Positions 1-64,000 of a stretch of DNA of 64,000 nt are shown here, piece after piece. This stretch comes from Rhizophagus irregularis (lineage: Eukaryota; Glomeromycota; Glomeromycetes; Glomerales; Glomeraceae). Made by a program: the position numbers and the translations under genes. Numbering within the stretch: the stretch's first letter is position 1; the number at the start of each line of letters is the position of its first letter. The notes beneath the pieces were generated by a model. The model saw only the letters and a list, made by a program, of their open reading frames with translations. It did not search any database and was not told the DNA's origin. The stretch spans positions 558,001 through 622,000 of the forward strand of contig NC_089449.1 of the NCBI RefSeq assembly GCF_026210795.1. Direction: 5' to 3'.

Positions 1-1004
1 TGAACAAAAATATATTCGCTCTTTAGTTCTCTACTTATTTTAGATATTTCATCAATACTTATTTTCATATGTTTGCCTCTTCGAGATAATCTAGATTGAT
101 GTCGTGGAGCAAAACAATGCCGTAAATATGGTTTAACTTCACTAGAAAAGTCCTCACTTGAAATATTACCAAATCTAATTAATTCGACATAATCTTTTAA
201 AATTTCCCATAATTCATTAAAGTCCTTCTCCTCCCATTCGTTAACGTCCCTTTCACTATTAGAACACTTATGAATCCCCCATTTAACAACATATTTCCAT
301 ATTTCAACTTCGTCCATCTCTATATCATCTCTTTTCAACAGGTCAATCAATAAATCTCCACTTAAATTAATAAAATCACTAGACTTAAATATTAATTCGG
401 GATTCTCACTCATCTTTTGAATGCAAAATTCTTGAAGATTTTTACATTCCACAAATCGATGAGCATGAAATTGAACTTTGATAAAATCTGTTTTAATCCA
501 AGTATCAGCGAGAGATAATAAATGAGATTCTGCAAAATTCATTAATTCCGTTAACATAAATTCATCAGTAGCGCATAGTAAGTCTAGTAGTTCACAAGGC
601 GTAAGCTCGTCGAGAGACACAGTACCACTATACAAATGTCTATTAAAAAAAAAGATTAAAAATGAATAAACAAATAAATTTAAATAAATAAAAAAATAAA
701 AAATAAATAAATAAATAAAAAATTTTTTTTCTTACTTGAGGATAATTTCAAAATTTTTTGGTGAAATATTTGGTTTTTCAAAAACTATTTTATCTCCTTC
801 CTTCTTAATCCAACCGCTTGATAAAGCGATTCTAAAATAAGTTGATTGTGAAGTTAAAATTAAAGCATGAGCGAAAAATGTTTTACTATTTGAACCATTT
901 CCAACTTTAATTATCGTATCATAATTAATATTTGGGTTTTGATATAAATAATCGAAATTTTTTATTAATCTATTTACTAATATTTCAGCTGACTTAGATG
1001 ACAT
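1..1004 (-). CDS. BTB/POZ-BACK domain protein, 3' end cut by window edge
   Basis: Two exons are visible: 1004..736 and 639..<1. They are joined by a 96-bp intron with GTAAG donor and TAG acceptor and a phase-2 junction. Exon 1 starts at ATG 1004 and encodes the BTB fold (SKTFFAHALILTSQSTYF, then GWIKKEGDKIVFEKPNISP). Exon 2 begins with HLYSGTVSLDELTPCELLDLL and continues into a BACK-type helical region (SENPELIFKSSDFINLS, DLLIDLLKRDDIEMDEVEIWKYVVKWG). BTB/BACK proteins usually dimerise and act as substrate adaptors for Cullin-3 ubiquitin ligases; that role is inferred from the family. At least 302 residues lie in the window and the frame stays open to base 1. It is a close paralog of the gene at 3832-4896, with the intron at the same position. 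Only exon 2's continuation is missing. Confidence 0.85.
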
Positions 1005-3831
1005 TTTTTTATAATGTTTGTATTTTTTTTTTGTTTTTTGTTTTCTTTTTTCTTTGTTTTTTATGCTTTTTATGTTCGGGAGTAAAAGATTTTTTTTTTA
1101 CAAAATGAGTATATTTATCAATTTATTTGGTCCTGCATTACCCACATTAGCCGAATTCAATTTTCCCAAAATAATCAATCAATCATGTGATACGGGCTGA
1201 ACAACGCTTTTCGTCACCGGTCGGTACCGTTTTGTTGATTGATGAACAAAAACTTTCTATTTTGAGAATCTAAATGAGGTTGTGCTTTTTGATTTTTACT
1301 TTTTTTGAAAATTATATATTAGCTTCTTTTTGGCTTAGGATAATTATTATCACTTTGTTTTAGTAAATTAGAGATCCGATAATTCTTTTTTTTTTTGTCC
1401 TTAATATTTCATAAATCTTGTGATCTTTATTTCTCGCATTTTAATCATGAGAACTTGGGGTAAAAGAATTTATTAATAGTTTGCATTACCCCGTGTAGCA
1501 AGATATGATTGAATCAAAAAAGTTTGATTAACAAATTTGTCTGTTGATCGATCCTTCGATAATCCATTTTTTTTTTTCGAAACCGTCCGTCTGAAACAAA
1601 TCCATTACGATCTTTTATAAACAAAAGTTAAGTTTAAATGCTTTTTTTATACAGATCTTATTTATAATATCTTATTTGGGGGTTTTTATATCCGGTGAAT
1701 ATTCATCACGTAAAATTACTTTTATAGCGCCCAATTAAGAATTAAGGTTAAATGACATTATTATTTGTAAATGTCTTGTCTTCCTTCTATAAGGATTTTT
1801 ACGGTTTAAACTTCTCATGCATTCGTAGTTGTGCAAATAACCTACTTAACTATATAAATATATTTTATTTTCGGCATCAAAAAAGTAACTAAATTGTGAT
1901 TGAACGAACTAAACAGATCTTATGTTTATGCGATTATCTTTGACGGAATAACATTGTCAAATGTTTATACTAAAGTTTTTTTTATCATTTTAATCATGTG
2001 GTCAAACAGATAATTATTACTACTGGCGATAAATATGGTAATTATTAACAAAATATTACTGTATCATATGTTTGGCCACATGATTATTTTGATTTATTTC
2101 ATGTAACACAGATAAACGGCGTGATAATTCATGTGACAATATAATAATGGATTTTCAAAGTCATAAGATTAATGATATATGCATAAATGTATAACCAATT
2201 TTAAAGGTAGAGATGTATTAGTTTCCAGCTATTGACCTAAGGACCTAAGGAGTAAGGAATTACATAGTAATATAGTCTGTTCTCCTGACCTGGTCTTTTG
2301 ATCTCTTTGAATATAAAAAGTTAATCCGTGTTTTATGTTCCATATTATTCGACTCGCTTAGAATTTTGCCGATTATGTAGAAAAAATGAAGAAAATATGA
2401 AAATTTAATAAATATAATAAATATAATAAATATAAGGGAATTAATTATCCGGATAAAACAAAGCTAGCCATTCATGACAGTTGGTCTCGGACCAGAACCG
2501 ATATATTTATATTTAAGTCACATGATAATATCAAATTTCGGAGGAATTAAAAACTAATTATAGTACTGATGATAAGTCATGTGATTTTGCTTTATTATAT
2601 TTAAATCACGTGTGTAGGATAAGAGTGTCCTTAAAATAGACCGCATATAGGGGGTTAACCTTGACCCCCGGTTCGGGATAAATTTATCCATAAATTATAT
2701 AGACGAGATTTTTGGAAGCTTTCAATTACTTTTCTTTGGAATTAGACGCTTCCAAATTCCAATTTCTTCCAATTTTAGTCCTTCCAATATTCTAATGATT
2801 TTCACTACCTATTATATGTTAATAGAAGGGCTTCTAAAATTTTCATTGGAATTGGCAGTGAACATCACTGCATAACAATTACACGAAATATTTTTTTTCA
2901 CTTCTTGAATTATCAGAACAATGCACTAGTGTAAGTTTTGGATTGAAACATTGTACAATTGAATTAGATGTGCTGTATTGTACATCCGATTGGAAAAAGT
3001 TCAACATTGGTTGTACGATATTGTAAACGCGGAACTTTATTGTAGGTATTTATCAAAACGTAATTACGGTCGGAATGGTCGCGAAATTATATACAGCATA
3101 TATCGAATGGCAAAATTTTTCATGGCGAATGGCGTAATCGTAAAAAACTTATTATTCAAAATGTCAACTCCGTAATTGCGTGCTCGAAAGCACCTATAGG
3201 CTTTATTCACTTATTTATAATAGTTTTATGAATACTAGAGAATGGAACTTTCGCAATTCTGGAACGGACTATTGATAAGTCTTGTGAAACTAGAATAGGT
3301 TTCTTTATTTACTAGAAACTGAATGTATATTAATAATATTTCCCAAAAACTTTTCATATTAATATAAGGTAAATTCACTTAATTTTTATTTGATTATGAT
3401 TGTAAAGATTGATAATTATAACATTATGCTAATTATGCTAACTTCATTAAATAGGCCCCAGATCTTTTTTTATCCATATAAACGAGAAGATTGGAACCTT
3501 CAAATGTATAATGCTAGTCAATATTTAATAAAAGTTTAAACTCTTGCTGATATCAAAAATCTACATGGCAAACTACGATAGGATAAAAATAGCAACATAT
3601 CAATGGGCATTTTACAATAGATCACATTTAAGTTTTTTTTTTAAAAAAAAATGTCCTTTTCACGAATAACTCAAAATTTATTTTTTTTTTTACGATTTTC
3701 AAATTAAGAAACTGACTTTATTTAATATTTAATAAATAAAGATACAAAATATTTGATCATAAAAGGACATTAAACCAAAACTCATCACTAATAAGCGTAG
3801 TAGTTTAAAGCCGAAACTAAATCGTTCAGCA
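1005..3831. other. Intergenic, no gene supported
   Basis: This is AT-rich spacer between the two BTB paralogs. Short open frames (for example 2978-3175) have no recognisable content and no splice partners. It holds a short hairpin at about 1988-2090 and a run of ataataaat units at about 2405-2432. Nothing else could be assigned. Confidence 0.6.
1988..2090. repeat. Short inverted repeat, possible mini-MITE
   Basis: The left arm reads taatcatgtggtcaaacaga and the right arm is its near-complement tatgtttggccacatgatta, about 60 bp apart. The mismatches are few, so the ~100-bp unit would fold into a hairpin. I could not see a clear target-site duplication, so the element status is an inference. 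Confidence 0.4.
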
Positions 3832-4896
3832 TTACCGCCGGCGATTCCCGAAGCCAAATCCAGAAGGTGGAGTGCTACTGAAGCCAAACCCACCAGCAGC
3901 AGGCTGAGTAGTCTGACCGAAGCCAAACCCACCAACAGCAGGCTGAAGTTTCTTATTTCTTGGAGACTTATTAGTTTGTTGTGGCTTAATATAATTCCAA
4001 AGTAGGTTTTCATACATCTCTCTAGAAAACATTAATGAATATGGTCTAACTGCATTAGAAAAGCTCTCGCTTGAAATCTCATTAAATCTGATTAATTCAA
4101 CAAGATTTTTTACAATTTCCCACAACTCATCGAAATTCTCTTTCTTCCATTCGTTAACATTTTTTTTACTTAAATTATTAGAACATTTATGAGTTCCCCA
4201 ATTAATAACGTATTCCCATATTTTAACTTCTTTCATTTTTATATAATCTCTTTTCAATAAATTAATCAATATTTCTTCACTTAAATTAATAAAATCATCA
4301 GAGTTAAATAATGACTCAGGATTTTCACAGATTTTTTCGACGCAAAATTCTTGGAGATTTTTACATTCTAAAAATTTTCGAGCAAATAGATAAATTTTAA
4401 TTAAATCACTTTTAATCCAAGAATCAGCAATAGATAACAAATGAGATTCTGTAAAATTCATTAATTCAGGTAACATAAATTCATCGGTAGAAGACAATAA
4501 ATCTAATAATTCTGACGTAGTAAGTTCGTTAAGTGACACCGTACCACAATACAAGTGTCTAAAGTTGAAAAAAAAATTGAATTTTTTTTTTTAACGATTT
4601 TTATTACTTTTTTTTTATAAATAATTTACGTACTTGAGAATGATATCAAAATTTATTGGTGAAACATTTGGTTTATCAAAAATAATTTTATCTCCATCTT
4701 TTTTAATCCAATCACTTGATAGGGCAGTTTGAAAATATTCTGATTGTGAACTTAATATTAATGAATGTGCGTAAAATGTTTTACAATTTGATTCGTTTCC
4801 AACATTTATTATCATATCATGATTGTTATCCGAATTTAGAAGTAAATTTTCAAAATTTTTGCTTAATCTAGCTAATAACAAAATTTCTGATGACAT
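3832..4896 (-). CDS. BTB/POZ-BACK domain protein with FG-rich tail
   Basis: Exons 4896..4634 and 4558..3832 are joined by a 75-bp GTACGT..TAG intron (phase 2) to give 329 residues. The BTB domain fills roughly residues 1-105 (NCKTFYAHSLILSSQSEYF, SDWIKKDGDKIIFDKPNVSP). The BACK-type helices follow at about 110-280 (ENPESLFNSDDFINLSEE, NLLKRDYIKMKEVKIWEYV). The last ~35 residues differ from the paralog at 1-1004. They are Gly-Phe rich (GGFGFGQTTQPAAGGFGF, then SGFGFGNRRR), built from a duplicated ~50-bp DNA block at about 3885-3950 and ending in a basic NRRR. Kelch, MATH or TLDc partner domains are absent. An adaptor role for Cullin-3 is inferred from the family; the FG tail is reminiscent of nucleoporin FG repeats, but a link to the pore is not supported. 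Confidence 0.85.
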
Positions 4897-7800
4897 AAAT
4901 TTTATTTCAGGTCAAAGAAAAAAAAAGATGCTTTATAAAAACAAAAGTGCAATGAAAATTTGTGAAATTTTTTTTTATTCTCCGAACGTGTAAATTGAGC
5001 CCGATTTAACTATATTTAGGATATTTACGCCTTACGTTACAAAATACAGTTAGCGAATGTCAAATATATCATTCCTAATAAAAAAAAAAATAAAAATAGA
5101 TTAGATTTAATTGATGTATTGATATTGATGTATTGATGTATTGATGTATTGATGTTACAATCATTACTAATATTATAAGTCTATAAATCTTAATTAGTAA
5201 AATTTGAGTTATTTAACCCACGTGAATTTTGTCACTGACCTCGCTCACGCTATATGCTATATGGTTAATGCTGGCTAGTAAGTAATGATGTTGGTAGAGA
5301 ATTCATAATGCCGGCCAGACAGATTTAACCGGGCGATACTGGAGTCTTACATTGCTTTTATTTCCCGCGTATTTCGTTGAAAATATTAGGCGCCATTTTT
5401 CTTAGTAGCGCCAGTGTAGCGCCCATCATTATTTTTAGTTTAATATATAAAGCGCATATAAAATAGTAGGTTGCGCATATGAATTTTATTAATGATATCA
5501 GATATATGCTTTGCGCGTATAAGAATTTTTTGAATTTATAACACTGGTCTTATGTTTTTAGAATTTCAATAATTTCATCGAGATATTGTATGGGAACAAT
5601 AAAAGAAAAGCATCATTTTATTTATATTATTAAACTGATAGTGATTAAGATGTATGTTATGACGAATTTTTTGAAGAAAAATGCATCTGTACAAAATAAT
5701 TTAACAGATTGGTAAAAGAAACAATAAAGTATATGAATGAACAAATACAAATTGAAGAAAAGCATTTGAACGGCATTTAATATTAGCTGAAAATAAGCTA
5801 AGAATACAGATTTTTACCAAGGCAAGTTACATATAAATCAATGCATTTGAATTATGAAATGAAGATGCGGCGGCACAAAGTAGTTTGGAAAATTATTATA
5901 AAAATATGATAATAAATGCGCTTTTTTTTTTTAACCAGTAACTATTAAAATAATGGTAAAGGAAGTTAAATAAAACAAGGAACACAAATGGAACCAAGAA
6001 CTTGCGCGTGTACCTAAAACGAGCGACTTGGCTTCTTCGGTACTAACCTATTGTTTCTTGATATTTTATTCCTTCCTTTTCATATATACTTTTCACTTAC
6101 AAATGTAACTACTTCTTTACCTCACGTATATTATTCTTTTAATGGTTAATTTACCAGAATTTATTAATAAGTTCATGAGTCTCACCATCGATCTCAATCT
6201 TTAACTGAAATCCTTCCGTTTTATCAAAAAATAATTTAGGAAGATACTTAACATTGATTCTTAGCGTATTTTAAAAATGCAAAAAAAATTATATAAGTTT
6301 ATTGAAAAAAAAGTAATTAATTAATTATTTATTTCCTACGTATATAAATTAACTAATTATTAAAAAAAAATCCCTCGAAATACCGAATCTTCTCCCCGCA
6401 TAATCTTTAATTTGATGCTACGAGCGAGAATCTACCTGTAAAAAATTTATTTTTCCAGATTAAAATTTTAAAATATTCATTCGATAATGATATATTTATT
6501 ATATACAGTCAACTCGCTCCCTTATCCGTAATTTCTGTAAAAACTTCGTGAAATATGACGAAATAATTTTTTTATAGGGCACTTTTTAATGTACAGTATT
6601 AAAGAAAAAAAGAATAATTTTTTATCTGATACGTTTACGGAAAAATAATTAAAAATTTAAGTAACTTGGAAATTTTCCATGTTTTGAGGCTATAAATTCC
6701 GTGAATGTGATACCGATACATTTGCGGAAATAACATGGAATAAAATATACACGAAATAAATTTTTTGACGCTTTATGACGAATTAAAGAAAAAAAGAATA
6801 ATTTTTTATTTAATATTCAAATTATTATAACAAAATTAAGGGATATAACAAACGATAAATTGAACAGACCACAAATAATAATAATAATTTTATTAACTTG
6901 ATGACGTCTTGTAAAAAAAAAGATTTTTCTGTAAATTAAATTTACAGTAGTAAAAACGCGTAAATAGTAATTGACGTAATAAAATTAATCTTTTACTATA
7001 CAGTACGTCACAACACAGACAAAACCAAAACACACGTTGAATATTATTTGACACAAAAAGAAAAATTGAAATATTTATTATATGAAAAATTATTTTAATA
7101 CATACTTTTAAACCCAATTTATTATAATAAGACTTTAAATTAAGGTAATGTAATACATAGATAATTTAGATAATTTAAGGTTTCATATGTGAAAAAACGT
7201 CATTTTTTTAATCGCGAAATCGGATCATTATATCGGGTCACAGGCGGAACACCCGAATGGGAGAAAAAAAGGAAAGAAAGTCAAATAATGATGGAAATTT
7301 TCTTGGCAAATATTTATGGCGTCTTATGACTTGTTTTTGTACATTCTGAATTACATGCATTATTTTTGAAACTTTTTTTAGTATTTCGGTAAATACAACT
7401 GTAAAAATTATCATTATATTAAATTTAATTAATATTAACATTCGGAAAATTAGACTATTACATAATCATTTCTATAACATTAAGTGTGATACAACATTAA
7501 TCGGGTAATCCGCGAACCCCAAATGCATTATTATTAGTAAGTATTTAATATTTTACAATAGCATATATATATTATTTAAGAAAAATAAATATTTTATGGA
7601 TTCCAAATCAAGAATTCATAACCTTCGAGATTACTAAAGTAATAAACGGGAGTAACAATAACAAAAGCGCAAATTATGGATTAAAAATTATTAAAATTAT
7701 TAATCGTTACATTTTAATACGGAATATTTGTAAAAAAAAGGAGTAAATAAAAAGGGTCCTATTCAACTAGAAAAAAAAATATATATTATGTAAAATCCGT

Positions 7801-9262
7801 TATCCAATTTCATTTCTCCCGTCCATTACTCAAGTAAATTGATATCATTGGTTCATCTTTCTAAATTGTTTAACGCAGTAAACACAAACCTTGAACATAA
7901 ATAAGATTGCATTTTATTTACAACAAACATAACGCCGCATTTAGTTTGTAAATACAAAGTTTGCGAAATTATATTAGACTAGTATTAATTTAGGTTCATT
8001 CAAGTAGATTTTTTTTATTTATAAACCACTTTGATTGGCATTACTTAGCGCCAAACTTAAGAACCATGATCAGTGTAAGAATTTTAGATTGCATGAATGA
8101 ATGGTTTCTACGCAGTACTTTTTTCCGATAAGATGAAATTTTTTCAATTTTTAATTCAATTTTTAAGTTTGAGAAAAAAAAAAAAAAAATTTTTTTTAGA
8201 AAAAAATAAAATAAAAAAAAAATAAAAAAAAATTAGAGGGAAACCCGATTTATTTAATAAAAAATAAATAAAAACAAAAACAAAAATATATTTACTGCGA
8301 GAAAACGAACTTATGTAAAAAAAATCTTTAGTGCGTGAAAATGAATCATTGTATCAAGTTAAAAAGGTTAAAGGGATAGGAGTAAATGAAGTAAATAATT
8401 ATTATATTGGTGTAAATTGCTAAAATTTCGATGGAACCTTTACAAAATTTTGTTTGTTACATTTTGAAAATTATTATTCTATTTATGAAGTATGTAATAT
8501 ATATGCATTGACATGCACATCAATTGGGATGGTCTCATTTTAAATTTGTGTAAATCATATTATGTGATTTATATTATTTGAACCTATATTAAAAGACCGT
8601 GAAAATCCGAACTCGAATATCCACTTGCTTGTAACCTGCAAGATTCCATGATCTTTTTTTAAAAAAAAATTGTCACCAATCGACTCGCATAAATATTTCT
8701 CATTCAGTATCATTAAACCATGTGTTATTATTATTTGCCGATACCGTATCAATGGTATCCAAGGTTTTGGCAACTTATTATTGAAAATTTCCATTTATGT
8801 CAATTAACTATAGGTTTAATAATATATTACACAACATAAACCGCATAAAACGGGAAGTAGTATTCTTTGACTATTGTTTATAGGGTCGTATATATATTAA
8901 GATTTACTGTTATTCAAGTATTTTTTTTTTATCACTTTTTTCTCTTTTTTTTACACATACATATATATTCCGTTATATATACTCAATTCAATCATTTTTA
9001 TTGTATCAAGCATAAAGGCATCAGGCATCCTTCCATTCTTTTCTTTTTCTTTCATTTTTTTTTATAATAATACTTACATGTAATATAATGTTGTAATAAT
9101 TTTTAAAAAAATTTTGAATTGGAGCAACTGTTTGTTTTCGCTCCATAATTTGTCATTCTTTATTTTCAATATTATACTAAACAACCCTTCCTTTACCCTT
9201 TAGAATTAAAGTATTAATTGCTTTTTCCTCATCCATTAAATACTCTTAATAACTAATCAGTT
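4897..9262. other. Intergenic, no gene supported
   Basis: This 4.4-kb AT-rich spacer lacks convincing coding sequence. It contains an octamer tandem repeat at 5109-5156, long A/T runs near 8170-8240, and around 6505-6560 a block (ttatccgtaatttctgtaaa) that recurs inverted inside the Tc1/mariner-like remnant near 58.9 kb. Frames at 6893-7117, 8555-8794 and 8867-9067 are low-complexity and were not accepted. Confidence 0.55.
5109..5156. repeat. Octamer tandem repeat
   Basis: Five or so copies of the unit tattgatg (ttgatgta) sit in tandem, with one imperfect unit. It is simple-sequence expansion with no gene context. Confidence 0.7.
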
Positions 9263-9743
9263 ATGCAATTTTTCACGCCGACGCGAAACAAGTTAATATC
9301 TTTCTTCCTTATAGTACTATTATTTTTAAAATTAAGTACTGCTAAGTTAACTGTATATGACACATTAAATAATGAATTATCATCACATGATAATGTAGAC
9401 TTTATGGGAATAGATAAAGCAAGTTATGGGACAATTGTGGGAAAATTACTCATTGCTTCCTTCTCAAAACCTATTGACGTTAAAGACGACCCTTGTAAAA
9501 TAAAAAATTTACCCACAGACGTCACAATTGATATTGTGGTCATACCATTTCAAGATGCTTATAATATTGGGTGCAAATCATATTCACAAATTATAATCGC
9601 TAATAATTGGAGGCTTAATAAAAATGGAGAGGTGTCTAATAATGTACCTCATCCACCTAATAAGACTCCAGAAGGAGGAGGTAATAATGATAATAACGAA
9701 CCACCTAATTATAACGACAACAACGACAACAACGACAACAACG

Positions 9744-9799
<56 letters not shown>

Positions 9800-12151
9800 A
9801 ATAATAATAATAATAACAATAATAATAATGAAGTGAAGAATCCTCAACCACAGCAGCCAGAAAATCAGGATGAGAATCCAAAAGTCATTAATAATGATGA
9901 TAACATAAATAACATCCCGAATGGCAAAGGCGTCGATAATGCAAATCCTAAAAATAATGATGCTAAAAATAATGATGCTAAAAATAATGATGCTAAAAAT
10001 AACGATGCTAAAAATAATGATGCTAAAAATAATGATATCCCTAATAATGATAATAATGGTAACGCTATCCCCAATAATAACGCTAATGACAATGGTAACG
10101 CTAAAGTTAACGGTATCCCCAATAACAATAATAATGATGATGCTAAGAATAATGATAATCCTAAGAATCCAGTTAATAATGATCAAAATGTACCTATAAC
10201 AGTTCCGGATGTTACAACTTTATCAAATACTCCAAAAGACACTCAATCAGATGATTCACAATTTAGTTCAATTAAAACAATACCAAACGATCAGAGTAAT
10301 CCAACTAATTCAAATGATCAGACTAATTCAAACGTTCAGACTAATGATCAGAGTAATTCAAATAATTCAAATGATCAAGGAACTAGTTCAATTGAATCAA
10401 TACCACCTCAAAACGACAACACTGGTGATTCTAATGTAGTACCAATATCAGTTGATAAACCTACTATATTGGCAGATACTCCGACAGCTACCACAGGTCC
10501 ACAATCAACCCAGGATTCACAACCACAACCAACCGAATCACAATCAACCGGAAATTCACAATCAACAGATTCACCACAACCGACCACAGATACAAAACCG
10601 ACAGCTACAGATACTACAGATACTCCTATTGGATTAAGAAAACGGCAACAAGAGCATGAATATGTTTATGTTCCTAAAGTTGTGATATTTTCTTCAATGA
10701 ACGGCGGAGAACCTGGTATAAAGGAACTTTACAATGGAGATAGAAATGTATTAAAAGAATCTATACCTGGTTTAACATTATTAAAATTTGAGGACGTTAC
10801 TAGGTTAAAAAAGGAAAATGATAAGATTGACCATGCAAAGATTTCTTCAGAAGATGGTAAATGGTATAGTTTGATTACAAGCCCATCTTGGGTTGCATGG
10901 AGCATAATAATGAGCATAATATACGGTATCATCATTATAGTAGCAACTCATTTATTAATAGTACATTATAATAAATGCGGTTTTACCAAAAGTCATGTCC
11001 AATATTACTGTTATCCTGGGATAGCATTCATTTGCATATTTGGAATCACACTTTTATTGGTTGATCCTGGAGACGTCTACGAGGATCGACTGCCATTATT
11101 TAGCAGGACGCTAATCACCAATTTAAAAGTATTATTGTTAATGGTATTTTTTACCATTTTGGAGATTCAGTGGAAAAATGCAGCGTCCATGATATGTGAA
11201 ACTCACGACCATCATTATAAATGGATTTTAACTTATTTAAATAAATTTTTTTCATACGTTCTCGGCTTTTGTAGTTTCATTTTTATAATTTGTTTTTTTA
11301 TAAAAACTTTACTAGTTTTAGATACTACAACAAGTTGGTTTAGTTTAATAATTAAGTTAACTTACATATTTGAATCGATTTCCGTTGGCCTTATTGGTAT
11401 CGAATTTGTATTATTTGGTAGTTTTATAATTAGCGCCATAAAAAGGAGGAGCCGAGAACAAAGATTAAGATATAAAAAGAGGAGGACAGCCGTAAAAACG
11501 TTAATTATGAACATTTCTTTTATATCAGCTGTTGTTTTTCTTATATTATCTGGTGCAGTACAATTTTTATTACCAACACTAGTAAATTTTTGGGTTCAAT
11601 TGGTTTTGGGAAACGTAGCCACCGCTACCGCATGTATAATCATAATCGTGGTCCTACAAGATAAAACGATAAGAGAGCATATCCAATGGGCAAGAAATAG
11701 GAGCGCTGATTTACGAATAAATATTGGAGGAGGGACCGATCAGATGACCGCCATAAACATTCCGCCGACTCCGCCGACTCCACAAACTCCACAAACTCCG
11801 CAGACGCTAACATCCATGACCTCTTTAATAAGAAATCTGACTACGATCAATGAACTACCAACAAGAAATGATATGAATTCCATTTCGTCTAATAGACCAT
11901 CTACCGAATATAGAGGATCTACCAGATTTAGCGGTGCCAACTATCCAAATAGATTTAGCGGTGCCAATAATTATTATAGATATAGCGGTAACTATTCTAA
12001 TAGGTTTAGCAGTGCTGGTAATTCGAATAGATTTAGTAGTAGTAATAATTCAAATAGAAGATTTAGTAGTGCAAGAGATTCGATGTATAGCATATATACT
12101 AGCGTTAACGATATGAACTATTCGAATCAATATTTTTTAGATACTTTATAA
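9263..12151 (+). CDS. Seven-TM receptor-like protein with secreted Asn-rich ectodomain
   Basis: A single uninterrupted frame of 962 residues starts with a signal peptide (residues 1-27: a basic Nterm, then LISFFLIVLLFLKLSTA). Residues ~28-120 form a folded ectodomain that may be PA-like (IDIVVIPFQDAYNIGCKSYS). Next comes a long low-complexity insert (~125-465): poly-Asn about 150-190, six NNDAK repeats about 229-258, then S/T/Q/P-rich mucin-like sequence. A second folded strip follows (YVPKVVIFSS), as if the insert split one domain. Seven hydrophobic segments lie at about 540-797 (SPSWVAW..., PGIAFICIFG..., LKVLLLMVFF..., GFCSFIFIICFF..., FESISVGLIG..., ISFISAVVFL..., VATATACIIIIV). The cytoplasmic tail has TPQTP repeats and five NRFS(S/G)-type motifs, candidate kinase sites. 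A GPCR-like sensor at the plasma membrane is the best reading; no ligand can be inferred. Confidence 0.85.
9713..9830 (+). repeat. AAC/AAT trinucleotide microsatellite encoding poly-Asn
   Basis: A run of aac units interspersed with gac, ending in aat units, lies in frame inside the seven-TM gene. The pure aac core covers roughly 9745-9797. Length variation would stay in frame, so it is tolerated coding DNA. Confidence 0.9.
9949..10031 (+). repeat. 15-bp coding minisatellite (NNDAK)
   Basis: About six tandem copies of aataatgatgctaaa lie in frame and encode NNDAK. One copy has a synonymous aac change. The array sits in the ectodomain linker of the seven-TM protein. Confidence 0.9.
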
Positions 12152-12582
12152 CAAAAAAAAAACATTTTAAAAAAAAATTTTTCTTAAAAAAAAAAATAAA
12201 AATTAGAGTGTTTTTTTTAGTTTCCTTTTTTTTAAGGCTTTGTATTCTTTTATTTTTTGAAATTTCAAAAAAAAAAGAAAAAAATCTTTGAGATTTCAAA
12301 AAAGTAATTGAAGAACTAAGATTCTTACAAAATTAATTTTATTCTTTTGTACAAATGTTAAATATGAAAAATAAATACTGTGTTTTTTTTTAATTTTTTT
12401 TTTGTAAATTATTGGGAGGAATTAAAAATATTAATCAACGTACAATCATGTCATTAAAAAAAAACTCTCGTGATGTCTATCAAAGAAATTCAAATGTTTT
12501 TCTAAGTTATTTACGTAAATTATGGCATTCTTAAAAAATATTGACGCGTCCAACGAGTCATGTTTTAGTCGATAGAAACAAA
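12152..12582. other. Intergenic, A/T runs
   Basis: Low-complexity A/T tracts follow the stop of the seven-TM gene. No gene is visible. Confidence 0.5.
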
Positions 12583-13451
12583 ACTACCCCCAAAAAATTC
12601 TGCGTAAATCATGTGATCATCACATATCACTTAAATAGTTACGTAATTTACATAAATAATAATTAATTAAATAAACTTTTATTAAAGTTTCGCTTTTCCA
12701 CTTTCAATATGGATATTGTAACTACTGGTAATTTACAAAAATGTAAAAAATGTCAAAAAAATTTACCTCTAGAAGCTTTCATTAATGAAAATACTCAGCA
12801 AATTAAAACTTGTAATATATATCGTCATAAAGCTACTTTGCAATATAAACAATCTAATCAATCTAACACAGAGGTAGGACTTTTAACTCTAGAAGAAATG
12901 TCAAAACAACTATTTGAAAGAATTTTAGAAATCAACACTAATGAATATTTAGAAAATGATTTAACTAGTAGAGTAGATTTTAATTGCAATGTTTCAAAAA
13001 TTTATTCGACCACGTCTTGATTTGGTAATTTATATTCTTCTTACTCGTTTAATTCCACATCATCAACAACAATATAATAAATATTTATGTGGCTGGGAAA
13101 AACTTTCATGGTGAAAAGATTTAAAAGGGAGTGGAATAATTTGCAAAAAAAGAAATTAATAATAAGTATGAAAGACAGATTACAAATCTATGCACTTGGA
13201 AAGATCATAATAAACAGAAGTGATTTATTTTGTAGATAGGCAGTAAATTAATAAATTTATGAAATATTTTCTTTTTAAAAAGTAATAGAGTAATAAAGGT
13301 TTTCTTTAAAAGTTTCATAATAAAATACTTTAATTTTTTTGAATATCAGAATTTTTTTTATATAAATTACATAATTCTTTAATCTCAATCATGTGATATG
13401 TGATGATCACATGATTTACGAAGAATTTTTTGGGGTGCTCTTGGGGTAGTT
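12583..13451. mobile_element. Short inverted-repeat element carrying a small ORF
   Basis: The left arm 12583-12630 (aactacccccaaaaaattct..., then gcgtaaatcatgtgatcatc) is matched in inverted orientation by the right arm 13393-13451. The right arm carries an 11-nt extra block (gctcttggggt) near its tip. The arms also contain the palindrome gtgatcatcac. No target-site duplication is obvious. A similar terminus (ttttttggggtagtt) recurs near 17686-17700, suggesting a family. The interior holds the ORF at 12709-13020 and decayed sequence, but no transposase, so a nonautonomous element is inferred. Confidence 0.6.
12709..13020 (+). CDS. Small Cys-motif protein (CKKCQ...TCNI type), possibly decaying
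   Basis: This 103-residue frame opens with KCKKCQKNLPLEAFINENTQQIKTCNIY. It resembles a Glomeromycotina-expanded motif (CxxC...PLxxF...KTCxxC) from which the last Cys is replaced by Tyr here (CNIY), so a four-Cys zinc site would be incomplete. The frame ends early. Downstream to ~13230 there are stretches such as RLQIYALGKIIINRSD in another frame that look like the remains of a longer C-terminal part. It lies wholly between the inverted repeats 12583-13451, so it may be cargo of that element. The function is unknown. Confidence 0.45.
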   Translation: MDIVTTGNLQKCKKCQKNLPLEAFINENTQQIKTCNIYRHKATLQYKQSNQSNTEVGLLTLEEMSKQLFERILEINTNEYLENDLTSRVDFNCNVSKIYSTTS

Positions 13452-14486
13452 ATAATGTCATTATAAAGTTTGTTTAGTAAGCTTATGTAGATACAATTAA
13501 TGGTTGCGCAAATAACCAGAACGATCAATACCTCATCCACGACTAAATTCTCAACAGTTTGTATTTGGACTATAGGACTATATGGAGTCACTTTCTATTA
13601 TCGTCAAAGTTAAGGGTTTCTGATTTTTATTGTTGATATCGATTCACCTGTCCTCGCCCGAGCAAAAAGACCAATGATTAATTAATAATATATTGCTCTA
13701 GTCCTATCACGGAAATACGATGAGCCAGGGCGCAAAGCACGTTAAAATTATTTTTCCATTGTCCGATCGGTAAATATTTTACCATTTAGCCGTCTTTATT
13801 TTTAACGACTAATACATGACGCCTATATTCTTTGTCATATATTATCTCAACAATAATATCCATATCCCATTTAACATATCACAAACTCATTGCAGCGTTT
13901 CTAAATTTCTTTGAGATCCGAAAATTTAATTAAAAAAGCCGGTTAACATACATATATTAACGATAAAATGTATTCAAATGCACAGATAAAAAAAGACTAA
14001 CCTGTTAAGCCGCTTAGTCTCACATACGGGAGTGTTGAATTGAAAATACAAAATAAGAGACGAGAAAAACGTTATGCATATTGTCAAACCTTTTCGTATG
14101 AAGATACCACTCTGGAAGTTAATTACATGTCATTATAATGGTTTGAACTAACAAATTCTGAAATTCATTAATACGTTTCATATACTTATTTTTATATACC
14201 ATGTCCTACAGATGTAATAAATTAGAATCAGAACCAATCAGCGCCTTTATCAACTAATGAGGAGTGATTTTTGGACATACTATAAAATATCAATATAATA
14301 AATGCTATGGTTGTTTATTTAACGAATATACATAAAATATAATAAATATATAAATATAAATATGAATACAAAAATTTGTTAAAAGATTGATAATAATATA
14401 TACATAAAGATATAATAAATATATAAATATGAAAATATAAAAATTACATAGTCTCCATATATGATATTTGAAGCAGTACATAATAG
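13452..14486. other. Intergenic, no gene supported
   Basis: This is AT-rich spacer with ataaatat-type runs near 14300-14450, just downstream of the MYND gene stop. I see nothing else in it. Confidence 0.5.
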
Positions 14487-15608
14487 CTATTCGAATTTTT
14501 TCAAAGGATATAAGTTTTTCAAAAGATAGGGTTTCAATACTTCGTTAGGAAGAATGGAGCGGACATAATTGAAGATTTTTCCCGACACGCAGGCCTTGTG
14601 CAAATCCCGTGGATCAAACTGAGGATGTTTGATTAACTTCGTATACATTTGTCTAAGTTGTCTTTTCTCATCTTCTGTACGACAATTCATAAAACCGTAA
14701 TCAGCCCATATAGGAGGGCTGAGACGTACGGAATCGCCCAACGCATATTGCTTAAGGGAATAGACGCTAGGTCTAAATTGCTTGTATCCAAAAACCTCTA
14801 TCCCGCACTTTGATAGCCAATTGCAGTCGCTACATTTTCTCTTTAACAAGTCCACTACTGATCCAGACACATAAGCATCATTGAATTCATCAATCGTGCA
14901 ACCCTTTTGAACAATAAGTTCCTGGTACAGTTCACCCAACCTTTTTTCTTCTTCCTCTCCTAAGTGGTCTTGACTGACGTTACAAGTACAAAATCCAAAG
15001 TCGATCCAAGTGTCTTGTTCAATATTCGGAATACATCCCGTGAGTATAATTAAGTAAAGAGCAAAAATTTTATGCTTCGATTCTGGAAGAGACTCAATGG
15101 GAACTGTTTGATCTTGTTCGGAAAGATATGGTTTAACAATTGCATAATATCTATCTGCAATAGATTTATCAGATTTTTCACCTTCATATTTATGCAAACC
15201 CTGCAATACATGCTCATTTTTTAAAAACCATTTGTAGTATCCGCTAGTGAAACCTCCATCATCATATGTCTCTTTGATTTTAATTGATAATTCGCCATTT
15301 TCCCACCATGAATGGATTTGTGACGCACTACAACCTATAATTGTTATAAGGCCAATGTACAAGCCTAGAAGCATCGTTTTATCCTGTTTTTGCATACAAT
15401 TGATAAAGCCGTATTCATATAGCACCGCAATATTCGTGGGCATCAAATTTTCGTTAGCATTCTTAACAAGAATATCTGCAGATCTCGGAGGACAGTCAAT
15501 CTTATGATTTGTGTAGTCTTTCTTTTGACAAAACGCGCTACAGTAATACCTTTTTTGGCATCTTGAACAATATTTAATTGTAGGTTTTTTGCATATACTA
15601 CATTCCAT
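14487..15608 (-). CDS. MYND zinc-finger protein with three internal repeats
   Basis: A single exon of 373 residues begins at ATG 15608. The N-terminus is a complete MYND finger: C3, C6, C14, C17, C23, C27, H35 and C39, with the canonical spacing. MYND fingers bind proline-rich peptides in partner proteins and often sit in transcriptional regulators or SET-domain enzymes, but no SET domain follows. The remainder carries three copies of a module built on (Y/F)GF.(N/T)C...L..LY..LI at about 65-104, 201-254 and 301-346. Copies 2 and 3 also share a C-terminal A.VSG(S/K) element. The module is unknown to me. Codon use is GC-richer than the flanks, fitting a maintained gene. Confidence 0.85.
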   Translation of the reverse strand: MECSICKKPTIKYCSRCQKRYYCSAFCQKKDYTNHKIDCPPRSADILVKNANENLMPTNIAVLYEYGFINCMQKQDKTMLLGLYIGLITIIGCSASQIHSWWENGELSIKIKETYDDGGFTSGYYKWFLKNEHVLQGLHKYEGEKSDKSIADRYYAIVKPYLSEQDQTVPIESLPESKHKIFALYLIILTGCIPNIEQDTWIDFGFCTCNVSQDHLGEEEEKRLGELYQELIVQKGCTIDEFNDAYVSGSVVDLLKRKCSDCNWLSKCGIEVFGYKQFRPSVYSLKQYALGDSVRLSPPIWADYGFMNCRTEDEKRQLRQMYTKLIKHPQFDPRDLHKACVSGKIFNYVRSILPNEVLKPYLLKNLYPLKKFE

Positions 15609-16140
15609 TTAGGATTTAAAAAAGGAAATGTTTTGGAAAAGAAATTGTGCCTTGCTATATATATGTGAGAAAATTGTTATGTTGTGCTAAGTTACACAAA
15701 ATTGTGATTCAATTTTTAATTGTAAAACAGTTAGTTATTTAGGTCATGTGCTAATGAAGGCTAAAGACTAAAATTTTACTAACTGATCTGCCTCTAAATC
15801 TACAGGTGTGATAAAGGATTGCACTAATTGTTTCGCAAAATAATGGTAGAATCATGTGATTTGAGGTGGGATGATGGAAATTGATGTCATATAACAAGGA
15901 TGTCATCATTATTACCTAATCAAAAATCTTATTTCCTCCACCTAGAGACCTAGACGCAAAAATTAAATTAAATTTCCAAAGATAATTATCAATGGTATAG
16001 TCCAGATCAATAAAAATTTAGCATTCATTTTATTTAAACTCAAGATATAATTACAGATTTTTGGAATCCCTAGAATCTGCGCCCAAAAAATTTACTGATG
16101 AAAAACAATAATGTCCAACTATTTTTATTTAAATAGGTTT

Positions 16141-16520
16141 AATTATCAATACATTTGTTGACCAAAGAAAGGAAATTGTTGATAAACTTCAACAAGTTAC
16201 AGGAAAGTTCTCGTTAATGACTGATATATGGACTTCTACTGTAAATCAAGAATCTTTACTATTCACTACGTAGATTCTGATTGGAAACTGTCCTTTTGCA
16301 ATTAGGCATTCTGGTGTGGATATTGTCCAAGAAATCATACGCATCTTAGGAAAATTCAATATTTTTGACAGAATTATTGCATGATAACAATTCTGCAATG
16401 CTAGCTTATGGAAGAGAAATTGCCATGACGATTTTTCTTTGATGACTCTTTCGCACTACCATTGTGTGGCACATGTACTAAATCTAGGAGTGAAAATGAT
16501 CATATTCTATTAAATCAATA
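16141..16520 (+). pseudogene. hAT-type transposase remnant
   Basis: The first frame reads QQVTGKFSLMTDIWTS, matching the T(T/L)D.WTS block of hAT transposases. A stop at about 16272 ends it. Frames then shift to HSGVDIVQEIIRILGKFNIF, to DNNSAMLAYGREIA, and to HYHCVAHVLNLGVKMI, the classic C.AH.LNL block. The order and spacing of blocks fit a hAT catalytic core, with several frameshifts and stops. Neither the BED finger nor the C-terminal dimerisation domain is nearby. Dead copy. Confidence 0.75.
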
Positions 16521-16857
16521 CTTTGATATTCAATTTCTTTTCTCTTTCGCTTCTGATTATCACGAATTGCTTTTTTCTGGTTCCGACATAAGTTTTAGTT
16601 ACACTTGAAAATAATTCAATTGATCGGGTCTGTTGACACCCCAAACATTTTTTGCTTTCGCTTAGAATTTCTATTTCCTATAATACAAAGTGGTGCTAAT
16701 ATTATTAAAACATAAAAAAATAAATAAAAATATGATAAATTAAATAAAAATTACCATTAAAATTTAATTTATAATATATATTTAGGTCGTGTTAGAAAAA
16801 TTTATGTGAGTACTTTAAAAAAAAAGAGTTCGTGTTTATGTTTCAAATCAATATGCG

Positions 16858-17598
16858 GAGCATCCTTATCCTGGGCCACGGTCCAGATGCTTATCCTGGA
16901 CCAGCAAATCTAATTGGATGAGATTGTTTTGTGTAACATTTGTCTTGGAAAAAAAAACAATTCGCGTTTTTTTTTAAAAAAAAGGTACGAAATGCCTTTT
17001 TTTAAAGCATTTAATACTACCATTTTAAAGTAATATGTTATTTAAAATTTGTACTTTGGTATGCATTTTATTAAACTTTATTAATAAATAAGTAAAATTG
17101 CATATATAACTTTATAAAAAAGGTCTTTACATTATTTTTTACTGTAATTTTATTATTAAAATTATTTTAACGTTAATATCAAAACAAAAGTACAAAGTAA
17201 TAGTATTATATTAGCTTTAAAAGTTTTGTTATAAATGTGTAATTTACAACCTTTTTTGAACAACTTTGCTTAACCCCAAAACTTAAAAAAAAAACACTTG
17301 ATTTCCAGAATAATATCAATATATCATAAAACTCTTCAAAAAGAAAATAAAAAACATTTAGTATTATCATAAAACTACAATAAATACAATTAAAATTAAA
17401 ATATACAAACTGAAATGAAATATGAAATACTAAGTACTAACATACCACAAAAAAGAATAGAGAAAGAGTGAAAGATAGGAAGAGTAAGAGATAAAATAAA
17501 TTATGCCGGAGTTATGTAATAAAAGGGCTGATTAGCCAATCAAAAGTTGACTGGTCCAGAATAAGCATCTGGACCGGTGGATCAGGTTAAGGATGGCC
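16858..17598. mobile_element. Nonautonomous element with ~55-bp inverted repeats and 9-bp target duplication
   Basis: The termini are long imperfect inverted repeats: left 16858-16912 (gagcatccttatcctgggcc, then ggtccagatgcttatcctgg) and right ~17548-17598 (ctggtccagaataagcatct, then ggttaaggatggcc). The element is flanked by a perfect 9-bp direct repeat caatatgcg at 16849-16857 and 17599-17607. A 9-bp duplication with long inverted repeats is typical of Mutator-like elements; class assignment is inferred. The 741-bp interior is noncoding and AT-rich. Confidence 0.8.
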
Positions 17599-17685
17599 CA
17601 ATATGCGCGTTGTATCACAAAATTAAATTTGATCGCACGTGACATTGCGTAACAAATTGTGGCTTGAATGTGCCACAGTGCTTTT

Positions 17686-17700
17686 TTTTGGGGTAGTTGG
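17686..17700. other. Isolated element terminus
   Basis: The string ttttttggggtagtt matches the terminus of the 12583-13451 element. I found no partner arm nearby, so this may be a solo end. Confidence 0.3.
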
Positions 17701-17805
17701 TTAAGAATCTGTACCCCGGGTACATAATAGGGGTCACCTGTACTACGCGAGGTAATGACGTATTACACAGATATATCATATGATGACAAAGATTAGATTC
17801 TCCTC

Positions 17806-20465
17806 ATGGACTTCTATCGCTTTTTCGCGATAAAAGATTGGACATGCGATAAGGTAATAGAATATTATTATAAAACTTATAAGCAAAAGGGACGAAAGAA
17901 ATTGTTGGATAATATAAAAAAGGATCTACAGAAGATTGCAAATTCAGAATATATATTGGACGAAGCGCGAAAAAGAAAGGCTCAAGAAATCTTGGATTAC
18001 TGGAAAGTATGTTTGTTAGTATTTAACGAGTACAATTTTTAAGTAGAAATAGGTAACTCATCATAAAGGAAAGCTGATGACTTTTGGTCACAGTTATGAA
18101 CTCTTAGTTCTTCCTAGAAGGAAAGCTGATGACTCTTAGTCACAGTTATGAACTCCTAGTTCCCTCTTCAAGCGCAAGCTATAACTCTTAGTTTATAGTG
18201 ATGAACCCTTAGTTCGACGCTTGTGCGCAAGCTATGACTCTTAGTCTATAGTGATGAACTCATAGTTCGACGCGTTTAGTTTTTTAATCTTGTATTTTGT
18301 TATTTTATTAGCACTGGACTGCATCAAAAAAGAAAATGTTACCGGATACAACACTTAATATTAGGACGCTACAGGTAGGATTCTGTTCTGAAATTTTACA
18401 AAATAATAATAATACTTAGTAATATTTTTGTCAATTAGGTAGAACACCAGATTTTAACAGCCGGAAATTGTGGAACCCAAAATATTGATAACCGTCAAAG
18501 AAAACATCATCGAGAAGAAACGACAGATGATGAAGAACCGGAAGAGGTATAGAAGAATTGCTCAATGCCTTGCATAATAATGGTAAGATGCTTCATTCTT
18601 TCTTAACATATAGGTCGATGATGATGAGTCTAGCTCCAAAATTGGTAAACAAAAGCAACGTAGGAGGACTAGGAATGGGAGAATTATACCGAATTATAAT
18701 GAAGATTCTTTGAATGTTGTCGAAAAATCATTGGAATTGCCTAAAGATAAAAGTAAGAGAATCAAAAAAAGTAATATTGGACACGAGTCATCAACATCAT
18801 CAAGACAAAACGATATCGAAGTTGACGAGATAGATATTACGTTGTCAGAGGTCTGATATCTTGCGCATATTGCTTTTGTTCACAAGGTTCATCATTTAAT
18901 AAATTCTTGTCTATCGTAGAATCCAATCATTGAAAGATTGATAGGAGTCGGTGGAATTGGTCGATATAAAATTGTCTTCTTGCCAGAGGAAAACGATTGT
19001 GATGTAATCAAGTTAATATTCAATAAAGGTGAGTGGTCGAAACTAGAAACAGATTGGATTAATGTTAGTTATCTTATCATGCCTGTATTATTTTTAACAA
19101 ACTAATTCAATACTGTTTTTTTTTTTTCAGGCTGAGAAGAAAACGCTACCTTCCAGTAGTGGGATGAACGAGAATGTTAAAACGTTATTAAAGAAGTACA
19201 ATGATGGCATCAATGATGTGACGTTCGGATACGATGTGAATTTGATGAAATTGCCCGTTTTATTTGACGAGACTTCAATTGTAAATCGGGATACATATAG
19301 TTTTACTCGAGAATGGCCTACGCAATGGATCAAATCGGTTTTTAATGCATTGTAAGTATAATATAATTTTTGGTTCTTTTTTTTGGATAATTTCTACATC
19401 GACTTTATTCTATTATAGTTTACTGTGTTTCCAGCTACCAATAAACCCACTTCACGATTGTGATTTATCCGAATATTCCTACAGAGATAGGATTGTTAAT
19501 CGTATTATAGAGGATATTTTTCTAGACACATATAATTTTGTTCGTGTTAGGACGTAGGTTTTCTCTTGCGATCTCTTATCTCTTGAAAATTATCAAATAT
19601 TAATATAAGTTTTATTGCTAACAAGGGGTAAAGTCGAAAACACAGATCGTAAAGATCAGAAAAATTCTGCAAGACCACAAGGGCAACGACGTTCCGTTGG
19701 ATGGGATCATGACGCTATATTAATAATGAAGGCAAACAATGTTGATTATCAAATAGGGTTTTGTGAAGTCGTAGGTAACGCCTGCATACATGACGATCAA
19801 AAAATGGTAGGGGATCGAGAGAAAATTTTAAAGTGTAAGTAGAAAATAGTTCTGCTTTTTTATTTTTCTTTAATTTCAATTGACAAAATCATTAAATTTG
19901 ACAGCGATGCAACTCGGATTATTCCGATTACGAAAATTACTCAGTAAACTAGGAGTCGATGAAAACGGAATTTGTAAAGCCGAAACATTTGGCATTCTTA
20001 TTTATAGTAATTATCCACATAATCCATAGCATGTTTTACTTTCATTATTTTTATTGGTGTTTGACATTTTCTAATTTTTATTTGTGTAGGAAAAACTTTT
20101 TGTTTTTATTCAATGCATTATGTTGACGACCTTTATCTAGTAGATCAATTTGAAGGATTTACAATTCCCGATAATTCTGGTCAATTGGCAGAACTTTTTA
20201 ATATTATAGAAATAATGTTTACTTTTAAGGTAATAATTATCTTCATCACAGTGTTTCTATCGTAAATAATACTTTAACATCTGTCTTTTATCATCAGCAA
20301 CGTGTCATGGATCTTCATCACTTTGTTCAAAGTTTGTATAAACAAAAGAGTAAATTTCAACGAAGATCTCTTATCAATGAAAGTGCTGTTAAGGCTTCAC
20401 CAACAAGACGGAAAACATACGAGAATGATGGTAAACTGAATTATGATGAGGAAGTGATAGTTTAG
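17806..20465 (+). CDS. Eleven-exon protein of a fungal lineage-specific family, function unknown
   Basis: Exons: 17806-18006, 18312-18374, 18439-18546, 18614-18850, 18920-19063, 19131-19351, 19419-19553, 19626-19834, 19905-20006, 20090-20229 and 20298-20465. All junctions are GT..AG and stay in phase, giving 575 residues. The N-terminal ~90 residues are helical and basic (ARKRKAQEILDYWK). A disordered acidic stretch (TTDDEEPEE, VDDDESSS) precedes a basic KQKQRRRTRNGR that could be a nuclear signal. The second half is conserved in style: NPLHDCDLSEYSYRDRIVNR, SVGWDHDAILIMKANNVDYQ, IGFCEVVGNA, then YLVDQFEGFTIPD. The WDHD...CEVV pattern could reflect a PD-(D/E)XK-like fold; this is speculative. 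Stop TAG 20463-20465 is followed in frame by TPEQKSGIKI, so a longer ancestral C-terminus is possible. Confidence 0.75.
18060..18278 (+). repeat. ~53-bp tandem repeats with mini-hairpins in intron 1
   Basis: Four diverged units fill the first intron (18007-18311). Each contains two small perfect hairpins, gactcttagtc-type and gaactcttagttc-type (gaact-ctt-agttc), separated by about 10 nt. The first two units start aaggaaagctgatgac, the last two gcgcaagctat. The hairpin stems are kept even where the loops and flanks differ (gaactcctagttc, gaactcatagttc). Confidence 0.85.
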
Positions 20466-21298
20466 ACTCCAGAGCAAAAATCTGGAATTAAGATTTCAGA
20501 ATATAACGTTTATTTCTCTGCATTATTTAGTTTGTCTATTTTATAAAAGAGTAGACAACAATTTTTTCCGCTGGGATTAATAGGGATGACATCAAAAAAA
20601 TTAAGAAATTGTAATAATTATTTGAAACATATTGTAATATATAGTTCATTTGCATGTGCATATATTCATAACATTACTATACTCTTTTCTGAGTCATATA
20701 TTCTCAACACTATATCGAACTAAATCTGATAAGCACAGCACCTTTTGTATTATTTGCTAAATACATTAATAATACTATAAATGACAATTTATTGAGAAAA
20801 AACGAGGGCTACTGCCCAAGCATATTAATAACCGTCTTGAATATGGCTTATTAATGTCTCCAATATGATAGACCAAGTCAAAGTAAAAATGAGGATGCAT
20901 CGGAGGTGGTTTCAGCTGAGGTGAGCGAATCAACCTCAACTTTTCCTGTATCTTATGACTTTAATTCTTCAGGCCCTGTTAATGCATGGCGACCATGACT
21001 CCGATTCCGATGATGATGGTGAACCGTGAACGTGATAGAGGTTATTATTATCGTGACGGAAAATATGAAAGAAAAACCTCCCCAATGATGAGTCCTATTA
21101 TCTCACCGGTAACCGCCTAGGAGAATTATTGGATGAATTGCATACTCGCACAGACTGAATTATTTATTTCTTTCGAATCACGTGGGTGGCTTATGCAAAA
21201 GAGACTAAACCGATCACCTGAAATGCGTAGAAGATATCGGGAAAAATAATAGGGGCTGTGCGACGTGCGAATCGCATATTATTTTTTTCGCTTGTGTT
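20466..21298. other. Intergenic with a coding-like remnant at 20880-21121
   Basis: At 20880-20930 a frame reads YDRPSQSKNEDASEVVSAE, followed by a GTGAGC donor. After a cttcag acceptor (~20972) the sequence continues ALLMHGDHDSDSDDDGEP, and an overlapping frame reads ERDRGYYYRDGKYERKTSPM...SPVTA to a stop at 21119-21121. These look like 3' exons of an unrecognised family member or of the upstream 11-exon gene. I could not join them confidently. Confidence 0.35.
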
Positions 21299-22139
21299 AT
21301 GGAATCCGAGTTTGACTTACTTAAAGAAGAAAATGCCAGACTCATGGGCAAGATAACTGGGCTCGAGTTCGAGAAAGCTGAGCTTGAAGCAAGAGATGCC
21401 GAGCTTAGAGAAAGAGTCGCAAAACTGGAAGAGAAGCAGTTGGAGAACGTAGTAAAAAAAACTTATTACATGCATCACAAGTATCGCGAAAAACATGATC
21501 ATATTAGTAAAACAATATTCGGGTATGGATATTTGTTCCAGCAATCGTTATTTCGCATTGGGATATCTATGCTAATCATGAAGTCATTTTTATCAATTTG
21601 CAAGGGATTAGCGGAATGACGAAATGCAGTGCGTAATTGCTGGTGAAATCCGGGGAATGTTTCTCCTGCGAAATTTACAAGTGATATAAAATGAGGTCAG
21701 CATATTTTTTTTCGATTCTAGTAGAGGGAAAAGTCCCATTATGTCAGCTTCAGAACAAAGTACTTCTGGTCCGTCTCTTTCGAATATTAGAAATCGGGGA
21801 TACAATATCCCAAAAAATCTTGATGATGGTCTTGTAAGAGATAAAGAAATTCCGGAGCTAGAACCATGTTCCGAATGTACGAACAATATTTTAACGTTCC
21901 CTCCTAAAAGCATTTACAACATTATCATGTGCCATATTTTTCACAGGTCGTGCATCGAGAAGCAACTTCTACATACCAAACCAGGCGCGTGTCCATTTCC
22001 CAATTGTGGGAAGAATGTCGATGTTATCATGGATCCAAATTCTACTAGGAGAGGTTCACAATCATCCCAATCAAGCGGAATTTCAACTATTTCTAACTTG
22101 GTGAATGAAAAGGCTTTCCTAACTTCACCAACTAATTGA
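21299..22139 (+). CDS. Coiled-coil / RING-H2-like protein
   Basis: Exons 21299-21522 and 21722-22139 are joined by a 199-bp GTATGG..TAG intron (phase 2) to give 213 residues. Residues 4-52 are a strong coiled coil (LLKEENARLMGKITGLEFEK, then ELRERVAKLEEKQ). A Ser-rich linker precedes a RING-like finger with ligands C124, C127, C145, H146, H149, C152, C165 and C170. Two features are non-canonical: C145 and H146 are adjacent (usually CxH), and the last pair is CPFPNC (C-x4-C instead of C-x2-C). RING proteins are usually E3 ubiquitin ligases; activity here is uncertain because of the altered spacing. The tail is Ser-rich. If not spliced, the RING part would start at ATG 21741. Confidence 0.65.
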
Positions 22140-22488
22140 ATGAATCGGTCAATTAGTGATGCAATGTGGCAATCATTGCAATTATTGCACAAATTACCAG
22201 GGTTCCCCTGATGTAGGTTGAACCAAATTATCATGTGATTAATAAAACCTGTAAAAATCGATACACAAGAACCAAACAATGAACTTTATTTAAAAAAAAC
22301 GAAAAAAAAACTTTCCTATATTGGAACTAGAGATTTGAGCGGTTTTATATATGTAAAATTCGAAAATTTTTGAATACTAGCTGGTATTATTTTTTTTAAA
22401 AATTACATTTTCTTCTGCCGCTTTGTTACCTGCTCGCTATTACCATATATATTATGTTTATGACCACGCGGTTTTTCACCACTAGATT
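22140..22488. other. Short intergenic gap
   Basis: AT-rich DNA lies between the RING gene and the minus-strand pseudogene end. It includes a tcatgtgatt motif at about 22231. No gene is visible. Confidence 0.5.
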
Positions 22489-25400
22489 TCACCATTTCTT
22501 GAAAATTATCAGCATTTCTGTATTACTCCCTTCTGCTGCTTTTTCTATTGCTGATTGTTTTTTCAAGCTTGCTGCATATCGTGTGATCCAACTTGCAACT
22601 GTCGTTATTTCAGGAACATCTTCAACATCAATTTCGCCTTCATCAGCAAGAATTTGAAGTTGTTCTACCATATCTTTTGCTGTCATACGATCTGTCCAAT
22701 TCATATTGCCCGCTAAAAGTAGCTTTCAAGGTATGCTTTCACTGTTTTTGTCATCCGTTTTCCTGCTCCTCTTGTTCCATATTTCTGATTACTTTTTAAC
22801 GCCCATCCTCTTTTCAATTCAAATGTTTCTTCAATAGCTATATCAAAGTAATCAATAATTATAATAATTACCAACAAATTATAACGAAAAAAAATATTAT
22901 TTATTTTACCTAGTAATAAACGAACTTGATTATTATCTTTTTCTTGATTATTTACATCTAACGAATATAAAAAATATGAATATAATAAAAACAAATACAA
23001 ATTTTCAATCATAATAGTTTACTTTGAACACGAGATAATGAAAAGATCCATGGGTTCTTTGGGGCTGAGTGAGGAGTGGTATTGGATATTGGCTTATTTA
23101 TAGGTGTAGTTGTTAACTTTGATATTTCAAATGGTGAAAACTGGGACCATGATCCAATATGTGGTAAGCATTGAGCTCGTATATATCCAGCATAATCACC
23201 ATCAATTGGCCATTCAAAATAAAATAATTTAGTAATACCAGCGATCGTTTTAACTTTATGATTGTCACGTATAGGTTCTAGATTTGCAACTGAAGTTCCT
23301 CCTAAGTCAGCTATTGCAGTTTGTATTTTTTCTCCTTCATCTAAATTATGCCCAATACGAATATATCTTTTTATGGCATGATCGATCTAGAAACAAAAAA
23401 ATGTCTAATTAATTATCGTTACTGTTTAGTTTAGTAAAATACAATTAGAAAGCTTCAGTTACCTGAGCATGGTGGGAATCAATAGTCGTTTTAGCTTCGC
23501 TGGGTTCAAGAAAATACCAGCCACGAATTTCAATATTATACCATTGATACCAGTTAGCAATAGTGGCAATTAATTCTGAGTTGTGGTAATGAGCGCCATT
23601 ATCTGACACTATTTCAGCCCATCGCGGTCTAGGATTAAGAGTTTCAAAAACAGAATCAAATGACGAAATTGTGAACCAGGCATCTTGTTTGGTATCAGTA
23701 CTCCAATGATCAAATGCTTGAACATTGAGTTGGTCAGTATCAGGACCACATTTTGTAAACACCAGAATCGTATGCAATGTCCATCCCCGTTTCCCAAAAT
23801 TTGTTCTTTCGTTTCCCTCGCACTCTTAGGTAATACACGCATTTTATAATCGCATTTTATAATCGCATATTAAAATTGCTCCTTCATTATCTAGCTTTGC
23901 TAGTCTAGCTTTAAATTGACTATTTAAATATACCTTTCTTGCTTGGTGGGTCAAAAGTAATATAATTTTTCCTTACATTCTTCAATAGTTGAACGGCGTT
24001 CTTCAAGATTAGCCATAAGATGTTGAATGAATACAAATAGGTGATCATATGCAGCACATCGATCAGTATGTTGTTCATAACATTCACCAAATGCATAGAG
24101 TAAACAATGATTAATTGTACTTGCATGAATTGTTGTACCATCTCCATTCATAGTAAGCTCTTCTTCAAAACCTCTCCTTAAGTGAACACGTAATTTTTCC
24201 AATTCCGTAATTAATTTATTCTGTAAATAATGCAATTTTAGGCAAATTTTTGATTTCAAAAATATAAATAAAGATATCATATATTTTATAATTACCCTTT
24301 CTCCTTGATCAGTAATATTTAACTGGATTAGACTAGTTAATGTATCAAAAACTTCATAGAAATATTCGTTACAAATGCTGCATAAACCGTCTAGGTCATT
24401 ACAATAAACAAATTGTCCATTTGCCAATCGTGCCATAAATGATGTTCGTTTAATACCATCTGGGTAAGTTGCCTCAAATTTTTTCCAAAGAGCTTCTTTA
24501 TTATCTTTTAAATACAGAGTCGGAAGATTTGTTTTTGAATGAACTTTATAGGAACTCATAGAAACATTATCTTTATCAGCAAAAAAAGCCTCAAATTCTT
24601 TATCTTTTACTTCTGGTATTCGGCTTCGGGTTACTATTGGTTTACTTATAGTAATACAACCAGGACCATTAGTACGTGAATATTTTCTTGCCGCGTTCAT
24701 CAAATCGTTTGAAATCTAAAAAATTCAGTGTATCTTTGACAAAAGTAGTTTGTTTACAAAGAATTACTAAAAAAAATTCTTTTAAACCTACATTTAATTT
24801 TTCTTTTATTTCTTGACGCCCAAAATCATTGGCAATTACTGATAATATCCTTTGTTTGTCTTCTAAGCCACGTTTGTTTATTTTGATAGAAGTATCAAAA
24901 CAATTCCAAAATTGATCAACTTTACTTTGAAGTTCTTGATTTTTTACTACCATTTCTGATTTTGATGGATCATATGGTATTCCATTCAGAAGATTTTTCG
25001 TATACAAATAAAGAATCAAAGCACCATCAGTCGTTGAATCTGCACACGTCCAAAATTCAAGCTATTGTATTGAGGTAAACTGTTAGCTTATGTTTATAAT
25101 AATGTAATAATGCTTCCATCAATAATTAAAATACTTACGGGTGATTCTTTTTTTTTATAAGACGTTATATCAGTACATCCAACATATCGCATCATTGCTC
25201 TCCATGCTCCTAATACAACATTAGTAATTTCATAATTTACTGGATATATAGAAGAAAAATGTGAAGTAAATTCAATGATAGCAAAAAATTGATACCAGTT
25301 TATATTAATGACTGATATTCTTTTTTTTTAGATATTTTTCAAAGGTGTGCGTCATTATTTGAATATTATTCCAGTCACATGATTTGCAATATGACGTATT

Positions 25401-25930
25401 CATGTAAGTTTGAATGGCTTGTATAACGAGTTGATCACACAAACCAAATAATCAAAATTTTTCAAAATATTTAGTTTTGTCTAGACATCAGTTGGTATAA
25501 GTTTGAATATGTTTTCTTGATGATATATATCTATTTGACATCCAGTATTCACTATTGATTGGCATATTAGAGAGTATTGTCCATGATACTTATAATAAAA
25601 AGATGAACAATAACCAGGACCTGCAAATTCAATTCTGCTTGATCTGAACTACCCAATGTTGCCATGAAAACTTTAATACCGTGGATAATAATTTGCAATG
25701 GAAAAATTAAAACTTCAGCCTGTAATTGCTTGGTTATTATTTCATTATCAAAACCTAAAACACCTAATCCAGAAAAATGCGTTTTTACATTTATAAGTTT
25801 CATTTACTGCACTTGGTGTCAAGTATATTATAGCTTTCATGTCTGATTCACATATATAACCAGGTTTCCAATTATTATCAACTACTCGAATAATAAATTC
25901 AGCTTGGTTGAGCTCAAATTTTAACCTCAT
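22489..25930 (-). pseudogene. Transposase-like protein of a fungal multicopy family, broken
   Basis: The reading order on the minus strand starts MRLKFELNQAEFIIRVV (25930). It continues through KTHFSGLGVLGFDNEIITKQ, SYCKSCDWNNIQIMTHTFEK and EFWTCADSTTDGALILYLYT. Then come GIKRTSFMARLANGQFVYCN and SDNGAHYHNSELIATIANWY, followed by YFLEPSEAKTTIDSHHAQ. The last blocks are YAGYIRAQCLPHIGSWSQFS and a tail EDVPEITTVASWITRYA. Genuine introns appear (for example near 24295-24221). The 'SDNG...E.KTTIDSHHA' part looks like a DDE-type core, from my memory of repeated genes in these fungi. Lesions: frameshifts near 25790 and 25630, stop near 25480, a frameshift in a T run near 24720, a 13-bp tandem duplication near 23855 and another frameshift near 23810. 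A second broken member lies at 39376-44582. Confidence 0.7.
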
Positions 25931-26350
25931 GTTAACGCGTATTGGAATACATGTCTGTTTTGTTTGAGCTGTTTTAGTTTTTATTCCAGTAAAAATCCAT
26001 CAATTAACAGCAAAAGGACCATAGTGAAGTTTTTCAACAATATCACCAGAACTAGGAGTTGTCTTTTATGTTATTGGGTAGATATAAGAAATTGGAAACA
26101 GAAATTGAGGCGAAAAGCGTATTTTATTAATATTAATTAGTACAACGATTTTATATTAAAATATGATCAGGTAGTCCGATTGATTAGCGGATTGGCAATT
26201 AAAAATTTAATTTTTATATATTTTTGTATATAGTCACACTTCTTTATAATCACGGAAAATGGCTTGTCCCAAATGTATGACTATAAAGAGAGTTGACTGT
26301 AGTAATAAAATCAACAGTTTGTATAAAACCTACTTTTATTTAGAAAAAAA

Positions 26351-27537
26351 AATGTCATTTAAACGATAAAAAACTAGTGCAATTACAGTTCATACACAAG
26401 TTAAAGATTATAATGGAGTATTTCATGCTGATAATGGCTTACTTTTCTGTAATTATTATGACTTTTCAATAAAATGGAAACATAAATCAACAATAGATGT
26501 ATACTGTGCAAGTAAAAGACATGATTTACAAAGAAAAATTTTCAAAACAAAGGAAAAAGCAAAAAGTCAGCAAACATTACAAACTACTTTACTTTCTATA
26601 AAATCAAAAAATGAAGTGATAGAAGATTTGATAGAAGCATTTGCTTTCTTTAGAGCAAACATTCCTTTAGAAAAAGTTAATATTTTACTTTCTTTTTTTA
26701 AAAAACATCTTAACAAAGGAGTTCAAGCACAAACTTTACATCAATTATATTTACCTAGAATTTTTAATAAACATGTCAATACTTTTAAATCAATTTTTGA
26801 TTTTAAACCTGTTTGTATTATTATGAATGAAAGCAGCAATAATTGTGAATGAAGTGTAATTAATACTCTTTTTACATATCATTTACATACTAAATTAGTC
26901 TCAGTTGATTTTTTAGAGCAAGCTAATAACTAAACAATTGCACAGATACTTCTCCCTATATTACATTCTTACAATATACCTTTAAATTTTCCATGATTAT
27001 TTCTTTCAGATTCTGCTGCATACATGAAAAAATGTTACCATTATGTTTTGAAACCAATTATGCTGCAATTGATACATCTTCCATACTCTGCACATATTTT
27101 AAATCTTATCAGGTAAAGTTTATTTTAAATTTAAATATTTGTATTGTTTATTAATTACAAATTTATTAATTACTATTAAATATAATTAATACAGGAAAAC
27201 TTGGTGGGATTTTCCAAAATTTTCTCTTTTAAAAACATTTCTGATTAAAGTTAAGGATTCTTTTGTCAAGTATTTTGCACGAAAAGCTTAATATATAATT
27301 TATTTGTGTATGAATGGCATTACATCACCATGTAAAATTCCATTACTAAATAAAACTCAATGGAACAGTTAGTTCAAAATGGTCTTTTATACCTAAAGCA
27401 TTTGTTCAAGATTTAGATTTTTTTCAGCAACAAAAAAAGCCAGTTTTCTATTTGTTGAAACAAGATTGGAAAATCTTACAGCTTATCTTGAATCAAACCT
27501 ATGATGTACCATTTGAACAGGATCCTACTTATTTATA
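26351..27537 (+). pseudogene. CGGBP1-like hAT transposase, 5' half
   Basis: Starting near ATG 26351 the reading is KTSAITVHTQVKDYNGVFHA, then NGLLFCNYYDFSIKWKHKS, a decayed CGGBP1-like zinc finger (CxxC and HxxxH positions partly lost). The catalytic region follows: RIFNKHVNTFKSIFDFKPVC, IIMNESSNNCE (the expected catalytic Asp of MDES is Asn), SDSAAYMKKCYHYVLKPIM, and HLPYSAHILNLIR. A GTAAAG..ACAG intron separates the last block from KTWWDFPKFSLL. Stops occur after NNCE, after EQANN, after NIPLNFP and in the 27280s. It breaks off at DVPFEQDPTYL where an inverted-repeat element begins. Its missing C-terminus resembles 45940-46460, about 18 kb away in the same orientation. Confidence 0.8.
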
Positions 27538-28713
27538 AGGTAGGTACTCCCAGGTTTAAGGTAAAAATTATATATAAAATTCTCTGCAGATCCTACTATA
27601 AAAGGAAATTTTATATTACATTGTTATGATTTTTTTCCTTTTTAGCTAATTAACCAATAGAATTTAAGAAAAAAGTAAGGTAAAAACAGAACCCCAGACA
27701 TCACATATATAACTCATAACTGATCTGCATGAATTTAGCACTTTTTGCTCCTGCTAAAATAGACCTAATTTGCTAAAAATCAAATTATCACATTTTAAAT
27801 CTATACTAATTTGCTAAAACTCAAAATATGAGTTATAGTAAAATTATAAATAATATAGGTTTAAATTTGCTTAACAAAATATAATTTCAGTTTATTAAAA
27901 TTATTTGTAGATTGGTAAATTTAATTGTCAATTAACAATCAGCTTTTTTTTTATTATCAATAAAAAAATAAATAATTAATAACAATTGACTTTTTGCCAA
28001 AAAAGACCCTTTTTTATTTTCAGTTTTTTGCAATTATCTTGGCATCCAGTGATCTGATTCATGCGGATTTTTTTTTTATTTTGTAAAGCTCGATGAGAGC
28101 TACAAAACAAAAAAAATTTGCATAAATTGGACCACTGGATGCCAAGATAATCACAAAAAACGTGATTTTTTTTTTGAAATTTAGGCCAATTTGCTAAAAA
28201 GTTACTTTTTGAATTGTATATGTAATGTCTAAGGTCCTATATAAATTAAACTGTCAATTTTTATAATTTATAATTAAAAATATGTAGATTATAGATAAAA
28301 TAATAATTAATAAAAATAATAAATTAAATATAAAAAATTATTAAAAAATAAAATGTTGCGAAACTAATCAGACGGTTTTTGGCCAGAATTATGCTTAATT
28401 TTGGCCAAAATATAACCCAGACCCCAAAACTAATATTTTTAAAAATATTATTTATAAAAGTTTAAAAAAAAGGATAAATTAAATTTAAAAAAAAGTACCA
28501 ATTTGCTCAAATATAAAATATGACTTTGTAAAATCAACACAATTTGCTAAAACTCATAATTATGACTATTAATTAATTTTCAATCAATTTGCTCTATTTA
28601 AAATTATGAGTTTAACCTAATTTTGATTGAATTTGCTAAAACTCAAATGTGAGTTATATATGTGATATCCTAGTAAAGGGCCAATTTTCTACGGTAATCT
28701 TTATTATAAGTAA
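27530..28713. mobile_element. Diverged copy of the 44965-type MITE, itself invaded
   Basis: Bases 27541-27688 (reading gtaaaaattatatataaaat, then gcagatcctactataaaagg) and 28671-28713 (gtaaagggccaattttctac...attataagta) together match 44972-45172. The match is interrupted here by the 982-bp element 27689-28670. The left end sits exactly where the hAT reading frame is lost. Confidence 0.7.
27689..28670. mobile_element. AGGACCCC-family element, truncated right end
   Basis: The left end reads agaaccccagacatcacata and the right end reads gagttatatatgtgatatcc. These are the same sub-terminal sequences as the intact copy 40063-40702, but the last ggggtcct is missing. The interior has repeated 'aatttgctaaaactca' units in both orientations and a palindromic module at 28020-28155 (cttggcatccagtg...ccactggatgccaag). 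The related sequence at 45122-45135 shows the approximate empty site. Confidence 0.8.
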
Positions 28714-29139
28714 CCCTATGAAAAGTTTTTATACTTAAAATATACTTAAAATTTTATTAAAATATACTTAAAATAAGTATCAATTTTAAATCACAATATA
28801 CTTATAATATACCTAAAATGTATCTAAAATACTCTCAAAATATACTTTTAATGTACTTATTTTTTGCCCAAGTACTTAAATTATATTTAAAATATACTTA
28901 AATTAGAATTTAAGTACAATAATATAAGTGTATTTTTTACATATGGGCTGATTTGTCTACTCTGTATTAAAAAGAGTTATTGATCATATGGGCCGATTTG
29001 GCTCACTTCGATTATATCACCTGCAAAAATGATCAATGGTCAATCATTACTAATTTGTTTAATCACACATCACATTTATAACCAATCAATTTAATTTGAT
29101 CTGTTTAATAATATGCGGCTCTGATACCAGCAAAAAATA

Positions 29140-30135
29140 ACTGCCATGTGTACTTTTTTTTGTCTTTTATGTTCTAAAATTTATGATACAAGAAAAAAAC
29201 TCCAAAATCATGAACAAAGCTATACATGCCACCCAAATTATTTTGGACTGCTGTAATTATAAGTAAAATCCCAAATTCAATTATGGCATCCCAAATTATT
29301 TTGGCACTTTATATAGTAAATTATATATAAACCGAATGAATTATGGCATCCCAAAATAATTTGAGCAGCATGTATAAATGAAGCAAACATAAAAACAATA
29401 AACTGATTTCACATCGTCACATGCTTTGTCAACCTTCTGATGAAACATTATCATTTTATCGAAATACAATAATAATTCGCCTGAAAAATAGTCTTGAGTT
29501 CAATAGACATGCAATTGGAAAGAAACACATAACAATAGATGCGTTTCCAGAAAGTGTATTTTATTTTTATTTGAAAATGAAGATAGTTTCAAGTATATAC
29601 CAAGTCAACGAAAATATCAATGCATTTTTGAGAGTAGTACAGGTGCAGAAAAACTAAAAAGTATATTCAAATATAATGAAATTATATTTCGTGAAAATAT
29701 AAATACTTTAACCCAAGGGTATATATTATTTGAGGATAATGATGGTCAATACAAAGCAACATTTAGTTGGAAACAGAAGTAGAAGGAAAACAATGAACTT
29801 TTTTTAACTGGAGCTATGTTAATTAATTTTATTACCAATTCTGACGAGTTTGTAAATTAATAAGTATACTGTATAATTTTAAAAGTTTTTGTTCAAATAT
29901 TAAATTTATTTTATTATTTACAGCCAAGATCAAGAAAATATTGCGCCACCTCTTTATAAACCAACCTTTGATAGTAAACATAATTTGCATACAATATATA
30001 ATAATTCCTGTAATGTGCCTTCTTTTCATCCTAATTTTTCACAATCAAATAACACAATTTCATCAATAAATATTGAGCCAACAACTATTACTAAATCATG
30101 CTATAGATATATTTTACCTTGCCCTCCAATTATAT
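29140..30135 (+). pseudogene. Transposon-encoded C2H2-like protein, broken
   Basis: A short frame near 29149 reads MCTFFCLLCSKIYDTRKKLQ, then NHEQSYTCHP, a C2H2-like finger. From 29421 the frame reads SDETLSFYRNTIIIRLKNSL, then GKKHITIDAFPESVF. After a frameshift it continues EDSFKYIPSQRKYQCIFESS and TGAEKLKSIFKYNEIIFREN. A stop interrupts KATFSWKQK. The block YIPSQRKYQCIFE parallels YIPYLKKYKCTF in the pseudogene at 39376, so both descend from one N-terminal module. A possible intron follows near 29860-29930. It lies near the left end of the 10.4-kb element. Confidence 0.55.
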
Positions 30136-30711
30136 AAATTTTTAAATAAAATAAATAAAATGCTTTTATTACTATATAGTAATGTTTTTATACATTATTT
30201 CATTGGGAATATTATTAATCAAATAAAAAATTTGGCAATTTTTAATAAATACTAACATATCATAAACAACAGGAAGTTTTTTTTTACCTCCTCCCATAGT
30301 AGTTTCTCTAAAAAACAATTTAACTTAATAAGTAATAAATGAATAATAAAATTAGTGAGAATGAATAATATTCATATAAAATTAATAAAATCAAATACCT
30401 GATTATGATTTTTTTTTTCAATACTACTTGTTGAAAATAATCTAAGTGAAAGTCCCTTTTCTTTTAATTGACGCATACAATAAGGAATATATTGTAAGTA
30501 TGTGCATGTAAGGTGTAACATCTTCTTTTCTATAAAGTCCTGGAATTAATGTTGCAGAATTCATTTGGCCTATAGTAGGCTGGCAGAAAGTTCTTACCCA
30601 ATTTTTAACATCATCTTCAAATTTTGAAATTTCTTCTTCAGTGTAAAATGGTTTTTTTAAAACTTTATACAATTGATAAAATTTACGCCATAAAATTTCA
30701 ATATCCACTCC

Positions 30712-33700
30712 ATCATCGGGAAATTTTTTGGGGAGCAGATCTGCGCAGATTTTCAGAAATTATATCTGCGCAGATCTTATACCCTGGCACAAAACATTAA
30801 AGGAAAAATCCAATAAAAAACTGCGCAGATTTTAAAAATAACAAAGTTCTGCGCAGATTTTTAAATAAAAAACCTTCGAAATACCTCAGCAATTTTTTTC
30901 GGTAAAAATCTGCATCACAATAATACAAATTAATTTATTGCATTAATTACTAATTTATTTATATAATCAAAATTACTTTTTTATTATTATTATATATTAA
31001 CAAGTTTACAAATACAATTGAAATCTATTACTAGTCATTGCTATTTATCATCTCTTTACTGCACATTTACATGTTGTTAATGGTTTGGACATTGTTCCAG
31101 TTGGTTCGATTCCAACAAACAACAAAATAAAATAGAAAATCAGAGATGTTTGTTAGAAATAAGAAAATCATTTCAAAGTTATTACTTTCGAAATGTTTGA
31201 CACGAAATCTCAGGATCTAAAAAATAAAGTAAAATGAACGTTAGTAGAATGTTCGTTAAAGAAGAATAAAAAAAAAAATTATAAAGAATTTTGAAGATAT
31301 ACCTTCAAATTCTTTCGTCCAGGAGCCAGAGAAAAAAACCCTACAGAAAAAAACAACTGAAACGTTAGTAAACATTTCGCAAATTAAAAAACATGAAAGA
31401 ATTTCGAAGGAATTTTACCTTCGAAATTCCATCCAGAAGCCGTAAACCTGCAAAAAGTAAAAAGAAAAGACAAACGAAACGTTAGTAAATGTTTCGTTAA
31501 ACATTAAAAAAAAATTAATTTTAAAGGTAAATACCTTCGAAATCCTGAAAAAATCTCCAAGTCTGGTTCGTCTAAAGAAGCCCAGCGTCCCTATATAAAG
31601 AAGAAAGAACGTTAGAAACGTTCTTTGAAAAAAAAAATAAATTTTAAAGTTTCGCAACGAGAGTTGCGAAACTTACCATTTACTCGTTTCGGGAACCTTG
31701 GAGTACCGAAACCTACAACAAAAAAGAAAAATGAAACGTTAGCTAACGTTTCGTTTAAATAAAAACAAAAAAAACAGAATTTTGAAGGTTACCTTAAAAA
31801 TTCTGTTCAGGAGCGTTCAGAAAACCGTGTTCCTACAAAATACAAAAATGAACGTTAGAAAACGCTTCGTTAAGTATAATTATTAAAAAAAAATTTTTTC
31901 GAAGGTTTCACCTTCGATATGGGAGACCGAACTCATTTTCAGCTTCCTTTACCTAAAAAAAATAAAATACGAACGTTAGTTAACGTTTGTTTAAATAAAA
32001 AATAAAATAAAATTTCGAAGGTTTTACCTTCGATATGGGAGCCCGGAATTCGTTTTTGGATTCCCTTGCCTAAAAAAAAAGGAAATACGAACGTTAGTTA
32101 CGTTCGTCAATAAATTAAAAAAAAAAAAATTTTTTTTTACGAAGATTTTACCTTCGTATGGGAAAACCTTCGTATGGGAGTCCAAGTTTTTGGCTTCCTT
32201 TATCTAAAAAAAAAAGGAAATACGAACGTTAGTTACGTTCGTCAATAAATAAAAAAGAAAAAAAAATTTCGAAGGTTTTACCTTCGATATGGGAGTCCGG
32301 AACTCATTTTCGGATTCCCTTGCCTAAAAAAAAAGAAACACGAACATTAGTTAACGTTCGTTAATAAAAATATTAAAAAAAATTAATTTTTTCGAAGGGT
32401 CTTACCTTCGATATGGGAATCCAGAACTTGTTTCAGATTCCTTTGCCTAAAAAAAAAGAGACGAAATATTAGAAACGTTTCATCAATAAATTAATTAAAA
32501 AAAAAATTAATTTTCGAAGGTTTGTTTTACCTTCGATATGGAAGTCCAGAACTTATTTCAGCTTCCTTTACCTGAAAAAAAAGAAACGAAATGTTATAAA
32601 CTGAACGTTTCGTTAATAAATTAATTAAAAGAAATAATTTGAAAGTTTTACCTTCAAACAGAACTTTCAAATGGGTCTGGAACATACTTTCAGCATTCTG
32701 GACCTATAAAATACAAAAATGAACGTAACTAACGTTCGTTAAAGTTAAATTATAAAAAAAAAAAATATTTCGAAGATTTTTACCTTCGAAATAAACGTCT
32801 GGAGCCATTCTTCGGCGTCCAGGACTTATAAATATAAAAACGAACGTTAATTAACGTTCGTTAAATAAAAATATAAAAAAAAATTTGAAGGTAAAACCTT
32901 TACATTCGAAATAAGAATTCGGAGTCGTTCTTCGGCGCCCAGGACCTAAAAACATGAAAAATGAACGTTAATTAACGTTCGTTAAAATAAAATTAAAAGA
33001 AATATTTTGAAGGTAAACTTTACCTTTGAAATAAACGTCCGGAGCTGTTCTTCGGCGCCCAGGACCTAAAAACATGAAAAACAAACGTTAATTAACGTTC
33101 ATTAAAATAAAATTAAAAAAAATATTTCGAAGGTAAACTTTACCTTCGAAATAAACGTCTGGAGCCGTTCTTTGGCGCCCAGGACCTATAAAATGTAAAA
33201 ACGAACGTTAATTAACGTTCCTTAAAATAAAATTAAAAAAATATTTCGAAGGAAAACTTTACCTTCGAAATAAACGTCCAGGGCCATTCTTTGGTGTCCA
33301 GGACCTATAAAACGTAAAAACGAACGTTAGCGACGTTCGTTAAACAAAAATATAAAAAAAAATTTTGAAGGTAAAGGTTTTACCTTTGAAATAAGAGTCT
33401 GGAGCCGTTCTTTGGCGTCTAGGATAAGAAAATAATAAACCGAACGTTGGACAACGTCCGGTATATAAAAAATATTAGTTTCGAAGTTTTACCTTCGAAA
33501 TAGAGTCCAGAACTGGTACTTTCAGCGCTCTGGACTTACAAAAAAAAAAAATAAAACGAACTTTAGCTAATGTTTCGTTAAATTTTTTTTTTTTTTGAAA
33601 TGGAGTCCAGGACGTACCTTTTGTGTTCTGGATTAATAAAACGAACATTTTCTAACGTTCGTTAAATAATACTAATATCAAAGTTTGAAATAGAGTACCT

Positions 33701-34398
33701 TCGGCGTTCTGTAAAATGTATTTTTGAAGGAGATAAAGGAGTCCGACATCTTTTTAGTCCGAATCTCCTGCATGTTGCAGATTATATGCCGAATGTTGGA
33801 CGAATTTGCCTTAAAGACTCTGAACCTTGCAAATAAATTTTTTTTAAAAAAAAAAAAATTTCTCTGATAAGTTTCAAAGCTTAAAAAACTATAATAGAAA
33901 TATTTTTTCTTTGGAATCTTTAACAGATTATTTCCTAAAAGGTGTTGTAGAAAAAATTATTTCACTTCTTTAGTAATAAGTGTTGTAGAAAAAATTATTT
34001 TTTTAAAGTCTTGTAAAGTTTTTTTTTTTAAAGAGTATTGTAAAAAAAATTAAATCAAGTTAGAGTTAATCAAAGTTTAAATATTAAATCAATGATGAAA
34101 TTGCAGATCGAACTGATATTTTAATGAAAAAAAAGCAAAAATCTGCAAAATTGCAGACTTCTGCATAAATTTCACATAAAAAAAAGCAGAAATCTGCAAA
34201 ATCGCAGATTACTGCAGAAATTCATACATAAAAAATCGGAAACTTGCAAAATTGCAGATTATTGCATAACTTTGTAAAAAATAAAAAGCAGAAATCTGCA
34301 AAATCGCAGACTTCCGCATAAATTCACAAAAAAAATGCGGAGATCTGCTAATTTTACAGATCTCTGCAGTTCTGCATCTTAAAAAATTTCCCGATGAT
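30712..34398. mobile_element. 3.7-kb element with inverted termini, sub-terminal TCTGC motifs and a central unit array
   Basis: The left terminus atcatcgggaaatttttt (30712-30729) is repeated inverted at 34381-34398. It interrupts the transposase-like gene 30442-36631 precisely between SEIYH and DIEILW codons. Just inside each end are clusters of a gcagat/atctgc motif: gatctgcgcagat forms on the left (30735-30860) and gcagaaatctgcaaaattgc forms on the right (34110-34375). These resemble sub-terminal transposase-binding repeats. No open frame for a transposase is present, so it is probably nonautonomous. The middle is the array at 31190-33720. No clear target duplication was found. Confidence 0.75.
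31190..33720 (-). repeat. Array of ~21 micro-exon/mini-intron-like units
   Basis: Units of ~110-120 bp repeat about 21 times. Read on the minus strand, each has a TAG acceptor, a short block of usually 36-42 nt, a CGAAG|GTAAA donor, an A/T stretch, and a palindrome aacgttaactaacgtt that contains the branch-point word CTAAC (TTAAC in some units), followed by a U-rich tract to the next TAG. Example: block 33185-33144 (42 nt) begins gtcctgggcgccaaagaacg and translates VLGAKERLQTFISK. At least six blocks are exactly 42 nt and open in the same frame. Three nested palindromes occur per unit: cgaaggtaaa..tttaccttcg at the donor, one inside the block (gtctgg..caggac), and the branch-site palindrome. 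Outer units on both sides are degenerate. Confidence 0.8.
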
Positions 34399-36073
34399 AT
34401 ATTTCAGATATAAATTCACTTACAGGAAAATGTTGTAGCATTTTTTTTTTATCAGGTCCCATAAGTGATGTATAGTTCCAATTACCTCAAGCAGAACCAT
34501 CATGATAAAACTCAAAATGAATATTAAAATCATTTATTTTTTTTCAATTTTCTCTTTAAAATTTCGCTCAAAATCATTTTTCTTAAATAAATCTCTAAAT
34601 AAACATTCCATCAATACATCAGATATCCGTAATAAGATATGGAGTTCATCAGGAATGTAACTATGTAAATCAACTACAGGAAATAAAGATACCCTTTTTT
34701 TCCTAGTTAATGTAAATTAATAATTACTCATATGTTATTGTTTTACAAAAAATTCAAAACATTTTAAATTATTTTACCTCTAATATTTCCAGTAAGTGGC
34801 CAAGAAAGATCCATATTATGGCAAGATTTAGCATCACATTCACAGAATAGGCAAAAATACTTTGAATTTGGTACATTTAAGCCCATAATAATATATGTAA
34901 ACTTTCAATCACCAGAAAAATAAAATTTAATTGGCCAATGAATGCCATCACCATCAATTATTTCACTTTCTTTTAAATCAGCTAACTGTACAGCAAATAT
35001 TTTGCTAACCTTATCCAATGTTTTATATTTTTCTTTACCTATATAAAGACATATACTGAAATAGCAATTGAATTTTATTTATTTCAGTTTTCATTAAAAT
35101 TACAAGTTAATTTATAATACATGTAAAAAATATACCTATATTGATGGTCTGGTTTAAGCACATTATTTTTTTTATTTAGTAAACAAAAGGTAATCATTAC
35201 ATGGTTTTGTTTTCTTCTCACATTATAACCATCACCAGCAAGTTTTATATAAAAAGTATCTTCTGAAATTATTACAGGATTTTTGCCTCCTTTTCAAATA
35301 GGTATTAATACTTTAAGTAAAATTGAAAGAAAATGATAAGCTCCATTTTCCACTTCATAATTATTTACTAAAATGTCACCAGTATTTACATCAGAATCAT
35401 GATCATTAATTTGATTAATATCTTGATCTATATTAAAAATTTTCACATTTATCTAAGTATTTATTAGTTCATTTATCTTATTTCAGCGATTAGCAACTAA
35501 ATATTCATAGAAAAGTGATGGTACAACTGCTGCTAAATGTCGATATCCATCATGGCTTAAAAGTGCTTCATTATACACATGTACAATAGTATCAAGTCTT
35601 GTTTGAATTACCATATGATTTGAATTTTTGAGTTTAATACAAACTTAATTCTTTTTGTAATTAAATCCAATTTGCTGTAAATGTATAATTGATTCTCCAG
35701 ATACATTTATCAACTTATGCTTAATGATCAATTCATCAACTGCTTTATGCACATCTTTTCCAAAACTTTTAAATCTTTTATTTTGCTGTGATTGAGAAGT
35801 AATTTTCTCAAGAGGTCTTTTTCGCTTATCTTTTGTACTAGCAGTAATAGATTAAAAACCAATTTGTGAACGAGCATAGTATAGTGGCTCAATATCAAAT
35901 CCAAACAACTGAGATCCAGAAAGTTTAGTTGATAGATTTTGGTTAATTTTCTAATCAATAAAATATTAAATTAATTATCTATAATTATTAAATTTTTCAA
36001 TATAAATATGAAAGATTACATACTTGCAAAAATGTATTGACAACTGCTATTGAAGATTTTGTACTACTAACAC

Positions 36074-36369
36074 AGGACCCCGGATATCTCCAAAACAGGT
36101 CATAAGTCACACTTTCGGCAGATTGGCCCATTTTTCAGGGGCTCAAAAAATCGTTTTTTGTAAATATCTTGGCATCCAGTGGTCCAATTTTGATGAACAT
36201 TTTTTTAAATTGTAGAGCTAAATGAGGGCTACAAAATAAAAAAAGTTCATTAAAATTGAATTACTGGATGCTGAGATATTTACAAAAAACGATTTTTTGA
36301 GTTTCAGCAAAAAGGGGTGTTTTTGGCCAAAAGTCCATTATGACCTTTATATTAGATATCCGGGGTCCT
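36074..36369. mobile_element. AGGACCCC-family MITE, 296 bp
   Basis: The termini aggaccccggatatct and agatatccggggtcct are perfect inverted repeats. The 8-bp target duplication actaacac lies at 36066-36073 and 36370-36377. An interior long palindrome (gtaaatatcttggcatccag ... ctggatgctgagatatttac) fills the element. An 8-bp duplication suggests hAT-type mobilisation. Confidence 0.9.
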
Positions 36370-37456
36370 ACTAACACTCCACTCTGCCCAACCAATCTTC
36401 CAATTAATTATAGTTTAGCTTTGAATTTGAAATATATTTAGTTTTGCAATTAAGACTTCTTTCAAATATCTCTGTTTCAACTATATAATTATCAGGTATT
36501 GGATATTGAATTGCATTGTTTTTAGATTTTTGTGTCAACTTTGGTGTAGAAGGATAGGTTCCCAGAGAAATAATATTGTAATATGAAATAAATAATTGTC
36601 CATTTGATTGATAATGTGCTTCAATTTTCAAACTTTTTGGATAATCATGTGTAAAAAGACACGACTAGAAAATGTAGCTATTGATAAAGGATGTTGTTAG
36701 ACTTTTCCCTATATTAAAAAAAAAAAATATTACTTTCGGTAATGGAAACGATTGTTTCTGCCATTTTTATTATTTTAAAGCAAAGAGTTTTGCTAATTGA
36801 CTATAATAAATTTTTAATATACTACTTACGGTTTTCCAAAAAAAACCAATTCCTTTCAAATAAAACCAATTACAAACCAATTACCAATAGGAATCAAAGT
36901 TGCAAAAAATAAGTTTGAAGTCACCAACAATTGGTTTGAATATGAAATCGTCATGTAAACAGTGATAATATCAGATAACGCACAATGATGCACAAGTTAT
37001 TTTGATCAGCATGTCAATCAAAATTCATATTTATCACTAAAAATTAATTAGTGATACAAGACAAATCGGCCCATATGTTAATTTTCACAATTTTTGTTAC
37101 TCAAAATTGTTTTGTAATACCAAAAAATCATCTGATTGATGATCACTTGACTAAATAATAAGTTGAACAAAAATTTACATTTGCGAAACTTAAATTATTA
37201 AATGTAAAAGAGCTGTGAAAAAACTCATTTCACTAGTAAAAAACCCATTTCTTATATATATAGAATTTTTAATATATATTATTAAAAAGTAAGTATATTT
37301 TAATAAAATATAAAGCAAAATAAAAATTTATATAGCCTTAGTAGCTATAAATATTTATAAAAGTATAATAAAAATATCATATAAAAGATGGTATCATAAT
37401 AAATATTTTCAAACAATAAAAATAATTATTTTATGTCAGAGTTTGTATTACCATCT

Positions 37457-37785
37457 TTAAATGCAAATATATCAAGATTCACTAATTCGTTTTCTATAAT
37501 TTTAGGCTCGTTGGAAAGCCCTTGTTCTGGACTTTATAGGCAAAAAAAGAGCTCGCCAATTGAATCATTAGATCTGGAGATATTTACATTTAAAGTTGAG
37601 ATATGAACTTTTTAATATGCTTAAATGCAAATATCTTGGGATCCACTGATCCATTTTTTATAAATTTAGGCTCTTTGGAAAGCCTTTGATCTGGTCTATA
37701 TGAACGAAAAAAGAGCTTGCCAATTGGATCATTGGATCTGGAGATATTTACGTTTTAAGTTGAGATACAAATTTTTAACATATAT
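37457..37785. repeat. Tandem duplication of a ~155-bp palindromic module
   Basis: Two diverged copies (about 37457-37612 and 37613-37785) begin ttaaatgcaaatatctt and end ctggagatatttac...gttgagata. Each copy is itself roughly palindromic (atcttgggatccactgatcc versus ggatcattggatctggagat) around a central ggctctttggaaagcc block. The arms are related to the interior palindromes of the AGGACCCC elements. Confidence 0.7.
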
Positions 37786-38520
37786 AGTAAGTGCTAAGAA
37801 TTATATTAATTTAAAAGAAATATTTACCAAATTATAGTATCCCTTAAACTGTTTTGCAGCCAAATTTTCCTGCAATTTTGTTTTTTAATTAAAGCCACTT
37901 TTAAATACCTTAAAATATTTTATTACATAAACCAATATTTTTATAATAAATTCTATAGTATTTTCTAAGTAAAAATCGAAAAAAAAGTTCAATTTGATTA
38001 ATGATTTTTTAAAAGTAAATGATCGACAAATTATAACAAATAGTAGCTAAATTTTTTAAATTGAAATATCTTTTTATCTATTAACTCTAGAAATATAAAA
38101 TTACCACCATTTGATGCATCTTAATGAGAAGAATCTGATGGAAATAAAATTATCCTTCCACAAATATTATGTGACAGGATAACTTATAAAATCTAAAATT
38201 TTATGAATTAATATAATTTTTTATTTATCAATTTTAGAGTTATGATTTTATTACCATTAAATGCTCCTTAATAAGAGGAATCTAACAAATATAATTTCAT
38301 CTTTCTATAATCACTAGATCTTAAGATATTGTAAAAATTCAAAAATTTTTAAAATTAATTTTAGCCCCTACAGTTTAAGGAATAATAACATTAAATAAAA
38401 ATTTTTTAATACTCATTTCCAATTTACTGTATATTATATAGTATTTTGTATAATAAAAATGTAATAAAATTAATATTTTAATTAAAGGTAGACAAATCAG
38501 CCCATATGATATGTTTAAAA

Positions 38521-38725
38521 TAGGGATTGGAATCAAAAATTGAATCTTTTCAAGATTTTTCTTATAGACAACCAACCTGACTTTGAATCAGTTTCTAATT
38601 TCAGTAAAAATAATCAGTACTTGGCCGGCATGAAAAATTACATGTAAAAAATTGCTGAGAATTGATTCTCGAGAATCGATTTTACTATGTTTTGTCGATT
38701 TTTGATTAATCGATTCCAATCCCTA
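38521..38725. mobile_element. TAGGGATT-family MITE, 205 bp
   Basis: The termini tagggattggaatc and gattccaatcccta are inverted repeats flanked by a perfect 8-bp duplication gtttaaaa (38513-38520 and 38726-38733). It sits inside the right arm of the 10.4-kb element. Closely related sequence is at 47766-47978, and shared termini are at 57911-58566. Confidence 0.9.
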
Positions 38726-40062
38726 GTTTAAAATATTATTAAAATATGCTTAAAATTCAATTTAAGTATATTTTAAGAATATAAAAAATACACTTATATT
38801 GTATTTAAATTTTAATTTAAGTATATTTTAAGAATATTTTAAATATGTAAAAAAATACACTTATATTGTACTTAAATTTTAGTTCAAGTATATTTGAAGT
38901 ATAATTTAAGTACTTAGGCAAAAACAAGTACATTAAAAGTATATCTTAAAAGTATTTCAGGCATATTTTAGGTATATTATAAGTATATCGTGAATTAAAA
39001 TTGATACTTATTTTAAGTATATTTTAATAAAATTTCAAATATATTTTAAGTATAAAGACTTTTCATAGGGTAAGCGAAGTCCTGTTTGGACCAAAAGTGA
39101 CAAAATTATGAAATTTGAAATTTTTTTTGAAATTTCCTTTTATGTAAAATTCCTTTAAATGGTATAGATCAATATAAATTCATTTCACAAAATTTCCTGT
39201 TTTGGATGTATGTGTAGCATCAATCATTACCATTTAAGGAAATTTCACATAAAAGGAAATTCATATGGGCTAAATTAACGCATCAACCAAATGTCACATG
39301 GAAAAACAATGTGACAAAATAGGAATGATCTAGAATTTAGATATGATTGGCTAATTATGAAATATCAAAATTACTGTGATTTGTGAAACAAGTCTAAGTT
39401 TTATTCTAAATACAATGAACGCTAAGAATAAAAAAAGCTCTCTTAAGAAAACTACGTGTTCTTTGTGTCAATTTACTGACAATTCGACCATCCTATATAC
39501 AAAAAATAAACTTTCTTTACATCAAAAACAATTACATCCAAATAATCATGTTGTTCCGCATATAGAGCAATCTGTACTTGACAGTATTTCAGATACTCAA
39601 GTCTGAAGTTTTTGGAGTTCTTTACTAGTTAGAATTGAAAAAAAACTCTCATACCACCATTCTAAAAGTGGGGTTAGGCAATTAATATGTGAACCATTTA
39701 ATGAAGAATTATTTGTCAAAATTTTTTCTAATAAGGAAAGCTTTACCTATATACCTTATTTAAAAAAATATAAATGCACGTTTACAGGAAAAGATTGGGG
39801 TGAAAAAAATCATAATAGTGGAACAAAAGCTTATGTGTTTATGGAAAATAAGGAGCAGAAAAAGGATGTAACTTTTATTTGGTCTGATTTTGTAGTAACA
39901 AGAATCCGTGATGGCAAAGAACCTTTAATTTTGCATAGTCCAAAATTGGTAGTTTCTTTTACAATTTCTACCGGTTATTTTATTCAAAGTTAAGAGGATG
40001 ATATAATAGCAAACATTTTTAAGGAATGCGAAGAATGTATTAAGGATGATAACTCAAATAAT

Positions 40063-40702
40063 AGGACCCCGGACATCACATATATAACTCATAACTGATC
40101 TGCATAAATTTAAGTACTTTTTGCTCCTGCTAAAATAGACCTAATTTGCTAAAAATCAAATTATCACATTTCAAATCTATACTAATTTGCTAAAACTCAA
40201 AATATGAGTTAATAATCTTTTTTTTATTATCAATAAAAAAATAAATGATTAATATAAATTAAACTGCCAATTTTTATAATTAAAATATGTAGATTATAGA
40301 TAAAATAATAATTAATAAATATAATAAATTAAATAAATAATTATTAAAAAATAAAATGTTGCGAAACTAAACGGACGGTTTTTGGCCCGCATTATTCTTA
40401 ATTTTGGCCGGAATTATACTTAATTTTGGCCAAAATATGACCCGGACCCCGAAACTAATATTTTTAAAAATATTATTTATAAAGTTAAAAACAAAGGATA
40501 AGTTAAATTTAAAAAAAAGTACCAATTTGCTCAAATATAAAATATGACTTTGTAAAATCAATACAATTTGCTAAAACTCATAATTATGACTATTAATTAA
40601 TTTTCAATCAATTTGCTCTTTCTAAAATTATGAGTTTAACCTAATTTTGATTGAATTTGCTAAAACTCAAATGTGAGTTATATATGTGATATCTGGGGTC
40701 CT
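40063..40702. mobile_element. AGGACCCC-family MITE, 640 bp
   Basis: It begins aggaccccggacatcaca and ends gtgatatctggggtcct. The perfect 8-bp duplication caaataat flanks it (40055-40062 and 40703-40710). The interior is closely similar to 27689-28670 but shorter, without the cttggcatcc palindrome. Confidence 0.92.
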
Positions 40703-41131
40703 CAAATAATGGTATGTTTTTTAATTGAAATTAATAATAAATTAATAATTTATTTTATTAAAATTAATTCACCTTTTTCCAAAAATTATAGAACTGAATT
40801 TTTATCTAGAAATTAACATTTAAATTTAAGCATATTTTTTATATACATATATATTTTTCTTTTACATTATAAAAAAAATTTATTATGTATCAGATATTAA
40901 AAATATTAAAACATCATTTATAGAAACTAAAAATAGGAATAAAATTTTCAATAACTGATAATGATTCATATTTTTCATAATAAAAGGCATATTATATTAG
41001 TTGTATTATAAAAAATTAAGGATTTGGACAGATAATTCTTTGTTTAATACATCAGGATGTATCATTCATTAAGTAATATAATTGTCTATTTTCAAAAGAC
41101 AAAATATCATGTAAAACTGAGTTATCATTAC

Positions 41132-41375
41132 TAAGGTTGCTTGCCGAAACCTAGGGGTTTAGGCAAGATGGCATTTCGCCGAAAAGCGAAATTCTGCTGA
41201 AACTATATTAAAGTTATATTAAAAAACTGGTGAAACTTTGGAGAAAGGTGAAACTGCCGAAACTTATTATAAATGCCGAAACTGCCGAAATTCTGCCGAA
41301 ACTATAATAAATCTATAGTAAAATTTTGATGAAACTAATCATAGGATTTTGAAGAGGTTTAGACAAACAACCTTA
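41132..41375. mobile_element. TAAGGTTGC-family MITE, 244 bp
   Basis: Inverted ends taaggttgcttgccgaaacc and ggtttagacaaacaacctta are flanked by the perfect 8-bp duplication atcattac (41124-41131 and 41376-41383). The interior is made of gccgaaact repeats. Confidence 0.9.
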
Positions 41376-41593
41376 ATCATTACTATTATTTCCTCCTCCC
41401 ATATAAGATCAGAAACTGTGCAGCCGAAGATTGTTGCTAACTTTTCTGCTATATACATGTTGCTTATCCTTATAGATTACTTATGGTTTACCCATTGTTT
41501 AATTACTTATTTTTTACTGAGAGAGGCAGGATGTAAACTGCCTGCTGATCTACTTGCTGACCTACCTGTTTACTCAGTTTGCTATCTCACTGC

Positions 41594-43322
41594 TAAGGTT
41601 GCTTGCCGAAACTAGGAGGTTTCGGCAAGATGGTGTATGCGAAACTGCCAAAACTAGTTTCGCAAAATTGGTCTAAAATGTTGAAATGCCGTAACTGCCG
41701 AAACCTGCCGAAACTGTCTCAGCTGCCGTAACTGTTTCGGCATAGTACATCATATGATATACATATAGTTTCGGCAACATTATGAATTATGATTAATTTT
41801 GGCATAGATTTTTTTTTTGACGCAATGCCGTATTCAGCCGTATTGAATTTATATAGACGTAATTGCCAAAATTTGCCAAATTTATCGAATTATCAATAAT
41901 TTACACCAATCCGGTACAGAAAAGTTAGATTATCAGACAGATTGCGTAGTACAAATCATCTGATGATCTCTTTTTTCTTGTATTGAGGTTTCCGGACAAA
42001 AATTATGAGGTAAAGAACTAAGGAGGATCCAGACAGGAAGTTTTTATTTAAAAAATGTAATAGTTTATTTTTCGTTTTGTAGGGTTGCCGGACGAAAAAC
42101 ATGACCGGACTTTGGAATTTAGGGGCTGAGGAAAAGTTTTTCATTGTTTTATTATTTAATAAATTTAACTTATTTATTTTTTTCTTTTTTGTAGTGTTTC
42201 CGGATGAAAAACATGACCAGACTTTGGGATTTAGGTAAAGGAGGGGGCTGAGGAAGGTTTTTCGTTGTTTTTTTATTTAATAATTTAACTTATTTATTTT
42301 TTTCTTTTTTGTAGTGTTTCCGGACGAAAAACATGACCGGACTTTGGAAATGAGGTAAGGAAGAGTTGAGGGAAAGATTTTTCGTTGTTTTTTATTTTAA
42401 TAAATTTAACTAATTTATTTTTTTCTTTTTTGTAGTGTTGCCGGACGAAAAACATGACCGGAATTTGGAATTTAGGTAAAAGAGGGGGCTGAGGAAAGGT
42501 TTTTCGTTGTTTTTTTATTTAATAAATTTAACTTATTTATTTTTTTCTTTTTTGTAGTGTTTCTGGACGAAAAACATGACCGGACTTTGGAATTTAGGTA
42601 AAAGAGGGGGCTGAGAAAGGTTTTTCATTGTTTTTTTATTTAATAAATTTCTTATTTATTTTTCTTTTTGTAGTATTGCTGGACGAAAAACATGTACGGA
42701 TTTATAAATTAAGGTAAAGGAGGACCGGTGAAAGTTTTTCGTTAATTTTTTCATAATTTATGAAAAACATGACCAGACTCTTAAAATTAAGGTGTGGGAG
42801 GGTCAGAGAAGGTGTTTTCATCATTTTTTTTTAATAAATTTAATTGATTTTTTTTTCTTTTTGTAGGATTGTCAGATGAAAAAATATGACCGGACTTTTG
42901 TAATCAAGGTAAAGTACTGGGAGAAGGGTTTCGTTATTTTTTTTTTTTTTGATAAATTTAATTAATTTATTTTTTTTTATGTAGAATTCTCAGAAAAAAA
43001 ATCACGACTGTTGCATTTGTTAGGATTTTTCAATAATAATATTATTATTAGAATATTACAACGTTGTTTATTTACATGTAAATTTATTAGACTGAAATTA
43101 AAAATAAAATATTAGGAATGCTGTAATTATGCCGAAATTCATATAAAATATTATTATTTATTATGCCGAAACTACGGATAAACTCGTTATAAAGGTTTCG
43201 CAAATTTTGGCAGTTTCGCAAGTTTTGGCAGTTTTGCAGTTTCGCAGTTTCGCAGTTACGGCACTATATGTGGAGTTTCTCCTTTCGGCATTAGGCCAAA
43301 TAGGTTTCAGCAGGCAACCTTA
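41594..43322. mobile_element. TAAGGTTGC-family element, 1.7 kb, carrying a unit array
   Basis: Ends taaggttgcttgccgaaact and ggtttcagcaggcaacctta are inverted. The perfect 8-bp duplication ctcactgc lies at 41586-41593 and 43323-43330. Sub-terminal DNA consists of short gccgaaac / gtttcgg motifs in inverted orientation at the two sides. The central part is the array at 41975-42990. There is no transposase frame. Confidence 0.9.
41975..42990 (+). repeat. Array of ~10 micro-exon/mini-intron-like units
   Basis: On the plus strand each ~118-bp unit reads tttttcttttttgtag, then a ~40-nt block (tgtttccggacgaaaaacat, then gaccggactttggaatttag), then gtaaaggaggggg or gtaaaagaggggg, then an A/T stretch with taatttaacttattt and a T-rich tract up to the next gtag. 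Units start at about 41986, 42082, 42195, 42315, 42437, 42559, 42675, 42760, 42868 and 42983. One unit (42082) has lost its donor (gggctgag). The sequence is unrelated to the 31-34 kb array although the architecture is the same. Confidence 0.8.
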
Positions 43323-44964
43323 CTCACTGCTTCTAATAGGAAAATGAACGGAATCCTGAAAGTGTTTCAGATTGTTTTAGAGTTTTGAATCTGGGGGGTA
43401 AAAATAAAAATATTTTTTGGGGGGTATGTCCTGCCTGCTTTTACTAAAATTGCTAAAACATCTGAAACATTAAAACACCCCCTCTAATTCTTTCTTATTT
43501 TCCTTTCTTTTTCCTTATTTTATCGTTTTTTAGTATATTATTATGTTTCAGATCTAGTTTTAGATTGTTTCAGATATAGGGGTATGCCTCCCCCCACAAG
43601 GGGGGAAGGAGGTATTGCGAGGCCCTGTGGCTGAGATGGGTGGAGCTTACGACACACACTACCAGCCCGATAACTCAACAGGTCATTTAGGTTATACTGA
43701 TGTTACAACCTGAATTGATGCTGAATTGCAATTACTAGACCTGACCTGAAAAATTCAGGTCAACCTGTAGAATATATTCATGCATGTGCACTACCAGGAA
43801 TTGGAGAGTGGAAAGAATGGTCACTTGAAAAAATAGAAAAGATTGTTAAAAAGCGAAAAATTGAAAACCCAAATCCTACTTTTACATCTCATACACAATC
43901 AATTAAACAATAGAATATACCAATTTTAATAAAAAAAGTGAATTTACCTGTTTCCATATTATTCCTAAATAAAAGTAATATATTTGCTTATTAGACAAAT
44001 AAGATCCAATACAGAGTAAATTGGTAAGTGATATTCAATTCTAGAATTTTTGTTATATTCTTTATTATAATTCTATTTGCTATTATGTATTTGTATTACC
44101 AATAATAAGCATCAAGAATATGTGAACCAAATACTTTCTGATTTGACTAACCTAGAAAACAATAAATCATTAGAAACCAAAAGGTATAAATATTATACAA
44201 TTACATTTTTATTTGTTATTTTGTTGATTGTATTATTTATTTATTTATTTTTTTGTGTAGTCAACAAATGTTTACCAGTAGATGGATTCTAAAAGAAAAT
44301 GAAAAAACTTGTTAGCGTAGACCAGTAAAAAGAATATCTCCCCAAGTAAAGTATCTTTTAGAATTAATGTTCTATACTGGAACATCAAATCCTCGTCAAA
44401 AATTAAATGCACAACAGATGCATAAAGAATTTCTAAAGCGTGTAGAACTTGGAAAAATTGAAGAAAATGACATACCTAAAATAACTACAATAACAAACTG
44501 GATTTCAACTTTTTCACACAAATGGAAAGAGGCTATGACTTTGCGTACTTTGGAAGAAAATATGGATTCTGAAAATTCATAATAAATACTTATAGCAAAT
44601 ACTTATAAAAAGAGAAATGCAAATAATATTTAATAAATGTTAAAAATTCGTAAATTGAAAAGGTGAAATTTATGTATTATTATATATACGTATACCTTAA
44701 AAATCTATAGCTGCTACAAAGAAAAAATTTTCGTCAAATCAGTTAAATGACATTTTTTTTGTCAAACCATATTTTACATTATTACGCAGCTTGTCATGTG
44801 ATCTGGTTGAGCTGTGAATTTGTTTTAGTAATACTTGCTTTATTGCGAATGATAGCAGTTATTTTTATTTAATAAATGATCGACAAATTTTTACCCCAAA
44901 ATTTAAGTGTAATTTTGTATCGATCTTTCATGGATCATGACTTAATTGGGTCAGTCAGGACTCC

Positions 44965-45174
44965 GCTTACTTATAAGATAGGTCACTTCCAGGCCTAAAG
45001 TAAAAATTATATATAAAATTCTTTGCAGATCCTACTATAAAAGGAAATTTTATGTTATATTGTTATGATTTTTTTCCTTTTTAGCTAATTAACCAATAGA
45101 ATTTAAGAAAAAAGTAAGGTAAAAACTATTAGTAAAGGGTCAATTTTCTACAGTGACCTTTATTATAAGTAAGC
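44965..45174. mobile_element. Small MITE, ~210 bp
   Basis: Inverted ends gcttacttataagataggtc and gacctttattataagtaagc define it. The interior equals the split copy at 27530-28713. Flanking agggtcctgg-type strings in opposite orientation on each side suggest it sits within or between further termini. No clean target duplication is visible. Confidence 0.65.
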
Positions 45175-45180
45175 AGGGTC

Positions 45181-45935
45181 CTGGTCAGCCAAACTGTGAT
45201 TCAACCTGAGAAGGTTAGATCATGACTTTGATGATTTTTGATGAAATTTCCTTTTTTGGAAATTTCAAATTTCAAAAAATTGAAATTGTGAAAATCAAAT
45301 TTTGAATTTTTGAAAATTGAAATTTTGAAATTTTTGATTTTTGAAATTTCCTTTTATGGGAAATTCCCTTAAATGATATATGGAAAGCCGTCCTTGACAA
45401 AAGGTTGATGTCCAGACATCATGAAATATAATGTTTAGACATCATGATGGTATGTCTAGACATCATGTTTGATATATGTAGGATGATGTTTATACATTAT
45501 TTAACATGATGTAAAAGACATCAACGGTGATGTCTAAAACTCGTCGATCAAATTAAATATAGTATATTTATAAGTTACAAAATAAAATTTAACCTATATT
45601 TGTAACATGATGTCTAAGACATCATGTCGGTTAATGCTTGAGCATCATGTTGAATGATGTACAAACATTATTCTACATATATCAAACATGATGTCTAGAC
45701 ATTATCCAACATGATGTCTGGATATCAACCTTTTGTCAAGGACGGCTTTCCATAATGATAATGATTGATGTTACACATACATCCAAAACAGGAAATTTCG
45801 TGACACGAATTTATGTTGATCTATACCATTTAAGGAAATTTCACATAAAAGGAAATTTCAAAAAAGGAAATTTCAAAAATCCGAAATTTCAAATTTCAAA
45901 ATTTTGATTTTCATTATTTTGTCACTTTTGGTCCA
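45181..45935. mobile_element. Inverted-repeat element hosting a nested MITE
   Basis: Left arm ~45237-45380 (gaaatttccttttatgggaa, ending cttaaatgatata) is inverted relative to right arm ~45820-45935 (accatttaaggaaatttcac, then ataaaaggaaatttc). A partial copy of the right arm recurs inverted at 39082-39270. The exact ends are unclear; the MITE 45381-45752 sits between the arms. Confidence 0.5.
45381..45752. mobile_element. MITE with ~40-bp near-perfect inverted repeats
   Basis: The left end tggaaagccgtccttgacaa continues aaggttgatgtccagacatc. The right end gatatcaaccttttgtcaag continues gacggctttcca. The flanks offer a TA dinucleotide at both sides (45379-45380, 45753-45754), which would fit Tc1/mariner-type mobility. 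The interior repeats atgatgtctagacatcat palindromes. Confidence 0.8.
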
Positions 45936-45939
45936 AACG

Positions 45940-46460
45940 GTACACCGTACAAACCAAACTGCTGCTCATTTTGGTATTGAACTTGATGAAGCCTTTGTTT
46001 TAATCCACCAGAATTTTATCCTATTTTTCAAGCTGCTTTTGAAGCTGCATATAAAAAATATGAATTACATATTCCAAATCATCCTACACATTCCTTATTT
46101 TGTGCAGTTCGTGTTTTTGATCCTAAATATATGCATATAGGAAATACTTAATGACATAGCATTTATCAATATTCGAACTTAATAATTCTTCAAATAACTT
46201 AGTACATGAATGGGGTATTTAGTGGGCTGGAATTTGATGGAAGTGTAGATGAAAGTAAATTGGACGTTTATTGGAATAATCTAACAACTCATTTACTGAT
46301 CCTTTCCCAAATTGCATTTGATTATATTTGGCTACCTATATCTAGCTGTGCTGTTGAGCATAGTTTTTCTTTATATAATACTTTCTTAGATAATGACCAT
46401 CAAAATTTTTATCAAAAGAATTACTTAAACAACTGAATATGATGTATTATAATCGAGATG
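45940..46460 (+). pseudogene. hAT transposase, 3' half with dimerisation domain
   Basis: Frames read TAAHFGIELDEAFVL, then after a shift PEFYPIFQAAFEAAYKKYEL, HIPNHPTHSLFCAVRVFDPK and YMHIG. Then MNGVFSGLEFDGSVDESKLD (46206) runs on to LLILSQIAFDYIWLPISSCA and VEHSFSLYNTFLDNDHQNF, the conserved hAT C-terminal dimerisation block. It ends near 46436 with a stop, followed by MMYYNRDD in another frame. The family is the same as the 5' half at 26351-27537, and the two are collinear. Confidence 0.8.
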
Positions 46461-46469
46461 ATTGAATTT

Positions 46470-48284
46470 GTATATTTTTTTTGGGTTAAATAATAGTTTA
46501 TTATAATAAAGTTGATATGAAATTATCACATAATATCACAATTTTTATGAAAATCGCCACAAAATCTCACAAAATACACAAAAATTAGATTCACAACACA
46601 ACGCAAAATTAGCTTTTATCACACACAAAATTTGCCTTAGACCGCCACAAAAAATCATCTATCCCCTAGATACTGCACGTAAGTCACTGGTCACGTTATA
46701 GTTATAAAATTATGCTGAAATTAGGATGTGTGACAAATAATATGTGATGAATAGGATTTTAGCTACTAAAAAATTTCTCTGTCCCTCCCTCAGATATTTA
46801 TGAAAGTGAGGGATGTAGGCTCGGGTCATTTGTCATTTTGGGAAGCCGTCATTTGTTATTTCAAGTCATTGATCAAGAATATTTAAAATTGTTCAAGTGA
46901 CTTATTTGATTGGCCTAAATTTGGACATTAAGTTCATTTACATAAATCATGCAATAAATCACACGACTAAATCACGCGATTGACCGGCATTACCTATATA
47001 CCCGTATGAGCTCGCTTGTTGGGCACTTGGGCTACGAAATTGTTTCATATTAAATCCTTTATTACCTTATTTAAATATCTAACTAATTCGGAATAGGTTA
47101 AAACTTTGAATTGTTAGAATTGTTAAGCGAAGAGTATAAGTACCGCATAATGTAACTGTACAGACAAATTGGGAAAAAAAAAATTTTTTTTTCGAGAGTT
47201 TTTTTTTCGTCAAACTTTATGCATTTCATGCATGCAAATAACAAAGAAAAGTGAGGGAATGCAGGAACAAGATTGTAAACATTCAAATAGCGTAAATAGC
47301 GTAAGAATTATTTTCAAATAACAAAGAAAGTCATATAATAATGGTTCTTGTATTTTTGTTTGGCACAATTACGTCATAAATATAATTATATGGAAATATG
47401 TTGATCGGCGTAAATTTGTAAAATACATATGAATTTGGACTAAACTGTCAACTAATAAGTATTAAAAAAGAAAATTTTAAACTTTTTACCGATTTTTATT
47501 TTATTATGGGCGAAATTCTACATTATTGACATCAGAAAAGGATATAAAAAGAAAATAATAATATCATGCAAAAAAAGGAGATCTTTATTTGTATTATTTT
47601 TTAAAACAATACAATACAACTTTTTTTAGAATAATCATTCGTTAACCAATTAAAGAAAACGCGGGATTTTAATGATCAATATTTTTAGACATTAGTAGCA
47701 TTAATTTCTATTGGTCGCCGCAGTATTCCTTATGACCGGCTTGGGTATTTATCATGTAATACTGTATAGGATCGAAAATCGAATCTTTTCAAGATTTTTC
47801 TTATAGATGACCTTAAATCAGTTTCTAATTTCAGCAAAAATAATCAGCACTTGACCAACATGAAAAATTACTTTGGAGTCAGGTTAACTTATATGTAAAA
47901 AATTGCTGAGAATCGATTCTCGAGAATCGATTTTACTATGTTTTGTCGATTTTCGATTAATAGATTCTAATCCCTAATTGTATAACATTCCATAAACTGA
48001 AGAAGTTCTTTATCGTTCTTTTCGTGTATTTACACCTATTAAACATATAGCATAGCTATATTTATTACACGTGCACAGTGCATTCGTGTTGTTTTAATTT
48101 CTTGTAATAAAGGGCAATTAACAACTAAATAATTTGTAATTTGTCCAACGTTCACAAAAAAAATTCTGCTTTAATTTAGTATTATTCTTATAAAAATATT
48201 GGTTTGTCAAATTTACATTTTTAATATAATTACAAATAATACATAACTAAAAGCTAACAAATATTAATATCATGTATTTACTGA
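46470..48284. other. Intergenic with duplicated upstream-like block
   Basis: No gene is supported. Bases ~47100-47640 resemble ~49080-49550 (shared atgcatgcaaataacaa, tacgtcataaa, catatgaatttgg and gatataaaaagaaaa stretches in the same order). A degenerate TAGGGATT-family MITE lies at 47766-47978. Confidence 0.5.
47766..47978. mobile_element. TAGGGATT-family MITE, degenerate copy
   Basis: The left end taggatcgaaaatcgaatct is shortened. The interior (ttcaagatttttcttataga, then gagaatcgattctcgagaat) is nearly identical to 38521-38725, with an extra cttatat-containing stretch. The right end is gattctaatcccta. No clean target duplication is visible. Confidence 0.75.
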
Positions 48285-48413
48285 ACTAGCAGAGTATGTC
48301 AAATATGAGTGTGAGAAATTTCCATTCTTGATTACAAGTAATTTCTTCATTTTCTTCCTCAATAATAATTTGCTTTGCTTTCTTTGTACTTTAGTTGGCT
48401 GTATACTATAAAA

Positions 48414-48782
48414 TTAATACGAAAAAAATAATTGATTCAATACATATGGAAGTTGGTCGATCGTTTGTTGTGAGATCAATATCAACTTGATATAACGTTC
48501 GATTAATAGCATCTTTGAGCTCTTAGATGATCTGTGAATCTGTCTCAACATATCCGCAAGAGATAATGTAGCAAACATCATTTCGTGGCCTTTAATCCCA
48601 GAATATAACACATCAATTTTCTCTACAATAATATCGAAACATCTGTGATTACGTTGTAAGAATCGAAAGGTTTTTTCTATCTTGCTCTTACTTATCTTGG
48701 CTGATAAAACGGAAGTTTCTGACCATAGACAGTAAAATAAGTCCTTTTTAGGAGACATAATAGGACATAATGATGCGGACAA
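48414..48782 (-). CDS. Hypothetical small protein
   Basis: A 122-residue frame starts at 48782 (or the in-frame ATG of MSPKKDLFYCLW at 48758). It is rich in helical, Leu/Ile-bearing segments with basic residues (SKSKIEKTFRFLQRNHRCF, RSSKSSKMLLIERYIKLI) and has no signal peptide or TM segment. A further open stretch on the same strand downstream (TKKAKQIIIEEENEEITCNQ, then EWKFLTLIFDILC, ending near 48285) may be a 3' exon, but the only donor/acceptor pair I see would make an intron of about 32 nt, which seems too short. The family is unknown to me. Confidence 0.4.
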   Translation of the reverse strand: MSASLCPIMSPKKDLFYCLWSETSVLSAKISKSKIEKTFRFLQRNHRCFDIIVEKIDVLYSGIKGHEMMFATLSLADMLRQIHRSSKSSKMLLIERYIKLILISQQTIDQLPYVLNQLFFSY

Positions 48783-49823
48783 TAAAGAATCAACTCGTAT
48801 TTATATGATATTAGCGAATAGAGTTATAAATTTTAACTTTACATTAAATTTACTCTATATTTATCGCTACACAGAGTTTTTGATACAAAAAAAAATTTAT
48901 TGTGATTGACAAGACCGTCGTAAAAATCATGTGGAAATGTGTAAAGGAAAAAACATTGAAGATATAATTATAGTATATACTGTATAAATCAAAAAAACTT
49001 TCGGTTTTTTAATTACCTAATTATATTATTCAGCTAATACAAAATAGGTTAGATATATATATATGAGAAAATGGATATAAATACGCTTATTGAGAAAAAA
49101 GATTTTTTTGTTTTTTTAATGCATGCAAATAACAACAAAGGAAGGTAAAGAAGGAATAAAGTTCAAAACTTGAACTATTATAAACTTTTCTTTGTAATTA
49201 TTACGCTATTTTAAATAATTACCATCACTTTATCACTTTATACGTCATAAACATATTTAAATTATAACTCGTTAAAATTATTCTCCTTATATTTAATTTG
49301 GGCGTAATTTGCATATGAATTTGGTTAAATGGCATTAAATCGGCAATCAATAGTCTTATGTCAATGGATATTTTAACTTTTGCCGAGTAAAAACTTGATT
49401 TATTATGTGCGCTTAATTATTGCGAAAATCCATGGTTTAAAAGTCAGTAGATATAAAAAGAAAAAATAATCATTTTATGCAACAAGGAACTCTTTATCCG
49501 TATTATTTTTTTTTTAACAATACAAATTTTTCTTTTAATTACCCAATTTATTAGTTAATCAAATAATTGTTGATCATATATATCATGTGATATAATATTA
49601 TATTGATATAATCTTACTCATAAAAAAAAATTGTAAACAAATCGTCACAAACTGATTCTACTTTTTTGGTCATTAGAACGTTCTCTCGCCGTTTTTTTTT
49701 CGTGCATTATTTCCTTATACAAATTTTCATTACAAAGAAACAAGATAATTATTTAAAGGAAAGGACTCTACAAGCGGATAAAAAAATTATAAAAATTTTT
49801 TTTAAAAAATAATATTCTTCGAT

Positions 49824-50737
49824 ATGAATTTTTTTGCAAAACTTGGCGTTTGTTTCTTAGCAATAATTTTACTTATCTTATCCTTCGCTGGGCTAGCTTC
49901 TTTTTCACTAGGTGAGAACTTATTGATAAAAAGTTTTTTTTCAGCGGAAAAAAATATATTTGATCGGTATGGTTCGCTTAAAATATTCATAATTTTTTTT
50001 TAAAAAAAAAATCAGAGGTTGCGAAGATCGCCCTTTTTAACCAGACAAATGGCGAATTAAAACTACATCCTATGGATTATGTGTAAGTAATAAAAGATAT
50101 TAAATGTACTTAATAATTTGAAATGATTTATTAATTGGTTATCGATCTTATAAAAAAAACAGATACCTAACCGCGCTCGTCTTAGGCAGTAAGTTATTAA
50201 TTTAAAAAAAGTAAAATTTTTTGAAATTTTAATAATTGTTTACTAATTTTTCGTAGTGAGTGGTTTCTATTGCTGCCATTCTACTAAAAGTGATGAAAAT
50301 AATAATAATTATCATTATGGAATAAGGTATTTATATTAATTATATTTTTTTGATCTAAAAAGCGATAAATATAATTAACCTACCTATTTGAATTATACTT
50401 ATTTAAGTGGAACTCTAGTTTCCTTAGCGATCATGAGTAAGTTAATATGACAGTGATTTATACGTATACAGTATCTTGATCTTGGTAATTTATTAACTTA
50501 ATTCTTTTTTTAGTTTTATATACTATTTTTACAAAAGATGAAATGGGAGATATTCCATTTTTTTGTCCTGCAAATTATCCTTATACGTCAACTTTAATTC
50601 GTACCGCATGTCAAGTAAGAGCCGCGAATCTATTAATAATGTGGATATCTCCTGCTGTAGCGTTCTTTTTGGTTATTGCTGCACTCATAATTTCTTTTTG
50701 TTGTTGTGCTGGTAAAGACAACTGTTGCATTGCATAG
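49824..50737 (+). CDS. Small six-exon tetraspan membrane protein
   Basis: Exons 49824-49911, 50016-50082, 50163-50188, 50257-50326, 50408-50436 and 50514-50737 join in phase through GT..AG introns to give 167 residues. TM1 is at ~7-27 (LGVCFLAIILLILSFAGLAS), TM2 at ~52-67 (VYLTALVLGMSGFYCC), TM3 at ~81-99 (GTLVSLAIMILYTIF) and TM4 at ~132-156 (LIMWISPAVAFFLVIAALII). The loop between TM3 and TM4 holds two Cys (FFCPANYP, TACQV) that could pair outside the membrane. The C-terminus ends in a Cys cluster (FCCCAGKDNCC), a likely palmitoylation site. The layout is claudin/SUR7-like, but no family signature was recognised. The same exon pattern is preserved in a dead copy at 62733-63760, which strongly supports the splice model. 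Confidence 0.75.
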
Positions 50738-52072
50738 TAATATAATCTTATAGGAGAATTTCATTTCATATTTTTCTAATTTTTGCTTAAAACCTTTTTT
50801 CATTATTATCATGTATATATATACCTGTATATTTTGATGCAATTAATATTGATCAATTTATAAAATTTATAATAAAAAAAATACTTTAGAATTTTAATAA
50901 GAAAAATAACAACCCGTTGATCGTTTGTGATTAAAAAGTATTTGTTAATGTTATGTCGAGATGAATTACTAATTAATTATTAAGTTACATATAAAATATG
51001 TGCAAACGTTTGATGTTTTTTCTTTTCTTCAAAATTTCAAAATTCGGGAACCAAGTTTTTTTATTTGTCATAAACTTGAACATTCTTTTATACTCGTTCT
51101 TTATCTCTAATTTTTAGCAATAATAATTTCATATACGGATTAATGTGTAAAAGAATCTTTAAAAATAAGTTTCATAACCGCTAATATGAATATTCTTGAT
51201 TGATTTCGGCTTCAAAATGGAAATTTGTTAATAATATTTAAACTATATTCTGCGTAATTGTTTCTGAAGTAGTGACGTACATAACGTACGTACTATTTCA
51301 TAAAAAAAAACAAGTGATAAATTTATTAACGAGAGAAAAGAATGCGCCGGCAAATAAAAATTTCAAGATTTGATCCCAGAAATATCTGCCTCGAATATTT
51401 TATTTCAATGAAATTTTTCTTTCGAATTCTTGCTCGTATTATTGCTCTTCGTTTTACGCGAAATCTTGAAATCTTATTCATGAATTATTATAGCTTAATT
51501 ATCAATTTATTCATCGATTAATGGTTATATTTTTTGTGTAACTTAGCAATGGAAATATGCATTATGCAGTGTATTTATCCGTTACAAGCTAAAAATCAAA
51601 TTCATATCCCATTTATTCTATATTTGAACTCGCAATATGTAAACCCAACAATGATTTTAATTCAATTACAAATATTCTTTATTTCCATAGATGAAAAGTT
51701 GAGTAAAAAAAAATTTTGTGTAACATTTTTATATAGAGTACGTTCATAATTTTGAAACTTGCAATATTAATTTCACATATAATTCTATACATTATTCATT
51801 AATACCCAGGTCTATCCTAAGAATATACTCTAAAGCCTATTTCATTACTATTTCTTGATAATCTGATATGGTAATTATTTGTTTATACAAGAATGAATCA
51901 TATTTTTGACTTCTGTAATCAAAAATATAGTATCAACTTGCTATTAATATTCTATTATATACCTTTCTTAACTCCCTATGTTATCAAGTTCAATTATGAA
52001 TAGGCAGATATTAATTAATGTAAATACATTTTATTAGATGATAACAAATTTAATAAAAATAAAAATAATTAC
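50738..52072. other. Intergenic, no gene supported
   Basis: AT-rich DNA lies downstream of the tetraspan gene. I see no coding signal beyond low-complexity frames such as 51534-51749. Confidence 0.5.
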
Positions 52073-52925
52073 CTGTTTGCATTCAAAATTGTTGAAAAAA
52101 AACATCCAATCAGGATAATCGGTATCGTCTTCTAGCCACTTTAAGGCTTGCCATTTTAACATGAATAGAATGAATACATATGAATATTCTTACTACTTAT
52201 AAGTAAGAAACTGTTTTTATTATTCCAATCCACGTGGAATATAATATGCAGATTTATATATACTTTTTTCTTTACTATATGTGAACTCATCGTAAACATC
52301 ACCCGGAACAACGAAAAAAGTTAATTTTGGATCTAAAGAAGTAGTGAGAATTGTTCTACATTGGGAATGATTCGTGGTTGAGATTTCCACATTCTTCACA
52401 TTATTCCTTTTTTTTACCCTAATTCCTTTAATCCTTACCTAACTTAATCTTCTTTCCCTTACCCTATCCTAATTTTATATCGTCATATTTAGGACCTTTG
52501 GCATTAACTATATATCAGATGTTTCTATTCCTTAAATATATCTTCCCTGTCCTGATTCTAATGACAGCATGAGCTTTTAAGTTCGTCAATCATCCACAAA
52601 ATTATGTATCTTATGGAAGTCATTTTCCAAAATATTCAATTTTAAAGCTCTATTAAGATATTAATTAGGATTTTCTTCTAAAATCTTCATATAACTTGAC
52701 AAATTCATAAATTATCCCTTCATAAGGCTGAAACCAATCCAGGTTCAGCATTAGGCCAAGATTTAAATCGGCAACTTTCGGTCAAAAGAAATTAGGTGAA
52801 TCAATTTCAGATGATCCTTTGAATGTTTTCAACTCGACCGTCATAAATGTTCGGATAAGACATTCTGAAGTTGTGAATGGTCGATCTAATATCGCAACTT
52901 TGAGGTAGTTCTATTTATAAACAAT
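52073..52925 (-). pseudogene. Remnants of a spliced gene of unknown family
   Basis: Three stretches on the minus strand look like coding sequence. At 52925-52780 a frame after an aaatag acceptor reads NYLKVAILDRPFTTSECLIR, then TFMTVELKTFKGSSEIDSPN. At ~52410-52220 a frame reads KNVEISTTNHSQCRTILTTS, then LTFFVVPGDVYDEFTYSKEK, then KSAYYIPRGLE and a stop. At 52162-52073 ATG-led MLKWQALKWLEDDTDYPDWM continues to NNFECKQ and ends at a GTAATT donor. I could not join them into one open frame, so decay is likely. No family was recognised. Confidence 0.4.
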
Positions 52926-53721
52926 AAAATAAAGCATATGAAAATCAACGTTAAATAAAATCAGAGTTTCAATTTTGACTTTATAAGGTCATCATGACTA
53001 TTATATAACCCTTATATTAGTCATAGTATTTCACCTTTTTTCTTTAAAATTAAGGATCAAAATAAATATCATTACTTTTAATTTGATAAATTAATGACTT
53101 ACTTTTAACTTGTTATTTACATATTAATATAAAGATTTCATTGTCAATAAACCATTAAAGCTCTTCTTCAATATTAATTTCTATATGAGATTTATTCATA
53201 AGTGTTTTCATCTTTTTATCAAATTCACCGCCCACTTTTTTGGTCGGAATAGTGACTTTCCTTAGGTTATTATAAAAATATTTTTTTTAAAAAAAAAAAA
53301 ATTGAGTAGCCCTAACTGTGTTATTATTGTTATTTTCAAAATGGTTGAAATTCTACATAGAGAGAGTAAAAGAAAGAAATACACGTGTGTAAAAAATTGT
53401 ATCAAAAAAATATGTATCAATACATAAAAGTACTTAATATCAAAATATGTAAAACAATAACTTGTTAACAAATCAAATTTGAATATATTAAAATAACTAT
53501 ATAAAAAATAATTGTAGTACTTTTAATGACATAAAAAGCTAAAAATTATCGCCAATCAGATCAAGACATCAAACATGATAATTAACTTATGACGTTTCTA
53601 TTGTTTATATTGTTTATATTTAATGTTTATATCAGATATTGTTTATATTTTAATATTTATTCATTTTACCTTGAGACTTTCAGATTAAATTCTCTTTTAT
53701 ATTTAAATTTTAATACGGAAA

Positions 53722-54550
53722 ATGGATTTGAAAGAGAAGGGTATATCATATAAACTTAATTTGTTGAGTCTTTGTTGTTGTTGTTATAAATTAAATAAGA
53801 ATATTTTTATCACTTTTTTTTCTTCTTTTTTTTTTAGTTTTGAGTGACGAAGAAAATGGCTTAAACACATCTCAATATTCGGATGATGATTCTACTTTAC
53901 CATTTAGTACAGATTCTGAAGATGAAAAAGATTATTTAAAAAGTCTCGAGCAAAAGAATATACCTTCATCAAAATTTACTTGTATCAAAAGAAAATACTT
54001 AAAATTTAATCCCGGATCAAAAGAGTTGATGATAGAAAGATCATTGCAAGATAGAAAAATTGTAAAGATCGGTGAAGTATGGTTTTCTCATCCTATGTAT
54101 GATGATCGGTCATCACCAGAAGACTCTTCTTCAGATGATGAACGAAGTGTGAATAATAAAAATATCTCTTATAAAGTATGTGATAAAAGATTCAGATTGT
54201 AATGATGAGGGTGTATCATCATCATCAACTTTAAAACTGAAGAGAGCGAGGATAATACGATAAAAGAGAATAACGTAAAATCTATTTTTATTATACAGCA
54301 GAATCATATTGAATCCCTTTCAAATATTATGGATTTAATAGTAGGAACATCCGAAGAGTCAGAACAATTTGATGAATTATATCAAGCGAAAGAAGCTATG
54401 GAAATAGATTCTAAATCTTCATGGAATATTGTAAAAACATCCGATGAAGAATCAGATCAAATCGATGAACTTCATCAAGAGATTGAAGGTAGTAATTCTA
54501 ATTCATTTAAAAAGGAGTTTCTAAATGACAGGGAAAGGTTATTAATATGA
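53722..54550 (+). CDS. Acidic Ser-rich protein, three exons
   Basis: Exons 53722-53740, 53838-54175 and 54299-54550 join in phase (GTATAT..TAG, GTATGT..CAG) to give 202 residues. The first half has acidic/Ser runs (QYSDDDSTLPFSTDSEDE; SSPEDSSSDDERS) around a more ordered middle (FTCIKRKYLKFNPGSKELM, then DRKIVKIGEVWFSHPMYDD). The third exon carries two related ~22-residue units (VGTSEESEQFDELYQAKEAM and VKTSDEESDQIDELHQEIEG). CK2-type acidic Ser sites are common. It could be a nuclear or regulatory disordered protein; no domain was recognised. Exon 1 encodes only six residues plus one base, so the start is the least certain part. Confidence 0.5.
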
Positions 54551-55499
54551 TTTGATTTGGACTTTATTGTAAGAAAAAATAATGAAAAAAAATTAGTTCT
54601 GGTGAAAAATTAGAAGCTCAGAGTCCATATATACCCAATGAAAAAATATTAGGATATTATTACTATTATTAGTAACATTTAGTACTTCAATTCTTGTCAT
54701 CCTAATGAATTAAAGATCATTTAAACGAGAATTGAACTATTATTACATTAAATAATAAATTATTTAAACGTTCTATTTGTGCACGATTTAAAATAGGATT
54801 CATCTGAAGTGATATAATTCGCAAGAAAATTTTTTGGCCCTTGTTCAACTGTGTCTAATCAGCCTAAATATTTTTTAAGTATTTGATATATTATTTAAAA
54901 TAATTTCACTTTATATATCAAATAATAGAATACATTTTTATTTGTTTTTAATAGTTTGTGTAATTTATTGATCTTCTCTCTTGTCATAAACTAATTCTTG
55001 GTGGCAGACTTAGAGAAGAACTACGTCTTACGATACACGATACACGATATACACGTGAATGATAGAGGTTTAGGTCAAAATTTTTTAGTGTCTAGTTGGA
55101 TATGATCGTTTGATAACAAAGACTATTAAAATGTAACATTGTATCGAACGCGTAAAATGACATTATGCGTGTCCATTTTTTCCCCGCTTTTATATAATAT
55201 AAAAACGATAATTCACGCATATATATTAAACTTTTAAAAATTGTCCAAAATTTTTTAAAATTTGTTACAGAATTTTTTCAAAATTGTGTTCTCCTTTGAC
55301 GAAGAATAAAAACAAAACCAAAAGTTAACATTCATTAAATCCTATGATGCGTTAAAACTTACACTCCACGATCTTATTTCTAAGGTTAAAATAATTATAT
55401 TATTAATGATTCCCTATCAAAAGATTTTTAAAGGATCCTTAAGGAGCCTAAATTTACCCATTAAGGAATCCTTGTTATCGTTATCCATTTTTCTACTCT
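54551..55499. other. Intergenic, no gene supported
   Basis: AT-rich DNA. A tacgatacacgatacacgat tandem piece is at about 55029-55050, and repeated 'ttaaggatcc / aaggaatcctt' strings begin near 55430. Confidence 0.4.
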
Positions 55500-55539
55500 T
55501 CTGTCTTTGCTAGACACGCGTCCTGTCCAGAAAGACTTG

Positions 55540-56400
55540 AAAAATCGCCTAAAAAATGAAACAAAATGAACAGTAGTTAATATAAAAAAAATGAGAATTT
55601 TTTTTTTACTAACCAACATATATTATACTACAAATAAAAGAAAAAGGAAAATTTAAAACAAAACTTACCCAAATTCCCGAACTCACCTTCTTCTCGGGAC
55701 CTCCACCTTTGGAAGAACTGGAGTTGGATTAGTCTAATCTCCGGATAATGAACTTGGGTTGGCACTCTCTAATATTCCTAATATTCCTAAACATTATGGT
55801 AATATCATCCAATTCCGTCTTAGAAAAATCATATAGACTTTATCGATATCATAGATCCGTCTAAAAAGAAAATAAAAAATGAAACGTTAATAAATGTCTC
55901 GTTAAAATAAATAAGAAAAAAAAATTTTTTCCCACCAAATTTTCACGCGTCCAAATACAATTTAATTTTATTGACCATCATCTTTTTCTTACTTTCGGTA
56001 AACATCAATGGCTTTCTTGATTGTGAAATCGACTCAGCCTGATGCTTCTTCGAACTGGATAAAAAAGAATAAAGGAAACGTTAATGAACATTTCCTAAAT
56101 AAATCAATAAAAAGTTTCACAACGAAAATGTCGCAAAACTTACCAAATCCCAAGTCGAATACTGGAAAACGTTTCTATTAAAAAAAACAAAAAAAAAAAT
56201 TATATTTAAGTTTCACAACGAAATGAAACGTTGTGAAACTTACTATTTCATTTCAAAGTTTTCAAGCCGAATACATTTGAACCTATAAAAAAAATGAGAA
56301 ACGTTAGATAACGTTTCTTATAGTAAATAAAATTAAGTTTCATGAATTTGGAACCTATTAAAAAAAAGTGAAACTTACCTGCCATTTTATTATATTACAA
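55540..56400 (-). repeat. Degenerate micro-exon/mini-intron-like tract
   Basis: Read on the minus strand, short blocks lie between TAG and GTAAG signals. Examples are a block starting aaacgttttccagtattcga (~56186-56156), flanked by ttaatag and gtaagttttgcg, and a block starting gttcaaatgtattcggcttg ending at gtaagtttcacaacg (~56285-56246). The intervening DNA carries palindromes gaaacgttatctaacgtttc and gaaacgttgtgaaac, the same aacgtt motif as in the 31-34 kb array. It may be the tail of a real multi-exon gene (a longer block near 56045-55985 starts ttcgaagaagcatcaggctg) or a decayed array. Confidence 0.45.
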
Positions 56401-56929
56401 GTATAAAATATATTTATAGTTTTAATAGACGATAGAAGTTGAAATATAGAAATTTCCGTTGGCATCATGGAAAGACTTTTCGTATGCATGGAATTTAAGA
56501 ATTTTCCATAGTACTATCTCTAAAGTCTGTCCAAATCACAAAAACCTAAAGAAGGGAGAGGGAAAAGCGAAAGAAGGAAAGGAAAAAGGAAGGGCGAAAG
56601 AAAAAAAATTACAAAAAAAAAAATTTTTTTTTACTATAGACTGCGGCTAGCCGGCTGCACGCCCTTGTGATACACATGATACAATTGATACATGTGATAT
56701 AACACGGAACCTACTAGTTAGGAGATTTGAATAATAAAGATCTAGATTTACTTAAAAGATTTTTTATATAGGAATCCTTAAGGAGCTATAAATTTATAGA
56801 TTCCTTAAGGATATTTTACAAGCCAATAAGGATTTTTAAAGAATCCTTAAAATTACAGATCCTTAAGGATTCCGAAGCAATTCATGGAATCCTATGTCCC
56901 ATGTCCCAAAAAATTTACTGATGTTCAAA

Positions 56930-57358
56930 AAAAAACCCCAATTTTACCTTTTGCCTTATGTCGAGTTAATATAGACCCTAAAAGAAGGGTCATCAACGAC
57001 GGAGAAGGGCAAAACCTCGTATTAGCCACTGAACAAGGTATTTATCAACTTCTTTTTGTTCCGTTTACTAAGAGGGTTATTGCACTTTTTTTCACTCATT
57101 TCTGACAGGTGCAATTGAAGATGCTTTTGTAAGGTTGAAGTTAATTTGTATTTTTTGGAACATTCTTTACATACATTATAGCCTTGTGCGTAAAACTGGA
57201 TCCTTGTCAAAATATATCCATACGCTACTACTGCTTCCTGAAAAAGCCGTTAGCTCCTGAAACCTGACATCTCCATTGTCTTCTTCAAGTTGATTTGGAT
57301 CAAATTCTTCACTGCTTAACGTATTTTCGGATAAGGCTCCTTCTGCGTGTTCCTCCAT
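56930..57358 (-). pseudogene. BED zinc-finger / hAT transposase N-terminus, broken
   Basis: From ATG 57358 the frame reads MEEHAEGALSENTLSSEEFD and on to SSSSVWIYFDKDPV, the start of a BED finger (aromatic, then phenylalanine). A frameshift near 57190 leads to YNVCKECSKKYKLTSTLQKH, LQLHLSE with the CxxC and HxxxH ligands. After another shift the reading is LVQWLI, then EVLPFSVVDDPSFRVYINST, matching the '(W)..(PFSVVEDPSF)' block that follows BED fingers in hAT transposases. The rest is absent. Confidence 0.75.
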
Positions 57359-57910
57359 TTCAATAGAAAAGAAGTGAATTTTTTGAATTTTTCTTGATTA
57401 CTGTATCGATATTTAATATTTTTTCGCATTCTCATTATTTCTACTTTAGGCAGATTATCATACTACTATTATGACGTTTGAGATAACAATTATTTAAGTT
57501 TTCATGTGGAAATTCAACTGTTTATTATTTATATAGAAAGATTGACAATTTGGAATATGTCAGAACACAAATATATCACAAATTTATTATAGCAATGAAT
57601 TCTATTTTAGGCAGATTGTCATATCTGTTACAAATTATATAGTTAAACGGTAGATTTGATAATCATGATATATTGACAAGTATTAATTTAGTATACAAAT
57701 TTTATTGTTATAAGACGAACAGAACCGGTTTCAACCCTACTTTCAGAGTCGACTCTTCATGGAACCGTTCGTTCCGTTCGCGCTGCTCGGTTCGGCTCAA
57801 AAATAGTTCTGGTTTTCGGCTCCAAAGTCGTCTCGAGTCGTTTCATTTCCATCCCTAACTGTACATCATAATAGGACATAATGTCTTCGCAAAACTACGA
57901 TCAGAAGGAA

Positions 57911-58566
57911 TAGGGATTGGAATCGATTCAATCGAAAATCGAAACCCGAGAATCGATTTAAGAATCGATTAATCGTTTCTCAGTAATTTTACAAAAAAAA
58001 AAAATATTTTATAAACATTTTCGTGATGCAACGCTTTCGATGATCCCGGCGGCACAAAATTTTAGGTGGATTTTAACTAAAATACTAAAATAATCTTTAT
58101 TGTAAAATTTGATTTTTGATTAAAAAGTAAAATGATTTTATTTTTGCACTGAATAAAAACCCTGAAAATTTATTAGCTAAAGTAATTATTATATAAAAAG
58201 TCAAATTTGTTGCAGTAGACATTTTTGGCCCGCATTATAGAATTATATTTAATTCTGGCTAAAAGATGACACAGGCCCCTGAACTCGAAATTATCAATCA
58301 ATAAAAAAATTTTTTTTTAATTAATTAAACATTAGCCACAATTAACTTGATTGGATAATGTTTGACTAAATTCTCAATTGTCTAATTGTCCAATATCCAA
58401 TTATTATTGGTCAAAAAGCCATCACAATTGTTGAATTTTTTCGATTTTTTTTTTGTTAATTCTGAGATTTTTTTCGATTTATTGGGATTCGATTTTTAGA
58501 TTCGATTAATCGATTCTATTAGATACGATTCGATTTTCGATTAAATCGATTTTAGTCGAATCCCTA
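57911..58566. mobile_element. TAGGGATT-family element, 656 bp
   Basis: The ends tagggattggaatcgattca and gattttagtcgaatcccta are inverted repeats. The 8-bp duplication is agaaggaa (57903-57910) versus agaaggag (58567-58574), one mismatch. The interior differs from the 205-bp copy, so this may be a longer relative sharing the same termini. Confidence 0.85.
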
Positions 58567-58582
58567 AGAAGGAGTCTATATA

Positions 58583-59436
58583 CAGCAGTCAGAACTCGAT
58601 ATAACGAATCCTCCGGTTCAATGAAAAAATATCGCAAAATTTATAAGTTTGATATAACGATTTTATATGTACTGTACATATACTGTATAAAGATGAAATC
58701 TTAAAAAATCGCTTTATTGACTGTACGCAACCATTTTTATTAATTCTTTAGTTAATAGTTTCATAAATCGTGGAAGACAACTTTTCTTTCTGAAATAAAA
58801 CTTTTTGTAATATTTTTTTGGATCCTTTTTTCTGTAAGAATTATTTTCATTTTCCGTGAATGGATCCGTGAAAGGCTCATTTTTACGGAGTTTTTACAGA
58901 AATAACGGATAAAATTTTTTATAGGGAGGACGCCTGCTAAGTGTTCCTTCTTTTCTAGCTCTGGTCCTTAGATGTCTTGGGAAAGTATGTATATATTTGG
59001 AATTTTTCCTTGATTATTTAATCCGATTCTGTATCTTTCATTCTTAGTCAATTTAACTTGCTTACTACTAACGCATTTGCAGCATGATTAGCATGATTAG
59101 AACTATTACCAGAAGCAAATGATCCAATATAATTTGAAAACATCAGCCAAAAAAATTTAAATCATCTTCACTTTTACTTCCAATAAATTTTTCTGGGTTG
59201 AAAATTAACGCGCTCTTTTTCGTATATGATGATTAAAAACTAGTTTATTAAAGTTCTTCCATAGTAATGGATTTTTATCTTAATAACAGATATCTAAAGT
59301 ACAATTTAATTTGTATATAGTGAATCTATCACTATATGATATAAATTGGTATAAGTGGTTAGTCAGAGGAAAAAGGTTGTTATAATACAAAATTGGTTGT
59401 CCTGGTTCCTGAATCGTTATATTCAAATTCTGACTG
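58583..59436. mobile_element. Tc1/mariner-like remnant
   Basis: The left end cagcagtcagaactcgatat, then aacgaatcctccggttc, is matched inverted by the right end ggttcctgaatcgttatatt, then caaattctgactg. TA dinucleotides flank both sides (58581-58582, 59437-59438). 'cagtcagaa..tataacga' ends are typical of these elements in fungi. No transposase frame is left. Confidence 0.65.
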
Positions 59437-59439
59437 TAT

Positions 59440-60780
59440 GGAACGTACTTATACACAAAATCACGAGGTAAAATGATGAGTCAATAAAATGGAATAAGGC
59501 ATAGTAATTGCTATCAAATTGTTATTAGATTTAATGAAAATTAAAATGTCACAGAAAATTTATTTTGTAAATATTAATGATAAATTTTATTTAATTATAA
59601 AATTTTTTTTAAAAAGTAAGTTCTAAAACAAAGGCTAAATATTACTAAGTGTAAATAATTAAAACAAATAATATGAGTTTCATGATCTAATTTTCTTTAA
59701 TTTTTTCTTTCTTGAACGTGAATTGTTTTTTTTTTAAAAAAAAAAGTATTGATAAGAATTTCTTCGAGCTAATAAAATTATAGAGACAAGGAAAGTTTAC
59801 TATTAGCTCTACACATTTTTTCAGGGCCGGAATTACTATATATAATACAAAAAAAGGCAATAAATTCTAGCTGGCGTTATCTATAAAAGGAAAGACCTAC
59901 ACGATAGTTTTATGTATGAGCTTACGCTGTTACGCATCATGTTGGGGTGCGCTGTAAACTAATTAAATCAAAACTATGTATGGTCTTATATAAATTTTAT
60001 TAATAAAGATTTTTATTGATCATAAATTAATATGATATCAAATTCGGGAATTTTCTTTGTTTTTTACTAGAAAAATCCCCAAGTTTTTAAAATTCGATAA
60101 CTTTTGCATTTAATTAGGATTCAATAAATATAAAAAATTTAAAGAATACTCAATAACTTAAAGAATAACATAATATCTCGCTTTTTCGAAAAAATACTAA
60201 AGAAAAAAATTTTATCTTATGGAAATATATTCAAGAGTAAATACTTATTATTGTCGAAACTTAAATAATTCTTTATTGGAAAAGCTTTCTATTACATGAA
60301 AGATGTAATTGTTTGGGATACTTTTGCTGAATTTTGAAAAAAAAAATAGTGAAAAGAATTCAGAGTTATGAAGGTGGGGAATTACATCAATTTTAATAGG
60401 AAACTTCTTAGAAAAATTCAATATGACGAATTGACGATCACGAGAAAAAAATATTCAATAGTAAATTTTACTATATAACCAGATATAGTTTTGTTAAACT
60501 ATGCTGACAGCGCACCCCGGCATCATGTGTACTATCTGATATTAACGTACGCACTACGCACTGGTCGGGAGTTAAGTTTAACGCTATCACGTGCACTAAC
60601 TCCTAAACTCTGGTAGGATGTTCGTAATGTATAGCTCAAGATCCTCTTTAAGGCAGTCGCATGTGACTCATGTGACTTGAACATATTTATACTCATTTAA
60701 TTGCGCCGGAGTTATATGCTAGTTTTTTAGCCTTTTTTTAACTGAAATACAAATAAAAAATTTTGTAAAGAAATTTCGTC
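59440..60780. other. Intergenic, no gene supported
   Basis: AT-rich spacer without coding signal. A gcatgtgactcatgtgact direct repeat lies at about 60659-60677, upstream of the next gene fragment. Confidence 0.45.
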
Positions 60781-61062
60781 ATGAATGCCCACGCTTTTGT
60801 TGATAGAACAGTGATACTAGCTGATGATAATATCTACGACGATATACATAAAAAATGTGAATTCGTAAAACAAAAGATTAATGCCGATAATTCTCTTACA
60901 AAAAAAGCAAAAGCTGAAGCAATAAAAATTTTAAATGAAACTTATGATCGAGATAAAGTTAATATTAATTCAGGAATAAAAAGAATCTGTGAAAGTTGTA
61001 AACAAGAATGTTTTGCTACATTTTATTGTGAATATTGTGTTCGAAACCATTTACATCACTAA
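60781..61062 (+). pseudogene. N-terminal leader of a fungal kinase-type gene, truncated
   Basis: The 93-residue frame reads IYDDIHKKCEFVKQKINADN, SLTKKAKAEAIKILNETYDR, then KRICESCKQECFATFYCEYC. From memory, this leader with its C.SC..EC....YCEYC finger precedes the protein-kinase domain in a hugely expanded family of these fungi, where CEYCVRN is followed by a long 'NWTSGN..ID..IQ' segment. Here the frame stops after VRNHLHH, and I see no kinase motifs downstream, so it appears to be a 5' fragment. A very small stand-alone gene cannot be ruled out. Its ATG lies after a promoter-like AT-rich stretch. Confidence 0.5.
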
Positions 61063-61289
61063 ATTATCAGGAAGTCCAGTAACTATCCCTGATCAAAATC
61101 GTAAATTTTACGTTAGGATTTTTACGTAAAATTAACGAAAAATGTGTCCAATAACTGTTAATGGACAATTAACTCATTGGTATAATCATCATATTTACGG
61201 ACAGTAATCAGGCAGTACTGTCTTATAACCGAAATTTAAAGATCGTCCAAACTGGATACTAGTAATAAACTACATTTTATTAGTATTAA

Positions 61290-61740
61290 CTTAATGATCA
61301 GTTTTAGGTGGCTCTTTCGGGCCTTGGAATTAGGACTTAGGATTTCGGTAAGTGAAAATGGTTTTAAATTTAACAAAACAGCACTAACAATCCGTTCTTT
61401 TCTTCGTAAGTGTCCGGTTTAAATTACATAAAATTAGTTTTTTAATCACCTAGTAAAAAATCTCTGATGAATCATGAATGTCTGCCCCCCTTTTTGTTCT
61501 ATATATCAAAAGCGTGACTTTTTGTGGTCAATGAATGTACTTTGCGCCTGAAATGAAGTGCTGATTATTAAGGCCAGTCTTTTTTATGTTTATTTATTTA
61601 TTTTAACGAACTGTGTCTAACAATTCGATTTTCTTTTTTTAGACATTCTTTCGGACACGCGATTTCGGCAAGTAAAGGTTATTATTTGTTTTTTATTTAA
61701 CGAACAATACTAACAGTTCGCTTTCCTTTTTTTAGATGAT
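61290..61740 (+). repeat. Two or three micro-exon-like units
   Basis: Blocks between AG and GTAAG signals appear on the plus strand: a block starting gtggctctttcgggccttgg and ending at gtaagtgaaaatgg (~61308-61348), and a block starting acattctttcggacacgcga and ending at gtaaaggttatt (~61643-61671). The DNA between them carries aacgaacaatactaacagtt-type sequence before a T-rich tract and TAG. The layout is that of the arrays at 31-34 and 42-43 kb, in short form. Confidence 0.4.
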
Positions 61741-62732
61741 GGTTATTTAACATTTATAAGTAAATGACGCAAGATATACATTATCAAAAGAATATACTAA
61801 TAAAACAAACTATTTCGCAGAAGATACGAAGATAGAAGTAACTCTCCATTTCCATTCCTGTATACCAACTTATTTAACAGAAAGTGAATCACAGCCCTGA
61901 GCGGTTGAACTCCACAAAGGTGAAAGTACAGGAAAAGATATTAATAAAACCAATTATTCAATAATATATATATATAATTAAAAAAAATGGTGTTTGTGTG
62001 ACTGTATTCTTTATAGTTAAGACCCGCTTGATCGGAAGTCACCGACCAGCAGTAAATTACGACAATCGTTATGAAAATATCCTTCTATATAAAGTTTTAT
62101 TAACATGTCTTTTGTGTAATAAGTAAAGTTTATCATCGAATTGAATTGCATTTACTGATTTTACTCTAAAAATTTCATGAACTTCTGAAAAAAATTGATT
62201 GCTATATTTTATTAAAATATAAGTGTGTTATTATTACTCTCTTACTTGATGGGCAAGTATCATCCCCGGCGCAACGTGACGGGTTACGCCTAGTTCCATA
62301 AAAAAATAATGGCTAAAAAATTTTGATGTATTAAGCTGATCATAGAAATCCCATAAGAATTTCAGAATTCGGTCAAAGAGTTTCTTAATAACTTTATTTA
62401 TTATATAATTTTTTTTCCATAAATAGATTAGACGGAAGACTGGATAAAGGGGGGAAGAATTCTTATAAAATTTTGACGTATTTTTGATAGATATCTAGCA
62501 CATTCTAAATCTATATTCTAGTTTATAACATAATAACATAAATACATACTATCATATGTTTGGTATATTTGACAGCAGGATTTCTGTAAATGTAACTTAA
62601 ATTTGGCATAAAAAAGCGAAAATCTTAACTATAAAAAAATTGGTATGGTTACGTGTATGTGCATAACATTACAGGAGACTGACATATAACGATTTAATGT
62701 ATCTTTTTTACGCAGCACCCAAGACGATATCA
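61741..62732. other. Intergenic, no gene supported
   Basis: AT-rich, nothing recognised. Confidence 0.45.
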
Positions 62733-63760
62733 CTATGCAACTCTGTATCTTTACCAACACAACAAGAATTGAGTGCAGTAATAATTGTAAATAACGCTAC
62801 AGCAGGCATTACTATTTACTAACAGATTTGCAGTCCTTACTTGACATACGATACGAATCAAATGTGATTAATAAGGATAATTTCTTGGACAAATAAATGG
62901 AATATTTCCCATTTCATTTCTTGTAAAAATAGTATATAAAACTAAAAAAAGTTAATAAACTGTCTTATTGCTCTTAATTAAAAAAAAGAAAACTCACTCA
63001 TGATTGCTAAGAAAATTAGAGGTACACTATTATTAAATTCAAATAGGTTAATTATATCTATCGCTTTTTAGATAAAAAAAAAATTTTTAAAAAATTTTAT
63101 ATATATTACCTAACTCTAATAATTCTATAAGGATAATTATTAATATCATTACTTCTAGTGAAATGGTGACGGTAAAAACTACTCACTACGAAAAATTAGT
63201 AAAAATTTCAAATATTTAAGAAAGTATTAAGAAGTATTTTATTTAAATTTATAACTTACTGTTCAAGACGAGTGCGGTTAGATACCTATATTAAAAGATC
63301 GATAACAGATAACTTTAATAACTAAATCTTATAAATTATCAAATACATATGATATCTTTTATTACTTACACATAATCTATAGGATGTAGTTTTAATCCGC
63401 TATCTGTCTGGCAACCTCTAGTTTTTTTGAAAAAAAAAAACAATAATGATATAAATAATTTTATCGGCAGACCGATCAAATGAAAAAAAACTTTGGTGCT
63501 GAAATGCTGAAATGAACATGAACATTGAATCAATAAATAATTCTAACCTAGTGAGAAAGATACTAGCCCAGCAAGGCAGTGTTGTCAAATGACACTGAAA
63601 TGACATTGAAATGACATCAAATGATATTAAATGACATCAATTTTACTATGAAAAAGTATGAGAAATGATAAATGTCATTTGAAAAATGGGCAAATGACAT
63701 GGCAATTTAACAACACTGCAGCAAGGGACAAGGTAGGAAAAATGATCGTCATTATTGTAA
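62733..63760 (-). pseudogene. Dead copy of the tetraspan gene
   Basis: All six exons of the gene at 49824-50737 can be followed on the minus strand with conserved splice sites: exon 1 end 63549 (gggctagtatctttctcact, AG|gttag), exon 2 63417..63370, exon 3 63285..63260, exon 4 63185..63110, exon 5 63026..62998, exon 6 62941..~62733. Exon 2 has lost 19 nt, which shifts the frame. Exon 6 has a stop in place of the Thr after NYPY. Exon 1 is split by the element 63577-63718. Intron sequences are also recognisably related (gtaagtaataaaagat), so this is a DNA-level duplication and not a retrocopy. Confidence 0.85.
63577..63718. mobile_element. hAT-type MITE, 142 bp
   Basis: The ends cagtgttgtcaaatgac and the inverted aatttaacaacactg are flanked by a perfect 8-bp duplication cagcaagg (63569-63576 and 63719-63726). 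CAGTG-type ends with an 8-bp duplication are typical of hAT elements. The interior consists of repeated aatgacat(t/c) units in both orientations. It interrupts exon 1 of the dead tetraspan copy. Confidence 0.93.
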
Positions 63761-64000
63761 TTATCGTGTTTGTTTGTATAGATCAGGCGTGTCTATACAT
63801 GTAATCCCAATCCCCTTTATAGCAAATTCGACTTTTTTTTTGGTTATTTAGATAGTTTCTTACACGAATCCAATATTAATTTGATAGTTCCAGATTATTA
63901 ATTTAAATGAGTGTGATACTATATGAAGTTTTATGGAAATTTGACAAAAAAGAAGAGATCAAAGTAAGTTATACCTCATATGACTCAAAAGAAAAAGAAT

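Follow-up and report, generated by a model that had tools for sequence, protein, structure and literature searches.

Tandem arrays of candidate spliceosomal exon-intron modules in non-autonomous DNA transposons of Rhizophagus irregularis

The exons of schistosome-type micro-exon genes are symmetric and coding. Among DNA transposons, a short TIR with a 2-3 bp TSD and subterminal repeats is the rule for the CACTA/CMC/Plavaka type, and an 8-bp TSD for the hAT type. Introners are repeated spliceosomal introns whose copy numbers can reach hundreds or thousands, and some have the TIR and TSD of DNA transposons (PMC9860276; PMC4457414). Plavaka elements are reported to be prevalent in R. irregularis DAOM197198 (PMC11075540). 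Here we analyse a window of 64,000 nucleotides of R. irregularis DNA (contig NC_089449.1), in which a transposon (family 1) carries a tandem array, array 1, built of units with the signals of a small exon and a small intron (Table 1). From the sequence evidence we consider it fairly likely that array 1, which is carried in a non-autonomous R. irregularis DNA transposon, is a satellite made of complete spliceosomal exon-intron modules, probably spliced and mostly non-coding.

Table 1. Features of the window, in window coordinates.
Feature	Position	Strand	Description
Non-autonomous TIR transposon, family 1	30713..34396	minus (read)	TIR CATCGGGAAATTTTTT, 2-bp TSD (AT); inverted repeat, ends aligned in 21 copies
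Subterminal words, opposite end of family 1 element	30736..30870		CTGCGCAGA; from the sequence
Tandem array 1	31217..33617	minus	20 candidate mini-introns of 74-87 nt and 19 micro-exons of 29-56 nt, relaxed chain search; conservation in 324 aligned matches
Edge intron, array 1	31341..31418	minus	TACTAAC branch, CTGTAG acceptor; diverged from middle units
Example intron, array 1	32946..33023	minus	78 nt; GTAAAG donor, TTAAC branch words, TTTTTAG acceptor
Example 42-nt micro-exon, array 1	33024..33065	minus	VLGAEEQLRTFISK in one frame
Leader motif	33768..33802	minus	CGTCCAACATTCGGCATATAATCTGCAACATGCAG; common to family 3 (2 differences), whose arrays differ
Subterminal repeats, family 1	34098..34368		GCAGAAATCTGCAAAATCGCAGA, period about 50 bp; from TRF and the sequence
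Second TIR transposon, family 2	41594..43322	plus	TIR TAAGGTTGC, 8-bp TSD CTCACTGC; carries array 2
Array 2	42122..42723	plus	Units of about 121 bp with a 40-nt block; donors GTAAAG, GTAAGG or GTAAAA; branch word TTTAAC; acceptor TTTTTTGTAG
Third similar locus	55450..56700	minus	Pyrimidine tract, ATGGCAG/GTAAG (slash, splice border), small-exon chain by eye, palindromic branch AGAAACGTTATCTAACGTTTCT

Array 1 was delineated by a chain search with relaxed donor, branch and acceptor signals, run on the minus strand between 31,100 and 33,830. The 20 introns begin with GTAA (16), GTAT (2), GTAC (1) or GTGA (1) and end with TAG (16), CAG (2) or AAG (2), that is, with YAG in 18 of 20. Branch words are present in 19 of them (CTAAC in 10, TTAAC in 8, CTAAT in 1). 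GT donor, branch word, pyrimidine tract and YAG acceptor follow one another in the U2-type spliceosomal order, both in this search and in the unit-level test given below. The internal blocks measure, in order, 42, 35, 42, 42, 42, 42, 41, 52, 41, 41, 42, 52, 42, 41, 40, 36, 56, 29 and 38 nt. Exact 42-mers make up seven of the 19, in agreement with the at least six counted in a previous reading made from the letters alone (the sequence-only reading), and eight have a length that is a multiple of 3. The same reading had ascribed splice parts to every unit. This holds for nearly all of them; the edge units depart from the CGAAG/GTAAA border and from the 42-nt length and keep the intron signals. 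The middle units are close repeats, the edge units diverge strongly among themselves, and TACTAAC is found inside the final three introns.

The array had been described as transposon-borne, and it does lie inside a TIR element that has a TSD and many copies. The genome searched comprised 146.7 Mb in 32 contigs. With the best 40 candidates scored, the 5′ end of family 1 gave at least 44 matches at no fewer than 40 places, and the 3′ end at least 46 matches. Of the 21 copies with both flanks, 18 have the 2-bp TSD; 2000 shuffles gave 2.8 on average and never more than 9. Of the 35 merged stretches collected, 30 contain one or more matches to the array-1 unit. With its short TIR, its TSD within the 2-3 bp range and its subterminal repeats, family 1 fits an element of the CACTA/CMC/Plavaka type. 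Three long copies, L064 and L084 (whole) and L083 (the inner part of one), were considered as an autonomous partner and rejected. They hold further arrays and nested repeats but no long ORF: in L064 and L084 none exceeds 114 aa, and L083 has one of 166 aa, in repeat DNA. A tRNA scan of 30,600-34,500 found none, and Pfam searches with 10 of the 15 window ORFs returned one MYND finger only, unrelated to the array. In the 3′ region of the transposon, antisense to array 1, the plus strand at 31103-31113 reads GGTTCGATTCC, a word that we take to be tRNA B-box-like and that is the sole match of this kind in the window.

Behind the same ends, the long family 1 copies carry arrays of other sequence in which the donor-to-acceptor order is unchanged. 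L064 (C18) has family 1 ends and a different array, with units of the form TATATAG/GTTCCGGATGGAACCTATC...TTCGGAG/GTATGC; further on, units of yet another sequence lie on the opposite strand, and these did not pass the strict intron grammar defined below. L084 also combines family 1 ends with an L064-type array. In L083, copies of a family-2 type repeat (TAAGGTTGCTTGCCGAAAC) are nested at 4626-5156 among the arrays of the family 1 element. Family 3, represented by eight places picked from genome matches (L101-L108), is a young family whose members are 98-100% alike. It has the leader CGTCCAAC.TTCGG.ATATAATCTGCAACATGCAG in common with the window element, and its units are different; five introns of L101 were chained by the search and more are visible by eye. 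Words resembling TCACGTGA stand, by eye, beside several micro-exon chains (L085, L086, L089, L090, L096) and are possibly a common promoter word.

Intron-signal arrays are also not confined to one kind of carrier, since they occur in two transposons of unlike TIR and TSD length. Family 2, which bears array 2, has the 8-bp TSD of a hAT-type element, with CTCACTGC on both sides of the one copy examined, and gave at least 58 genome matches with the best 40 candidates scored (67-98% identity, self-match aside). A short element at about 41132-41384 carries the family-2 TIR word (AAGGTTGCTTG...) and, by eye, an apparent 8-bp duplication, TCATTACT; it is possibly a MITE of family 2. The third similar locus is gene-like, and pieces of it recur at many places in the genome, several of them close to contig starts. 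At 36144-36299, Rfam miRNA-precursor models match below threshold, and this segment is probably an inverted repeat.

The order of the signals was compared with chance at the level of the unit. In the stretches collected, TRF detected 187 arrays whose units measure 80-160 bp, or 28 once similar ones were removed, and the strict grammar consisted of AG/GTR, branch word, pyrimidine-rich tract and YAG in that order. The full grammar is present in 12 of the 28 non-redundant units, each time on one strand only, where shuffles of the same units expect 0.28; the set is not random and is biased, since most stretches were fetched by likeness to array 1 or to its branch palindrome, and the twelve are not independent cases, since several of them are related to array 1, though diverged from it. 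By eye, no relation to array 1 is apparent for the L064 type, array 2 or the L089 type, and the units of array 2 and L064 entered the set without selection on splice words. Among the 16 units that failed, several are plainly other repeats and some look intron-like by eye, without AG before GT. A stricter chain search scored 57.2 on the sense strand of the window copy, 2.2 on the other strand and at most 5.5 in 10 shuffles; in three other copies low-scoring antisense chains appeared too (8-10 introns, scores 5.5-7.5). As shuffling of a whole stretch breaks its tandem repetition, the unit-level test is the fairer one and was taken as the main test.

Genome-wide, the branch palindrome AACGTTNNYTAACGTT has 734+763 matches on the two strands and the reversed pattern 13+8; matches that are self-complementary count on both strands. 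With the sense set by CTAAC, an acceptor lies downstream of 81 of the 101 non-self-palindromic branch cores of the collected stretches, related copies included, and on the opposite side of 2. Both this asymmetry and the unit-level result speak for the view, already taken in the sequence-only reading, that an ordinary satellite is unlikely to keep splice signals. Conservation within the unit, measured in 324 aligned matches, provides mixed support for possible selection on splicing. The donor G is conserved at 97.4%, the first of 9 non-CpG G positions; the donor T, at 99.7%, is near the top among T positions; and one branch A, at 99.1%, ranks second among the 32 A positions. No special conservation marks the A of the second TAAC word (86.7%), the acceptor G (87.0%, seventh of 9 non-CpG G positions) or the acceptor A (96.4%, 13th of 32 A positions).

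The palindromes reported from the letters alone are real: they are seen in the sequence, and the RNA folding z values of six array-1 stretches are all negative (-4.4, -1.0, -2.7, -1.1, -3.5 and -7.4). The L064 stretches gave -4.4 and -5.0, and four others -0.5 to +0.35. In array 2, two folded stretches contain no stable hairpins (+1.5 and +2.1). Array 2 thus has splice words without hairpins, and hairpins are common in these arrays but not universal. In 49 intron types, which include related copies, stems formed with the partner from the same type exceed in length those formed with another type's partner, both at the donor (5.27 vs 4.63; a value as large in 1 of 2000 permutations) and at the branch (5.51 vs 4.45; 0 of 2000). 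The outer arms of the palindrome at the branch also show covariation, among 79 distinct flank pairs that again include related copies (1.91 vs 0.88; 0 of 5000 shuffles as large). These stems may have a function in RNA, and template-switch correction could yield the covariation without one. An ordinary hairpin satellite, in which such correction keeps the palindromes and GTAAA, CTAAC and TAG are by-products, would account for the strong palindromes of most folded array-1 and L064 stretches; quasi-palindrome correction, a known mutational process, would also give the observed stem fit and arm covariation. We nevertheless regard such a satellite as unlikely, because array 2 keeps the grammar without hairpins, the acceptor is strand-asymmetric though the palindromes are nearly symmetric, and unrelated unit sequences repeat the same signal order.

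If array 1 were instead a real micro-exon protein gene, its 42-nt exons would encode the 14-residue repeat proposed in the sequence-only reading, and alternative splicing would keep the frame. Ten successive 42-nt exons are indeed open in one frame in copy C8_2158558, and public proteins of 95-309 aa match the arrays, with further matches named for R. irregularis A1, A4, A5 and B3 and for R. diaphanus. The lengths and substitutions of the exons count against this. Among 149 exons near the 42-nt consensus, 120 have 42 nt; the other 29, at 35, 40, 41, 43 or 44 nt, all have lengths not divisible by 3. Among 207 distinct exons, a count in which homologous exons from related copies are pooled, 132 differ from 42 nt in length and 23 of these are multiples of 3. 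For the substitutions, exons with YAG and GTA[AT] borders were kept (120 exons, 113 distinct) and compared with a hand-chosen 42-nt ancestor. They differ from it by 609 substitutions, 368 of them transitions at CpG; as the exon copies are related, counts are given without a probability. Synonymous changes observed and expected in the three frames are 187 vs 222.6, 195 vs 189.3 and 189 vs 169.2, with no clear excess in any frame and a value below expectation in frame 0. The sole coding hint is that frame 0 of the 42-mer has 1 new stop where 6.6 are expected. The amplified exons are therefore neither symmetric nor frame-keeping as a set, and are without coding constraint. In array 2, three joined 40-nt exons have stops in all three frames, with up to 32 codons open in one.

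Six of seven public proteins (P0002 was left out) were mapped with our own script, which accepts any GT-AG introns of 35-500 nt. The residues placed were 221 of 232 for P0001, 211 of 211 for P0003, 133 of 144 for P0004, 181 of 181 for P0005 and 227 of 309 for P0007, with 18, 16, 9, 12 and 18 introns, of which 8, 8, 2, 3 and 4 respectively are identical to those of the chain search; only 47 of the 247 residues of P0006 were mapped. The exons use unit borders, as placed by the script and not by published exon coordinates. As mapped, the models skip at least one unit and use odd donors to stay open. They may be ab initio models; according to PMC10234402, short- and long-read RNA was used in predicting R. 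irregularis models, whose boundaries have full or partial support. Public R. irregularis proteins matching such arrays are probably not real proteins, and for annotation these models should be held suspect. Exon lengths, substitutions and a mapping that needs skipped units or odd donors led us to reject the protein repeat, and a micro-exon protein gene at this locus appears quite improbable. SP7-like effectors, tandem-repeat proteins of AM fungi with the motif Y[KR]Rx[AP]x[AP] and one conserved intron ahead of the first repeat according to passages of PMC11333574, were rejected as candidates, the motif being found in 0 of 30 returned proteins.

Single units might also exit the array and settle as introns in ordinary genes. 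Introner-like elements are known from fungi (PMC4457414), some branch palindromes are isolated (among the matches listed, on contig C1 only) and some places, L085 and L086 among them, have one or two units. By eye, however, L085 and L086 look like copies of one repeated sequence, and arrays or chains make up most of the other sampled places. No clear case of a single unit as the intron of an ordinary coding gene was seen in 12 places, all on contig C1, read by eye. Two branch palindromes of the window lie outside arrays; one of them (56,307) is intron-like and belongs to the chain of the third similar locus. A role of array 1 as a source of introners seems very unlikely. R. irregularis has a large Argonaute family. 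That the array feeds small RNAs from its hairpins to the fungal silencing machinery is barely credible. The stability of the hairpins and the 2′-O-methylated small RNAs of R. irregularis (PMC8647823) speak for it; against it are the lack of any Rfam match above the gathering score in 30,500-43,500, an array 2 without hairpins and splice words that would be left unexplained.

If array 1 is a spliced satellite of exon-intron modules, RNA read along the minus strand from the 33.8-kb leader would undergo splicing in almost all units. Splicing would remove about two thirds of the array and join about 20 micro-exons into a product that is most likely non-coding. Arrays would lengthen and shorten in their middle by unequal exchange while the edge units diverge. 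Since every unit brings a donor, a branch site, a T tract and an acceptor of its own, lengthening of the array would add little mature RNA and could be tolerated in transcribed transposons. An array that is tolerated and mostly spliced out would explain a turnover of units in which the splice signals persist after the rest of the unit has been replaced. Some features count against splicing: donor and branch lie inside stems that could hinder it, two acceptors of array 1 are AAG, and one intron has no branch word. In a broader proposal, which we advance only tentatively, intron satellites would be selfish tandem repeats that spread in different DNA-transposon superfamilies as functional intron and micro-exon units and are largely removed from RNA; the unit sequence would turn over fully, with the grammar kept and, in most of them, unit-specific donor and branch hairpins as well. 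If they are spliced, the arrays would represent tandem repeats of whole exon-intron modules moved by transposons, and would offer a testable setting for the origin of introns and micro-exon genes. Should the broader proposal be true, the arrays could supply AM fungi with new introns and alternatively spliced RNAs in an open-ended way.

No description of tandem exon-intron arrays in TIR elements was found among the top titles of searches in the open-licence literature, and the main texts of PMC11075540 and PMC8647823 contain no word beginning with "intron". The carriers resemble non-autonomous CACTA/CMC/Plavaka and hAT transposons in their TIRs and their 2-bp or 8-bp TSD and, for family 1, in the subterminal repeats. 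Schistosome-type micro-exon genes likewise have many tiny exons in a row, but the lengths of the array micro-exons, unlike theirs, ignore the frame. A bacterial minisatellite-bearing MITE, described in part of PMC4596501, also holds a tandem array within a TIR element; as it is bacterial, no spliceosomal introns are at issue. The symmetrical stwintrons and sister introns of Hypoxylaceae are proliferating fungal introns with inverted repeats as well. There, 45-55-nt terminal inverted repeats lie in a genic intron (PMC8469720), whereas the hairpins here are short, lie at donor and branch within arrays and were not seen in array 2. Like introners, of which some carry a TIR and TSD (PMC9860276; PMC4457414, each in part), the arrays contain repeated candidate introns of spliceosomal type. 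Introners, however, are single introns in unrelated genes, whereas here candidate introns and exons stand together in tandem within a larger transposon.
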